From an uncultured Rhodobacterales bacterium (GTDB lineage Bacteria > Pseudomonadota > Alphaproteobacteria > Rhodobacterales > Rhodobacteraceae): a DNA stretch of 64,000 nt. Below are positions 1-64,000 of the stretch, one piece after another. Position numbers and translations under genes: made by a program. Under the pieces are notes generated by a model. That model made no database searches. It was not told the origin of the DNA and saw only the letters and a list, made by a program, of their open reading frames with translations. Location of the stretch: contig CAIMWI010000036.1 of the NCBI GenBank assembly GCA_903845215.1, positions 52,978 through 116,977 on the forward strand, in the 5' to 3' direction. Every line of letters begins with the position of its first letter. Within the stretch, counting starts at the first letter, position 1.

Positions 1-73
1 GTCAGCCGCGCTATGGGTGGTGGTTTTGTGCGCAAGATCGTGGCAAAGTCACGGCGCAACACGGGGGCGTTTT

Positions 74-2878
74 ATGACATTCGGCAAGGGCCATCACCTT
101 CACCTGATCGACGGATCGGCCTTTATCTTTCGCGCCTATCACGCTTTGCCGCCCCTGACGCGCAAGTCTGACGGGTTGCCGGTGGGGGCCGTGGCGGGGT
201 TTTGTAATTTGCTCTGGGGCGAGTTGACCACCACCCGCAGTCAGAACGCGCCCACCCATATTGCGGTGATCTTTGATGCGGGCGCGAAAACCTTTCGCAA
301 CGACATCTTCCCCGCCTACAAGGCCAACCGCCCGCCCCTGCCCGAAGACCTGCGCCCGCAGTTCCCCTTAACGCGCGATGCGACACGGGCCTTTAACGTC
401 GCTTGCATCGAAATGGCAGGCTACGAGGCTGATGATATCATCGCCACCTTGGCCAAACGCGCCAGTGCGGCGGGGGGGACGGTGACGATCCTGTCGTCGG
501 ACAAGGATCTGATGCAGTTGATCGGCGACGGTGTCGATATGCACGATCCGATGAAGAACAAGCGCCTTGGGCTGGACGAGGTGATGGAAAAGTTCGGCGT
601 CGCCCCTGACCGGGTGGTCGATGTGCAATCCTTGGCGGGTGATTCGGTCGATAACGTGCCGGGTGCGCCGGGCATCGGGCTGAAGACCGCAGCCCTGCTT
701 ATTCAGGAATACGGCGATCTTGACACGCTCTTGGCGCGGGCGGGCGAAATCAAGCAGCCCAAGCGGCGTGAGGCTTTGGTCGATCACGCCGACCAAATCC
801 GCCTTTCGCGCCAACTGGTGACGCTGAAAGACGACACGCCGATTGAGGTGGATCTGGCCAGCTTTGAACTGCGCGCGCCAGAACCCGAAGCGATCATGGC
901 CTTCTTGCAAGAGATGGAATTTCAAACGCTGATCCGGCGGGTTTCGGAAAAGCTGAAAATTGACGCGCCTGTCTTGGCGGCAGGCAAGGGGTTTGAGGTG
1001 GCAGGGGCCCATGACGCCCCGCAGGCGCAGGCCCTGCCCTTTGACACAACCGCCTACACCTGCATCCGCGATGCCCAAACGCTGGAGGCCTGGATCGCCC
1101 GCGCCTATGCGCGGGGCTATTTGGCGGTCGACACCGAAACCACCAGCCTTGACGAAATGCAGGCCGAGATTGTGGGCATCTCAATGTGCATCGATCCGGG
1201 GCAAGCGGCCTATATCCCCTTGCTGCACCGCACGGGCACGGATGATCTTTTGGGCGCTGTCACCCTGACCGAGGGCCAAATGCCGCGCGACGCGGTGCTG
1301 GCGCTTTTGAAGCCGCTGTTGGAAGACGACGCGGTTTTGAAGATTGGCCAGAATATGAAATACGATGCCAAAATCTTCGCGCGTCTTGGCATCCACGTTG
1401 CCCCGATCGACGACACGATGCTGATGTCTTACGCCATGCACGCCGGCCTGCATAACCACGGCATGGACGAACTGTCCGACCGTTATCTGGGCCATTCCAC
1501 CATTCCGATCAAAGATTTGATCGGGTCGGGCAAATCGGCCATCACCTTTGACCGTGTACCCCTAGACAAAGCCGTGGCCTATGCCGCCGAGGACGCCGAT
1601 GTCACCTTGCGCCTGTGGCAGGCGTTCAAGCCCAAGCTGCACAGCGCCCATGTGACCACAGTGTACGAAACACTCGAACGCCCCTTGGTCGCGGTTTTGG
1701 CCGAGATGGAAATGGCGGGGATTGCGGTTGACCGACACACCCTGTCGCGCATGTCGGGGGCCTTTGCGCAAAAGATGGCCCAGCTTGAAGAAGAAATCCA
1801 AACGCTGGCCGGCCAAGCGTTCAACGTCGGCTCGCCCAAGCAACTGGGCGAGATATTGTTTGACAAGATGGCCCTGCCCGGTGGCGAAAAGGGTAAGAAC
1901 GGCGCTTACGGCACGGGCGCGGATGTGCTGGAAGATCTGGCAACCGAACACGAACTGCCCGGCCGCGTGCTGGATTGGCGCCAACTTGCCAAGTTGAAAT
2001 CGACCTACACCGATGCGCTGCAAGACCATATCAACCCCGAAACCGGCCGCGTGCACACCAGCTATTCCATCACGGGCGCTGTGACGGGGCGCTTATCTTC
2101 CACCGATCCGAATTTGCAAAACATCCCCGTGCGGTCAGAAGAAGGCCGCCGCATCCGCGAGGCGTTTGTGGCCCCCAAGGGCAAGGTTCTGGTATCGTTA
2201 GACTATTCCCAGATCGAACTACGTATTCTGGCCCATATCGCCGATATTCCCGCCTTGCAGCAAAGCTTTCGCGACGGGATCGACATTCACGCCATGACCG
2301 CATCCGAGATGTTCAACGTGCCGTTGGATCAGATGACCTCTGACATCCGCCGCAGGGCCAAGGCGATCAACTTCGGCGTGATCTACGGCATTTCCGGCTT
2401 TGGCCTAGCGCGCAACCTGCGCATCCCAAGGGCCGAAGCGCAGGGATTTATCGACCGCTATTTCGAACGCTTCCCCGGCATTAAAGAATATATGGCAACC
2501 ACGGTGAAATTTGCCCAAGAGCACGGCTATGTCCAAACCCTGTTCGGCCGCAAAATCCACACGCCCGATATCAACGCCAAAGGCCCGGGGGCCGGCTTTG
2601 CCAAACGCGCCGCGATCAACGCGCCGATCCAAGGCACGGCGGCCGACGTGATCCGCCGCGCGATGATCCGCATGCCTGCGGCCATTGCCGACCTGCCCGC
2701 CAAAATGCTGCTGCAAGTGCATGACGAACTGCTGTTCGAGGTGGACGAACCCGCCGCCGACACCCTGATTGCGGTGGCAAAACAGGTGATGGAGGGGGCA
2801 TCCCACCCCGCTGTCCACCTGAAAGTGCCGTTGATCGTTGAGGCGGGCAAAGGGGCCAACTGGGCGCAGGCGCATTGA
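74..2878 (+). CDS. polA: DNA polymerase I
   Basis: MTFGKGHHLHLIDGSAFIFRAYHALPP start; 5'-3' exo domain, 3'-5' exo DTETTSLD, polymerase motifs (DYSQIELR, RRRAKAINFGVIYG, QVHDELLFEV). Confidence 0.97.
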   Translation: MTFGKGHHLHLIDGSAFIFRAYHALPPLTRKSDGLPVGAVAGFCNLLWGELTTTRSQNAPTHIAVIFDAGAKTFRNDIFPAYKANRPPLPEDLRPQFPLTRDATRAFNVACIEMAGYEADDIIATLAKRASAAGGTVTILSSDKDLMQLIGDGVDMHDPMKNKRLGLDEVMEKFGVAPDRVVDVQSLAGDSVDNVPGAPGIGLKTAALLIQEYGDLDTLLARAGEIKQPKRREALVDHADQIRLSRQLVTLKDDTPIEVDLASFELRAPEPEAIMAFLQEMEFQTLIRRVSEKLKIDAPVLAAGKGFEVAGAHDAPQAQALPFDTTAYTCIRDAQTLEAWIARAYARGYLAVDTETTSLDEMQAEIVGISMCIDPGQAAYIPLLHRTGTDDLLGAVTLTEGQMPRDAVLALLKPLLEDDAVLKIGQNMKYDAKIFARLGIHVAPIDDTMLMSYAMHAGLHNHGMDELSDRYLGHSTIPIKDLIGSGKSAITFDRVPLDKAVAYAAEDADVTLRLWQAFKPKLHSAHVTTVYETLERPLVAVLAEMEMAGIAVDRHTLSRMSGAFAQKMAQLEEEIQTLAGQAFNVGSPKQLGEILFDKMALPGGEKGKNGAYGTGADVLEDLATEHELPGRVLDWRQLAKLKSTYTDALQDHINPETGRVHTSYSITGAVTGRLSSTDPNLQNIPVRSEEGRRIREAFVAPKGKVLVSLDYSQIELRILAHIADIPALQQSFRDGIDIHAMTASEMFNVPLDQMTSDIRRRAKAINFGVIYGISGFGLARNLRIPRAEAQGFIDRYFERFPGIKEYMATTVKFAQEHGYVQTLFGRKIHTPDINAKGPGAGFAKRAAINAPIQGTAADVIRRAMIRMPAAIADLPAKMLLQVHDELLFEVDEPAADTLIAVAKQVMEGASHPAVHLKVPLIVEAGKGANWAQAH

Positions 2879-3002
2879 GGGCATAGATAAAACATTGCTG
2901 GCCAGATAGCTGGTGAAACACCTTGCAACCCTGCGGCTTGCGGCCTATATCGCCTTCAACAGCGGTTTCAGGGTCCAAACCTGAAGCTACCGACCTACCT
3001 TG

Positions 3003-3023
3003 CGGGCCTGTCGGCCCGTTTTT
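3003..3023 (+). terminator. Rho-independent terminator-like hairpin in the polA-rimP gap (possible leader attenuator)
   Basis: CGGGCC-TGTC-GGCCCG perfect 6-bp stem followed by TTTTT. Confidence 0.7.
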
Positions 3024-3040
3024 CATTTCTAGGACCACAC

Positions 3041-3643
3041 ATGTCTGATCTGATCGCCAAAACCGCCATGGATCGCCGCTTGGCCGATATCATCACGCCG
3101 GTCATCGAAGGCTTGGGCTTTGAACTGGTGCGCGTGCGCCTGATGGGCGGGGCGACGCGGATTTTGCAGATCATGGCTGACCGGCCCGAAGGCGGCATTG
3201 GCGTAGATGAATGCGGCGAGATTTCGACGGCTGTGTCGGCCACGCTGGATGTGGAAGACCCGATCGAAGAAAACTATGTTCTGGAAGTCTCGTCCCCCGG
3301 CATCGACCGCCCGCTGACACGGTTGAAGGATTTTGAGATGTGGAAGGGCTGGGAAGCCCGACTGGAAACCACCGAACTGGTCGATGGCCGCCGCCGCTTT
3401 AAGGGTGGATTGATGGGTATCGAAGGCGAAGAGGTTCTGATCGAGATCGAAGAGGGCGGCCAAGAGGTGATCATCGGGCTGAACTTCGAATGGCTTGCCG
3501 ATGCCAAGCTGATCCTGACCGACGAGTTGATCGCCGAAATGCTGCGCCAGCGCAAAGTGCTGGACATCGACGAAACCGAGTTTGACGAAATTGAACACTC
3601 CGAAGGCGAGGAAGAAGACCCCGCCGACGCAACCAAACACTGA
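3041..3643 (+). CDS. rimP: Ribosome maturation factor RimP
   Basis: [29 protein letters not shown] motifs; directly upstream of nusA. Confidence 0.95.
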
Positions 3644-3659
3644 AGCCGGGAGAAGACCT

Positions 3660-5255
3660 ATGGCGATTACCTCTGCCAACCAGCTTGAACTTTTGCAAAC
3701 TGCCGAAGCGGTGGCGCGCGAAAAGATGATCGACCCTGAACTGGTGATCCAGGCCATGGAGGACAGCTTAGCGCGTGCCGCCAAATCGCGCTATGGCGCG
3801 GAAATGGACATTCGTGTCAGCATCGACCGCAAGACCGGCCGCGCCACCTTTGCCCGCGTGCGCACCGTTGTCGAAGACGACCTGCAAGAAAATCACCACG
3901 CGCAGATCACGGTCAAACAGGCGATGGCTTACAAGCCCGACGCGCAGATCGGTGATGAAATCATCGACGAGGTTCCCCCCGTTGATCTGGGCCGAATCGC
4001 TGCCCAGTCGGCCAAGCAAGTGATCTTGCAAAAGGTTCGCGAAGCTGAACGCGATCGCCAGTTCGAAGAATTCAAAGACCGCAAGGGCACGATCATCAAC
4101 GGTCAGGTCAAGCGCGAAGAATATGGCAACATCATCGTCGACATCGGGCGCGGCGAGGCGATTTTGCGCCGCAACGAAAAGATCGGCCGCGAATCCTATC
4201 GCCCGAACGACCGCATCCGCGCCTATATCAAAGACGTGCGCCGCGAGGCGCGCGGCCCGCAGATCTTCTTGTCGCGCACCGATCCGCAGTTCATGGCGGA
4301 ACTGTTCAAGATGGAAGTGCCCGAAATCTATGACGGCATCATCGAAATCAAAGCCGTGGCCCGCGACCCGGGCTCACGCGCCAAGATCGCTGTGATTTCT
4401 TATGACAACTCGATTGATCCCGTCGGTGCCTGCGTCGGTATGCGCGGCAGCCGTGTGCAGGCCGTGGTTAACGAATTGCAGGGCGAAAAGATTGACATCA
4501 TTCCGTGGAACCAAGATCAGGCGACCTTCTTGGTGAACGCGCTGCAACCGGCCGAAGTGTCGAAAGTGGTGATTGACGAAGAAGCCGGCAAGATCACCGT
4601 CGTGGTGCCGGACGAGCAATTGTCGCTGGCCATCGGCCGTCGCGGGCAGAACGTGCGCTTGGCCAGCCAACTGACGGCGCTGGATATCGACATCATGACC
4701 GAATCCGACGAATCCGCCCGCCGTCAGGCCGAATTCGCCGAACGCACCAAGTTGTTCATGGAAACCTTGGATATTGACGAAATGATGTCGCAGCTTCTTG
4801 TCTCGGAAGGCTTCACCAATCTGGAAGAAGTTGCCTATGTCGAAACCGAAGAGCTTTTGTCGATTGACGGGTTCGATGAAGGCACAGCTGGCGAATTGCA
4901 GGCCCGCGCCCGCGATTATTTGGAAGCGGCCAACAACAAGGCGCTTGAAAACGCTAAAGGATTTGGCGTGCAAGACGAATTGATCGCCTTTGAAGGCCTG
5001 ACGCCGCAAATGCTGGAAGCCTTGGGCAAAGAGGGCATCAAGTCGCTGGAAGACTTTGCGACTTGTGCCGACTGGGAATTGTCGGGCGGCTGGACCACCG
5101 TCAATGGCCAGCGCGTCAAGGACGAGGGCATTTTGGAAAAGTTTGAAGTCAGCTTGGAAGAGGCGCAGGTTTTGGTGATGACGGCGCGGGTTATGCTAGG
5201 CTGGGTCGATCCGACTGCCCTAGACCCCGCCCAAGACGCGGAGGACGAGGCCTAA
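3660..5255 (+). CDS. nusA: Transcription termination/antitermination protein NusA
   Basis: [23 protein letters not shown]1/KH domains ([25 protein letters not shown]); order rimP-nusA-ylxR-infB. Confidence 0.97.
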
Positions 5256-5274
5256 GGTAGGCCTCGGAACGCCC

Positions 5275-5913
5275 TTGACCCGCGGCGGCCGCACCAACGA
5301 CCAAGACGATCCCGAGCGCAAGTGTATTGTGACCGGGGAAGTTCAGCCCAAGGCTGGGCTGATCCGATTTTGCCTTGACCCCGAAGGGCAGGTGACGCCA
5401 GACATTCTAGGCCGCCTTCCGGGGCGCGGCTTTTATGTCTCGGCCGACCGCAAGGCGATTGAAAAGGCGGCGGCGAAGGGTCTGTTTGCCCGCGCTGCCA
5501 AGCAACCGGTCAAAGTGCCAGAAGGCCTGGCTGATCTGGTCGAGGCGCTGTTGCTGCGACAGGTGCAAAACACGATCTCGCTGTGTCGCAAGGCCAATGC
5601 CGCCGTGACAGGGTATGAGAAGGTGAAAGAATGGTTGATGGATGGCCGCGCAAGGGTGCTGATTCAGGCAGCTGACGGGTCGGAACGCGGAAAGACGAAG
5701 TTGAGGCCTCCGGAAATCGGGGGAAAGTTTATTGGGTGCCTCACGGCACGGGAATTGGGTTTGTCCTTTGGGCGCGAACGTGCGATACACGCCGCGCTTG
5801 CGGCTGGTGTACTTACGACTCGTGTTGTAGAGGAAGCGGCAAGGCTGGGGGGGCTGCGAGAGCAGGTTTCCGGGCATGATGGCGGCGCGGATGCCGCCTT
5901 GAAGGATATGTAG
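5275..5913 (+). CDS. ylxR: YlxR-family (DUF448) RNA-binding protein with L7Ae-like C-terminal part
   Basis: [19 protein letters not shown]...GRGFYVS; between nusA and infB; TTG start. Confidence 0.85.
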
Positions 5914-5918
5914 GACGC

Positions 5919-8504
5919 ATGAGCGATACAGACGGCAAAAAACCCCACGGCTTGGGTGGCGCACCTCGTTCCGGTCAGGTGAAGCAAAGCTTCTCGCATG
6001 GCCGCACGAAAAGTGTCGTGGTTGAGGTCAAGCGCAAGCTGACAGTGGTGCCCAATAAGGGCGCCGCACCAACACCGGGCACGGGGGCAGCTGTGGCCAC
6101 CTCTCCGCGGTTGGGCGACCCGTCCAAGCGGCCGGCAGGTATTTCGGATGCCGAGATGGAGCGCCGCATGTCTGCCCTGCGCGCCGCCAAAGCGCGCGAG
6201 GTTGACGATGCGAACAAACGCGCCGCTGACGAAAAATCCCGTGAAGAAGATCGCCAGCGCAAGCGTGAAGAAAACGAGATCAAGGAACGCGAACAGCGCG
6301 AAGCCGAAGCCGTCGCCCGCAGCAAGGCCGAAGAAGAAGAGCGTGTGAAGGCACAAGCCGCCGCCGCTGCCGCCCAGGCTGCACAAGACGCGCGTCAAGC
6401 CAGTGCCGGACAATCCCGCGCCGAGCCCCGTTCAGCGGCAGCGCCTTCGTCGCGCGCACCGTCGCGACCTTCGCCTGCAACGCCTGTGGAAGATGCTGTG
6501 TCTCGTGGCCCAGCCTCTGCCAAGCCGGGCTTGCCGCCGCGCCGCACTGACCGTGAACGCGAAGACAGAGAGCGCGCCGCCAGCAAAGCCAAAGGCGAAG
6601 AAGGCCGCCGCGCTGGTAAGTTGACCCTCTCTGACGCCGTAGCCGACGAAGGGGGCCGCCAGCGCAGCATGGCGGCGATGAAGCGCAAACAAGAAAAGGC
6701 CCGCCTGAAGGCTTTGGGCCTTGGGCTAAAGCCTGAAAAGCAAGTCCGCGATGTGCAGTTGCCTGAAACCATCGTTGTGTCAGAACTGGCGAACCGCATG
6801 GCGGAACGTGGCGCTGACGTGGTCAAATCGCTCATGAAAATGGGTATGATGGTCACGATGAACCAAGCGATTGATGCCGACACAGCGGAACTGGTGATCG
6901 AAGAATTCGGCCACCGCGCCCTGCGTGTGACGGATGCCGACGTGGAACAGGCGATTGACACAGTCAAGGACAAGTCTGAAGACTTGGTGTCGCGTCCGCC
7001 GATTGTGACGATCATGGGCCACGTTGATCACGGCAAAACCTCGCTTTTGGATGCCATTCGCCATGCCAATGTGGTGTCGGGCGAAGCTGGCGGGATCACG
7101 CAGCACATCGGGGCCTATCAGGTGAAAACCGCCAACGGCCAGTTGGTGACTTTCCTTGACACGCCGGGCCACGCGGCCTTTACCTCGATGCGTTCGCGCG
7201 GCGCACATGTGACCGACATCGTTATTCTGGTCGTGGCCGCCGATGATGCGGTGATGCCGCAAACTGTGGAAGCCATCGCCCATGCGAAGGCGGCCAAGGT
7301 TCCGATGATCGTTGCGATCAACAAGATCGACAAATACGAAGCCAATCCGACGAAAGTGCGCACCGATCTGCTGCAACACAGCGTCGTGGTCGAGGAAATG
7401 TCGGGCGACGTGCAAGATGTTGAAGTCTCGGCCAAAACTGGCAAGGGCATTGACAACCTGTTGGAAGCTATCGCGTTGCAAGCCGAGATTTTGGAACTGC
7501 GCTCTAACCCCAACCGTCAAGCGGCAGGGGCTGTGATTGAAGCCAAGCTCGATTCGGGCCGCGGCCCGGTGGCCACTGTTCTGGTGCAAAACGGCACGCT
7601 GCGCAAAGGCGACATCTTTGTTGTGGGCCAGCAGTGGGGCAAGGTGCGCGCCCTGATCAATGACAGGGGCGAGACTGTGACCGAAGCAGGTCCATCGGTT
7701 CCCGTCGAAGTGCTGGGCCTGTCGGGCACACCGCACGCAGGTGACACGCTGAACGTGGTCAACACCGAAGCTGAAGCCCGCGAAATTGCCGACTACCGCG
7801 AAAAAGCCTCCAAGGACAAACGCGCTGCTGTGGGCGCTGCCACAACGATGGAACAGCTGATGGCCAAGGCCAAGGCAGACCTGACGGTGGCAGAACTGCC
7901 GATCATCGTGAAAGCCGACGTGCAAGGCTCGGCCGAAGCGATCGTGCAGGCGCTGGAAAAGATCGGCAACGACGAGGTGCGCGTGCGTGTGCTTCACTCG
8001 GGTGTGGGCGCGATCACCGATACCGACGTGGGCTTGGCCGAAGCCAGCAAAGCGCCAATCATCGGCTTTAACGTGCGCGCCAATGCCACGGCCCGCGCCT
8101 CAGCCACGCAAAAGGGCGTCGATGTGCGCTACTATTCGATCATCTATGATCTGGTCGATGACATCAAGAAAGCCGCCTCTGGCCTGCTGAAAGCCGAGAT
8201 CCGCGAAACCTTTATCGGCTATGCGACAATTAAAGAGGTCTTCAAGATCACGACCATCGGCAATGTGGCCGGGTGCTTGGTTACCGAAGGCGTTGCCCGC
8301 CGGTCGGCAGGTGTGCGTTTGCTGCGTGACAATGTGGTCATTCACGAGGGCACGCTGAAAACGCTGAAGCGCTTTAAGGACGAGGTCAAGGATGTGCCGA
8401 TGGGCCAAGAATGCGGCATGGCATTTGAACGCTACGAGGACATCCGGTCAGGCGATGTGATCGAAATCTTCGAGCGCGAAGAAGTCCAACGCACGCTGGC
8501 ATGA
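5919..8504 (+). CDS. infB: Translation initiation factor IF-2
   Basis: [43 protein letters not shown]; charged low-complexity N-terminus. Confidence 0.98.
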
Positions 8505-8532
8505 TTTAAGCTGCAAAAGCGCCGTTCATTCC

Positions 8533-8570
8533 AAATCAAAAGGCCGGGCTATTGCCCGGCCTTTTGATTT
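8533..8570. terminator. Bidirectional intrinsic terminator after infB
   Basis: Perfect 17-bp inverted repeat AAATCAAAAGGCCGGGC-TATT-GCCCGGCCTTTTGATTT. Confidence 0.9.
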
Positions 8571-8724
8571 AGGATTCTGTGGTTTCGCGGGCCTTAAACG
8601 GCGTTACAGGACGCCCAATAAAGGTGCCTTCATATACTTTGATAGCGATCTGACCATCCCCAAGCTCTTTGAGGAATGTTCCCTGAATGTAAACGCTGCT
8701 GCCGATTGTTATCGTTCTAAGCAT
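8569..8724 (-). CDS. Small uncharacterised protein (51 aa), absent from the supplied ORF track
   Basis: Translation MLRTITIGSSVYIQGTFLKELGDGQIAIKVYEGTFIGRPVTPFKARETTES; purine-rich AGGGG upstream; stop abuts the terminator. Confidence 0.55.
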   Translation of the reverse strand: MLRTITIGSSVYIQGTFLKELGDGQIAIKVYEGTFIGRPVTPFKARETTES

Positions 8725-8863
8725 GGCCCCTGCTTCACTTCATTTAGGAGCATCCTATGGCGCAAAAGCCGCCGCGTAAATCTGCGCTTTGGGTGGTTTG
8801 TTCACTCTTAAGGTCACTGCAATGCCCCAAAGTTGCAAGACGTTCTTCATGCGCCGCTGTGGG

Positions 8864-9262
8864 TTACAGCCAGTCGCGCAAGATGGGGATAAGCGGGATA
8901 TCAGCCGGCGGCATGGGATAATCGCGCAAACGGTCGGGCCTAACCCAAGCCAGCGTCTGCCCCTCACGCGGGTTGGGCACTCCCTCCCAGCGTCGGCAGG
9001 CAAACAGCGGCATAAGCAGGTGAAAGCGTTCGTAGGCGTGGCTGGCGAAGGTCAGCGGCGCGAGACAGCTTTGCCAGGTGTTAATGCCCAACTCTTCGTG
9101 CAATTCGCGGATCAGCGCAGCTTCGGGGGTTTCCCCCGCCTCGACCTTGCCACCTGGAAACTCCCACAGTCCCGCCATCGACTTGCCCTCGGGCCGTTGC
9201 GCCAACAGAACGCGGCCGTCAGCATCTATCAAAGCCACAGCCGCGACAAGAAGGATGGTCAT
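8864..9262 (-). CDS. mutT: MutT/NUDIX 8-oxo-dGTP diphosphatase
   Basis: Nudix box GGKVEAGETPEAALIRELHEELG. Confidence 0.92.
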   Translation of the reverse strand: MTILLVAAVALIDADGRVLLAQRPEGKSMAGLWEFPGGKVEAGETPEAALIRELHEELGINTWQSCLAPLTFASHAYERFHLLMPLFACRRWEGVPNPREGQTLAWVRPDRLRDYPMPPADIPLIPILRDWL

Positions 9263-9285
9263 GCCGCAGGCCCTGCTGACAGGCC

Positions 9286-9332
9286 GGGGGCTAGCCCCCG
9301 AACCCCCAGAGTGTTTGTGCCAAGATGAAGAA
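9286..9332 (+). repeat. Dispersed intergenic repeat copy 1
   Basis: GGGGGCTAGCCCCC palindrome followed by GAACCCCCAGAGTGTTTGTGCCAAGATGAAGAA; near-identical to 62205-62250. Confidence 0.75.
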
Positions 9333-9343
9333 CAATAGGCACG

Positions 9344-10675
9344 TTAAGACCGATAATCGGCGTTGATTTCGATATAGCGGTTGGTCAGATCACAAGTCCA
9401 AACCTTGCGCTTGCCGCGTCCTAGGCCCATGTCGACCGAGATCACAATATCTGACTGCAGCATATAATTTGCGCCGTCTTCTTCGCGGTACTTGGGGTTG
9501 CGCCAGCCTTTACGCGCCACAAGGATATCGCCGAATTTGATGGTGATGCGGTCGCGATCCGCCAAAGCGCCGGATTTGCCAATGGCGGCGACGATGCGGC
9601 CCCAGTTGGGGTCTTGGCCCGCAATCGCTGTCTTGACAAGTGGCGAATTGGCGATGGCCAAAGCCACTTTATGGGCGTCGGTATCCGTCGCTGCACCGGT
9701 GACATTCACTTCGACGAACTTGGTGGCACCTTCGCCGTCGCGGATCACTTGGTGCGCCAGATTAAGCATCACCTCCGCCAACGCCGCCTCGAAGGCTTTG
9801 AGCGTGGGGCCCGCCACGGGGGCAGCATCAGATTGGCCAGTGGCGGCGAGCAAAAGCGTGTCAGAGGTCGAAGTGTCACTGTCTACGGTGATAGAGTTGA
9901 ACGTGGTGTCGGTGTTGCGCGACAGAATTCTTTGCAAGGTGGCGGCACTGATTTTGGCGTCGGTGAAGATATAGACCAACATGGTCGCCATATCGGGGGC
10001 TATCATGCCAGAGCCTTTGGCGATGCCTGCGATATGGATTGTCCCACCCTCGCCCGCAATCGTGGCGGCTGCCCCTTTTGGGAAAGTGTCGGTGGTCATG
10101 ATCGCCTCAGCCGCCATGGAAATGGCATCTTGCTGCAGGCCCGCTTGCAGTGCGGGAACGGCGGCCAAGATGCGGTCATGTGGCAAGGGCTCGCCAATCA
10201 CACCGGTGGAAGAGGAGAAGACGCGGCTAGCAGGCAGGCCCAAAGCCGCGGCAACCCCGCCCGTAATGGCCGCAACCGAAGCGTCGCCCTTAGCCCCAGT
10301 GAAGGCGTTAGAATTTCCAGAGTTCACAACAATCGCAGCCCCCGCACCGCGCGGCACGCGGGCAGTGATTTTAGCCTGACAGTCGCGCACACAGGCCGAA
10401 CGTGTGGTGGAGCGGGTAAACACCCCCGCAATGGTTGTGCCCGGGGCCAAGCGGACCAGCATCACATCCTTGCGGTTTTGATAGCGCACGCCTGCCTCGA
10501 CCGCGGCGAATTCAACGCCGCGGATTTGGGGCAAGGTGGGAAAGCGCGCAGGCGCCAAGGGCGAGACAGGTTTGGCTTTCTTGGCCGCAGGCTTTTGCGC
10601 CTTTTTGGGCCCAGAAAGGGCCTTGATCTCTTTTTTCAGCGCTTTTGCTTCGGCCTTCCAGTCGGTCTTGCCCAT
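9344..10675 (-). CDS. argJ: Bifunctional glutamate N-acetyltransferase/amino-acid acetyltransferase ArgJ with Lys-rich N-terminal extension
   Basis: AGVFTRSTTRSACV, NSGNSNAFTG, catalytic ATMLVYIFTDA; GKTDWKAEAKALKKEIKALSGPKKAQKPAAKKAK extension. Confidence 0.93.
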   Translation of the reverse strand: MGKTDWKAEAKALKKEIKALSGPKKAQKPAAKKAKPVSPLAPARFPTLPQIRGVEFAAVEAGVRYQNRKDVMLVRLAPGTTIAGVFTRSTTRSACVRDCQAKITARVPRGAGAAIVVNSGNSNAFTGAKGDASVAAITGGVAAALGLPASRVFSSSTGVIGEPLPHDRILAAVPALQAGLQQDAISMAAEAIMTTDTFPKGAAATIAGEGGTIHIAGIAKGSGMIAPDMATMLVYIFTDAKISAATLQRILSRNTDTTFNSITVDSDTSTSDTLLLAATGQSDAAPVAGPTLKAFEAALAEVMLNLAHQVIRDGEGATKFVEVNVTGAATDTDAHKVALAIANSPLVKTAIAGQDPNWGRIVAAIGKSGALADRDRITIKFGDILVARKGWRNPKYREEDGANYMLQSDIVISVDMGLGRGKRKVWTCDLTNRYIEINADYRS

Positions 10676-10685
10676 GGCATTCTCC

Positions 10686-11537
10686 TTACTTTTCAAGAAG
10701 AGTAACGTCTTTGCTTAGGGCGGGGTCAATCCCCTCTAGCGTGCGCGTGATCGTGGCCTTGTCTGTTATGGCCGTGATATAGGCATCAATGGCGGCCTTG
10801 CGCACTTCGGCTGTGATTTGCTCTTGCACATCGGCAAGGGGCGGGGCGGCCTTGTTGCGGCTTTCCGCGACAAGGATCAGATGCCAACCAAAGTCGGTTT
10901 TGATCGGGCCTGTGGCCTTGCCAACGGGGGCAGCCACAACGGCGTCTTCAAAGGGTTTTACTGTAGCACCCAACCCAATCCAGCCCAGATCGCCCCCATT
11001 GGCGGCATTGCCATCAATTGAATTGGCCTTGGCCGCATCTGCAAAGGGCAGGCCCGCTTCAATCTCGGCCAAAAGGGCTTTGGCCTTATCTTCACTATCC
11101 ACCAAAATATGGGCGACATTGTATTCTAGGCTGGGCGCCATGTCTTTGTACTTGGCGTCATAGGCCTTTTGGATTTCAGCGTCAGAAACGGCGTCTTTGG
11201 TTCCGGCCAGCAGCACCTCGTTGGACAGATAGCTGCGCGCAAGCCCAGTGATTGCGAGCATTGATTTTTTGGACAGTTTATCGCCCAAGGTTTGCCGCAA
11301 CGCCTCTTGCTGCACCAATTGGTCCACGATGCCGGGGAACAGTTCTTCATCGGGCAAAGTCTGATACTGCGCGGGCAGGACAAGGCGGGTGACAATCACG
11401 TCGCCCAAAGTGATGGTCGCCCCGTTCACAGTGGCCACGACCGTGTCAGCAGTCGGCGGTGTGGTTTGGGCCAAGGATGGCTGCCCAAATGCTGCCCAAA
11501 GGGCCAAAGCAGCGCAGAGGCCGGAAAGTTTCGTCAT
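10686..11537 (-). CDS. Periplasmic parvulin-type peptidylprolyl isomerase
   Basis: Signal peptide MTKLSGLCAALALWAAFGQPSLAQ; rotamase core AHILVDSEDKAKALLAEI...GGDLGWI...TDFGWHLI. Confidence 0.88.
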   Translation of the reverse strand: MTKLSGLCAALALWAAFGQPSLAQTTPPTADTVVATVNGATITLGDVIVTRLVLPAQYQTLPDEELFPGIVDQLVQQEALRQTLGDKLSKKSMLAITGLARSYLSNEVLLAGTKDAVSDAEIQKAYDAKYKDMAPSLEYNVAHILVDSEDKAKALLAEIEAGLPFADAAKANSIDGNAANGGDLGWIGLGATVKPFEDAVVAAPVGKATGPIKTDFGWHLILVAESRNKAAPPLADVQEQITAEVRKAAIDAYITAITDKATITRTLEGIDPALSKDVTLLEK

Positions 11538-11631
11538 AAGACACACTCCTGATAGGGCTGCGCCATGCACAGCGTTGACTATGGCATGGCCAGACCTTAA
11601 ATCGCATGCGTCCCTTGGTGGTGGGCCGCGT

Positions 11632-11649
11632 GCAGGTTGGCCAACCTGC
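11632..11649. promoter_or_regulatory. Perfect loopless 18-bp palindrome in the PPIase/secA divergent region
   Basis: GCAGGTTGGCCAACCTGC, about 100 bp upstream of secA ATG. Confidence 0.5.
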
Positions 11650-11748
11650 CCGGTTCTTCTAGGGGCTCAGATAGGGGCGGGCAAGTCCAAGCCTCATAAG
11701 AATGTGTCAGCGCCTTGCTGACGGAAATTTGGTCGGGCGGAGAGATTG

Positions 11749-14469
11749 ATGCTGGGTTTGGGAACGCTTGCACGGAAAGTCTTTGGCACCCCCAATGACC
11801 GCGCGGTAAAATCGGTGCGCCCCTTGGTCGCCAAGATCAACGCTTTAGAAGTGGAATTTGCAGCCCTCAGCGATGAAGATATCGTTGCCAAGACAGCCAG
11901 TTTCAAAAAGCGCGTGCAAGAGGGTGGCGAAAGCTTAGAGGCCTTGCTGCCCGAAGCCTTTGCCAATTGCCGCGAGGCCGCCCGCCGTGCCTTGGGCCTG
12001 CGGGCTTTCGACGTGCAGTTGATGGGTGGAATCTTCCTGCATCAGGGCAACATCGCCGAAATGCGCACAGGCGAAGGCAAGACACTGGTTGCTACATTTC
12101 CCGCCTATCTGAATGCCCTATCGGGTAAGGGTGTGCATGTTGTGACCGTGAACGACTATCTGGCCAAGCGCGACGCGTCTTGGATGGGCAAGGTTTACAG
12201 TGCTTTGGGCCTGACGACGGGGGTGGTTTACCCCTACCAACCCGAAGCCGAAAAAATGGCCGCCTACCGCGCCGATATCACCTATGCCACCAACAACGAA
12301 TTGGGGTTCGACTATCTGCGCGACAATATGAAATCGTCCATCGCCGAAATGGCGCAACGGGGTCATAATTTTGCGATTGTCGACGAGGTTGACTCGATTC
12401 TGATCGACGAAGCGCGCACGCCCTTGATCATCTCGGGGCCCAGCCAAGATCGCAGCGATTTGTACCAAAAGGTCGACGCTTTGATCCCCGAACTCAACGA
12501 AACCCATTTTAAGCTGGACGAAAAAACCCGCGCGGCCACATATACCGACGAGGGCAACGAGTTTTTGGAACAGCGTCTGCTTTCGGCGGGTCTGCTGCCC
12601 GATGGACAATCGCTTTACGATCCCGAAAGCACGACCATCGTGCACCATGTGACGCAAGCCTTACGGGCGCATAAGCTGTATCAAAAAGACCAGCACTATA
12701 TCGTGCAAGCAGGCGAAGTGATGCTGATTGACGAGTTCACCGGCCGCATGATGCGCGGCCGTCGCCTGTCGGAAGGCCTGCACCAAGCCATCGAAGCCAA
12801 GGAACGTGTCAAGATCCAGCCCGAGAATGTCACCCTCGCCTCGGTGACATTCCAGAATTACTTCCGCCTTTATGGCCGCCTGTCTGGCATGACGGGCACG
12901 GCGACGACCGAAGCCGACGAGTTTATGGAAATCTACAAGTTGGGCGTGGTCGAAGTGCCCACCAACCGCCCCGTCAGCCGGATTGACGACAACGATCAGG
13001 TCTTCCGTACCGCCCGCGAAAAGCTGGAAGGGGTCGTGAAAACGATCCACGAGGCGCATGCCAAGGGCCAGCCTATTCTTGTGGGGACCACCTCGATTGA
13101 AAAGTCCGAAGCCCTGTCGGAACTGCTGCAAAAAGAAGGTGTCGCCCATAACGTTTTGAACGCCCGCCAACACGAGGCCGAAGCGCAGATTGTGGCAGAT
13201 GCTGGCAAGTTCGGCGCTGTGACCATCGCCACCAACATGGCCGGTCGCGGCACCGACATCCAGCTGGGCGGCAACGTGGAACTAAAGGTGCTAGAGGCCA
13301 TCGCCGCCGACCCGCATCTGCACCCCGACGAAGTGCGCGCCAAGATCGAAGCCGAACACGCCGACGAAAAGGCCCGTGTGCTGGCCGCTGGGGGCCTGTT
13401 CGTTCTGGCCACCGAACGCCACGAATCGCGCCGGATCGACAACCAGTTGCGTGGCCGCTCGGGTCGTCAGGGCGATCCGGGTCGCTCGTCTTTCTTCCTG
13501 TCGCTGGAAGACGATCTGATGCGGATCTTTGGGTCGGAACGACTGGACAAGGTTCTGTCAACACTGGGACTGAAAGAAGGCGAAAGCATTGTTCACCCAT
13601 GGGTCAACAAATCGCTGGAACGCGCGCAGGCCAAAGTCGAAGGGCGCAACTTCGACATCCGCAAGCAATTGCTGAAATTTGACGATGTGATGAACGATCA
13701 GCGCAAGGCCATCTTTGGCCAGCGGCTGGAAATCATGGAATCGGCCGATTTGGGCGAGATCATTCAAGACATGCGCCATCAGGTCAGCGAAGATCTGGTG
13801 ACCTTCTATCTGCCGCCGAAATCCTATGCCGATCAATGGGATGCTGCCGGCCTTCAGGCTGCCGTCATCGAAAAGATGAACATGAACCTGCCCATCACCG
13901 CTTGGGCTGCAGAAGAGGGCGTGGATCAATCCACAGTGCTGGAACGGCTGGTTGCGGAAAGTGACAAGCAGATGGCGGCAAAGCTAGAGGCTTTTGGTGC
14001 CGAAACCATGCGCACCATCGAAAAGCAGTTCCTGCTGCAAACCATCGATGCCAAATGGCGCGAGCATCTGGTCACGCTGGAACATTTGCGCACCGTCGTG
14101 GGCTTTCGCGGCTATGCCCAGCGCGACCCTTTGAATGAATATAAGACCGAGGCCTTTGCGTTGTTTGAATCCTTGCTGAATTCTTTACGGCAGGAAGTAA
14201 CGCAAAAACTGGGGCTTGTGCGGCCGATGACGGCGGAGGAGCAGCAAGCCATGATGGCGCAAATGCAGGCCCAGCAACAAGCCGCCCGCGCGGCCGAGGC
14301 CCCCGCACCGGCACTTGCTCAGGTAAATGCGACGGCTGCAACCGCCAGCGCGCCTCGCGTAGGGTTTGACGCCACCGACCCGACCACTTGGGGCAATCCG
14401 GCGCGCAATGACCTTTGCCCCTGCGGTTCGGGTGAGAAATTCAAACATTGTCATGGCAAGCTTGCATAA
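11749..14469 (+). CDS. secA: Preprotein translocase ATPase SecA
   Basis: [38 protein letters not shown]-terminal zinc motif [14 protein letters not shown]. Confidence 0.98.
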
Positions 14470-14692
14470 AAACAGCGGACTTTCGCCCTACTGCCAAGGC
14501 GTGTTCTGCCTGTGTTGGGGATGCGCAAAGTGCTCTGCCCGTGGCAATCGTCGGATTGTTTTGACCAGTTCTTCAACCCAGTCGCCAAGTGCCGCGTTTT
14601 TCCTTTAAATCTTCGCTTTCGGTCATTGTTGATGGTTTGCAAACTGGCTTAGTGTAACGACCAAACCCCCAACCTCGCCCAGAGGAGGCAAG

Positions 14693-15559
14693 ATGCACTA
14701 CCACAAGCCGCAAACCTTCGAAGACGCCATCAAGATCGCCGCCTCTGCCCGCGGGGTGACCCGCTTTTTGGCTGGTGGCACGGATGTGCTGGTGCAACTG
14801 CGCGCCGGAACGGTGACGCCAGACGATCTGATCGACCTTAAGCTTATCCCAGGCGTGCATGACATCGTGCGCGCCGCAGATGGCGGATGGACGATCGGCA
14901 TTGCCGTGTCGGGCGCGGAACTGGGTCGCCATGCAGGGTTGGTGACCGAATGGCCGGGCGTGGTCGAGGGGATGAACCTTGTCGGGTCCACCCAGGTGCA
15001 GGGGCGCGCCACTTTGGCGGGCAATTTGTGCAACGGATCGCCGGCAGCGGATTCGGTGCCGGGATTGGTGGCGGCGGGGGCGACGGTGACGGTCGTTGGC
15101 CCGAACGGCACACGCAGGCTGGCGGTCGAGGATATTCCCGCAAGCCCCGGCCGCACCCATCTGCAACCGGGCGAGATTGTCTCGGCCATCCATCTTCCCC
15201 CACGCGGCCTGAACGGCGGCGATGCCTATTTGCGCTTTATTCCGCGCACCGAGATGGACATCGCCGTGGTCGGCTGCGCCATCAGCCTAACGCTGGACGG
15301 TGACAAGATCGCCACAGCCCGTGTCGCCTTGGGCGCTGTGGCCCCCAAGGTGATCTTGGTGGCCGAAGCTGCAGCGATCCTGATCGGCACCACGCTGGAT
15401 GATAACGCACTATCGGCCCTGCAAGCCGCCGCCACCGCCGCAGCCCAACCCATCACCGACCGGCGCGGCACAGTCGAATTCCGCAAGGATGTCACGGCCG
15501 TTCTGGCCGCCCGCACCGCCCGCATCGCCTATACCCGCGCCAAAGGAGAAGCCAAATGA
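14693..15559 (+). CDS. Xanthine dehydrogenase/CODH family FAD-binding (medium) subunit
   Basis: LAGGTDVLVQLRAG, GRATLAGNLCNGSPAADSVP. Confidence 0.88.
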   Translation: MHYHKPQTFEDAIKIAASARGVTRFLAGGTDVLVQLRAGTVTPDDLIDLKLIPGVHDIVRAADGGWTIGIAVSGAELGRHAGLVTEWPGVVEGMNLVGSTQVQGRATLAGNLCNGSPAADSVPGLVAAGATVTVVGPNGTRRLAVEDIPASPGRTHLQPGEIVSAIHLPPRGLNGGDAYLRFIPRTEMDIAVVGCAISLTLDGDKIATARVALGAVAPKVILVAEAAAILIGTTLDDNALSALQAAATAAAQPITDRRGTVEFRKDVTAVLAARTARIAYTRAKGEAK

Positions 15560-16035
15560 GCAAGATTCATGTCTCTGCCGTGGTCAACGGCGATCCGGTT
15601 GATTTTCTGGCCGACCCGCGCGAATCGCTGTTGGATTGCCTGCGTGACCAGTTGGGCCTGACGGGCAGCAAAGAAGGCTGCGGTACCGGTGATTGTGGCG
15701 CTTGTTCTGTGACAGTCGATGGGGTGCTGGTGTGTTCGTGCCTTGTCCTTGGGGTCGAGGCAGAGGGCAAAGCCATCGGGACGGTTGAAGGTATTTCGCA
15801 GGGCAGCACCCTGCACCCGTTGCAGCGCAAGTTCATCGAACACGCCGCTTTGCAGTGCGGGTTTTGCACGCCCGGTATCTTGGTGGCCGCAAAGGCCTTG
15901 CTGGATCAAAACGCCAGCCCGACCGAAACCGAAGTGCGCTATTGGCTGGCAGGCAACCTGTGCCGCTGCACAGGCTATGACAAAATCGTGCGCGCCGTGA
16001 TGGACGCCGCATCTGAAATGCGAGAGGCAGTGTGA
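15556..16035 (+). CDS. (2Fe-2S)-binding small subunit of molybdenum hydroxylase
   Basis: GCGTGDCGACSV, CGFCTPG, GNLCRCTGYDKIV. Confidence 0.92.
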   Translation: MSKIHVSAVVNGDPVDFLADPRESLLDCLRDQLGLTGSKEGCGTGDCGACSVTVDGVLVCSCLVLGVEAEGKAIGTVEGISQGSTLHPLQRKFIEHAALQCGFCTPGILVAAKALLDQNASPTETEVRYWLAGNLCRCTGYDKIVRAVMDAASEMREAV

Positions 16036-18287
16036 TGGCCAAAGACGAACGCACCACCGAATTCCGCCTGATCGGCACCCGCCCCAACCGCCCCGACGGG
16101 CTGGACAAGGTGACAGGCCGTGCGCGCTATGGCGCGGATATGACCCTGCCGGGGATGCTTTTCGCCGCCGTTGTCCGCTCTCCGCACGCGCATGCGCGGA
16201 TCTTGAAAATCGATGCCTCGGCTGCTTTGGCGCTAGACGGGGTTAAGGCCGTGGTGACGCGGGCCGATTTCCCGACGGGTTTGACGGGTGAGGATTGGAA
16301 CCTGCAAGAAAACTCGATGGCTGGCGACGTGGCCCTTTATGACGGGCACGCCGTGGCAGCAGTGGCGGCCACTTCGCGGCTTTTGGCGGAGGATGCGGCG
16401 AAGCTGATCAAGGTCGACTACGAAGTTCTGCCCCATGTGATCGACGTCGATGACGCCATCCGCCCCGATGCGCCCGTGGTGCGCACAGGGGCTGCAGACC
16501 ACTCGGTGCCCGCAGGGTCGCCACCCAATGTGGTGAAATGTGTCGACTTTGGCCATGGCGACATCGAAGCAGGCTTTGCCGCCGCCGATCTGGTGCGCGA
16601 GCATACCTATAAAACCGAAGCCACACACCAAGGCTATATCGAACCCCACGCCTGCGTCGCCCAACTGGGCGCGGATGGCAAAGGCGAGATGTGGGTGTGC
16701 ACCCAAGGCCAATGGTACATCCGCCGCATGTGCGCAGCGGTTTTGGGCATTGACGCATCTGGCCTGCGCGTGACGCCGTCGGAAATCGGCGGCGGCTTTG
16801 GCGGCAAGACGATCATCTTCATGGAACCGCTGGCCTTGGCCCTAAGCCGCAAGGCAGGGGGCCGTCCGGTCAAGCTGGTGATGAGCCGGTCTGATGTGCT
16901 GCGGGCCACGGGGCCTACGGCCTCGGCCTCGATGGATGTCAAGCTGGGCATGACAAAGGACGGCAAACTAACCGCCGCCAAGGTCAATTTCCGTATGCAG
17001 GGTGGGGCGTTCTTGGGCGCATCGCCCGTGGGCGAGGCGTTAAGCTGCGCTTTGGCCTGTTACGACATTCCCGCCGTGCAGCATGACGGGGTCGAGGTTC
17101 TGGCCAACCGCCCCAAAGCCGCCGCCTACCGCGCGCCGGGTTCGCCCATGGCGGCCTTTGCGGTTGAATCCTTGCTGGACGAGATGTGCCACGAACTGGG
17201 CCTTGACCCGCTGGACGTGCGCCTGAAAAACGCCGTGCACGAAGGGGTAAAGGCCAGCTACGGCCCGACTTATGCCAAGATCGGTCTGGTCGAGGTACTG
17301 GAAGCCACCAAAGCCCACCCCAACCTGTTGGCCAAACTGGGCCCGAACCAAGGGCGCGGCATTGCCAGCGGGTTTTGGTTCAACCATGGTGGCGAAACCT
17401 CTGTCTCGCTGGCGATTGGCGAGGATGGCACCGTCACCGTATCCGCCGGAACACCCGACATCGGCGGCAGCCGCGCCTCTTTGGCGCTGATGGTGGCCGA
17501 GACTTTGGGCATCGAATACGAAGCGGTGCGGGTGAACATCGTGGAAACCGGGGCCTTGGGTGTGAACGAACCCAGCCACGGCAGCCGCGCCACCTTTGCC
17601 ACGGGCAAAGCCGCTGTCGAGGCCGCCCGCCAAGCCATTGGCGAGATGTGCCGCCGCGCGGCCAAAGAATGGGGCATCGAGGAAGAGGCGGTCGTCTGGA
17701 AAGACGGCGCTGCCATGCCCGCAGGCCCCAATGCGGGCCAATTCCCGCCCATGACCATCGCGGAAATCGGGGCCAAGATGGGCGGCAACGGCGGGCCGAT
17801 CTCGGGCCACCACGAAACCAATGCCGAAGGCGTGGGAGCCAGCTTTGGCGCGCATGTGGTTGACGTTGAGGTTGATCCCGAAACGGGCCGCACGACCATT
17901 CTGCGCTATCTGGTGGTGCAAGATGCCGGCCGCGCCATTCATCCGGCCTATGTCGAGGGCCAGTATCAGGGCGGCGCTGTGCAAGGCATCGGCTGGGCGC
18001 TGAACGAGGAATATGTCTACGGCGCGAATGGCCGTTTGCAAAACGCGGTTTTCTTGGATTACCGCATTCCCGTGGCATCAGACCTGCCGATGATCGACAC
18101 CGTGATCGTCGAAGTGCCAAACCCCGGCCATCCCTACGGCGTGCGCGGTGTGGGCGAAACGGGCATCACCCCGCCCTTGCCTGCGATTGCGAATGCTGTG
18201 GCAATGGCGACGGGGGCGCGGATTCGGTCCTTGCCGCTGTCTCCGCCGAAGGTTTTGGCGGCGATCAAGGCAAAGGGTCGTGGTTAA
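16035..18287 (+). CDS. Molybdenum hydroxylase large (molybdopterin-binding) subunit; substrate unknown
   Basis: GGGFGGKT, AAYRAPGSPMAAFAVESLLDE, RGVGETGITPPLPAIANA; ATG overlaps upstream TGA. Confidence 0.9.
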   Translation: MAKDERTTEFRLIGTRPNRPDGLDKVTGRARYGADMTLPGMLFAAVVRSPHAHARILKIDASAALALDGVKAVVTRADFPTGLTGEDWNLQENSMAGDVALYDGHAVAAVAATSRLLAEDAAKLIKVDYEVLPHVIDVDDAIRPDAPVVRTGAADHSVPAGSPPNVVKCVDFGHGDIEAGFAAADLVREHTYKTEATHQGYIEPHACVAQLGADGKGEMWVCTQGQWYIRRMCAAVLGIDASGLRVTPSEIGGGFGGKTIIFMEPLALALSRKAGGRPVKLVMSRSDVLRATGPTASASMDVKLGMTKDGKLTAAKVNFRMQGGAFLGASPVGEALSCALACYDIPAVQHDGVEVLANRPKAAAYRAPGSPMAAFAVESLLDEMCHELGLDPLDVRLKNAVHEGVKASYGPTYAKIGLVEVLEATKAHPNLLAKLGPNQGRGIASGFWFNHGGETSVSLAIGEDGTVTVSAGTPDIGGSRASLALMVAETLGIEYEAVRVNIVETGALGVNEPSHGSRATFATGKAAVEAARQAIGEMCRRAAKEWGIEEEAVVWKDGAAMPAGPNAGQFPPMTIAEIGAKMGGNGGPISGHHETNAEGVGASFGAHVVDVEVDPETGRTTILRYLVVQDAGRAIHPAYVEGQYQGGAVQGIGWALNEEYVYGANGRLQNAVFLDYRIPVASDLPMIDTVIVEVPNPGHPYGVRGVGETGITPPLPAIANAVAMATGARIRSLPLSPPKVLAAIKAKGRG

Positions 18288-18522
18288 GGTTCACCTGTGG
18301 TCTGGCCTGCGCCGCTTTACCGATGGGGTAGAGCTGGTGCAGGTGCAGGCCGACACGGTGGGGCAAATGTTGGATGGGCTGGTTGCGGCCCATCCGGGGC
18401 TTGGGCCGGTGATAGCGGCGGGCGTATCGGTCAGCATTGACGGCGTGCTGACGGCTAGCCGCTTTGGCGCGGTAAGCGAGGCGAACGAAATCTACCTGAT
18501 CCAACGCATCAAGGGCGGCTAA
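18280..18522 (+). CDS. MoaD/ThiS-like ubiquitin-fold sulfur-carrier protein
   Basis: GTG start overlapping large-subunit stop; 80 aa ending EIYLIQRIKGG (C-terminal Gly-Gly). Confidence 0.72.
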   Translation: MVKVHLWSGLRRFTDGVELVQVQADTVGQMLDGLVAAHPGLGPVIAAGVSVSIDGVLTASRFGAVSEANEIYLIQRIKGG

Positions 18523-18528
18523 AGCCCC

Positions 18529-19926
18529 TTAGCTGACATCAAACCGCGTCACGCCACGGCGCAATTCGTCCACCGGTTGGGTCAAGATCGCCGCCTGATG
18601 CGCGCGTTGGTCGCAATTGGCGCGGGGGCAGATGCGGCAGTTGATGCCAATCTGCGTCATCCGCGCGGACGAGACGGAAAACCCCTCTGCATAGCCAATC
18701 TCGGGCGCGAAGCCTATCGCGCAGCCCATGGCAACGGCCAAACGGTTGTCTTGGGTGTGACGTTCCCATGTGGGCCGGTCGACGGTGCGCGAAAAGACGA
18801 AAAACTGGCTGCGGTCGGGCATTTCCACGAACTGCGGTACGATCCGGCCCGGGGTGCGAAAACTGGTGTGCACATCCAACCGCGGGCAAGCGCCGCCATA
18901 TTCGGCAAGGTGAAAATCGGTCGCATTGAACCGCTTGGTCACATTGCCGCCCTTGTCGATGCGCAAGAAAAAGAACGGCACGCCCTGCGCCCCTTCGCGC
19001 TGCAAGGTGGTGGCGCGGTGGCAGGCCTGTTCAAAGCTGACGCCAAAGCGGGTCGAGATATGGTCAAAGTCGTATTTCGAGGCCCGCGCCTCGGCCAGAA
19101 AGGCTGTATAGGGCATCAAGACGGCAGCGGCGAAGTAGTTGGCCAACTCCACCCGCAACCGCGCCACCCCGCGCGGGTCGCGAATACCGCTGCGCTGGAT
19201 CAGGGCATCCAGCAGGGCGCGCTGTTCCAACAGGCCCGCCATATGGACCAGTTGAAAGGTGCGGTTGGGTTGGTCAAGCGCCTCGGACAGCAAAATTTCA
19301 CGCCGCGATTCGTCATACTCGCGCAGCGCGCCCGGCAGGTCTTCGACACGGCAGACGCGCACATTCACGCCCAAACTGTCGCGCAGGCGGCGTTTTAGGG
19401 TGACATACAGCTCGTCCCGCTCGATCGGCTGGGGCCAGAAAGATTCGGCGGCCTCTTCCAACTCACGAAAATGGTTGCGATTGCGGCGAAAAACATCATG
19501 CACCGCCGCCTCGGGCGAGGATGACACCTGCGGCGCGCCACTTTCGGTAAGCGACAAAAGCTGATCCGAGACGACCGCATAGCTGCGGTAAAGTGTCATG
19601 AAGCTGTGAACCAAGGCCGGCGCATGCACCAAAGCTGCGCGCAGTTGGGGCAAATCGGGGCGGGTTTGGGTGAAAAGCGGGTCTTGAATTACCGCGCGCA
19701 AGTCAGAAAGCTGCGCTGTGCCGTCTTCTTCGGCGATATCGCGCCAGTCGACCCCGTAGGCGTCAAATAGGCGCAAAAGCACCTGCACAGACACCGATCT
19801 TTCGTTATTTTCTAGAAGGTTAACGTAAGAGGGGCTGATCCCCAGCACCTTGGCCATAGCGCCTTGGGTTTCGCCACGTTCCACGCGCAAGCGGCGCAGG
19901 TGTGGGCCTATGAAAGTTTTTTGCAT
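18529..19926 (-). CDS. ScfR-family (short-chain acyl-CoA) XRE-type transcriptional regulator
   Basis: HTH MQKTFIGPHLRRLRVERGETQGAMAKVLGISPSYVNLLENNERSVS; DUF2083 Cys-rich end GINCRICPRANCDQRAHQA. Confidence 0.88.
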   Translation of the reverse strand: MQKTFIGPHLRRLRVERGETQGAMAKVLGISPSYVNLLENNERSVSVQVLLRLFDAYGVDWRDIAEEDGTAQLSDLRAVIQDPLFTQTRPDLPQLRAALVHAPALVHSFMTLYRSYAVVSDQLLSLTESGAPQVSSSPEAAVHDVFRRNRNHFRELEEAAESFWPQPIERDELYVTLKRRLRDSLGVNVRVCRVEDLPGALREYDESRREILLSEALDQPNRTFQLVHMAGLLEQRALLDALIQRSGIRDPRGVARLRVELANYFAAAVLMPYTAFLAEARASKYDFDHISTRFGVSFEQACHRATTLQREGAQGVPFFFLRIDKGGNVTKRFNATDFHLAEYGGACPRLDVHTSFRTPGRIVPQFVEMPDRSQFFVFSRTVDRPTWERHTQDNRLAVAMGCAIGFAPEIGYAEGFSVSSARMTQIGINCRICPRANCDQRAHQAAILTQPVDELRRGVTRFDVS

Positions 19927-19951
19927 ACCATCGCACACAAGCTTGATTTTG

Positions 19952-20056
19952 TTGTATTTACAATATTACAAATAATCAAATCTGTAAAGTCTCGCGTTCA
20001 CAGCGCAACCTGTTTGCGCTTTGCTTAAAAAGAAAGCGGTGTAACACAGTTTACAA
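19952..20056. promoter_or_regulatory. Divergent ScfR/sga promoter region with repeated TTTACAA elements
   Basis: TTGTATTTACAA palindrome (19952-19963), ATTACAAA (19965-19972), TTTACAA (20050-20056). Confidence 0.45.
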
Positions 20057-20071
20057 CAAGCGGAGGATGCT

Positions 20072-21268
20072 ATGCGCACTGGAATCAATCACCTTTTCAT
20101 TCCCGGCCCAACCAATGTGCCGGAACGTGTTCGTCAATCTATGAATGTGCCGATGCAAGACCATCGCGCGCATGATTTCGGCGCGCCCAATGTGGGAATT
20201 TTCCGCGATCTGAAAACCCTGTTTCGCACCCAGGACGGCCATGTTCTGGTGTTTCCGGCATCTGGCACCGGATCATGGGAAGCGGCGATCACCAACACCC
20301 TGTCGCCCGGCGACCGCGTTTTGATGGCGCGCCATGGCCAGTTTTCCGTGCTTTGGGCGCAAATGGCCCAACGTTTGGGGCTAGAGGTTGAACTGATCGA
20401 TCTGGCTTGGGGTGCCGGTGCCCCGATCAGCGAATTCGCCCACCGTCTGGGTGCCGACCGCAAGGGCGAGATCAAGGCGGTTTTTGTCACCCATAACGAA
20501 ACGGCAACTGGCGTGACGTCTGACATCGCAGCGCTTCGCCGCGCGATGAACGAGGCTGCGCATGACGCGCTGTTGTTTGTCGATGGCGTGTCATCTATCG
20601 GCTGCTTGCCCTTCGAGATGGACGCGTGGGGCGTTGATCTGGCCGTGACGGGCAGCCAAAAGGGCCTGATGATGCCCCCCGGTCTGGGCATTTTGGGCGT
20701 CAGCCCCAAGGCGATGAAGGCGGCTGAAACCGCCAAGATGCGCCGCGCCTATTTTGAATTCTCTGATCAGGTCAAGAACAACGAAACGGGGTACTTTCCC
20801 TATACCCCCCCCGTGCAACTGCTGCACGGTCTGCGCGCCGCACTGGACCTTATGATCGAAGAGGGCTTTGACGCCGTCATCACCCGCCACCGTCGTCTGG
20901 CCGCAGGCGTGCGCGCCGCTGTGCAAGCGTGGGGGCTAGAGGTGTGCGCGGAAAGCCCGTCGCTGTATTCCGACACGGTCACGGCCATTCGCACGCCCGA
21001 GGGGGTTGATGCGCGCGATGTGATCAAGATCGCCTATGACCGCTACAATGCCTCGCTTGGGTCGGGCCTTGGGCCGCTGGCTGGCAAGGTGTTTCGCATC
21101 GGGCATATTGGTGATTGCAACGAGGGCATGTGCCTGACCGCCATCGCCTTGGCCGAACTGTCGCTGGTGGCGGCAGGGGCGAAGATCACCTTTGGGTCGG
21201 GGGTGGCAGCCGCACAGGCTGTCTATGCCCAACACGCCCAATCCTCTGTTGCGATGGCTGCAGAATAA
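20072..21268 (+). CDS. sgaA: Serine-glyoxylate aminotransferase
   Basis: INHLFIPGPTNVPERVRQSMNVPMQDHRAHDF; PLP lysine TGSQKGLMMPPGL. Confidence 0.93.
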   Translation: MRTGINHLFIPGPTNVPERVRQSMNVPMQDHRAHDFGAPNVGIFRDLKTLFRTQDGHVLVFPASGTGSWEAAITNTLSPGDRVLMARHGQFSVLWAQMAQRLGLEVELIDLAWGAGAPISEFAHRLGADRKGEIKAVFVTHNETATGVTSDIAALRRAMNEAAHDALLFVDGVSSIGCLPFEMDAWGVDLAVTGSQKGLMMPPGLGILGVSPKAMKAAETAKMRRAYFEFSDQVKNNETGYFPYTPPVQLLHGLRAALDLMIEEGFDAVITRHRRLAAGVRAAVQAWGLEVCAESPSLYSDTVTAIRTPEGVDARDVIKIAYDRYNASLGSGLGPLAGKVFRIGHIGDCNEGMCLTAIALAELSLVAAGAKITFGSGVAAAQAVYAQHAQSSVAMAAE

Positions 21269-21293
21269 ACCTTTAGGAAATCAGGATAAAAAG

Positions 21294-22232
21294 ATGAGCC
21301 ATACGCTTCACCCCATGCGCAAAGCACGCCTGCAACGTTCGGAACTGGCGGTTCCGGCATCAAACCCCACGATGATCGACAAGGCCGCCGATGGCCCAGC
21401 CGATTACGTTTTTCTTGATTTGGAAGACGCCATTGCACCTTCGGAAAAGGTGCAGGCCCGCAAAAACGCCATTCAGGCGTTGAACGACATCGATTGGCGC
21501 GCAAAGGGCAAAACGGTTTCAGTGCGCATCAACGGGCTGGACACGCATTACATGTACCGCGACGTGGTGGATGTGATGGAACAGGCGGGCGACAAGGTTG
21601 ACACGTTGCTGGTGCCCAAAGTGGGTGTGACGGGCGATTTGTACATGGTGGAAGCCATGGTCAACCAAATCGAACAGGCCAAGGGCTTTACCACACGCGT
21701 GGGTCTGGAAGCCTTGATCGAAACCGCCCTTGGCATGGCGAATGTGGAAGCCATCGCCCAGTTCGGCGGCCGGCTAGAGGCGCTGCATTTCGGGGTGGCG
21801 GATTTTGCCGCGTCGATGCGGGCGCGCACGACAAACATCGGCGGGTTGAACCCGCATTATCCGGGCGATCAATGGCATGCCTCGATCAGCCGGATGGTGG
21901 TGGCCTGCCGTGCATACGGCTTGCGCGCGATTGATGGGCCGTTTGGCGATTTCAGCGATCCGGAAGGCTATAAAGACGGCGCACGTCGTGCGGCGGCGTT
22001 GGGATGCGAAGGCAAGTGGGCCATCCACCCGTCGCAGATTGATCTGGCCAACGAAGTCTTCTCGCCCCCAGAGGCAGAAGTCACCCGCGCGCGGCGCATT
22101 ATCGAAGAGCTGCGCAAAGCCGAAGCCATGGGCAAAGGGGCCGCACAGTTGGACGGCCGCATGATTGATGCGGCGTCCGAGCGGATGGCCATGAACGTAC
22201 TGGTTCTGGCTGACGCCATCGCCGCCAAGTAA
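21294..22232 (+). CDS. mcl: L-malyl-CoA lyase (serine-cycle MclA-like)
   Basis: [82 protein letters not shown]. Confidence 0.93.
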
Positions 22233-22312
22233 GCCACGAATTTTCTACGAAAATTCAAACAGATAACGCGGGGGCGGTTCAACGAAACCGCTCCTCGCTT
22301 AGGGAGGAAAAG

Positions 22313-23485
22313 ATGGATATTCACGAATACCAAGCTAAGGAAATCCTCGCCCGCTTTGGCGTGCCGGTGCCGCGTGGCGGGCTGGCCTACAGCCCCGAAC
22401 AGGCAGGCTACCGCGCACGCGAATTGGGTGGAAAGGCGTGGGTTGTTAAGGCGCAGATCCATTCCGGCGGGCGCGGGGCGGCCGGCGGGGTGAAGCTGTG
22501 CAAGACACCCGAAGAGGTGCAGGCCTTTGCCGGCACTTTGTTTGGCAAGCAGCTTGTAACCAAGCAAACCGATGCCAACGGCAAAGGTGTTTACCGCGTT
22601 TGGGTCGAAGGCGCGTCTGACATCGCCCAAGAGCTGTACTTGGGCTTTGTGCTGGATCGGAAGTCGGAACGCATCATGATCGTCGCCTCGGCCCACGGCG
22701 GGATGGAGATTGAAGATCTGGCCGACAAAGACCCCGACAGCCTGCGCCGCATGATTATTGACCCTGCAACGGGCCTGTCCGAGTTTCAGGCGCGCGAGCT
22801 GGCCTTTCAACTGGGCCTGCGCGGCGGTCAGGTGGCACAGATGGTCACCACACTGCGCGCCTGCTATCGCGCCTACCGCGATCTGGATGCGGTGATGGTC
22901 GAGATCAACCCGCTTGTTGTCACCCATTCGGGCGATCTGGTGGCGCTGGATGCCAAAATGTCCTTTGACACCAACGCCCTGTTCCGCCAGCCCCAAGTCG
23001 CCGAACTGCGCGACCGCAGCCAAGAAGACCCGCGCGAAAGCACGGCGGGCGATCATGGCCTGTCTTATGTCGGGCTAGAAGGTGACATCGGCTGCATCAT
23101 TAACGGTGCTGGTCTGGCCATGGCCACGATGGACATGATCAAGCTGGCGGGCGGCGAACCTGCCAACTTCCTTGACATCGGCGGCGGTGCCAGCCCCGAG
23201 CGGGTTGTGCGGGCGTTCCGCACCGTTTTGGCCGATGGCAATGTGTCGGTGATCTTGGTCAACATCTTTGCCGGCATCAACCGTTGCGATTGGGTCGCCC
23301 AAGGCGTGGTGCAGGCCTATAAAGAAGTGGGTCTGACGATCCCTGTCGTGGTGCGTCTGGCAGGCACCAATGTCGAAGAGGGCAAGGCTATCATTGATGG
23401 GTCGGGCTTGCCGCTGATCTCGGCCGACAGTCTGGCCGAAGCCGCCGCAGCGGCCGTTGCCGCCCGCCCCCGCAAAGCCGCTTAA
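22313..23485 (+). CDS. mtkA: Malate-CoA ligase subunit beta
   Basis: [23 protein letters not shown]; SucC-like; paired with mtkB and mcl. Confidence 0.9.
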
Positions 23486-23495
23486 GGAGGACATC

Positions 23496-24392
23496 ATGGC
23501 CATTCTGATCACTGAAAACACCCGCGTCATCGTTCAAGGCATGTCGGGCCGGATCGGCTCGTTCCACGCTGCCGACATGATAAAGCACGGCACCAATGTG
23601 GTGGGCGGTGTGACACCGGGCAAAGGCGGCGAAAGCATTCTGGACCGCCCGCTGTTCAACACCGTCCGCGAGGCGGTAGAACAGGTCGGCGCAGAAGCCT
23701 CGCTGATCTTCGTGCCGCCGCCCTTTGCGGCAGACGCGATTATGGAAGCCGCAGATGCCGGCATTCGCACAGCTGTCTGTGTGACCGACGGCATTCCCAG
23801 CCAAGATATGATGCGCGTCAAGCGGTTCTTGCGCCGCTATCCGGCGGAACGCAAAATGCGTGTCATCGGGCCGAACTGCGCAGGCATCATCTCGCCCGGC
23901 AAAGGGTTTATGGGGATCATGCCGCCGCATATCTATATGCCGGGGCGCATTGGCATCGTGGGCCGCTCGGGCACCTTGGGGTATGAAGCGGCAGCCCAGA
24001 TGAAGGCTTTGGGGATCGGGGTGTCTACCTCGGTCGGGATTGGCGGCGATCCGATCAACGGGTCAAGCTTCCGCGACATTCTGGAACTGTTCGAGGCCGA
24101 CAGCGAAACCGATGCCGTGATGATGATCGGCGAAATCGGTGGCCCACAAGAGGCAGAGGCTGCTGCCTATGCACGCGACTATATGAAAAAGCCGGTTGTG
24201 GCCTATATCGCGGGGCTTTCGGCACCCAAGGGCCGCAAGATGGGCCATGCAGGGGCGATCGTGTCGGCCTTTGGCGAAAGCGCGCAGGAAAAGGTTGATA
24301 TCCTGACGGCAGCCGGCATCACCGTGGCGCCCAACCCGTCTTCGATGGGCGAGACGATGGCGATGGTTCTGGCGCAGCGTAAAGCGGCCTAA
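23496..24392 (+). CDS. mtkB: Malate-CoA ligase subunit alpha
   Basis: SucD-like, GMSGRIGSFHAADMIKHGTNVVGGVTPGKGG, phospho-His loop GHAGAIV. Confidence 0.9.
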   Translation: MAILITENTRVIVQGMSGRIGSFHAADMIKHGTNVVGGVTPGKGGESILDRPLFNTVREAVEQVGAEASLIFVPPPFAADAIMEAADAGIRTAVCVTDGIPSQDMMRVKRFLRRYPAERKMRVIGPNCAGIISPGKGFMGIMPPHIYMPGRIGIVGRSGTLGYEAAAQMKALGIGVSTSVGIGGDPINGSSFRDILELFEADSETDAVMMIGEIGGPQEAEAAAYARDYMKKPVVAYIAGLSAPKGRKMGHAGAIVSAFGESAQEKVDILTAAGITVAPNPSSMGETMAMVLAQRKAA

Positions 24393-24413
24393 ACTGGGTT
24401 GGTTTGACAAAAG

Positions 24414-24449
24414 ACCACCGCGCGGGGCAACCGGCGCGGTGGTTTGTTT
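24414..24449. terminator. Terminator between convergent mtkB and TPP-enzyme gene
   Basis: ACCACCGCGC-N10-GCGCGGTGGT followed by TTTGTTTTT. Confidence 0.8.
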
Positions 24450-26120
24450 TTAGGCTTTGGCGGCAAGCGCTGCTTGGCGCAGGGTGCTGATCCTTTGGCG
24501 GGGCGCTATGGCTTCAGGGGCTATCGCCAGTGTTAGGACCGCGCCAATGCCCGCCATGGTGGCCTGCACCGCGCGGTCAAAGGCTGCGGCGAAGGCCTCG
24601 GTCGCCTCGACCCGTTCGGCATGAAAGCCGTAGGCTTGGGCGAGGGCGGTAAAGTCGGGGTTCACCATGGTTGTGCCAAACACACGGGCAGGGAATTGGC
24701 GTTCCTGATGGGCGCGGATCGTGCCGTAGATGCCATTGTCGAGGATCAGGATCAAAGGCGATGCGCCGTGTTGGGCGGCGGTGGCCAGTTCTTGGCAGGT
24801 CATCTGAAAATCGCCGTCACCCGCAAAACACAGCACCATACGGCCCGGTTCGGCCAAACTGGCCGCAATCGCTGCGGGCACGCCGTAGCCCATGGCCCCT
24901 GACTGCGGCGCCAAAAGCCGCATCTTGGGGCCAAAGCACAGATGTCGGCTGGGCCAAGCGGCAAAGTTGCCCGCGCCATTGGTGACGATCACATCTTGCG
25001 GCAGGTGTGCCCCCAGATGCGCCATCACCGCCGACATATCGACGGGCGAGGGTTGGGTTGGGGCGACAAAGGCTGTTTCATACCCTGCGCGGGCCTTGGC
25101 GCGCCATGCGGCCCACGGGCCTGCAACGGGGGTCAGGGCTGTGGCAAAGGCATTGGGGTCGGCGTGCAGTGGCAGGGCTGCGATGTAGACCTTGCCCAGT
25201 TCCTCGGTAGAGGGATGCGCGTGGATCAGGGTTTGCTGGGGCAGTGGCACTGACAGCAGGGTATACGCGCCGGTTGTCATCTCATCCATGCGCAGATTGA
25301 CGGCCACAATGACATCGGCGGTTTTGATCAGATCGGCCACATGGGGCCACATGCCCACCCCCGCCTCTCCGGCAAAGACGGCAGAGGTGTTGTCAAAAGC
25401 GTCTTGACAGCGAAACGCGGTCAGCACGGGAATATCCGACGCCTCGGCAAAGGCTTGCAGGGCAGATTTGCCTTGCGCCGTCCAGCCTGTGCCGCCGGTT
25501 AGGATAAGCGGGCGTTGGGCTTGGGACAGAATGGCTTGCATATGGCGCAGCGCGGCAGGATCGGGCTGGGCGGGTGCTATGGGCGGCAGGGGCTGCGACA
25601 GGGGGGCAGTGTCGGACAAAGCCGCCAGCATATCTTCGGGCAAAGACACCACCACCGGACCGGGACGGCCCGAGACAGCGGTTTTCCAAGCGCGCGCCAA
25701 ATGCTCTGGGATGCGGGCAGGGTCGGTGATTTCGACCACATATTTGACCATGCTACCAAAGACGGCGCGGTAGTCGACCTCTTGAAAACTTTCGCGCTCG
25801 CGGTCGGATTGGGCGATTTGGCCCACGAACAGCAGCATCGGGGTGGAATCTTGCATCGCGGTATGCACGCCGATCATGGCGTTGGAGGCACCCGGGCCAC
25901 GGGTGACCATGCAAATGCCGGGCTGGCCTGTCAGCTTGCCATAAGCGGCGGCCATGAAACTGGCACCGCCTTCGTTGCGGCATAGGATATAGTCAAACTG
26001 GCCCACCGTGTCGTGCATGGCATCCAAGACGGCCAGATAGCTTTCGCCCGGCACGCCAAAGGCCTTTTTGGCCCCCAAGGCCACAAGGCTTTCCACCAGA
26101 ATTTGCCCGCCGTTGCGCAT
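24450..26120 (-). CDS. Thiamine pyrophosphate-dependent enzyme (acetolactate synthase-like; specificity unknown)
   Basis: GVPGESYLAVLDAM, GDGDFQMTCQELATAAQHGASPLILILDNGIYG; no small subunit nearby. Confidence 0.88.
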   Translation of the reverse strand: MRNGGQILVESLVALGAKKAFGVPGESYLAVLDAMHDTVGQFDYILCRNEGGASFMAAAYGKLTGQPGICMVTRGPGASNAMIGVHTAMQDSTPMLLFVGQIAQSDRERESFQEVDYRAVFGSMVKYVVEITDPARIPEHLARAWKTAVSGRPGPVVVSLPEDMLAALSDTAPLSQPLPPIAPAQPDPAALRHMQAILSQAQRPLILTGGTGWTAQGKSALQAFAEASDIPVLTAFRCQDAFDNTSAVFAGEAGVGMWPHVADLIKTADVIVAVNLRMDEMTTGAYTLLSVPLPQQTLIHAHPSTEELGKVYIAALPLHADPNAFATALTPVAGPWAAWRAKARAGYETAFVAPTQPSPVDMSAVMAHLGAHLPQDVIVTNGAGNFAAWPSRHLCFGPKMRLLAPQSGAMGYGVPAAIAASLAEPGRMVLCFAGDGDFQMTCQELATAAQHGASPLILILDNGIYGTIRAHQERQFPARVFGTTMVNPDFTALAQAYGFHAERVEATEAFAAAFDRAVQATMAGIGAVLTLAIAPEAIAPRQRISTLRQAALAAKA

Positions 26121-26210
26121 AAAGCCACCCCTTCTTTCGGCCCGATCATGCGGCGCTGAACCGGCGCTGTCGAGATGCTGAACTTAGCCCTTTCGCGCCG
26201 TGTGTCTGCG

Positions 26211-27146
26211 CTAGATAACCGGCGTCAACAGGTCTTGGCCCGCAAAATGCGCCGCCAGATTGTCGCGCATCAATTGCCCCATTGCCCTGCGCGTTTCCAC
26301 CGTGCCAGAGGCGTGGTGGGGTTGCAAAAGCACATTGGAAAGCGCCAGAAAGCGCGGGTTTAGTTGGGGTTCACCCTCAAACACATCCAAGGCGGCCCCG
26401 CCTAAGGCCCCGGTTTCCAAAGCGTGCAGCAAAGCGATTTCATCGATGTTGGATGCGCGAGAGATATTGACCAGCAGCCCTTGCGGCCCCAAGGCCTGCA
26501 ACACTTGGGCACTGACGATGTGGCGGGTTTGCGCATTGGCCAAAGCCGTGACAATCACCACATCTGACCGCGCGGCCAAAGCGACAGGATCGGTAAAATA
26601 GGCATAGGGCACATCCTTGCGGCTGCGGGCGCAATAAGCGATGTCCATATCAAAGCCAGCAAGGCGCTTGGCCACTTGCAGACCAATGCGGCCAAGGCCC
26701 AAGATCCCAGCCCTCATCCCCGTCACGCGGCGCTGCAAGGGAAAGCTGCCTTTGGTCCAATCGGCACGGGCAAAGGCTGCGGCGGGCACGATGCCGCGCG
26801 CCAATGCCAGAACCATGCCCACGGCCAAATCGGCGCAATCATCGGTTAAAACATCGGGCGTGTTCGTCACGCGGATGCCGCGCGCGTTGCAAGCAGCCAT
26901 ATCCACCGCATCATAGCCGACCCCGTAGATGCTGATCATTTCCAGATTGGGGCAGGCCGCGATCACCGCAGGCTCCGCCCCTGCCCCACCATTGGTGGCG
27001 ATCGCACGGATCTGCGGGCCAACTTTGGCCAAAAACGCCACTTTATCCGCATGTGCGGGAAAGAGGTGCATCTGATAGGCCGCCTCTAGCGCGGTTTGGT
27101 CCCAGTCGGGATAAGATCCCATTTGCAGAACATGGGGTTTGGACAT
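26211..27146 (-). CDS. D-2-hydroxyacid dehydrogenase (2-ketogluconate / hydroxypyruvate / glyoxylate reductase type)
   Basis: GILGLGRIGLQVAKRL, NISRASNID, LQPHHASGT. Confidence 0.87.
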   Translation of the reverse strand: MSKPHVLQMGSYPDWDQTALEAAYQMHLFPAHADKVAFLAKVGPQIRAIATNGGAGAEPAVIAACPNLEMISIYGVGYDAVDMAACNARGIRVTNTPDVLTDDCADLAVGMVLALARGIVPAAAFARADWTKGSFPLQRRVTGMRAGILGLGRIGLQVAKRLAGFDMDIAYCARSRKDVPYAYFTDPVALAARSDVVIVTALANAQTRHIVSAQVLQALGPQGLLVNISRASNIDEIALLHALETGALGGAALDVFEGEPQLNPRFLALSNVLLQPHHASGTVETRRAMGQLMRDNLAAHFAGQDLLTPVI

Positions 27147-27247
27147 GGGATTTCCTGAGTGTGGCGGCTTGACAGGGGTTGGTATCAATAAGATGACCTT
27201 TGCAACCAAGCCTGTCGAGGGCCTATTCGGCAACGAAGGGGGGTAGA

Positions 27248-28003
27248 ATGAGCATCTCTCGTTTTGATTTAACCGGACGGCGTGCGTTGATCACAGGGTC
27301 GTCGCAGGGCATCGGTTTTGCCTTGGCGAAAGGCTTGGCTGCGGGCGGAGCGCAGGTGGTGCTGAACGGGCGTGACGCCACAAAATTGGCGGCGGCGGTG
27401 GCACAGATCGACGGCGCCTTGGCCCTGCCCTTCGATGCCACCCAGCACGCACAGGTGCGCGCAGCGGTGGATGGCTTTGAGGCGGACATTGGCCCCATTG
27501 ACATCTTGATCAACAACGCTGGCATGCAGCACCGCGCCCCGCTTGAAGATTTTCCGCCCGAAGCCTTTGATGCCTTGCTGCAAACCAACATCGCCAGTGT
27601 CTTTCATGTGGGCCAAGCCGTGGCGCGGCATATGATCGCGCGGCGGCGGGGCAAGATTATCAATATCGCATCGGTGCAAACGGCGCTCGCCCGGCCTTCG
27701 ATAGCACCTTATACAGCGACCAAAGGGGCGGTGGGGAATCTGACCAAAGGGATGGCGACCGATTGGGCCAAACATGGGCTGAATTGCAACGCCATCGCGC
27801 CGGGCTATTTTGACACGCCGTTGAACGCGGCACTTGTGGCGGACCCGGCCTTTTCGACTTGGCTTGAAAAGCGCACGCCTGCGGGCCGCTGGGGGCGGGT
27901 TGAGGAATTGGTGGGTGCGGCGATCTTTCTAGCGTCAGAGGCATCTTCCTTCGTGAACGGGCATATTCTGTACGTCGACGGGGGGATCACGGCCTCTTTA
28001 TGA
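27248..28003 (+). CDS. SDR oxidoreductase, gluconate 5-dehydrogenase-like
   Basis: FDLTGRRALITGSSQGIGFALAKGLAAGGA, INNAGMQHR, YTATKGAVGNLTKGMATDWA. Confidence 0.85.
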   Translation: MSISRFDLTGRRALITGSSQGIGFALAKGLAAGGAQVVLNGRDATKLAAAVAQIDGALALPFDATQHAQVRAAVDGFEADIGPIDILINNAGMQHRAPLEDFPPEAFDALLQTNIASVFHVGQAVARHMIARRRGKIINIASVQTALARPSIAPYTATKGAVGNLTKGMATDWAKHGLNCNAIAPGYFDTPLNAALVADPAFSTWLEKRTPAGRWGRVEELVGAAIFLASEASSFVNGHILYVDGGITASL

Positions 28004-28488
28004 CGCTGCGCTTGGTCATCATGGGGGTGTCGGGCTGTGGCAAATCCTCGGTCGGGGTCGGGCTTGCCACAGAGTTGGGGCTGATTTACCGCGATGGTGA
28101 TGATCTGCATCCGCTGGAAAATGTCGCCAAGATGCGGGCAGGTGTGGCGTTGAATGATGCGGACCGCTGGCCATGGCTGGACAGGGTTGGATGGATTTTA
28201 AAGACCCAAGCTCCTGTGGTCGTGGGGTGTTCCGCCCTCAAACGCGCCTACCGCGACCGCATTCGCGCCGCTGCGGGCGGGTCTGTGTGCTTTGTGCATT
28301 TGGCCGGAAGTAAAGACGTCATAGCCGGGCGCATGGCGCAACGGCAGGGCCATTACATGCCGCTTTCCCTGCTGGACAGCCAGTTTGCCGCCCTTGAACC
28401 CCCCGGGGCAGAGGAGAAGGCGATCAGCGTTTCCATTGACCAACCCTTGAACGTAATTGTCGCCGCAATCATGCGCCATTTAACCTGA
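28000..28488 (+). CDS. gntK: Gluconokinase
   Basis: MGVSGCGKSSVG P-loop, YRDGDDLHPLENVAKMRAG, GCSALKRAYRD; ATGA overlap with SDR gene. Confidence 0.92.
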   Translation: MTLRLVIMGVSGCGKSSVGVGLATELGLIYRDGDDLHPLENVAKMRAGVALNDADRWPWLDRVGWILKTQAPVVVGCSALKRAYRDRIRAAAGGSVCFVHLAGSKDVIAGRMAQRQGHYMPLSLLDSQFAALEPPGAEEKAISVSIDQPLNVIVAAIMRHLT

Positions 28489-28524
28489 CGACCTGTTTGT
28501 CGTGATCAGGATTTTTGCCCTTTC

Positions 28525-28544
28525 ATATTTACTTCCCTGAATAT
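28525..28544. promoter_or_regulatory. Candidate SqrR/BigR-type operator upstream of the ArsR gene
   Basis: ATATTT-ACTTCCCT-GAATAT, i.e. ATTT-N8-GAAT inverted repeat with one mismatch. Confidence 0.55.
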
Positions 28545-28576
28545 AAACTTTCACATCGGCCTCATATGGGTTCCTT

Positions 28577-28930
28577 ATGCCAACCACCGACACTGCCACC
28601 ATCCGCTTTGATCCCAATGGCCAGCCCGAGGCCCTGCGGCGCGCAGTCGCTTTTCTTAAGGTGCTTGGGCATGAGGGGCGACTGGAACTGCTGTGTCATA
28701 TGATCGACGGCGCGCAAAGCGTGGGCGCGCTGACCCAAGCGCTAGGGTCTTCGCAACCTGCAGTGTCCCAACACCTGATGCGCTTGCGTGCCGAGGGATT
28801 GGTTCGCACTGAGCGGCGCGGAAAGACGGTGCTTTATTCCATCGCTGCACCCGAGATGGCAACGGTTCTATCCGCACTGCGGGATGCGTTTTGCACCGTG
28901 CCAAGCACCACCAGCCTAGGCGTGGTCTAA
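28577..28930 (+). CDS. ArsR/SmtB-family regulator, SqrR/BigR-like
   Basis: wHTH SVGALTQALGSSQPAVSQHLMRLRAEGLVRTERRGKTVLYS; Cys40 and Cys106 only. Confidence 0.88.
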   Translation: MPTTDTATIRFDPNGQPEALRRAVAFLKVLGHEGRLELLCHMIDGAQSVGALTQALGSSQPAVSQHLMRLRAEGLVRTERRGKTVLYSIAAPEMATVLSALRDAFCTVPSTTSLGVV

Positions 28931-31479
28931 CTGGGCAGGTCCAAGTCCAAAATCGCGGCCTCTGTCTGATCCCATAAATCGTGAACCTGCGCTGTGATCA
29001 ACTTTGCAGCCTTGGCTTCGTGGCCGTTGCGGCACAACTCTTCGGCCGATGCGTAAAGCTGTCGCAAAGCAGGCGCGCCGATCATAGCGCAAACCCCGGC
29101 ACCTTCATGGCAGATCGGCATCAGATCAGCCAACTTGTCTGGCGCACAAGCCGCCAAAAGGCGCGCCTGAAAGGCAGGGGCGTCAGCGCGAAAGCGGGCC
29201 AACATGCGGGCCAGACCGGCAGACCCCAAGCCATCACGCAGGTCATCTATCCGGGCAGGGCTTATGGCCAGCACTTTGGCGGTCACCTCGGGTTCTGTTA
29301 TCTGGTCATCGCCCAACAATGACTTTGCAAGGTTGCCAAAAGAGATGGGCTTGGTCAGGCAGCCATCCATTCCGGCTTTCTGAAACCGCTTTAAGTCTGC
29401 GGGCATGGAATGGGCGGTGACGGCTAAGATCCGGCTGCCCGTTGATTGGCCGTCCTCGCGGATAAGGGCGGTCGCGGCCAAGCCGTCCATGACGGGCATA
29501 GAAATATCCATCAAGATAACATCGAACGGATGCGCGCGTGCGGCTTCCATGCCCTGACGACCATCTGTGGCCATGGTGACACGGTGGCCCATCTGGTGCA
29601 GCATTTCTTCCAAGACGATGCGGTTGGTGGCATTATCTTCAACCACCAGCACATCCATCGGATCCATTGACTGGGGAGCCTGCGGCTTGGGCATGTCGCT
29701 TTGCTTGGGCGTGCTGGCTATCGCCAAGGGCAAACGCATCCAAAAGCAACTGCCCTCGCCCAATTCACTTTCAACCCCAACGTCGCCGCCCATCGCTTGG
29801 GCCAATCTGCGCGCAATGGCCAAGCCCAATCCTGTGCCGCCACTGGTGCGCACCAGCGACTGATCCAGCATGACAAAATCTTCGAAGATCTTCGCCTGAT
29901 CACCTTCGGCAATACCAATGCCCGTGTCGATGACCCGAACCTCTACATCCAAAAAGGCGTCCTTGCGGTGCTGCGCCTCGATCTCGAGGGTGATCTGGCC
30001 ACCATCGGTAAATTTCAGCGCATTCGTTAGAAAGTTTTGGATGATCTGGCTAATGCGGAAATAATCTCCGACCAGTCGCGGCAATGGGCCCAAAGGTTTG
30101 ACGACCACTTTTGTGCCCTTTTGAATGGCCAAGTGGCGCAGGCCGACAACAAGATCTTCGACCAAGGCCGTCATGTCGAACTGTTCTTCCGCAAGGTGCA
30201 TTTTACCCGCATCAGCCTTTGAGATGTCTAAGACATCATTGGCGTGGCGCAACAACTGCCGCGCCGAGGATTGCGCTAGGTCTAAAAAGCGCACCTGTTT
30301 GGCATTGTCTGTCATGCCTGCGGCAATCTCAAGCGCGGCCATCACGCCGTTCAGGGGGGTGCGCATTTCATGGCTCATCACAGCCATGAAGTTGGTCTTT
30401 GACTTCTCTGCCGCCATGGCCGCATCGCGGGCCTGAACCAAGGCAGCCTCTGCTTGGACACGATCAGAAATGTCGCGCAGAAAAGCGATGAAAATCATGC
30501 CTTCGGCCGTATTGTGGCTTGCCACGGCCAGTTCTAGCGGAAACTCTGCCCCCCCTTTGCGCATGCCTGTCATCTGAAAGCGGCCAGAGTTGGCATCTTG
30601 AAGCAAGCCGTCCGTCTTGATCTGCGACATCATGGCTGAATAAGGCGCCCGCGCCGTGGGTGGCATGATCAAATGCTCAAGATCGCCACCAATCGCCTCT
30701 TGCCGACTATACCCGAAATTGACAGCGGCAGCATTGTTGAAATCCAACACCTTGCCTTTTTCATCTGTCACGATGATTGCATCCAACGATGTTTCAACCG
30801 TGGCCGCAAAGCGCGAAGACAGGCGCACGGTTTGATCAGCCAAACGCATGGCCTGCCGGTTCAACCAAAGCACCAGTGCCGACAGCGTCGCCAAAGCCGT
30901 GATAACAATTGCCCCCGCCCAGGCGGCCCGCTGCACCAAGGCGGTAAAGGCCGCGCGGCGCTCGTCGGCCATGGCTGCATACCGTGTGATCAGTTGGATG
31001 AGCAAGGCACGCAGTTCCAAGCGCAACTTGCTGGCCTCGGCGTCGATCTGGCGCAGGGCGGCGCGCAATTCCAGATCAGAGGAATCGATCAATGGGGTCG
31101 TTTGGTCGAGGAATTCTTCCACCTTCGTGTCCAATTTGGCCACGATTTCGCCCCTGTCGAGGGCGACAAAAATCTTCCCTTTAAGGATAGACTGAAAGCG
31201 GCTGTAAAGCAGATCATATCGTTTGCGCAGTTCGGTCAAAGGGGCTTCGGGCTGAAGCGCCATGATTCCGACCTCGGCCTGAAAGCGAACAAGATCCACT
31301 TCAATTTGGGCCACATTAAAATGGATGTTATCAATCGCCTCTTGCCGATAGGTCTTCATCTCGGTTTGAAGCCGCAGCCACAAGACCGCAACAACGCACA
31401 TCGATATGGCCGCCAAAACAATGATCGCAGGCTTTAGCCTTTGAAGGGCGCGTGTCCAGAACGCAGGTTTCTTGACCAT
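28927..31479 (-). CDS. Membrane hybrid histidine kinase (sensor-PAS-HK-REC-Hpt)
   Basis: MSHEMRTPLNGVMAA, GTGLGLAIARRL, REC VILMDISMPVMDG, Hpt-like HEGAGVCAMIGA; alternative TTG start at 31506. Confidence 0.92.
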   Translation of the reverse strand: MVKKPAFWTRALQRLKPAIIVLAAISMCVVAVLWLRLQTEMKTYRQEAIDNIHFNVAQIEVDLVRFQAEVGIMALQPEAPLTELRKRYDLLYSRFQSILKGKIFVALDRGEIVAKLDTKVEEFLDQTTPLIDSSDLELRAALRQIDAEASKLRLELRALLIQLITRYAAMADERRAAFTALVQRAAWAGAIVITALATLSALVLWLNRQAMRLADQTVRLSSRFAATVETSLDAIIVTDEKGKVLDFNNAAAVNFGYSRQEAIGGDLEHLIMPPTARAPYSAMMSQIKTDGLLQDANSGRFQMTGMRKGGAEFPLELAVASHNTAEGMIFIAFLRDISDRVQAEAALVQARDAAMAAEKSKTNFMAVMSHEMRTPLNGVMAALEIAAGMTDNAKQVRFLDLAQSSARQLLRHANDVLDISKADAGKMHLAEEQFDMTALVEDLVVGLRHLAIQKGTKVVVKPLGPLPRLVGDYFRISQIIQNFLTNALKFTDGGQITLEIEAQHRKDAFLDVEVRVIDTGIGIAEGDQAKIFEDFVMLDQSLVRTSGGTGLGLAIARRLAQAMGGDVGVESELGEGSCFWMRLPLAIASTPKQSDMPKPQAPQSMDPMDVLVVEDNATNRIVLEEMLHQMGHRVTMATDGRQGMEAARAHPFDVILMDISMPVMDGLAATALIREDGQSTGSRILAVTAHSMPADLKRFQKAGMDGCLTKPISFGNLAKSLLGDDQITEPEVTAKVLAISPARIDDLRDGLGSAGLARMLARFRADAPAFQARLLAACAPDKLADLMPICHEGAGVCAMIGAPALRQLYASAEELCRNGHEAKAAKLITAQVHDLWDQTEAAILDLDLPS

Positions 31480-31495
31480 GGGTTGGGGTTCGGGG

Positions 31496-32019
31496 CTAGT
31501 TGCCAAATTCTATCCGCGCGATCTGCCAGACCGAATGTGCATAGGTTTCTTCGGTTTGATACTCTGCGTTATCATCAAAAGGATAGATCAACCAAAGCGG
31601 CCCTTTGTCACGAATGGAGATCAACTCTCCATCCTTCAAAAACGCCAACATGGGACCATCATCTTTGGCATCTGTGATGGGGATCGAGTTGGTATAATCA
31701 TCCAAAGCGGTGATTGTGACGGTTGTGCCGGTTGCCCCCACGGCGGCGATAAAGTCTTTCAGCAAAACACCCTGAAACGTGGCCTTAGCCTCGGTCCATG
31801 GGGTTGAAGTGGTAAAGCTATGCTGCGGCAATGATTTCAGTTGGTCTAAGTCCAGCACCAATCCATCCGCCGAATTGGTGGCCGTGATAGCGCCACGCAC
31901 CGTCACAATCGGCGTACCCTGAGCGGGCGCATAAAAGTCAGCTTTTGCCCAAGCCGATGACAAGGTTGGCAAAAAATACAGGTCAAGAGTACCGAGAAAA
32001 TACAGACGAAACGAGACAT
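31496..32019 (-). pseudogene. Exported SUOX/molybdopterin-fold domain protein; signal peptide and mature part are in different frames in this sequence
   Basis: Frame 1 MSRFVCIFSVLLTCIF..., then LPTLSSAWAKADFYAPAQGTPIVTVRG... in the next frame; +1 T in the T6 run restores one ORF. Confidence 0.65.
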
Positions 32020-32140
32020 TTCAAACTTCCTCGCGCGCATTGGAATGCCTCATTGGTAGCATAACTATTTGGTCTGTAGCCCCATTCGGATGGATAGGCT
32101 TGTACTTCTTGGGATAGATTGGGTATCCTTTAGGGTAGGC

Positions 32141-32755
32141 CTAGTAAAGCCCTGCCTCTTTGGCGATCATCGCGGCATGGGTGCGATTCTTGGCCGCGAT
32201 TTTGCGGTACAAGGTCTTGATGTGCAGCTTCACTGTCACTTCTTGCAGTTCAAGTTCGCGGGCGATCTCTTTGTTGGCAAGACCACGGCACAGACGCTTA
32301 AGAACATCCAGTTCGCGGGCAGTCAATTGGGCCCCTGCAACCGTGACGGGGGTTGTGTCGCGTTCAGTCATTAAACTGATCGGGGCATAGACTTCTCCGG
32401 CGGCCATAAAGCGCACTGCGGCCACCAGCGAACGTGTGGACATGGTCTTGGGCAAGAAACCGGCCGCGCCCTCGGACAGGGCCTGTTCGGCGATCGCCCG
32501 TGGTGCGGTGCCCGAGATAATGGCGACCGGCTTTGTGCCCTGTTGCTTTTTCATAGCGGCCAAACCCGCCAATCCGTTCATTCCGGGCATCATGTAGTCC
32601 AACAGCACCAGATCAAACGCCCCCATGCTGCGCACAAGATCAAGGGCGGCGGGAAAATCGCGTGCAACTTCGACGGTCAGCCCGTCCTCCTGCCCCAGGA
32701 AAGCGGCAATGGTGTCACGGACCAATTCCTGATCGTCAGCAAGCAATATACGCAT
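32141..32755 (-). CDS. NarL/LuxR-family response regulator
   Basis: MRILLADDQELVRDTI, LLDYMMPGMNG, LTARELDVLKRLCRGLANKEIARELELQEVTVKLHIKTLYRKI. Confidence 0.93.
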   Translation of the reverse strand: MRILLADDQELVRDTIAAFLGQEDGLTVEVARDFPAALDLVRSMGAFDLVLLDYMMPGMNGLAGLAAMKKQQGTKPVAIISGTAPRAIAEQALSEGAAGFLPKTMSTRSLVAAVRFMAAGEVYAPISLMTERDTTPVTVAGAQLTARELDVLKRLCRGLANKEIARELELQEVTVKLHIKTLYRKIAAKNRTHAAMIAKEAGLY

Positions 32756-33348
32756 TCTTTCCTCAATCTGATAACCACTTAGAAACAGTATCGGCGCCCT
32801 TCAAAGAACCAACATGGCCCGAAGTTCCCAATAGGCAATGGGAATACTCCCCAAGAATAGGCCTGTCACCGACAAACAGTGAACCTTGCAACTTTCGCAT
32901 AAACTTCGCCCGATTGGGTGGGCCGCGCCTAGGTTTTGCTGTCCTAAACAGCCCATTGTCGCGATGATCACCCCGGTAAAGATGGGGCGCAGTGTCGATG
33001 CATGGATCGCCTAGGCCTTGGCTAGGTAAAATGTTCGACAAACACTTTGTCATCGCGTTTCGCAGCACCCTAGAAAATCCGCACAACGCACAAATGGACA
33101 AGGCGCGCCGGTCGTTGGTTTTCGCAGTCGTTCAAACTTCAGCCTTCGCCATAAGTCGTGATCCTGTTTGAGTTTCCAAAGGTCAAACCCAACGCCGAGA
33201 ACTACCCTAATGGGTACTCCCTAAAGAGTCTAGCTTGGGATTGCGGCAGTTCACACGGAAAAAATGACATCACTGGCGGTTGCCCCTTGGGATCGCGCCC
33301 TGAAGACTATAACCTGTGTCAAAACAACGGCCGTCGGAGAATGTTGGC

Positions 33349-34569
33349 ATGCACCACCCCAGGGTCAGCCTTTACGCCGCGATGTTGGCCGCAACCGGCA
33401 TTCCGCTTTACATACACCTACCGCAGTTTGCCTCGGTCAATCTTGGGATGGGGTTGGGCACGATCGGCTTGATTTTGTTGGTGATCCGCCTGATAGATTT
33501 GGTACAAGATCCGGTGATCGGCTGGGCGATTGACCGTTGGCCCAAGGCGCAAGCAGCCTTTGCAATGACGGCGGCGGCGGGTTTGGCGGTGGGGTATCCT
33601 GTGCTGTTTTCCCTTAAGCCGGGGCCCTTTTTGACCGCGCAAATCATGGTGGTTTTGGCGCTGTTGTTTGCGGCCTATAGTTTGGGGTCGATCTTGCTTT
33701 ATGGCCGCAGCGCTACGTTGGCGTTACGGGCAGAACCCGACGCGCTGATGACGCTGGCGGCGTACCGCGAGGGGGGAATGTTGGCGGGCGTTCTTTTGGC
33801 TGCAAGTGCGCCTGCGGTTCTGGTCGGATTGGGGGCCAGCGCACAGGGCTATCCGGCCTTTGGCATCGCGCTGGGGCTTTTGGCTGTGATCACCGGTTTT
33901 GTCACGCGCCCTCTTTGGCGGCGGCCCGCGATCTTGGGCGGGGCTTTGTCGTTGGCGGGCTTGGGCCAAGCCGGTGCCTTGCGTCTTTTGGGGCTTGCCT
34001 TGGTGAACAGTTTACCCGTGGCCCTGACCTCGACCCTGTTTTTGTTTTTTGTGGAAGATCGCTTGCAACTGCCCGGCAAGGCAGGGCTTTTGCTGACGCT
34101 TTTCTTTCTGTGTGCCGGGGCAAGCGTTCCGCTGTGGCTGGGCATAAGAAAACGGATTGGGGCCAAGATGACCCTTTTGATCGCCATGCCGCTTGCAATC
34201 GCCTGCTTTGCCGGATCAGCCTTTTTGGCACCGGGTGACTTTGTGGCGTTTGCTGTCATCTGTGCTGCATCGGGTGCGGCCCTTGGGGCAGACACGGTTT
34301 TGCTGCCAGCCATGTTTTCAGTGGTGCTGACACGCGCGGGGCTTCAGGCCTCTTTGGCCTTTGGCATCTGGGCTTTTGCGGGAAAACTGGGGCTCGCGCT
34401 GGCGGCCTTTGCCGTGATGCCGATCCTGCAGTGGAACGGCTTTGTTCCCGGACAGATCAACAGCGCCTCTGCCTTGACAACACTGACCTTGGCCTATGCT
34501 GTCGTGCCATGCTTTTTGAAACTGGGCGCGCTGGCGATGGTGCTGCGGCTGAAAGATGGCGATGGCTAA
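33349..34569 (+). CDS. MFS transporter (GPH sugar:cation symporter-like)
   Basis: 12-TM-like hydrophobic profile; LIDLVQDPVIGWAIDRWPKAQ. Confidence 0.82.
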   Translation: MHHPRVSLYAAMLAATGIPLYIHLPQFASVNLGMGLGTIGLILLVIRLIDLVQDPVIGWAIDRWPKAQAAFAMTAAAGLAVGYPVLFSLKPGPFLTAQIMVVLALLFAAYSLGSILLYGRSATLALRAEPDALMTLAAYREGGMLAGVLLAASAPAVLVGLGASAQGYPAFGIALGLLAVITGFVTRPLWRRPAILGGALSLAGLGQAGALRLLGLALVNSLPVALTSTLFLFFVEDRLQLPGKAGLLLTLFFLCAGASVPLWLGIRKRIGAKMTLLIAMPLAIACFAGSAFLAPGDFVAFAVICAASGAALGADTVLLPAMFSVVLTRAGLQASLAFGIWAFAGKLGLALAAFAVMPILQWNGFVPGQINSASALTTLTLAYAVVPCFLKLGALAMVLRLKDGDG

Positions 34570-34586
34570 GGGGGACGCCCCCCTTA
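34567..34586. terminator. Hairpin spanning both stop codons of convergent MFS and VOC genes
   Basis: TAAGGGGG-ACGC-CCCCCTTA perfect 8-bp stem; no T-run. Confidence 0.5.
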
Positions 34587-35000
34587 CCAGTCAATCTCGC
34601 GGTCACCACCGACAAATTGGGCGCTTTTTTCAGTATACTGGAATAATTCCACCAAACTGCCCGAAGGATCTTTCAGCCAAGCCTGCCAAGTGTCGTCGCA
34701 GCCATATTTCGGTGCAGTCACCTCTATGCCCTTGGCGCGAAGTTCGGCGACACAGGCCACCAGATCCTCGACCTCAAGGCACAGGTGGTTGACTTGACCG
34801 GATCGGGCAATCGGCGCCTCGTCGTGCAAGAACACCTCTATAAAGGTACGCGCGCCGCACGAAAGGTATAGCCCGACCCAAGCGCCGTTCTTCAAAAAGT
34901 TAAAGCACTTCGTCAGACCCAAGCCACCAACATAGAAGTTTTCTGCCTGTGCCAGATCATGGCTAAACACGCATGCATGCGCCAATTGCTTGGTGATCAT
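34584..35000 (-). CDS. VOC-family (glyoxalase-like) protein
   Basis: AHACVFSHDLAQAENFYVGGLGLTK, VNHLCLEVEDL, LKDPSGSLVELFQY. Confidence 0.85.
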   Translation of the reverse strand: MITKQLAHACVFSHDLAQAENFYVGGLGLTKCFNFLKNGAWVGLYLSCGARTFIEVFLHDEAPIARSGQVNHLCLEVEDLVACVAELRAKGIEVTAPKYGCDDTWQAWLKDPSGSLVELFQYTEKSAQFVGGDREIDW

Positions 35001-35120
35001 CTTATCCCCCTACCAAACCCGTGGTTCACCCTAACGCCAACACAGCCATCTTGCCACAAAAAGTGGCGTGCAATCCTGCTGGCCGGGGCTGGATATAAGG
35101 GCTTAGACCGCCTGCGCCCT

Positions 35121-36125
35121 TTAGGGGATCAGGCCCACGGCTTTCAGCACCGATTGCGGGGCTGGGCTGCGCCAGATACGCTGAAAGCTTTCCACCACAT
35201 TCTCTCGGGTGACTGAGATGCCGGGCAAAGCGATCCAGGCCGGGGTCAGGCGGTTGAGAAGGGTCAAGATCGTGGTTTGGGCGGCTGCAACCCCTTGCAG
35301 GTAAGGCTGTTGGGCCGCGATCACGGCAAAGGGGGCACCTTGGGCAAGGCCGATGGCGACCTGTTCGCCAAGATCGACAGTCGCCATCGCGATGGGTTTT
35401 TTGGAGCGCATCAAGACCTCGGCCGCGTGCAGGGCGGGCGTGTCCCATACCACAAACAGGCCCGCAAGGTCCGGATGCACCGCCAACAAAGCCTCGGTTT
35501 TGGGAGCGGCTTCTTCGATGCGGGCAAAGGCTTCGTGGCAGATCGTCACATCGGGGCGGCGGGTTTGCATCCATTGGGAAAAGGCAATTTCACGCTCGTT
35601 GGTGGCGAAGAAATCCGCAGCATAGCCCAGCAGCCCCACTTGGCACCCTTGCGGCAGATGCGGCGACAGGCCTTCGGCGGCAATCAGGCCAAGGCCGAAA
35701 TTGTCGGCCGAAACCAAAGTGCCATAGTGGTTACCCGGCAGCAATCCGGTGGGCGCATTGTCCAAAAGGATCAGCTTGATACCGGCTTCAGCCAAACGCG
35801 CATGGGCCATTGCCACCTCTTGGTTGGCAACTGGCAAAGAGATCACCGCATCTGGCTTTTGCGCCAAAAGATCGTCCAGCGCCTTGACCTGCTCGGACGG
35901 TGAAAAGCCGCAATCAATCACACGGGTGACAGCCGTGGCACAATCGCCCAATACCCCTACAATCCCTGACAGTTGCTGGCGCGCCCAATCACTTTCCAGC
36001 GTGTGCAACACCACGGCCACGCGAAACGCCCGCGCTTTGGCCGCAGCCCTGTCTTCGGGCAGCAAGGTCACGCGTTCAGGCGGGGCGGCACGTTCGCCAT
36101 GAGGGCCAAGGCCAGAGATCGTCAT
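35121..36125 (-). CDS. Periplasmic-binding-protein-like sugar-binding protein lacking a signal peptide
   Basis: Shares YGTLVSADNFG, AADFFAT, VVWDTPA, TVDLGEQVAI, AAQQPYLQG with the SBP at 38503-39615; hydrophilic N-terminus. Confidence 0.78.
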   Translation of the reverse strand: MTISGLGPHGERAAPPERVTLLPEDRAAAKARAFRVAVVLHTLESDWARQQLSGIVGVLGDCATAVTRVIDCGFSPSEQVKALDDLLAQKPDAVISLPVANQEVAMAHARLAEAGIKLILLDNAPTGLLPGNHYGTLVSADNFGLGLIAAEGLSPHLPQGCQVGLLGYAADFFATNEREIAFSQWMQTRRPDVTICHEAFARIEEAAPKTEALLAVHPDLAGLFVVWDTPALHAAEVLMRSKKPIAMATVDLGEQVAIGLAQGAPFAVIAAQQPYLQGVAAAQTTILTLLNRLTPAWIALPGISVTRENVVESFQRIWRSPAPQSVLKAVGLIP

Positions 36126-37477
36126 ATCGCACCTCGCGACGGGGGCGGAGAGAGAGCGGGCGGTGGCGGGGCCATATCCAACGCCTCACGAAAGGACGCA
36201 AAGGCAGGGTGTTTGAGCGGGCTGCCCTGCATAATCCAATCCTTCAGAAATTCAGGCGCAAAAAGCAATTCCGCCCCCACCCGCGCCGCGCCGACCAAAC
36301 CAGCCGACGATCCCATTTGGCTGCGGATGATCCGCAGATCACGGGTAACCAAGGGATGGCTTGCCCCGTAAACCGCCTCGCGCACCGCGGCGAGGATGAT
36401 GTCGTTGGTCTGCATGATTGCGCCTGACAGCACGATCACCTCGGGGTTCAGCGTGTTGGTCAGGGTCGCCACCACTTGGCCAATCAAGCGGCCCGATGTG
36501 GTCAGAATTTCCATACAGGCTGCATCTCCCATCTGCGCCGCTTGCGCCACGTCGATTGCGCTAATCTCTCCGCCCCGCCGCAGCTGATCGGCCAAAAAGG
36601 CGCTGCGGCCTGTTTCCGCCGCCAAGCGCCCCTCGCGCAGGATCATGTCCGACCCCGCCATCGCATCCAGCGTGCCAGAGCGGTCACCCTGATGCACTGG
36701 CAAGGCACCAATTAATCCCGTCGCCCCCTGCGCCCCGCGAAATAGCCGCCCCTCCGACACGATCCCCGCGCCAATCCGACGCCCGACCTTGATGAACAGC
36801 ATGGACCCAAGGCCCTGCCCTGCGCCGCCATGCAATTCGCCCATCGTCATCGTATCGACCGAAGAGCGCATCCAAACCGGGGCGCCAAAGGTGCGGGTCA
36901 GCATTTCGACCAGCGTAAATCCCTCCCATGCGGGCAAAACGGCTGGCGTGCGCGATAGAAAATCACCGACTGCCCCCGGCACAGTGCCCGGAACCGATAA
37001 GGATATGCCCCACAGGCCCGCCGGCGATGCCTGCCTGTCCAATGACCAGCGCAACAAGGTGATCAGACGTTCTGCCAGGGCCTGTGGCGGGGCTGTCAGT
37101 TCAAAAGCTTCGTGGTGTTCGGTCAAAAGCTTGCCCGATAGGTCCGCAACGCCCACGCCCAGCGCTGTCTGATCCAGCGTGGCCACCAGCACCCGCCCCT
37201 GCTTGGCCGCAAGCCGCACCAAGCGCGGCGCGCGGCCACCCGTGGCCGTGCCCAATTCGCTTTCATCAATCAGGCCCAGATCGGCCAGCATGGTCAGCCT
37301 GTCAGACACCACGGCACGGCCCAAATCGCTTTTACGCTCTAACTCATGGCGGGTTGTTGGGTCATCGGCGCGAATCAGGTTCAGCAGATCAACCAGCGAC
37401 GGCGCAGCCGTTTCCGCCACGCGGGGCCGCCCTTTGCCCCGTGCCAATCCGGAAATCTCGGTCAGGTCTTGCGCCAT
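36122..37477 (-). CDS. ROK-family transcriptional regulator
   Basis: N-terminal wHTH; GELHGGAGQGLGSMLFIKVGRRIGAGIVSEGRLFRGAQGATG; overlaps SBP-like gene by 4 bp. Confidence 0.9.
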   Translation of the reverse strand: MAQDLTEISGLARGKGRPRVAETAAPSLVDLLNLIRADDPTTRHELERKSDLGRAVVSDRLTMLADLGLIDESELGTATGGRAPRLVRLAAKQGRVLVATLDQTALGVGVADLSGKLLTEHHEAFELTAPPQALAERLITLLRWSLDRQASPAGLWGISLSVPGTVPGAVGDFLSRTPAVLPAWEGFTLVEMLTRTFGAPVWMRSSVDTMTMGELHGGAGQGLGSMLFIKVGRRIGAGIVSEGRLFRGAQGATGLIGALPVHQGDRSGTLDAMAGSDMILREGRLAAETGRSAFLADQLRRGGEISAIDVAQAAQMGDAACMEILTTSGRLIGQVVATLTNTLNPEVIVLSGAIMQTNDIILAAVREAVYGASHPLVTRDLRIIRSQMGSSAGLVGAARVGAELLFAPEFLKDWIMQGSPLKHPAFASFREALDMAPPPPALSPPPSRGAI

Positions 37478-37529
37478 GTCTCCTCCGTTTTTCCTTGATA
37501 AATCGGGATGTTCGCCTGATCAAGCCGAT

Positions 37530-37554
37530 ACTTTTGTTTTTATTCTGCAAAAGT
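37530..37554. promoter_or_regulatory. Candidate ROK operator in divergent promoter region
   Basis: ACTTTTG-N11-CAAAAGT perfect inverted repeat. Confidence 0.5.
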
Positions 37555-37650
37555 AATGCTCGTTATTATGAAAATATATTGACCTAACGCGAAAAACGGC
37601 ATTACAAAGCCCACATCGGCTGGAGGGCCGGTGCAAAGGAGGAGGGGAAC

Positions 37651-38463
37651 ATGACAGCTTGGAAGCTGGCCTATCACGCCAATTGCTGGGGTGCGCTTGG
37701 CGGGGATGCGGTGGGGGTGACCTCGATCACGCAGCTGGCCTACCGCACCTTTGGCCAAATGGACCGTGCCTTTGCCGAGATCGCAGCGGCAGGATATGAA
37801 GGGGTCGAGGTGTTTGACGGCAACCTTCTTGACCATTCCGCTGCCGCTTTTCGCAGCCTGCTGGCCAAATCGGGGCTAGAACTCGTTGCGGCCTATGCCG
37901 GCGGCAATTTCATCTTTGACGACATCCTGCCCGAAGAACTGGCCCGCGTGACCCGTGCTACCGACCGCGCGGCCGAACTGGGCGCGACGCATCTGGTGGT
38001 GGGCGGCGGGGCCAAGCGCTTTGATGGCATCCGCGAAAGTGATTACCACAAGCTGGCTGCCGCTTTGGACCGTGTGAAAGACATAGGTGACGCGCGCGGC
38101 CTGCGGGCGCATTACCACCCGCATCTGTCAACCATCGTCGAAGGGCCGAAGTCCGTTGCCAAGATCTTCGATCTGACTGCCATCGATTTTTGTCCCGACA
38201 CCGCCCATCTTGCGGCGGCAGGGGGCGATCCGGCGCAGCTGATCCGCGACCATGCGGCGCGGATATCTTATGTCCATTTGAAGGGCTTCCAGCGCGATCC
38301 CTTCGCCTTCACCCCGCTGGATCGCGGCGATATACCGACCGGCCCGATCCTGCAGGCCCTGCGTGACACCGGCTATCAAGGCTGGATTTGCGCAGAACTT
38401 GATGCCTGGCCCGACCCCGCCGAAGGGGCACGGATCAGCATGCAAACCTTGAAAAGCCACTGA
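37651..38463 (+). CDS. Sugar phosphate isomerase/epimerase (xylose isomerase-like TIM barrel)
   Basis: AGYEGVEVFDGNL, RAHYHPHLSTIVEG, IDFCPDTAHLAAAGGDP, YVHLKGFQ. Confidence 0.87.
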   Translation: MTAWKLAYHANCWGALGGDAVGVTSITQLAYRTFGQMDRAFAEIAAAGYEGVEVFDGNLLDHSAAAFRSLLAKSGLELVAAYAGGNFIFDDILPEELARVTRATDRAAELGATHLVVGGGAKRFDGIRESDYHKLAAALDRVKDIGDARGLRAHYHPHLSTIVEGPKSVAKIFDLTAIDFCPDTAHLAAAGGDPAQLIRDHAARISYVHLKGFQRDPFAFTPLDRGDIPTGPILQALRDTGYQGWICAELDAWPDPAEGARISMQTLKSH

Positions 38464-38502
38464 AAACCGGGGTGTGACACCCCCTCTTCTGGGAGGAAGA
38501 CT

Positions 38503-39615
38503 ATGATTACTAGACGCAGCCTAATGGGCGGCGCGGCTCTGCTTGCGCTGATGACCGTTGCAGCCCATGCCACGCCGGACGAGGCCTTGGCCAAGCTGGT
38601 GGACAGCGTGCTGTCCAAAGGCCCGAACGGCGAGGACCCCGCGCCCGCCTCGGCTGTCAGCCTGACCGATGACGAATTGGCACAGATCAAGGCGATGAAG
38701 GCCACCGCCGCCATCGTCATGCACATCGGTGGTAATGACTGGAGCAATGCGCAAATCAACGGCTTGCAGACCCAGTTCGCCGCCATGGGCATCGAAGTGA
38801 TCGCTGTGACCGATGCGGGATTTAAGCCTGAAAAGCAGGTCTCGGACATCGAAACGATCATGGCGCAAAAGCCCTCGATCATCGTGTCGATCCCGACGGA
38901 TCCTTCTGCAACCGCCTCGGCCTATAAGGCCGCTGCCGATGCGGGCGTTAAGATCGTGTTCATGGACAACGTGGCCGCAGGTATGACGGCGGGCAAAGAC
39001 TATGTCTCGGTCGTCTCGGCTGACAACTACGGCAACGGCGTCGCCTCGGCCCATCTGATGGCCAAGGCGCTGAATGGTGCTGGCAATATCGGCTTGGTCT
39101 TCCACGCCGCCGATTTCTTTGTGACGCGCCAGCGCTACGAGGCATTCAAGGCGACGATCACCTCTGACTATCCCGACATCAAGATCGTGGACGAGCAGGG
39201 CATCGGCGGGCCCGACTTTTCGGGCGATGCAGAAAAGGCGGCAGGGGCAATGTTGACCTCTCACCCCGAAATTCAGGGGATCTGGGCGGTGTGGGACATG
39301 CCGGCCGAGGGCGTGATTTCGGCGGCCCGCAATGCTGGTCGCGATGATCTGATCATCACGACCTGTGATCTGGGCGAAAACGTCGCAATCTCTATGGCGC
39401 AGAACGGCTTTGTCAAAGGTCTGGGCGCGCAGCGTCCCTATGACGCCGGGATCGTGGAAGCCATGCTTGCAGGCTATGGCCTTTTGGGCAAACCCGCCCC
39501 GGCCTTTGTCGCCCTGCCCGCCCTGCCGGTGTCGCATGACACCCTGCTGGAGGCTTGGACGCAGGTCTATTCGACAGAAGCCACCGACAACATCAAGAAC
39601 TCGATGGTGAACTGA
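38503..39615 (+). CDS. Sugar ABC transporter substrate-binding protein
   Basis: Signal peptide MITRRSLMGGAALLALMTVAAHA; peripla_BP_4-like. Confidence 0.9.
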   Translation: MITRRSLMGGAALLALMTVAAHATPDEALAKLVDSVLSKGPNGEDPAPASAVSLTDDELAQIKAMKATAAIVMHIGGNDWSNAQINGLQTQFAAMGIEVIAVTDAGFKPEKQVSDIETIMAQKPSIIVSIPTDPSATASAYKAAADAGVKIVFMDNVAAGMTAGKDYVSVVSADNYGNGVASAHLMAKALNGAGNIGLVFHAADFFVTRQRYEAFKATITSDYPDIKIVDEQGIGGPDFSGDAEKAAGAMLTSHPEIQGIWAVWDMPAEGVISAARNAGRDDLIITTCDLGENVAISMAQNGFVKGLGAQRPYDAGIVEAMLAGYGLLGKPAPAFVALPALPVSHDTLLEAWTQVYSTEATDNIKNSMVN

Positions 39616-39675
39616 CGCTGCTGCGCGGGCGGATGCTCCCCCGTCCGCGCACCTTTTGGCCCCATTTTCAGGAGA

Positions 39676-40850
39676 ATGATGATGACCCAAGTGATGAACG
39701 TCGCCATGATCGGCGGCGGGTTCATGGGCAAGGCCCATGCCATGGCCTATGCCGCCATGCCCATGTTCTTCTGGCCCGCCCCCGCCATCCCGCACCGCAA
39801 AGTTGTGGTCGATGTGACCGACAGCGCCGCCGAAACCGCCCGCCAACGCTTTGGCTTTGATGAATCGTCATCAGACTGGCGCGCCGTGATTGCCCGCCCC
39901 GATATCGACGTGGTCGATATCTGCACCCCCAACAATGTGCACGCCGAGATTGCGATTGCTGCCGCCCAAGCTGGCAAACACATCATCTGCGAAAAGCCCC
40001 TTGCCCGCACTGTGGAGGAGGCCCGCGCCATGACACAGGCCGTGGCCGACGCCGGTGTGATCCACATGGTGGCCTTTAACTACCGCCGCACGCCCGCTGT
40101 GGCTTTGGCCAGGAAATACATCGACGAAGGCCGTATTGGCCGCATTTTGAACTTTCGCGGCACCTATCTGCAAGATTGGTCCGCCGATGAAAACGGCCCG
40201 CTGTCTTGGCGCTTTCAAAAGAAAATCGCAGGGTCTGGCACGTGGGGGATATTGGCACCCATGTGGTCGATCTGGCGCATTATCTGGTAGGCCCCATCGC
40301 TGCGGTGAATGCTATGACGCGCACCTATGTGAAAACCCGCCCCCTGCAACAAGGCGGGGTCGATAAGTTGGGCGCTTCTGACAAATCTGCCGGCGGTGAG
40401 CGGGCCGAGGTGGATGTGGATGACGAAGTTGTCTCGATGCTGAAATTTGAAAGCGGCGCGATAGGCTCGCTAGAGGCGACACGCAACGCTTGGGGGCGCA
40501 ACAACTTTATCACGCTGGAAATTCACGGCACCAAAGGGTCCATCGCGTTCAACTACGAGCGGCGAGATGAATTGCAGGTGATGTTCGCAGACGACCCCGC
40601 AGACGCGCGCGGCTTTCGCACCGTGTATACAGGGCCCGCGCATCCTTATGGCGCGGGGCTTTGGCCGATCCCGGGGCTGGGGATTGGGTATTCCGAAACC
40701 AAGATCGTCGAGTGCCACGATTTTTTTGCAGCCATCGCTTCAGGCAAACAGCCCAGCCCGAATTTCAACGATGGGCTGGCCTGCGAACTGGTCGCCGACG
40801 CCCTGCTGCGGTCGGGCGAAACCGGGTTGTGGGAGGCTGTCGGCCAATGA
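39676..40850 (+). pseudogene. Gfo/Idh/MocA-family oxidoreductase, interrupted by an apparent 1-nt deletion at 40244-40248
   Basis: N-terminal ORF ends ...AGSGTWGILAPMW; overlapping frame continues GDIGTHVVDLAHYLVGPIAAVN; one extra G restores GTWGDIGTHVVDLAHY. Confidence 0.88.
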
Positions 40851-42400
40851 CCGCTGTTGTCATGAAGGGCATTTCCAAGGCCTTTGGCGGTGTCAAAGCC
40901 TTGGACAACGTGGACTTCGCCGTTCTCCCCGGCGAAATCCACGCCCTTCTTGGCGGCAACGGGGCGGGCAAGTCGACCATTTTAAAGGTGCTGAACGGGG
41001 TACATCGGCCTGATGCTGGCACCATCACGGTGGGGGGTGTGGCGCTGACCACCCACACGCCCGAAGCCTCGCGGGCCGCAGGCATCGCCATGAACTTTCA
41101 AGAGATGAGCTTGATCCCCACCCTAACCGTGGCGCAGAATATCTATCTCACCCGCGAAGCGCGCACCCCGCGCGGCCTTCTGGATGATGCGGCCTGCGAG
41201 GCTAAGGCGGCCGACATCTTCGCCATGCTAGAGGTCAAGGTTGACCCTAAGGCGATCGTCAGCACCCTAGGTGCAGGCCAAAAGCAACTGACAGAGATTG
41301 CCAAGGCAATCAGCCAGTCTTCCAAGGTGTTGATCCTTGATGAACCCTCGACAGCTTTGGCGGTGTCGGATGTGGAACGCTTGTTCACCTTTCTGCGCAA
41401 GCTAAAAGCGCAGGGGGTGGCGGTGATCTATGTCAGCCACCGCATGGACGAAATCGCCCGCATTGCCGACCGCGCCACGATTTTGCGGGACGGCAAGCAT
41501 GTCATCACAGCGCCGATGTCAGAGCTGCCGATTGATATGATGATCGAACATATCGTGGGCAAACGCTCGAAGGGATTGGCCGATGTGCAGCGCGGCGATG
41601 CCACGCGCGGTGAGGTTTTGCTAGAGGCGCGAGGGGTGAGTGGTGCGCATAAGCCCAAGGATGTCAGCTTTACCCTGCATCGAGGCGAGGTTTTGGGCTT
41701 GGCGGGGCTTTTGGGCTCTGGCCGCTCGTCGCTTGCGCGGGTGATTGCGGGCATCGAACCCGCCACGGCGGGAGAATTGCGCATTCGCGGTGCAGCGGCG
41801 GCAATCCGCAAGCCGTCAGATGCCATCGCCGCAGGGGTGGCTTTGGTGCCCGAAGCGCGGGCGACCCAAGGGATTATTCCAGCGCATTCGGTGGCGGCGA
41901 ACATCGTGCTGTCAGTGCTTGGCCACATTTCGGCCAAAGGTGTCGTCAACCGCCCCAAGGCGCAGCAAATCACGGATGACATGATCGCGCGGCTGCAAAT
42001 CAAAACCGCCAGCCGCGATCATGCGGTATCAACCCTGTCGGGCGGCAACCAGCAAAAGGTGGTGATCGGCAAGTGGCTGGCCACCGACCCCGACATTCTG
42101 GTGCTGGATGAACCCACAGCCGGCATCGATATCGGGTCTAAATCCGAAATCATCCGGCTGGTGCGCAACCTTGCTGCACAGGGCAAGGGCATCGTGATGA
42201 TCTCTTCGGAACTGTCAGAACTTCTCACCGCCTGCGACCGCATCCTTGTGATGGCCGATGGCCGCGCCCATCAGATGATCGACCGCGCCGCGCTGGATGA
42301 CCCCGCCGACCCTGACCCCGGCCACCGCCTGCAAGCGGCCGAGCGCCAGTTGCAAATCGAAATCCAAAAAGCCCTTTCCCAGGAGATTCCCCATGGCTAA
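40847..42400 (+). CDS. Sugar ABC transporter ATP-binding protein (two ABC domains, RbsA/XylG-like)
   Basis: GGNGAGKSTILKVL, LDEPSTALA, LSGGNQQKVVIGKWL, LDEPTAGIDIG. Confidence 0.94.
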   Translation: MTAVVMKGISKAFGGVKALDNVDFAVLPGEIHALLGGNGAGKSTILKVLNGVHRPDAGTITVGGVALTTHTPEASRAAGIAMNFQEMSLIPTLTVAQNIYLTREARTPRGLLDDAACEAKAADIFAMLEVKVDPKAIVSTLGAGQKQLTEIAKAISQSSKVLILDEPSTALAVSDVERLFTFLRKLKAQGVAVIYVSHRMDEIARIADRATILRDGKHVITAPMSELPIDMMIEHIVGKRSKGLADVQRGDATRGEVLLEARGVSGAHKPKDVSFTLHRGEVLGLAGLLGSGRSSLARVIAGIEPATAGELRIRGAAAAIRKPSDAIAAGVALVPEARATQGIIPAHSVAANIVLSVLGHISAKGVVNRPKAQQITDDMIARLQIKTASRDHAVSTLSGGNQQKVVIGKWLATDPDILVLDEPTAGIDIGSKSEIIRLVRNLAAQGKGIVMISSELSELLTACDRILVMADGRAHQMIDRAALDDPADPDPGHRLQAAERQLQIEIQKALSQEIPHG

Positions 42401-43334
42401 GCGCGCGACCTTCCTCGCCAACTGGCGGCAAAACATCATCTATATCGGCTTTGTGGTGATCTTTGTGATCTTCGCGCTGACGCTCAGCCATAAGGGCTTT
42501 TTGAACCCGACCAATCTTTTGAACATCATCCGCCAAACGGCGATGATCGCGGTGATGGCGGTGGCCATGACTTTTGTGCTGGCCAGCGGCGAGATCGACC
42601 TGTCGATTGGCGCGGTGGCGGGGCTGACGACTGTCACGGTCGCCATGACCATAGCGGTTGCGGGGCCTTTTGCGGGTGTTTTGGCGGGGGTTGCCACGGG
42701 CATCGCGGTAGGCTGCTTTAACGGCTGGCTGACCACGCGCATCGGCATTCCGTCTTTTCTGACCACGCTGGCCATGATGGGAATTGCCAAAGGGGTCGCC
42801 ATGTGGATATCGGCCACCGCCGCTGTGCCGATCCTGTCGCCGGGATATTCGTGGGTCTTTGGCGGCGGTTCGATTGGCCCTGTTCCGGTGCTGTTGTTTT
42901 GGATGTTGGTGGCTGCGGCATCGGGCCATTTCGTCTTGCGCCGCACCAGCTTTGGCCGCCGCGTGCTGGCAACGGGCGGCGGTGAAACCGCGGCGCGCTA
43001 TTCCGGCATCGACACCGCCAACATCAAGTTCAAGGTGCTGATCGTGTCTTCATCCGCCGCCGCCATCGCGGGGATGCTGTATGCCGGCCGCTTGCAATCG
43101 GGCCGCTTCCAACTGGGCGAGGGTGACGAATTGTCGGTCATCGCCGCCGCTGTTTTGGGCGGCACCAGCCTGTTTGGCGGCAAAGGCACCGTGGTGGGCA
43201 CCATCGTGGGTGCGCTGATGATCGGGCTGATCAACAATGGGTTGATCCTAATGGGGCTAGAGTTCAGCCAGCAACTGATCGCGCGCGGGGCGATCATCAT
43301 CTTGGCCGTCGCCCTAAGCCAGAAAAGGGCCTGA
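42393..43334 (+). CDS. Sugar ABC transporter permease (RbsC-like)
   Basis: FVLASGEIDLSIGAVAGL, LAAVLGGTSLFGGKGTVVGTIVGAL-type motif. Confidence 0.93.
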   Translation: MAKRATFLANWRQNIIYIGFVVIFVIFALTLSHKGFLNPTNLLNIIRQTAMIAVMAVAMTFVLASGEIDLSIGAVAGLTTVTVAMTIAVAGPFAGVLAGVATGIAVGCFNGWLTTRIGIPSFLTTLAMMGIAKGVAMWISATAAVPILSPGYSWVFGGGSIGPVPVLLFWMLVAAASGHFVLRRTSFGRRVLATGGGETAARYSGIDTANIKFKVLIVSSSAAAIAGMLYAGRLQSGRFQLGEGDELSVIAAAVLGGTSLFGGKGTVVGTIVGALMIGLINNGLILMGLEFSQQLIARGAIIILAVALSQKRA

Positions 43335-43335
43335 A

Positions 43336-43638
43336 ATGTACACGATTATAGGCACCGTCACCGCCCACCCTGAAACACGCCAAGAACTGGCCGTCCTTCT
43401 GGCCGCACAAGTCGCCCCGACCCGCGCCGAAGCCGGCTGCCTCAATTACGATTTCCATGTCGATGCAGCCAACCCCTGCGTCTTTGTTTTTTACGAGAAC
43501 TGGACCAGCCGCGAAGCCTTGGATGCCCACCTTGCGATGCCCCATTTACAACCGCTTTTCTCGCAACTTGACCGATTGCTGGCCGTGCCCGTGGATATCC
43601 GCCCTTTGACGATGCTGAGCTTGCGGCCCGAATCGTGA
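43336..43638 (+). CDS. Antibiotic biosynthesis monooxygenase-fold protein (YgiN-like)
   Basis: PTRAEAGCLNYDFHVDAANPCVFVFYENWTSREALDAHL. Confidence 0.87.
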   Translation: MYTIIGTVTAHPETRQELAVLLAAQVAPTRAEAGCLNYDFHVDAANPCVFVFYENWTSREALDAHLAMPHLQPLFSQLDRLLAVPVDIRPLTMLSLRPES

Positions 43639-43752
43639 AAGCTTTGGCCACTTTGTGAACCTTTTGCTAAAAGATGCCTTGTATTGAAGGCGCCCGTGCC
43701 GAATAGGCACGCCTGCGCTCGTTACGGTTTTCCCAAGCCCAAAGCCGCGACA

Positions 43753-43773
43753 GAGTATTTGGGCCAAGATGAG
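43753..43773 (+). repeat. Dispersed intergenic repeat copy 3 (partial)
   Basis: GAGTATTTGGGCCAAGATGAG, compare 62228-62250. Confidence 0.6.
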
Positions 43774-43843
43774 GGGCGGGTCGATTTGGTTGACTTGTCC
43801 TTAGGCTTGGCCAAAATGGCCCTTCTGTAAAGAAAGGGATCAG

Positions 43844-46800
43844 ATGCGCCTGACGCGGCTGCGCCTTAACGGGTTCAAGAGTTTCGTCGATCCCACTGAT
43901 CTGATGATCATGGAGGGGCTGACTGGTGTTGTCGGGCCCAATGGCTGCGGCAAGTCGAACCTGTTAGAGGCGCTGCGCTGGGTGATGGGGGAAAACCGCC
44001 CCTCGGCGATGCGCGGCGGCGGGATGGAGGATGTGATCTTCAACGGCTCTGGCGGTCGGGGGGCGCGGCATTTTGCAGAAGTGTCGTTGATCATCGACAA
44101 CCAAGACCGTTTGGCACCTTCAGGGTTTAACGATGCCGACACGATTGAAGTGGTGCGCCGGATCACCCGTGATGCGGGATCAGCTTATAAGGCCAACGCC
44201 AAGGATGTGCGTGCGCGCGATGTGCAGATGTTGTTTGCCGACGCGTCGACGGGGTCGCATTCGCCCGCATTGGTTCGGCAGGGGCAGATCACAGAACTGA
44301 TCAACGCCAAACCCAAGGCCCGCCGGATGATCTTAGAGGAGGCCGCCGGAATAAGCGGTCTCTACCAGCGCCGCCATGAGGCCGAACTGCGCCTATCGGC
44401 CGCAGAGCAGAATTTGCTGCGGGTGGATGACGTGTTGGAAGGCTTGGCGCAACAGCTTTCCACCCTGACACGGCAGGCCAAGCAGGCCACGCGCTACCGC
44501 GAGATTGGCACCGAATTGCGGCAAGCCGAGGGGATGTTGCTGTACAGCCGCTGGCGCGAGGCGGAAGTGGCACGGGCGGCTGCGGAATTCACCCTGCGCC
44601 AGCGCCTGTCAGTGGCTGCTCAGGCCGAGCTTGCCGCACGTTTTGCCTCAAAAAGCCGCGAGGATGCCGAGGGCGATATACCAGCGCGCCGCGAGGAAGA
44701 GGTGGTGGCCGGCGCCATCTTGCAACGCCTGATGCTGCAGCGCGATGTCCTGACGGCCGAAGAGACGCGGGCCTTGGCCAGCATAGAGACGTTGAACGCC
44801 CGCATCTTGCAGATGGACCGCGACGGTGAGCGCGAAGTGTCGCTGAACCGCGACGCAGCCGAGATGATCGAGCGGCTGGTGTGGGAAGTTGACCAGTTGA
44901 TGCGCGCCAGCGAGGGGCAAGACGAGCGGCTGTCAGACGCTGCAAACCTCGCCCGCGCCGCAGCCGGTGACCTTGGCATCCGCGAAGACGAATTGGCGCA
45001 AACGACCGAAGACGCGGCCCGCTTGGCTGCGCGCCATCAATCGGCAGATCGCTTGGTGGCAGACAACCGCAAAGCGTTAGAGCGTTTACAAGACGAGGCC
45101 GCGCGCGCCGCTGACACTGTAGAAGTGGCGCAAGAAGCTGTTGTGGCCGCGATTGAAGCCGCAGAAGCGGCGCGCGATGCGCAAGAAACAGCACTTGGTG
45201 CAGCGGAAGCCGCCGAGGAGGCGCTGACGCGCGCTGAAGACGCCCGCGCCACCGCCCAAGCCACAGAAGCCGATGCACGCGCCATAAGATCGAGTGCCGA
45301 GGGCGAGGCGAATGCCCTGCGCGCTGAAGTGGCGGCCCTTGCCCGCCTTGTACAGCGCGAGGCGCAAGCCGGCCAACAATTGCTGGATCAGCTAGAGGTG
45401 GAGGTGGGCTACGAAGCCGCCCTAGGCGCAGCTTTTGCAGATGATTTGCGCAATGCTCAGGTGCAGGGCGATGCCGGATCAGGCTGGGTTCAGTTGGAAG
45501 CCTTTGATCCGGCCCAACCCTTGCCCCAAGGTGCGGCCCCCTTGGCCCGCCATGTCGGCGCGCCCGATGTGCTGGCGCGGCGTCTGTCGCAGACCGGAGT
45601 GGTCGAGGCGGCCGATGGGCCGCGCCTGCAGGCCACCCTAGGCCCCGGGCAAAGGCTGGTCAGCCGCGAGGGCGATGTTTGGCGGTGGGACGGATTCAGG
45701 GCGGCTGCGGCAGATGCGCCCTCGGCCACGGCGGCGCGCCTGCGGCAGCTGAACCGTTTGGTTCAGGTGAAGCGCGATCTGGAAGAGGCCTCTGCCAAGG
45801 CCTTTGGCGCGGCACAAGCCCATGACGCGCTGCAAGCGCGGCTAGCCGATGCGGCGCGCGCCGATCAACTGGCCCGCGATCAGCGACGCACAGCCGACCA
45901 ACGTGTCACCGAGGCCAACCGCGCTGCTGCCCGTGCAGAGGGCGAACGCTCGATCACTGGCGGACGGCTGGAAGCGGCCCTTGCGGCAGCGGCGCGCTTT
46001 GGCGACGATGCCGCCCTTGCCCGCGACCGTTTGGCCGAGGCCGAGGCTGGCCTGCAAGGCTTGGGCGATTTGGCTGCAGCGCGTGCCTTGGTGGAAGACA
46101 GGCGCGTGGCGGTTGAAGGCGCACGCATCGCCATGATGACCCGCCGCGCCGCGCATGACGAGCTAAAGCGCGAAGGCGAAGCGCGGGTGCGGCGGCGTCA
46201 AGAGGCTGTCAAGGAACTTTCAGGGTGGAAGCACCGGCAAGACACCGCCACCAAACGCAGCGTCGAGCTACGAGAACGGCGGCAAGAGGCCGAGGAAGAC
46301 TTGACCGAAGCCATGGCCTTGCCCGAAGACATCCGCGACCGCCGCGAGAACTTGGCCGAGGCAATTGACGCAGCAGAGGCGCGCCGCAACCAAGCCGCAG
46401 ATGCCTTGGCCGAAGCTGAGGCGGTGCTCCGCCAGGCCCAAGGCGCCGAGCGCGAGGCCGAGCGCACAGCCAGCGAGGCCCGCGAAGCCCGCGCCCGTGC
46501 CGAAGTACAGCAAGAAGCTGCCCGCGCCGGCGCAACCCAGGCCGCCGACCGTATCTTAGAAGAGCTAGGCGCCACACCCGATCAGCTTTTAGACACTTTG
46601 GGCTTTGACCCCGATCGGATGCCAGACGCCGACTCACTTGAGATTGACGTGAACCGCCTGAAACGCCAACGCGAGGCTTTGGGTGCGGTGAACCTGCGCG
46701 CCGAAGAGGATGCCAAGGCCGTGTCGGGCGAGTATGACGCGCTGGTGGCCGAAAAGATCGACCTTGAAGAGGCGATCAAGAAACTGCGCGCAGGTATCGC

Positions 46801-47299
46801 AGGGCTGAACCGCGAAGGGCGCGAACGGCTTTTGACCGCCTTTGAACAGGTCAACGCCAATTTTGCTACGCTTTTCACCCACCTGTTTGGCGGGGGCGAG
46901 GCGCGGTTGGTCATGGTGGAAAGCGACGACCCGCTTGAGGCGGGGCTAGAGATCATGTGCCAGCCCCCCGGCAAGCGGTTGTCGACCCTGTCGCTGCTGT
47001 CGGGCGGAGAACAAACGCTTACCGCGCTGGCGCTGATCTTTGGCGTCTTTCTGGCCAACCCCGCCCCGATCTGCGTGCTAGACGAGGTGGACGCGCCCTT
47101 GGATGACGCCAATGTCACCCGCTTTTGCGACCTGATGGACGAAATGCGCCGTAGGACGGAAACGCGCTTTTTGGTCATCACCCACCACGCCGTCACGATG
47201 AGCCGGATGGACCGCCTGTTTGGGGTGACCATGGCAGAACAGGGCGTCAGCCAATTGGTCAGCGTCGATTTGAACCGCGCAGCGGCGATGGTCGGCTAG
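43844..47299 (+). CDS. smc: Chromosome segregation protein SMC
   Basis: MRLTRLRLNGFKSFVDPTDLMIMEGLTGVVGPNGCGKSNLLEALRWVMGE; C-terminal LSGGEQTLTALALIFGVF; coiled coil 1151 aa. Confidence 0.96.
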   Translation: MRLTRLRLNGFKSFVDPTDLMIMEGLTGVVGPNGCGKSNLLEALRWVMGENRPSAMRGGGMEDVIFNGSGGRGARHFAEVSLIIDNQDRLAPSGFNDADTIEVVRRITRDAGSAYKANAKDVRARDVQMLFADASTGSHSPALVRQGQITELINAKPKARRMILEEAAGISGLYQRRHEAELRLSAAEQNLLRVDDVLEGLAQQLSTLTRQAKQATRYREIGTELRQAEGMLLYSRWREAEVARAAAEFTLRQRLSVAAQAELAARFASKSREDAEGDIPARREEEVVAGAILQRLMLQRDVLTAEETRALASIETLNARILQMDRDGEREVSLNRDAAEMIERLVWEVDQLMRASEGQDERLSDAANLARAAAGDLGIREDELAQTTEDAARLAARHQSADRLVADNRKALERLQDEAARAADTVEVAQEAVVAAIEAAEAARDAQETALGAAEAAEEALTRAEDARATAQATEADARAIRSSAEGEANALRAEVAALARLVQREAQAGQQLLDQLEVEVGYEAALGAAFADDLRNAQVQGDAGSGWVQLEAFDPAQPLPQGAAPLARHVGAPDVLARRLSQTGVVEAADGPRLQATLGPGQRLVSREGDVWRWDGFRAAAADAPSATAARLRQLNRLVQVKRDLEEASAKAFGAAQAHDALQARLADAARADQLARDQRRTADQRVTEANRAAARAEGERSITGGRLEAALAAAARFGDDAALARDRLAEAEAGLQGLGDLAAARALVEDRRVAVEGARIAMMTRRAAHDELKREGEARVRRRQEAVKELSGWKHRQDTATKRSVELRERRQEAEEDLTEAMALPEDIRDRRENLAEAIDAAEARRNQAADALAEAEAVLRQAQGAEREAERTASEAREARARAEVQQEAARAGATQAADRILEELGATPDQLLDTLGFDPDRMPDADSLEIDVNRLKRQREALGAVNLRAEEDAKAVSGEYDALVAEKIDLEEAIKKLRAGIAGLNREGRERLLTAFEQVNANFATLFTHLFGGGEARLVMVESDDPLEAGLEIMCQPPGKRLSTLSLLSGGEQTLTALALIFGVFLANPAPICVLDEVDAPLDDANVTRFCDLMDEMRRRTETRFLVITHHAVTMSRMDRLFGVTMAEQGVSQLVSVDLNRAAAMVG

Positions 47300-48234
47300 G
47301 GATTGATTTTGCCCAAGGACAAGGTGTGCTCGCGAAGCCAAGCCAGAAAGCCGCGGGGGTTGCCCTTCCATTTGTCCAATTCGCCAGCCGACAGGGGCAG
47401 CCCAACATGCGGCCGCTGTGGTTTGAACAGGGCGCGGCGGATTTCATACAGCAGCAACCCCTGCCGCAACGTGGCCGCCAGTTTGTTGGCGATCTGATAG
47501 GCGCGCGAATTCTGACCGGTGAAATGGATCGGGACAATCGTGGCCCCCGACTTGGTGATCATCTTATGGGTGAAGACGTTCCATTCCGCCTCTATCGCGG
47601 GACCAAACCATGTTTCGGAACACGCGACTTTTCCGGCCGGAAACAGAATAACCAAGCCCCCCTCTGCCAAATGCGCCATGGTCAAATCACGCATCTGCAA
47701 GCCCAACTCGCGAGAGTTTTCCTCATGCGGGAAGGGCACAGGGATCATGAATTCTTCAATTTCGGGAATGCCCGTCAAAAGGCTGCGCGTCAGAATGCGG
47801 AAGTCTGATCGCACTCGGCTGACCAATTCGCCCATGATCATGCCATCGACCAAACCGTGGGGATGGTTCGCCACCACCACAACCGGCCCTGTTTTGGGAA
47901 TTCGGGCGATTTCTTCGGGCGGGGTGTCGATGCGGATACCCATATGCGCCACAGCCTTGGACCAAAAGGTCACACCGACCGGTGCGCCGGATTTTTCAAA
48001 GCTGCGGATCATTTGCAGAAGTTTGACCTTTGCGGTGATCCACTCGATGGCACGAATCGTGACCACCTTGGCCGGATTGGTGAAGGTTCCGGCGTAAGAC
48101 AGGCGGCGCATGTCATATTTATTGGCCACCTCTACCCTAGGGGCAGCCTTTGCGAGCACCACAGGCTTGGTCATTTGCGTTTGCGTCACGAGCCGTCCGC
48201 CTTCCTTTGCAAACCGCTTAACGGTCTTCGCCAA
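47296..48234 (-). CDS. Lysophospholipid acyltransferase family protein (PlsC-like)
   Basis: VVVVANHPHGLVDGMIMG (H-x5-D-like), LFPAGKVACSE. Confidence 0.82.
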   Translation of the reverse strand: MAKTVKRFAKEGGRLVTQTQMTKPVVLAKAAPRVEVANKYDMRRLSYAGTFTNPAKVVTIRAIEWITAKVKLLQMIRSFEKSGAPVGVTFWSKAVAHMGIRIDTPPEEIARIPKTGPVVVVANHPHGLVDGMIMGELVSRVRSDFRILTRSLLTGIPEIEEFMIPVPFPHEENSRELGLQMRDLTMAHLAEGGLVILFPAGKVACSETWFGPAIEAEWNVFTHKMITKSGATIVPIHFTGQNSRAYQIANKLAATLRQGLLLYEIRRALFKPQRPHVGLPLSAGELDKWKGNPRGFLAWLREHTLSLGKINP

Positions 48235-48487
48235 AGCGATCGGCCACCAATTTGGTCAGCGCCATTCCAAGCGCCTCGGCCTGAGGGCCGCTTGTCTCTA
48301 CTGTAATAGTGGTTCCGCGAGAGGCTGCCAACATCAAAAGTCCCATGATGCTGTCGCCTGACACCGTCATATCTTCACGCGTCACTTGTGCGCTTGCGTC
48401 AAACTCTTCAACAACCTCGACAAATTTGGCCGAAGCACGGGCATGAAGCCCCTTTTCATTCACAATCAAAAGCGAAAGCTGGGCCAT
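48218..48487 (-). CDS. ptsH: PTS phosphocarrier protein HPr
   Basis: KGLHARASAKFVE (active His) and GDSIMGLLMLAA (regulatory Ser). Confidence 0.93.
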   Translation of the reverse strand: MAQLSLLIVNEKGLHARASAKFVEVVEEFDASAQVTREDMTVSGDSIMGLLMLAASRGTTITVETSGPQAEALGMALTKLVADRFGEDR

Positions 48488-48490
48488 TGT

Positions 48491-48889
48491 TTAGGCCCCC
48501 ATGCCAAGATCAAGGCTATTGATGTATTTTCGACCAGCTTCCAAAGCGGCGGTCACCGCTTCACCAACAGGCAAGGCGCGGCATTTGGCAAGCTTGATCA
48601 GCATCGGCAGATTGGCGCCATAAAGGATTCGCCGTTCCGAGCCGGCACACCCTGCCATCAGTGACAGGTTTGACGGCGATCCACCAAACATATCGGTCAC
48701 CACAACGACACCTTCGCCATGGTCAACCGCATTGGCCGCAGCGCAAATTTCAGCCTGCTTTTTGTCGCGATCACAATCATCTTCAATCGAGATGGCCTGC
48801 ATATCGCTTTGTTTGCCCACAACGTGTTCAACAGCCAAGAGATACTCTCTGGCCAGCCCCCCGTGTGCGACGATGACAACTCCGATCAC
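48491..48889 (-). CDS. PTS EIIA, mannose family
   Basis: [34 protein letters not shown]. Confidence 0.92.
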
Positions 48890-49818
48890 CCGCGACCTAC
48901 CTCTGTTTCGCTACTGATCCCATCAAGCATCGGGGTGGTTCCCCGACGCTCAAGCTCTCGGTGACGTTTTGACACCTGCCAGCCGGCTTCTGCAAGCACT
49001 TTGGCCAATTTTTCTGCAACTGCAACAGAACGGTGTTGCCCGCCGGTGCAGCCAAAGCCGATTGTTAGGTGGGCTTTGCCCTCTTGCAACTGGGCCGGCA
49101 GCAAAATGAAGAGCATTTCTTGCAGTTTTTCGAAGAAAGCGACAAAGTTGGGATCAGCTTGCACATAGGCGGAAACTTCTGCATCGCGACCATCTTTGTC
49201 TCGCAAAGCAGGCACCCAGTGCGGGTTGCCTAAGAATCGGCAGTCAAAAACCATATCCACACCGCGCGGCAGCCCGCGCTTGTAGCTGAAACTTTGCACC
49301 GAAATGGCCAAGCGCGTGGCCGTGCTTTGTGCAAACCAATGGTCTATTTCGGCCTTTAGGTCATGCGGCGACAGATCCGAGGTGTCGATCAGATGATCCG
49401 CACGCGCCCGAATGGCGACCAAAAGGTCGATCTCGCGCTCGATCCCTTCGCTGGGCGAAACGGCCTCGGCTAGGGGGTGGCGTCGACGGGTTTGGCTGTA
49501 GCGGCTTTGCAAGATGCCGGGCGCACAATCGAGATACAAGACATCCAAAGTGACCCGCGGGTTGCGGGTGAGGCGGTCGATCAATTCAATCGCGGCAGTC
49601 GTGCTGAAATCGCGGTTGCGCACATCCAGCCCCAAGGCAATGGGCCTGTCGAGCGGCGGGCCGTCTAACAAGCGCGGGATCAGACTAAGAGGCAAGTTAT
49701 CGATCACCTCATAGCCCAGATCTTCCAGCGCGTGAAACGCAGTTGACCGACCAGCCCCGGAAGGTCCGGTGACAAGAATAAGGTGGTGAAAGCTATGGCT
49801 TTCGAAAGAGTCGGTCAT
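48886..49818 (-). CDS. rapZ: RNase adapter protein RapZ
   Basis: [44 protein letters not shown]. Confidence 0.95.
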
Positions 49819-49840
49819 TGGGGTAAACTAAGGCCGTCTG

Positions 49841-50260
49841 TCAGGCGAAACGCGAAGCCTTAACATAGCACAGAATGGCCGCAGGAAAATGGGCTGCAGG
49901 CACGGCCAGCACCAAAGGGCAACTTATCCCCAAAAGACTGATCTCACGCTCTGGCGGAAGGCGTTGGGTTTCGGTCTGATCCATGTCAACCACCAACGCG
50001 ATTTGGGCTTGGGGAACAAAGGGAACGCGCAGCAATCCAAGGCCGCGCGCCTCGATCAGGCCCTGAATCGTGGCGGGGGGGCGGGCGGTCAACACACCGC
50101 CGTGCGCCTGCAATTCGGTGCGGTCGTCAGCCACCAGATCAGCGCCATAGGCCATCAGTTGTAAAGCCAGCGCCGATTTGCCCAAGCCAGAGCGCCCCAA
50201 AATCAATACCCCACGGCCTTGCCACGCGATACAACTGGCGTGGACAATCTGCGCCGTCAT
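49841..50260 (-). CDS. hprK: HPr kinase/phosphorylase (short alphaproteobacterial form)
   Basis: LILGRSGLGKSALALQLMAYGADLVADDRTEL. Confidence 0.92.
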   Translation of the reverse strand: MTAQIVHASCIAWQGRGVLILGRSGLGKSALALQLMAYGADLVADDRTELQAHGGVLTARPPATIQGLIEARGLGLLRVPFVPQAQIALVVDMDQTETQRLPPEREISLLGISCPLVLAVPAAHFPAAILCYVKASRFA

Positions 50261-51387
50261 ACCGGCAGGCCCACCACAAAGCGCGCGCCCAAAGGGGCAG
50301 CCCGCGGGTCATCCTCGTCAGAGCGAATGTTTTCAGCCCAGATCACACCGCCATGCGCCTCGACAATCTGTTTGGATATGGCAAGGCCAAGGCCAGAATG
50401 GTTGCCAAAATCACTGTCGGGGCGTTCTGAATAAAAACGCTGGAACACCTTGGACAGCGCCTGTTCTGGGATGCCGGGGCCGGTATCTTCGACAACGACC
50501 AACACCCGATTGTCGCGCTTGCGCGCCCAGATGCGCACAGCATCCCCCGCGGCACAAAAGGAAATGGCATTGGTAATCAGATTGACAAAGACTTGCGCCA
50601 ACCGCGCCTCGATTCCGACCAAGTTCAGGGGTTGATCGGGAAAATCTGCAATCAGGTCAACCCCCTTCCATTGCGCCTGCGTGCCAAGATGGTCAGTTAG
50701 GTTTATCAGGGTTTTGCGCAGATTAAACGGCTCTTCCTCTTCCTTGACCAGATCTGAATCAAGGCGCGAGGCGGCAGAGATATCGCTGACCAAACGCGTC
50801 ATTCGCCGCACGTCATGGTCGATGACATCCAAAAGCTTTTCGCGCTGTTCCACTTTGGTAACCATGCGCAAAGAGCCCACGGCCGACCGCAGGCTGGCAA
50901 GGGGGTTCTTGATTTCATGGCTGACATCAGCGGCAAAATGTTCGTTGGCATCGATTCTGTCACAAAGCGCCGTCACCATCCCGCGCAGAGCGACCGACAG
51001 GCGGCCTATTTCATCGGGGCGATCGGACAAGTCAGGGATCCAGACCCGACCTGGGGCAATTGTGCGCCCCCCCGGAACACGGCCAATTTCTGCAGCCTTG
51101 GCAAGTGCCGCCAAAGGGCGCGTGATCGCCGCGGCCAAAACCAGCGACAGGGCAATGCAAACGGCTAAGGCCGCGGCAAAGACCATCCATAAGCGCGCCT
51201 GCACAACGGGCGCTGGATCAAGGGCGATGATCCCTGCAATCACGACGACAAGCACCACCACATTGGCCAAGACGATTTGCCCCGCCAAAGGCACGCGCAT
51301 CAAAGACAGCCGCGCCCGGCGCAGCCTGGCCGGATCTGTGCGCATGGGTGCCTTTTTGGTTGGGCTAGATTGGAAGATCGCAGTCAT
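50257..51387 (-). CDS. chvG: ChvG-family sensor histidine kinase with minimal periplasmic region
   Basis: [59 protein letters not shown]; next to hprK and chvI. Confidence 0.9.
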
Positions 51388-52085
51388 TCTTCGATATAAC
51401 GATAACCAATGCCATAAAGCGTTTCGATGGCGTTAAACCCGTCATCCACCCCGCGCATTTTCTTGCGCAGACGCTTGATGTGGCTGTCAATCGTGCGGTC
51501 GTCGACATAGACCTGATCGTCATAGGCCACATCCATCAACTGCTCGCGGCTTTTTACAAAGCCCGGTCGCTGGGCCAAGGTTTGCAGCAGCATGAATTCG
51601 GTCACAGTCAGGGCAACCTCTTGCCCCTTCCATTCGACCGCATGGCGCAAAGGGTCCATCCGAAGATGGCCACGCTCTAGCACGCGAATGTCCTCTAAAC
51701 TGGCAAGGTCTGCGGCAGGACTTGGATCTTGGCGGCGCAGCAGGGCGCGGATACGTTCCAGCAAAATGCGCTGGCTAAAGGGCTTTTTCACATAATCATC
51801 AGCCCCCATGCGCAGGCCCAAGACTTCGTCAATCTCGTCGTCTTTCGAACTGAGAAAGATCACCGGAATGCGCGTTTTGCCGCGCAGGCGTTGCAACAGA
51901 TCCATCCCATCCATGCGCGGGAGTTTGACATCCAGCACGGCCACATCGGGCATCCGCCGACTAAAGGCGTCAAGGGCTGATTGGCCATCATTAAAGGTTT
52001 CAACTTCAAACCCTTCAGATTCCAACGTCATCGTGACGGAGGTCAGGATATTGCGGTCATCGTCTACAAGGGCAATTCGGGCCAT
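51384..52085 (-). CDS. chvI: ChvI-family response regulator
   Basis: [68 protein letters not shown]. Confidence 0.95.
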
Positions 52086-52157
52086 GGCGCGCTTCCAATC
52101 TATACGTTTTGTCTGTTCTGCAGCAGTATTCTGTTCTTTGGGATATATTGGCAATAC

Positions 52158-52173
52158 TAAAGTTAATACTTTA
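52158..52173. promoter_or_regulatory. Inverted repeat upstream of chvI
   Basis: TAAAGT-TAAT-ACTTTA. Confidence 0.4.
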
Positions 52174-52240
52174 TGGCTTTTTCGTGCCTTTTCCAACGAT
52201 TTCGGCAAAAAGGCGACAGACTGGGCCGCGCATTGCATTT

Positions 52241-52272
52241 GGTTGCGCTAACCTAAGGATGGTTGCGCTAAC
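52241..52272. promoter_or_regulatory. Tandem 12-bp direct repeats upstream of pckA
   Basis: GGTTGCGCTAAC at 52241-52252 and 52261-52272, period 20 bp. Confidence 0.6.
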
Positions 52273-52332
52273 GTCACAAATCAGCACTTTTCCCGTTTGA
52301 AATCTGCATGTTAAAGAGATTTTGCGCAGAAC

Positions 52333-52370
52333 CTGTTGGCCCGGGATCTGCGCGGCGGCTGTTGGCCCGG
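52333..52370. repeat. Second pair of 12-bp direct repeats in the pckA leader
   Basis: CTGTTGGCCCGG at 52333-52344 and 52359-52370. Confidence 0.6.
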
Positions 52371-52425
52371 CCGTCAGGGTTGCATTCAAGGGATTCGTCC
52401 TTTGGCGTTGAGAGGAGCTTGCAAA

Positions 52426-54021
52426 ATGGATGAGGGACGGGTGAATCCGGCCATGCGGCTGGAGCATCAGGGTATTTCGGGGCTGGGGCGCATCTATTAC
52501 AACCAGATCGAGCCTGCTTTGGTCAGTGCCGCCGTGCAGCGCGGCGAGGGCACGCTTGGCCTTGGCGGCGCGTTTTTGTGCGAAACGGGGCATTTCACCG
52601 GTCGCTCGCCCAAGGACAAGTTCGTGGTGCGCGGCCCTTCGGTCGAAGGGTCGATCTGGTGGGAAAACAACGCCCCCATGACCCCTGCCGCATTTGACCT
52701 GCTGTATGCCGACATGTTGGCCCATATGCAGGGCCGCGATTACTTTGTGCAGGACCTTTACGCTGGCGCCGACCCGATCCACCGCGTCGATGTGCGCATG
52801 GTGTCCGAACTTGCATGGCACGGCCTGTTCATCCGCCACCTGCTGCGCCGACCAGAGCGGGCCGAGCTTGACAGTTTCTTTCCCGATTGGACGGTGATCA
52901 ACTGCCCCTCGTTCAAAGCCGATCCCGCACGCCACGGATGTCGCAGCGAAACGGTGATTGCGCTGAACTTTGACGCCAAGCTGATCTTGATCGCCAACAC
53001 CGCCTATGCGGGCGAGAATAAGAAAGCGGTGTTTACCCTTCTGAACTACCTTTTGCCAGAAAAAGGCGTGATGGCCATGCATTGCAGCGCCAATCATGCC
53101 ATCGGCAATCCGGTCGACACGGCGGTGTTCTTTGGCCTGTCGGGCACGGGCAAAACCACGCTGTCAGCCGACCCGTCGCGCACGTTGATCGGCGATGATG
53201 AACACGGATGGAGCGATCGGGGCACCTTTAACTTTGAAGGCGGGTGTTACGCCAAAACCATCCACCTGTCGGCGCAGGCCGAGCCCGAGATTTTCGCCAC
53301 CACGCACCGCTTTGCGACCGTGGTGGAAAACATGGTTTATGATCCCGAAACCTTGGCACTTGATTTTGCCGATGACAGCCTGACGGCGAACACCCGCTGC
53401 GCTTATCCGCTGGGCTATATCTCGAACGCTTCGACCACGGGGTTGGGCGGGCATCCCAAGCATGTGGTGATGCTGACCTGCGATGCCTTTGGCGTCTTGC
53501 CGCCCATTGCGCGGCTTAGTCCGGCACAGGCGATGTATCACTTTTTGTCGGGCTTCACGTCGAAGGTGGCCGGGACAGAGCGGGGGGTGACAGAGCCGCA
53601 GCCGACCTTCTCGACCTGTTTTGGCGCGCCGTTCATGCCGCGCAGGCCAGAGGTTTACGGCAAGCTGCTGGAAGAAAAGATCGCCAAGCACGGGGCCACC
53701 TGTTGGCTGGTGAACACAGGCTGGACGGGCGGCGCCTACGGTGTGGGCCAGCGGATGCCGATCAAAGCCACACGCGCCTTGCTGGCGGCAGCTTTGGACG
53801 GGTCGCTGAACACCGCCACCTTTCGCAAAGATGCCAACTTTGGCTTTGAGGTGCCCGTCGCCATGACGGGGGTGGATGACGCCTTGCTAGACCCGCGCCA
53901 AACTTGGGGCCAAGCGTCAGATTATGACGCGCAGGCCCGTAAACTGGTGGCGATGTTTGCCGCCAACTTCGCACAATACCTGCCCTTTATCGACGACGAT
54001 GTGAAAGCCGCCGCCATCTAG
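52426..54021 (+). CDS. pckA: Phosphoenolpyruvate carboxykinase (ATP)
   Basis: [42 protein letters not shown]. Confidence 0.97.
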
Positions 54022-54776
54022 GCCATAATCGCCAGACGGGCCAAGTTCAGGCCCGTCAGCACCAGCAACACCTGCGTCCAGCGCCGAAAACGCTGTTGGT
54101 CAAGCCTGTCTTGCACCCAAGTGCCTGCCATCTGCCCAAGTTGCGCCGGCAAAGTCAGCGCCACCGAAAAGGCCCCCGTTTGCAACGTGATCACGCCGGA
54201 ATGGACATGGGCGAAAAGCAAGACAAAAGCGCCAATCAAGAAGACCACGCCCTGCACGCGCACCGTCTCGCGTTTGTCTGCGCCGATAGACAGCAGGTAC
54301 ACCAGCAAAGGCGGCCCCCATATCCCCGACAGCCCGCCATATAGCCCGCCGATCGCGCCCAAAATCCACTCTGCCCGCGTGCGATGCTGCAATTTCAGGG
54401 CCAACCGCAGGCCAGCCAGTTGTGCCACCGCAAAGGCCGTAATCGGCACGCCGAGAAGCAGCAAGAACAGGTTGTGCGGAATAACATAGACAAAGCCCGA
54501 AGAGACGAGGATGAACACCACGGTGGCCACCAGCATCCGCCAATAGGTGCGCATTGTGCCCAAAGCGGGCTGCAAACCTTGGCGAAAGGCTTGGGTCAGG
54601 TTGGTCACAAAAGTGGGCAGGATCAGTCCAGCCAGCGCAAGTTCGGGCGGCAGGAAGGATGAAAACGCCGCCATCATGATCATGGGCATGGCAAAACCAA
54701 TGGCGCCTTTCACAAAGCCTGCAAAAAGCGTGATCACCATCGCAGCCGCAAAAGCCGGGGTGGAGAGGTTGGCCAT
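54018..54776 (-). CDS. TSUP/TauE-SafE family membrane transporter
   Basis: [43 protein letters not shown]. Confidence 0.87.
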
Positions 54777-54863
54777 AAAGAACTCCACACACGGGTTTTA
54801 ACGCGGGATGGTGGCAAAGGTAAGCGTCGCCTCATTGGGTTATATTGCTGCGCCTTGAGGCTA

Positions 54864-54873
54864 TTTTGCAAAA
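54864..54873. promoter_or_regulatory. TTTTGCAAAA palindrome upstream of mcd (ScfR/RamB-type element)
   Basis: TTTTGCAAAA, 65 bp before the mcd ATG. Confidence 0.45.
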
Positions 54874-54937
54874 TATTATTGCGCTGCAACTGCAAACGCG
54901 CTAGGTGAGCTGGAAATGTAGAATCCCCGAGGGTGCC

Positions 54938-56602
54938 ATGTCTCACGATGGTCAAGATCTGTCTGTAACGCCGCTTTTGTCGAACTTGATCGCCGTGACC
55001 GGCCCGGCCTTGGCCGAGGCGCAGGCCCATTTGGCCGTGGCCCGTCAGGCCTTGGCCGCGCGGGTGACAGTGGCGGGCAAAGTCTCGTCATCGGCAATGG
55101 ATCAGCACCAATATGCAGCGCATGGGCTGGCATGGCTTGCAACCTATGTGGAATCGTTGACCCAACTGCGCCAATGGGCGCAATCGCTGTCCGACCAAGG
55201 CAAGCTGACGGATATGGAAGGCCTGATCCTGCAGCTGGGCTTTGGCGAATACCTTGCCCAAATTTCAGGCGGCATCGCCATGAGCCAGAACGAAGTGGCC
55301 CGCGCCGCCGACCTGGGGATTGCCCCTTACCTGCCAGGCCCCGAAGCCCAAGCCCTGATCGCCGCCGCAGGCGACGGCGCCAAGATGCGGCTTGTGGCTT
55401 TGATGCGGGCGCAAAACGGGGTGTCGACCTTTGGCGCCTCGGGCTTGGATGACGAGCTTGAGATGATCCGCGATCAGTTCCGCCGCTTTGCGGATGAAGA
55501 GGTGGCCCCCTTTGCCCATGGCTGGCATCTGAAAGATGAGCTGATCCCGCTGGAAATCATCACCAAACTTGCCGAAATGGGTGTGTTTGGCCTGACCATT
55601 CCCGAAGAACACGGCGGCTTTGGCTTGCCAAAATCTGCGATGGTCGTGGTGTCGGAAGAACTGTCGCGCGGCTATATCGGCGTGGGGTCTTTGGGCACGC
55701 GCAGCGAAATTGCGGCAGAGTTGATCCTGTGCGGGGGGACAGATGCGCAAAAGGCCTATTGGCTGCCCAAACTGGCCAGCGCCGAGATTTTGCCGACGGC
55801 GGTGTTCACCGAACCGAATACCGGTTCCGACCTTGGCGCTTTGCGCACCCGCGCGGTGCAAGAGGGCGACGATTGGCGGGTGACGGGCAACAAGACATGG
55901 ATCACCCACGCCTCGCGCGCGCATGTGATGATGCTGATGGCGCGCACCGATCCCGACACCAAGGATTACCGCGGCCTAAGTATGTTTCTGGCCGAAAAGA
56001 CCCCCGGCACGGACGAGCACCCCTTCCCCACCCCGGGCATGACCGGCGGCGAGATTGAAGTTTTGGGCTACCGTGGCATGAAAGAATATGAACTCGCCTT
56101 TGACGGCTTTGCCGTGAAGGGGGAAAACCTTTTGGGCGGGGTGACGGGGCAGGGTTTCAAGCAGTTGATGCAAACCTTTGAATCAGCGCGCATCCAAACC
56201 GCCGCGCGCGCTGTTGGCGTGGCGCAGGCCGCGATGGAAACCGCGATGCGCTATGCCAGCGACCGCATTGCTTTTGGCAAACCCTTGATCGACTTCCCGC
56301 GCGTGGCGGCGAAGCTCGCGATGATGGCGGTGGAAATTGCCATTGCACGCCAGATCACCTATTTCGCGGCGCGGCAAAAAGATTTGGGCAAGCGTTGTGA
56401 CCTTGAAGCCGGGATGTCAAAGCTATTGGCTGCACGGGTGGCGTGGTCTGCGGCGGATAACGGGGTGCAGATCCACGGCGGCAACGGCTTTGCGCTGGAA
56501 TATGTCGCCAGCCGCTTGCTGTGTGATGCGCGGATCCTGTCGATCTTTGAAGGGGCCGCCGAAATTCAGGCCCATGTGATCGCCCGCCGCCTGTTGGATT
56601 AA
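54938..56602 (+). CDS. mcd: (2S)-Methylsuccinyl-CoA dehydrogenase (acyl-CoA dehydrogenase with long N-terminal extension)
   Basis: About 170-aa N-terminal domain before the ACAD fold (FTEPNTGSDLGALRT, GGNGFALEY...ILSIFEGAAEIQAHVIARRLL). Confidence 0.85.
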   Translation: MSHDGQDLSVTPLLSNLIAVTGPALAEAQAHLAVARQALAARVTVAGKVSSSAMDQHQYAAHGLAWLATYVESLTQLRQWAQSLSDQGKLTDMEGLILQLGFGEYLAQISGGIAMSQNEVARAADLGIAPYLPGPEAQALIAAAGDGAKMRLVALMRAQNGVSTFGASGLDDELEMIRDQFRRFADEEVAPFAHGWHLKDELIPLEIITKLAEMGVFGLTIPEEHGGFGLPKSAMVVVSEELSRGYIGVGSLGTRSEIAAELILCGGTDAQKAYWLPKLASAEILPTAVFTEPNTGSDLGALRTRAVQEGDDWRVTGNKTWITHASRAHVMMLMARTDPDTKDYRGLSMFLAEKTPGTDEHPFPTPGMTGGEIEVLGYRGMKEYELAFDGFAVKGENLLGGVTGQGFKQLMQTFESARIQTAARAVGVAQAAMETAMRYASDRIAFGKPLIDFPRVAAKLAMMAVEIAIARQITYFAARQKDLGKRCDLEAGMSKLLAARVAWSAADNGVQIHGGNGFALEYVASRLLCDARILSIFEGAAEIQAHVIARRLLD

Positions 56603-56652
56603 CTCCGCTGTTGCCCTATCTAGGCCCCGACAGGCTTTAAACAGAGGGCATT

Positions 56653-57669
56653 ATGAGCGAACAAAAGATTGCACTGATCACCGGCGTATCTGGCTTTATC
56701 GCCAAACACGTTACTTTGCGGTTCTTGCAAGCCGGATGGGCAGTGCGCGGCACCCTGCGCAGCCTTGATCGGGCCGAAGAGGTGCGTCAGGCCCTATCCC
56801 CGCATCTGACCAAGGCAGCTTTGGCCAACCTTAGCTTTGCCAAAGCCGACCTGACCCATGACGATGGCTGGGCCGAGGCGGCACGGGGCGCTGATGTGCT
56901 GGTGCACATGGCCTCGCCCTTTCCCATGGCGCAGCCCAAAGACCCTGCCGACCTGATCAACCCCGCCGTCCAAGGCACCCTGCGCGCCCTGCGTTTTGCC
57001 TATGCGGCGGGGATCAGGCGGGCAGTTTTGACCTCGTCTATCGTGGCGGTCTATGACGAAGGCAAAAGCAGCATTCAAGACGAGTCTGATTGGTGCGACC
57101 TGAACGCCCCTGGAACCACGGCCTATGCCAAATCCAAAACCTTGGCTGAGCGGGCGGCGTGGGATTTCGTGACATCCGCGCCTGATCTGGCGCTGACCTG
57201 CATAAACCCCGGGCTGGTTTTGGGGCAACCGCTGGATCGGCATGTCGGCACCTCGCTGAACCTTGTTAAACGGTTGCTGGGCGGGCGCGACCCGATGGTG
57301 CCGATGCTTGGGTTTGAATGTGTTGATGTGCGCGACGTGGCCGAAATGCACCTGCGTGCGGCGGAACGGCCGGAAACGGCGGGCAAGCGGTATCTGGCGG
57401 CGGCAGGCAGCATGACGATGCCCCAGATGGCAGGGCTGTTGAAAGCCGCCCACCCCAAGCGCCGCATCGCAACCAAGGTCGCGCCGATGATCGTGCTGCG
57501 CCTGCTGGCGCTGTTTGATCCAGCGGTCAAGGGCGTGTTGCCATTGGTGGGCCGTATCCCGCAGATGTCAAACGCCCGCGCAAAGGCGGACATGGGGATG
57601 CAGTTTACCTCCCCCGTCGATGCCCTGACGGCCAGTGCCGATTGGCTTTTGGCGCAAGGCGAGGTTTAG
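56653..57669 (+). CDS. NAD(P)-dependent extended SDR (dihydroflavonol reductase-like)
   Basis: ALITGVSGFIAKHVTLRFLQAGWAVRGTLRS; YAKSKTLAE. Confidence 0.85.
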   Translation: MSEQKIALITGVSGFIAKHVTLRFLQAGWAVRGTLRSLDRAEEVRQALSPHLTKAALANLSFAKADLTHDDGWAEAARGADVLVHMASPFPMAQPKDPADLINPAVQGTLRALRFAYAAGIRRAVLTSSIVAVYDEGKSSIQDESDWCDLNAPGTTAYAKSKTLAERAAWDFVTSAPDLALTCINPGLVLGQPLDRHVGTSLNLVKRLLGGRDPMVPMLGFECVDVRDVAEMHLRAAERPETAGKRYLAAAGSMTMPQMAGLLKAAHPKRRIATKVAPMIVLRLLALFDPAVKGVLPLVGRIPQMSNARAKADMGMQFTSPVDALTASADWLLAQGEV

Positions 57670-58694
57670 GGGCGAAAGGTGTCGGGGATCGTATCTTTCC
57701 CCTCTAGCACCAGATCACAGATCAGGCGGGCGGTTTCGATCGCCGTGCCAAAGCCGATCTTGAAGCCGCCGTTGACCACAAAATGCCCCGCCCGCTTGGG
57801 CCAAGCGCCGATCAACGGGCCACGGCTGGCAGCGCGGGGCCGCAGTCCGGCCCAGCGGGCGATTTCGGGGGCATCGCGCAGCACGGGCAGGGCTGCGCGG
57901 GCGCGGGCGATCAGGGTGTCGCATTGGGCATCGGTCGCCAGATCGACCCATTGGTTTTCGGTGGTAGAGCCTATGGCGATGGTGCCATCGGCATGGGGCA
58001 CGATGTGCAGCCCGTCGATGAACAGTTGCGGGCGGGTTTCGTAACCCGACACACGCAGTAAAACCGCCTGCCCCTTGACCCCGCGCCCGACGGCTTGGCC
58101 AAGGTCTTGGCTTAAGGCCGCAAGCCCTTCGGCCCCGGTGGCCCAGATGACAGCGCCGTCATCGGGGGCGTCGCCCAACACAATCTGCGCCCCTTTCGCC
58201 CGCAGCGCTGCTGCCAGCGACGCAAGGGCCAGTTTGGGGTTGATGCGGGCGGAAAGCGTGTCGTGGATCATCAGCCCCGATGGCGTTACGGGTTCCCAAT
58301 CATGCCCCGTGGCCGCAACAACCTGCCACACCGCTTGCCCCTGCCAAAGCTGCGCCGCCCCTTCGGCGCGGGTTTGGGCGAGGGTGACGGCTTGGGCATC
58401 CTCCAAAGGCTGCAAGCGGCCGATCCGCCCATAGCCACTGGGCAGGGCCGAAACCGCTTCAACCCCCGCCCACCACGCGGAAGCGCGCAAAAGGCTTTGC
58501 AGTTGAAAGGCCTTCACAGGGTTCCAACCCTCGGGCGTGTGCGGTGTCAGCGCGCCCACAAGCCCGCCGCTGGCCCCTGCGCCGATGTGGCGGCTTTCCA
58601 CCACGCGCACCTTTGCGCCGCGTAAGACCGCCTCCCATGCCACCGAAAGGCCAAAGATCCCGCCGCCGCGAATGGTCAGATCCACCCTTGTCAT
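57666..58694 (-). CDS. FAD-dependent oxidoreductase, MnmC C-terminal-domain-like
   Basis: LTIRGGGIFGLSVAWEAVLRGAKVRVVESRHIGAGASGG; beside mnmD. Confidence 0.75.
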   Translation of the reverse strand: MTRVDLTIRGGGIFGLSVAWEAVLRGAKVRVVESRHIGAGASGGLVGALTPHTPEGWNPVKAFQLQSLLRASAWWAGVEAVSALPSGYGRIGRLQPLEDAQAVTLAQTRAEGAAQLWQGQAVWQVVAATGHDWEPVTPSGLMIHDTLSARINPKLALASLAAALRAKGAQIVLGDAPDDGAVIWATGAEGLAALSQDLGQAVGRGVKGQAVLLRVSGYETRPQLFIDGLHIVPHADGTIAIGSTTENQWVDLATDAQCDTLIARARAALPVLRDAPEIARWAGLRPRAASRGPLIGAWPKRAGHFVVNGGFKIGFGTAIETARLICDLVLEGKDTIPDTFRP

Positions 58695-58740
58695 TCTTGA
58701 TGCCCTTGCCCATGGTCCGCGCCAAAAGGGCATAGGGCAA

Positions 58741-59406
58741 ATGGCAGGCAGTGAACAGGCACAAGGTCTGGCGTGGTTAGAGGGCGGCGTGCCTGTATCG
58801 GTGCGCTTTGACGATCCGTATTTCTCGCTGGCGGGGGGGCTTGCAGAAACAGGGCATGTGTTCTTGGCCGGCAACGGGTTGCCGCAGCGGTTGCGGGTGG
58901 GATTTCACATTGCCGAACTGGGGTTTGGGACGGGGTTGAACCTGCTGGCCACCCATCTTTTGGCCCCAGATCTGCCGCTGCGCTATACCTCGTTTGAGGC
59001 CTATCCCATCACCGCCGACGAGATGGCCCGCGCCCATGCCGCCTTTCCCCAAGCGCAAGCGGTGGCAGGGCCGCTGGTGGCGGCTTGGGCCAAGGGACAG
59101 CGGCAGTTTCGCTTGGGCGCGATTGAGGTCTGTGTGATCGAAGGCGACGCCCGCACCGCCCTGCCCGCGTGGGACGGCTTTGCCGATGCGTGGTATCTGG
59201 ACGGCTTTTCTCCAGCCAAGAACCCCGAGCTTTGGGGGGAGGATTTGCTGAATCACGTTGCCCGTCACACCGCCAAGGGCGGCACCTTTGCCACCTACAC
59301 CGCCGCTGGCCATGTGCGGCGGGCCTTGCAAGCGGCGGGCTTTGTCGTCACACGCCAGCCAGGATTTTCCCGCAAGCGCCATATGACCACAGGACAATTG
59401 CCATGA
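58741..59406 (+). CDS. mnmD: tRNA (mnm5s2U34) methyltransferase MnmD
   Basis: FHIAELGFGTGLNLLATHLL, DAWYLDGFSPAKNPELWGEDLL. Confidence 0.88.
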   Translation: MAGSEQAQGLAWLEGGVPVSVRFDDPYFSLAGGLAETGHVFLAGNGLPQRLRVGFHIAELGFGTGLNLLATHLLAPDLPLRYTSFEAYPITADEMARAHAAFPQAQAVAGPLVAAWAKGQRQFRLGAIEVCVIEGDARTALPAWDGFADAWYLDGFSPAKNPELWGEDLLNHVARHTAKGGTFATYTAAGHVRRALQAAGFVVTRQPGFSRKRHMTTGQLP

Positions 59407-60269
59407 CCCGCGCACCCACCTTGGGCATCTGGCTGATGATCGCCGCCGTGTTTTCGTTCGCCGTGCAAGATGGCTTTTCGCGCTATCTGGCCGAGACATA
59501 CAACACCCAGATGGTGGTGATGGTGCGCTATTGGGTCTTTGCGGCCTTTGTCATCGTGCTGGCCTTTCGCCGCCCCGAGGGGTTGGCCGCGATTAAGTCG
59601 ACCAAACTGCACTGGCACGTCCTGCGCGCCGTGCTGCTGGTGGCCGAGATTTGCGTGATGGTCTATGCCTATACGCTGATCGGGCTAATCCAAAGCCTTG
59701 CGATCTTTACCATTTGCCCGCTGTTCGTGGTGGCCATGTCTGGCCCCGTCTTGGGCGAAAAGATGAGCGTAAAGCGCTGGTTGGCGGTGGCAATCGGCTG
59801 TGTCGGGGTGCTGGTGATCTTGCGACCGGGGGCGGGGGTGTTCACATGGGCGGCGCTGTTGCCTGTGGCCTCGGCCTTTATGTTTGCGCTGTATTCGGTG
59901 CTGACACGGCTGACCACGCGCGGCGAGCCGTTCTTTGCCGCGTTCTTCTGGCCGCCCGTCATTGGCTTTGTGCTGTCAACACTCATCGGCCTGCCGCATT
60001 GGCAAAGTGTGGCGCCGTTTGATTGGGTCTATCTGATGGCCTATGCGGTGGTTTGCGTCATTTCAAACTGGCTGTTGCAAAAGACGTATGAGGTGGCAGA
60101 AGCCTCGGTCGTGCAGCCCTTTGCCTATTTCCAGATTGTCTTTGTCACCGTGATTGGCATCGTGATCTACGGCGAGGTGTTGCGGCCAGAAGTCGCGATT
60201 GGCGCTACGATTGTTGTGCTGGCGGGGCTTTACGCGCTGACCCAAGCGCGCAAAGGCGCATCCGCATGA
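59403..60269 (+). CDS. DMT/EamA-family transporter (copy 1)
   Basis: 10-TM EamA repeats; ATGA overlap with mnmD. Confidence 0.88.
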   Translation: MTRAPTLGIWLMIAAVFSFAVQDGFSRYLAETYNTQMVVMVRYWVFAAFVIVLAFRRPEGLAAIKSTKLHWHVLRAVLLVAEICVMVYAYTLIGLIQSLAIFTICPLFVVAMSGPVLGEKMSVKRWLAVAIGCVGVLVILRPGAGVFTWAALLPVASAFMFALYSVLTRLTTRGEPFFAAFFWPPVIGFVLSTLIGLPHWQSVAPFDWVYLMAYAVVCVISNWLLQKTYEVAEASVVQPFAYFQIVFVTVIGIVIYGEVLRPEVAIGATIVVLAGLYALTQARKGASA

Positions 60270-61138
60270 CCGAGCAGAACACGCAGCGCGGCATTTGGAT
60301 GATGGTGCTGACGACGCTGATCTTTTCGGCGCAAGACGGGGTGACGCGGCATTTGACCATGCAGTACCCCGTGCAAATGGTGGTCATGCTGCGCTTTTGG
60401 TTCTTTGCGCTGTTTGTCATTTGGCTGTCAGCGCGCCAAGCGGGCGGATTGCGCGCCGCCGTGCGCACGCGCCAAGCGCCCTTACATATTGCGCGCGGCC
60501 TGATGCTGGTCGGGCAGATTTGCATGACGGGTCTGGCCTTTGCCCACAACGGCCTGATCGAGACGCATTCGCTGTTGACCAGCTACCCCTTGATGGTCGC
60601 CGCCCTGTCTGGCCCTTTCTTGGGCGAAAAGGTCGGCTGGCGGCGGTGGACGGCGATCTTGTTGGGCTTTAGCGGCATTTTGGTGATGCTGCGACCGGGG
60701 CTTTCGGTGTTTTCGATCTGGTCGGTACTGCCACTGCTGGCGGCGTTGATATTTGCCGTCTACTCGCTGCTGACACGCTATGCCGCGCGGCAAGATAAGG
60801 CGCAGGTCAGTTTCTTTTGGACGGGCGTGGTGGGGGCTGTGGGCATGTCGTTCTTTGGCCTGCCTGTCTGGACCATGATGGCGCCGATGGATTGGGGCTG
60901 GATGCTGGTGTTGTGCTGCACCTCTTGCGCGGGGCATTACTGCCTGATCCGCGCCTATGATCTGGCCGAAGCCAGTGCGGTGCAGCCCTTTGCCTATTTG
61001 CAACTGGTGTTTATCGGGCTTTTGGGGATTTTTCTGTTTCACGAAACGCTGCGGGTCAGTGTGATCTTCGGGTCAGCCATTGTGATTGCGGCGGGGTTGT
61101 TCACGCTGTGGCGGCAAAGGGTGACGGGGCGGGGATGA
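60266..61138 (+). CDS. DMT/EamA-family transporter (copy 2)
   Basis: Paralogous to the upstream gene; ATGA overlap. Confidence 0.88.
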   Translation: MTEQNTQRGIWMMVLTTLIFSAQDGVTRHLTMQYPVQMVVMLRFWFFALFVIWLSARQAGGLRAAVRTRQAPLHIARGLMLVGQICMTGLAFAHNGLIETHSLLTSYPLMVAALSGPFLGEKVGWRRWTAILLGFSGILVMLRPGLSVFSIWSVLPLLAALIFAVYSLLTRYAARQDKAQVSFFWTGVVGAVGMSFFGLPVWTMMAPMDWGWMLVLCCTSCAGHYCLIRAYDLAEASAVQPFAYLQLVFIGLLGIFLFHETLRVSVIFGSAIVIAAGLFTLWRQRVTGRG

Positions 61139-61185
61139 AAGGGCGCGGGGGTGATGGGGTTTCCTTTTGCCGGCAATTGACCATA

Positions 61186-61200
61186 TTAGAACCATTCCAA
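61186..61200. promoter_or_regulatory. Candidate iron-control element (Irr box) before mbfA
   Basis: TTAGAA-CCA-TTCCAA, 15 bp upstream of ATG. Confidence 0.5.
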
Positions 61201-61214
61201 TTTAGGGGCGCACC

Positions 61215-62192
61215 ATGATCTCTAGCTTCACCCAACGCCGCCGCTTTTCTGACCTTTCAGAACAAGATGTTCTGGCCCTTGCCATATCGTCTGAAGAAGA
61301 CGACGCGCGGATTTATCGCACCTATGGCCAGATGCTGCGGGCTGATTACCCCGCCTCGGCCCAAGTCTTCGACGCCATGGCCGTGGAAGAAGATGGCCAC
61401 CGCCAATTGCTGATCGACATGCACCGCAAACGCTTTGGCGAGGTGATACCGCTGATCCGGCGCGAACATGTGGCGGGTTTTCACGCGCGCCGCCCGATCT
61501 GGCTGACCAAAAACCTGTCGCTGGACACGATTCGCGGCGAAGCCTCGGGGATGGAGGCGCAGGCGGCCAAGTTCTACACGCTTGCGGCGGGGCGCACGTC
61601 AGATGCGGCCACCCGCAAACTGCTGGGCGATCTGGCGGCGGCAGAGGCGGGGCATGAAAAATCCGCCGTCGGGTTAGAGGCGCAGCTTTTGTCGGGCGAT
61701 GCACGCGCGCAAGAAGACGCAGGCGCGCGGCGGCAGTTTATACTAACTTGGGTGCAGCCGGGGCTTGCGGGGTTGATGGATGGGTCAGTATCCACCCTGG
61801 CGCCGATTTTCGCCACGGCCTTTGCCACGCAAAACACCCACACCACGCTGCTGGTGGGGCTTGCCGCCTCGGTCGGGGCGGGTATTTCGATGGGGTTTAC
61901 CGAAGCCGCGCATGATGACGGGGTGCTGTCAGGGCGGGGCAGTCCGCTTAAGCGGGGGCTGGCTTCGGGGGTGATGACCACCTTGGGCGGGTTGGGCCAT
62001 GCGCTGCCGTATCTTTTGGCAGATTTCTGGACGGCGACGATCTTGGCGATGGCCGTCGTCTTTGTGGAACTTTGGGCGATTGCCTGGATTCAGAACCGCT
62101 ATATGGAAACGCCCTTTGTGCGCGCGGCCTTGCAGGTGGTGCTGGGCGGGGCTTTGGTCTTCGCGGCTGGCGTGTTGATCGGGGGCGGTTGA
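61215..62192 (+). CDS. mbfA: Membrane-bound ferritin-like/VIT1 protein MbfA (iron exporter)
   Basis: N-terminal ferritin-like domain (SSEEDDARIYRTYG, AVEEDGHRQLL, AAEAGHEKSAV) plus VIT1 TM domain (GLMDGSVSTLAPIFATAF). Confidence 0.88.
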   Translation: MISSFTQRRRFSDLSEQDVLALAISSEEDDARIYRTYGQMLRADYPASAQVFDAMAVEEDGHRQLLIDMHRKRFGEVIPLIRREHVAGFHARRPIWLTKNLSLDTIRGEASGMEAQAAKFYTLAAGRTSDAATRKLLGDLAAAEAGHEKSAVGLEAQLLSGDARAQEDAGARRQFILTWVQPGLAGLMDGSVSTLAPIFATAFATQNTHTTLLVGLAASVGAGISMGFTEAAHDDGVLSGRGSPLKRGLASGVMTTLGGLGHALPYLLADFWTATILAMAVVFVELWAIAWIQNRYMETPFVRAALQVVLGGALVFAAGVLIGGG

Positions 62193-62204
62193 CGTCTTCC
62201 AAGC

Positions 62205-62250
62205 GGGGGCCAGCCCCCGCACCCCCGGAGTATTTGGACCAAGATGAAGA
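62205..62250 (+). repeat. Dispersed intergenic repeat copy 2
   Basis: GGGGGCCAGCCCCCGCACCCCCGGAGTATTTGGACCAAGATGAAGA. Confidence 0.75.
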
Positions 62251-62257
62251 GGCGAAG

Positions 62258-63079
62258 ATGAAGATTATCTCGGAAAATCGGGCCTTTGGCGGGCGGCAAT
62301 TGGTGGTGACGCACGGGTCTGCGGCATGCGACGGCGAGATGACCTTTGGCCTATACCTGCCACCACAGGCCGAGGCGGGGCGGGTTCCGGTGTTGTGGTA
62401 TCTGTCAGGGCTGACCTGCACCCATGAAAACGCCATGGTCAAGGCCGGCGCGCAGGCTTGGGCGGCACAGGCGGGGATTGCGGTGGTGTTTCCCGATACC
62501 TCGCCGCGCGGAGAGGCGGCGGATGATGCGGCCTTTGATCTGGGGCGGGGTGCGGGGTTTTATGTGGATGCAACCGAGGCCCCTTGGGCGGCGCATTTTC
62601 AGATGTGGACTTATGTGGCCCAAGAATTGCCTGATCTGGTGTTTGACCAATTCCCGCTGGATGCAGCGCGGCAAGCTATTACGGGCCATTCCATGGGTGG
62701 GCATGGCGCCTTGACCTTGGCGTTAAGCTATCCCGAACGGTTCCGTTCCGTCTCGGCCTTTGCGCCGATTTGCAACCCGACGCGGTCAGACTGGGGGCGC
62801 AAGCAGTTTGCGGCCTATCTGGGCGCGGAAGAAGGGCCTTGGGCGGCGCATGACGCGGTAGAGTTGATCAAGGCGCGGGGACTGACCTTGCCCTTGCTGG
62901 TCGATCAGGGCGGGGCGGACAAGTTTCTAGACCTGCTGCAACCGCAGGCGTTAGAGGCCGCCTTGGCAGGATCAGCGGGCGTGTTTCGCTGGCAAGCGGG
63001 CTATGATCACAGCTACTTTTTCGTGGCAAGTTTCATGCAAGACCACATCGCCTTTCACGCCCGCGCCCTGTTGGCATGA
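62258..63079 (+). CDS. fghA: S-formylglutathione hydrolase
   Basis: [27 protein letters not shown]. Confidence 0.94.
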
Positions 63080-63525
63080 CGCTGTATATCGACGCCGACG
63101 CCTGCCCTGTGAAGGAAGAAGCCGAACGCGTGGCCACACGGTTGCGGGTGCGCATGGTGCTGGTGTCAAACGGGGGCATCCGGGCCTCGGCCAATCCGTT
63201 GGTGGAAAGCGTCTTTGTGGCGCAGGGGCCAGATGAGGCGGACAAGTGGATCGCCGATCACGCCGGGGCTGGGGATGTGGTGGTGACGGGCGACATCCCT
63301 TTGGCGGCGCGCTGTGTGCAAAGCGGGGCGAGGGTGATCAAACACAACGGCGAAGAGCTTACCCGCACCAATATCGGCATGGTGCTGGCGACCCGCGACC
63401 TGATGGCAGACCTGCGCGCAGCTGATCCGTTCCGGCAAGGCGGCGGCAAGCTTTTCAGCAAAGCGGATCGGTCGCGGTTCTTGGATGTGCTGGACCGCGT
63501 GCTAAGGGCAGCGGCAGCGGGCTAA
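63076..63525 (+). CDS. YaiI/YqxD (DUF188) family protein
   Basis: [30 protein letters not shown]. Confidence 0.92.
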
Positions 63526-63935
63526 GATTGTTTTTGATGACTTTGCGGATGCATCCGATCATCGCAGGATTTTCTTTGTGACAAAAGCCGCTTTTGAATT
63601 CAGCTCACAGGCGACAGCCTTGCCAGACGGGCAAGATTGAAACGTGCATTGCGCGACAGTTCAGAATCCTTAGGGGCACAAAAGCCCCTCATCGGTCTTT
63701 CCAATCCAAAGCACAGCACCGCTCTAGGGCTAAATGCTGCCACCCTTTGCAAGGATTTCAGCAGCAAGCTTTCTTTCAGCGACACTGATGGCATTGGGCC
63801 CAGAGAAATAGGAATAAATGCACGCATTTAACGCTGCTGGCAGCTTTTCCATGGCTATTTTAAGGAAAGTCTGAAAAACCTTCCCTAGCTGGCCTGATCT
63901 GATAGACTTTATGGACCCCGTGAGGAGCCCTGCCG

Positions 63936-64000
63936 ATGCCGAAGCAACCCGCCTTTCCTGGCCTCAAGCACGCGATGAAGAAGAAGCGGACGCGACGGGA
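63936..64000 (+). mobile_element. 5' end of an IS5-family transposase gene (truncated by window edge)
   Basis: MPKQPAFPGLKHAMKKKRTRR... resembles IS5-type transposase N-termini. Confidence 0.6.

Follow-up and report, generated by a model that had tools for sequence, protein, structure and literature searches.

The 64,000-nucleotide stretch of an uncultured Rhodobacterales genome analysed here (the window; contig CAIMWI010000036.1) carries two overlapping genes whose products we propose to act together as one split transcription regulator: a ROK protein would bind DNA, and a captured sugar-binding protein (SBP) without a signal peptide, here termed cSBP, would do the sensing. On the sequence evidence set out below we give this reading a probability of about two in three. 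The initial annotation had raised the possibility that the captured SBP is a cytosolic co-sensor for the regulator, and this view is supported, at the level of sequence, by several features: the identical presence and absence of the two genes, decay of the ROK sugar site in company with cSBP, conservation of the cSBP pocket, co-evolution of the two proteins, and a conserved operator.

Organization and distribution of the gene pair

Both genes are on the reverse strand. The ROK-domain regulator (36122-37477; 451 aa) has a DNA-binding N-terminus and a degenerate sugar/zinc site; cSBP (35121-36125; 334 aa), the proposed cytosolic ligand-sensing subunit, is a signal-less Peripla_BP_4 sugar-binding protein. 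The open reading frames, and the 4-bp overlap initially described between them, proved exact: the overlap is ATGA (36122-36125, reverse strand), formed by the ROK stop and the cSBP start, a translational coupling that is seen in 15 of 24 loci. The unit is divergent from an operon that includes an exported paralogue of cSBP (38503-39615, forward strand; 370 aa with signal peptide). The kinship of the two proteins, first proposed from a series of shared sequence blocks, is evident from 33% identity over 333 residues (E=1e-59), an alignment within which every one of those blocks falls. Both match PF13407 far above the cut-off, cSBP scoring 92.2 bits against a threshold of 35.1, and ROK matches PF00480 at 102.4 bits (cut-off 22.9). 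No fused ROK-cSBP reading frame was seen among the matches; the helix-turn-helix and the sensor with periplasmic-binding-protein fold are separate reading frames.

We found the pair at 36 loci, in 31 genomes and on 5 plasmids, of Rhodobacteraceae and Rhizobiales. Separate searches of 397 Rhodobacteraceae genomes with ROK and with cSBP returned the identical ten genomes. Among Rhodobacteraceae, the pair is present in the window's genus and in nine others (396 genera sampled). Kaistia and further Rhizobiales carry it too, and it is borne on plasmids or chromids in Paracoccus, Agrobacterium, Rhizobium, Sinorhizobium, Ensifer, Shinella, Mesorhizobium and Ochrobactrum. The class-wide ROK search recovered the window only, because the pair is rare there.

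Lack of a conserved linkage had been named at the outset as evidence that would count against the pairing; the ROK gene lies directly upstream of cSBP in 35 of the 36 loci, and a ROK remnant is present in the 36th. On an Ochrobactrum plasmid (L073, ~8700-9001) just the last third of ROK is left, with cSBP intact and most of the operon missing. At nearly all loci ROK-cSBP diverges from a set of genes encoding a TIM-barrel protein (TIM), the exported SBP, a dehydrogenase, an ABC protein and a permease; at L056 the whole gene set is on one strand, and at L059 there is no adjacent exported SBP. Two Mesorhizobium plasmids (L070, L116) have, in place of the LgdA-like dehydrogenase gene, genes for a GMC oxidoreductase and a gluconate 2-dehydrogenase subunit 3 protein, which suggests a different route of sugar oxidation. 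In Rhodobacteraceae bacterium SC52 (L071, 7148-8453) the exported SBP is apparently broken, 209 aa remaining in frame, and cSBP and ROK are intact. Separately, at three loci (L105, L106, L107) tandem exported SBPs are found near a distant ROK (23-25%) and a conserved gene of 399 aa; these could possibly be another SBP-ROK setting, though there both SBPs have export signals.

Loss of the sugar site in cSBP-linked ROK proteins

The solved regulators Mlc and Lmo0178 align to the window's ROK from residues 30-33, the NagC model aligns to residues 33-400, and the Mlc model also begins at residue 33; a separate helix-turn-helix Pfam match in ROK was not obtained at 1e-3, and the structure model of the protein is of unusable quality (pLDDT 53). 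A basic, AT-hook-like stretch, RGKGRPR, precedes the helix-turn-helix at ROK residues 12-18 and is found in many such ROKs.

The window ROK had been described as apparently lacking the Cys-rich zinc motif of its family, and it does lack it: the Cys loop is deleted. The loss goes further than was noticed, extending to the catalytic/sugar-site Asp and the GxGH His: S205 and S206 replace the N-D pair, and L255 and A258 replace D/E and H. We compared the cSBP-linked proteins, which form one lineage so that their site decay counts as a single evolutionary case, with nine ROKs that have no cSBP, among them the one that accompanies an equivalent operon in Arthrobacter agilis. The Asp of the N-D pair is kept in none of 35 cSBP-linked ROKs, as against 8/9 of the others; the GxGH His and Cys loop are both lost in 31/35, as against 0/9; and the zinc motif, CxCGxxGCxE, is absent from 32 of the 35 and present in all nine. 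The linked proteins that retain this motif, those of L059, L070 and L116, are intermediates in which His and Cys loop are kept and Asp is lost; L058 retains His only. Apparently Asp was the first to be lost, with His and the zinc loop following. It is on balance probable that these proteins represent a class of split regulator, in which ROK handed sugar sensing to a captured cytosolic ABC-transporter SBP by a stepwise decay still visible in living relatives.

Conservation of the cSBP pocket and co-evolution with ROK

The AlphaFold2 model of cSBP is a confident SBP fold, N-terminus included (pLDDT 93.5), closest in a fold search to ribose-type SBPs (E=3e-18). The pocket was mapped by projecting onto cSBP and the exported SBPs those residues which we take to be the ribose contacts of E. 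coli RbsB. Six of the equivalent cSBP residues, D122, N123, R178, W227, D251 and Q272, recur unchanged in the exported SBPs and are nearly invariant across 31 cSBPs and 27 exported SBPs; given these shared residues, cSBP should have kept the ability to bind a sugar that resembles the transporter's. Two positions differ between cSBP and the exported SBP (S45/N78 and F200/I234), and the cSBP ligand may thus differ from that of its exported paralogue.

Within the genus, cSBP, ROK and the exported SBP have dN/dS values of 0.09, 0.08 and 0.065, respectively. Purifying selection acts on cSBP, and its dN/dS value speaks against a pseudogene, a reading that we rejected. Pairwise distances of cSBP and ROK are correlated at 0.96, and their mean distances are equal (0.595 and 0.598), about twice those of SBP and TIM. 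With SBP and TIM distances controlled for, the mirror-tree partial correlation of cSBP with ROK reaches 0.895, or 0.83-0.88 once divergent rows are removed, as against at most 0.56 for the other gene pairs tested; the comparison covered SBP and TIM as operon proteins, and the high cSBP-ROK value can in part reflect the shared transcript and a shared relaxed rate.

Retention of the pocket, and location beside a catabolic operon, would also suit a cytosolic buffer or delivery protein that feeds sugar to the dehydrogenase and shares the ROK transcript without having any regulatory role. We consider this unlikely: in nearly all loci cSBP sits in the transcription unit of the regulator, not in the enzyme operon, its rate tracks that of ROK and not that of the TIM enzyme (partial r = -0.04), and on this view there is no reason why ROK should have lost its sugar site. 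It is decidedly unlikely that ROK is constitutive or does its own sensing at a remodelled site, with cSBP a dispensable paralogue under weak constraint. Confinement of the pairing to one lineage fits such an account, as does partial retention of certain ROK sugar-site positions (E/D at 271), but the low dN/dS of cSBP, the near-invariance of its pocket residues and its pattern of presence and absence, identical to that of ROK, do not. The SBP lineage from which cSBP descends docks with permeases of this kind, which brings to mind control of the transporter from within the cell, with trans-inhibition of permease or ATPase as one example and with ROK sensing something else; this is highly improbable, since it is at the periplasmic face that SBPs dock to a permease, and cSBP co-evolves with ROK rather than with the two operon proteins compared.

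Absence of an export signal and origin of cSBP

The hydrophilic N-terminus initially attributed to cSBP is a property of the whole group: maximum Kyte-Doolittle hydrophobicity, calculated over 11 residues within the first 35 aa, is at most 1.05 in the 31 cSBPs and at least 1.80 in the 27 exported SBPs. The start is conserved among orthologues (M[TS]I.GLGPHGE), and the same motif recurs after the signal peptide of some exported relatives (TVGPQGE, in L014 and L025). An alternative start that adds a signal peptide, the other finding named beforehand as telling against a cytosolic protein, is not available: stops close the cSBP frame 3, 5 and 6 codons upstream in L056, L053 and L054 respectively, and because of this there is no hidden signal peptide. 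That cSBP is exported after all, from a missed start or by another route, as an ordinary second SBP is barely credible, its fold and family being those of exported SBPs but its hydrophilic start, closed upstream frame and ATGA coupling to ROK all opposing it.

The cSBPs form one clade (support 99/97), of single origin. Its nearest sampled relative in the tree is the exported SBP of L066, whose row is long-branched; by score, the nearest are exported SBPs of the L066/L104 type. Descent of cSBP as a recent tandem copy of the adjacent SBP was rejected, as it groups with another exported SBP lineage. In genome G696 the L066-type SBP apparently belongs to the operon itself, because two contigs of that genome, C80 and C52, share a 55-bp end (L059 15521-15575; L066 1-55). 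The simplest account of the origin of cSBP is that an operon SBP was duplicated and then lost its signal peptide.

A conserved operator-like palindrome between the divergent promoters

A 23-bp operator-like palindrome, CTTTTG-N11-CAAAAG (37531-37553; family consensus CTTTTGC-N9-GCAAAAG), lies between two predicted promoters. That of the lgd-like operon (37579-37607, forward strand) has TTGACC (37579-37584) as -35 and TTACAA (37602-37607) as -10 box; that of ROK-cSBP (37495-37523, reverse strand) has TTGATC (37518-37523) and TATCAA (37495-37500), separated by a 17-bp spacer. The operator pattern occurs once in the window, where 0.03 occurrences are expected by chance, and a loose form of it finds four sites genome-wide, the other three without the AT-rich centre. 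Spacing is all but constant: exactly 25 bp separate the palindrome from the operon's TTGAC -35 box in 26/29 loci, the window included, and in 27/28 its distance to the TTG of the -35 box of ROK is 7 bp. A conserved third, partial half-site, TTATGCAnAAA (37562-37578), abuts the operon -35 box; it resembles the left arm of the palindrome and is in the same helical phase (31 bp). Because this geometry is fixed, it supports direct control of both units at the predicted operator by a protein of this locus, most simply ROK. The palindrome is upstream of both -35 boxes, a position that suits activation; the precedent of the family favours repression by ROK.

The divergent operon and the likely ligand

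The operon, on the forward strand, begins with a TIM-barrel sugar isomerase/eliminase (37651-38463; PF01261; possible LgdB1) and continues, after the exported SBP, with a Gfo/Idh/MocA dehydrogenase orthologous to levoglucosan dehydrogenase, LgdA (39676-40850), a sugar ABC transporter ATP-binding protein (40847-42400; the listed frame opens at 40661, with homology from ~40847) and a sugar ABC transporter permease (42297-43334; BPD_transp_2). In this assembly the LgdA-like gene is frameshifted near 40242 by a one-base deletion relative to its intact relative in L061, which could reflect a true loss or an error of assembly. The L061 dehydrogenase aligns with levoglucosan dehydrogenase 6a3f across 385 residues, scoring 600 bits; 6A3I, an entry listed with the same sequence, is the LGDH of Pseudarthrobacter phenanthrenivorans (PMC10066097). 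The lgd clusters described in the same source contain TIM-barrel proteins, ABC transporters, SBPs and ROK regulators, the last of which appear in its neighbour network, and it cites Shinella sumterensis strain MEC087 as a levoglucosan degrader (PMC10066097). The cSBP-ROK pair is present in another strain of S. sumterensis. With a close relative of levoglucosan dehydrogenase encoded in the operon, levoglucosan is the likely ligand. This sugar is imported unphosphorylated, which would make an SBP a natural cytosolic sensor for it.

We picture the split regulator working as follows. ROK would have kept its DNA-binding half and ROK scaffold, its own sugar site being dead, and ligand binding would fall to the signal-less SBP, retained in the cytosol. 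Once the neighbouring ABC transporter had brought in its sugar, most likely levoglucosan but perhaps a close anhydrosugar or the first oxidation product, cSBP would close on it in the cytosol. This change would be relayed, probably through direct contact, to ROK at the palindrome that separates the divergent promoters, switching on the lgd-like operon and adjusting synthesis of the ROK-cSBP pair itself. We infer the physical contact, the identity of the ligand and the direction of the conformational signal, and likewise whether ROK represses without ligand or activates with it.

Relation to known systems

Like NagC/Mlc-type regulators, the window's ROK has an N-terminal DNA-binding region and a ROK domain, with an operator-like inverted repeat near the promoters it would regulate; unlike them, cSBP-linked ROKs have no sugar-site Asp and mostly no GxGH His or zinc-type Cys loop, and always come with an extra, separately encoded sugar-binding protein. 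cSBP in turn shares fold, domain and pocket positions with CUT2-type sugar SBPs (Peripla_BP_4, RbsB-like), but lacks a signal peptide and is encoded with a regulator instead of a transporter. In LacI/RbsR-type repressors a periplasmic-binding-protein fold senses cytosolic sugar for a DNA-binding part, the two forming one chain with a LacI-type helix-turn-helix. The role proposed for cSBP is the same, except that here the DNA-binding part would be a separate ROK protein. Published lgd catabolic clusters resemble the present operon in having the dehydrogenase, TIM-barrel protein, ABC transporter and SBP, with ROK regulators nearby, but the passages of that report cited here describe neither a signal-less SBP nor its regulation (PMC10066097). 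In the relative from Arthrobacter agilis (L084) a ROK is present but no cSBP. We found no precedent for a cytosolic SBP-ROK pair in the open-licence literature.

Most ROK and LacI-type regulators sense sugars within one chain. If the split-regulator reading is true, a transport protein can supply a regulator with sugar sensing in the form of a separate subunit, an unusual design for a bacterial sensor, and the intermediates among the ROKs allow the order of events to be tested. Signal-less SBPs are easily written off as annotation errors; cSBP is no such error. Levoglucosan is a biomass-burning sugar of environmental and biotechnological interest, and the pair is a candidate regulator of its use by alphaproteobacteria and, if so, a ready biosensor part.
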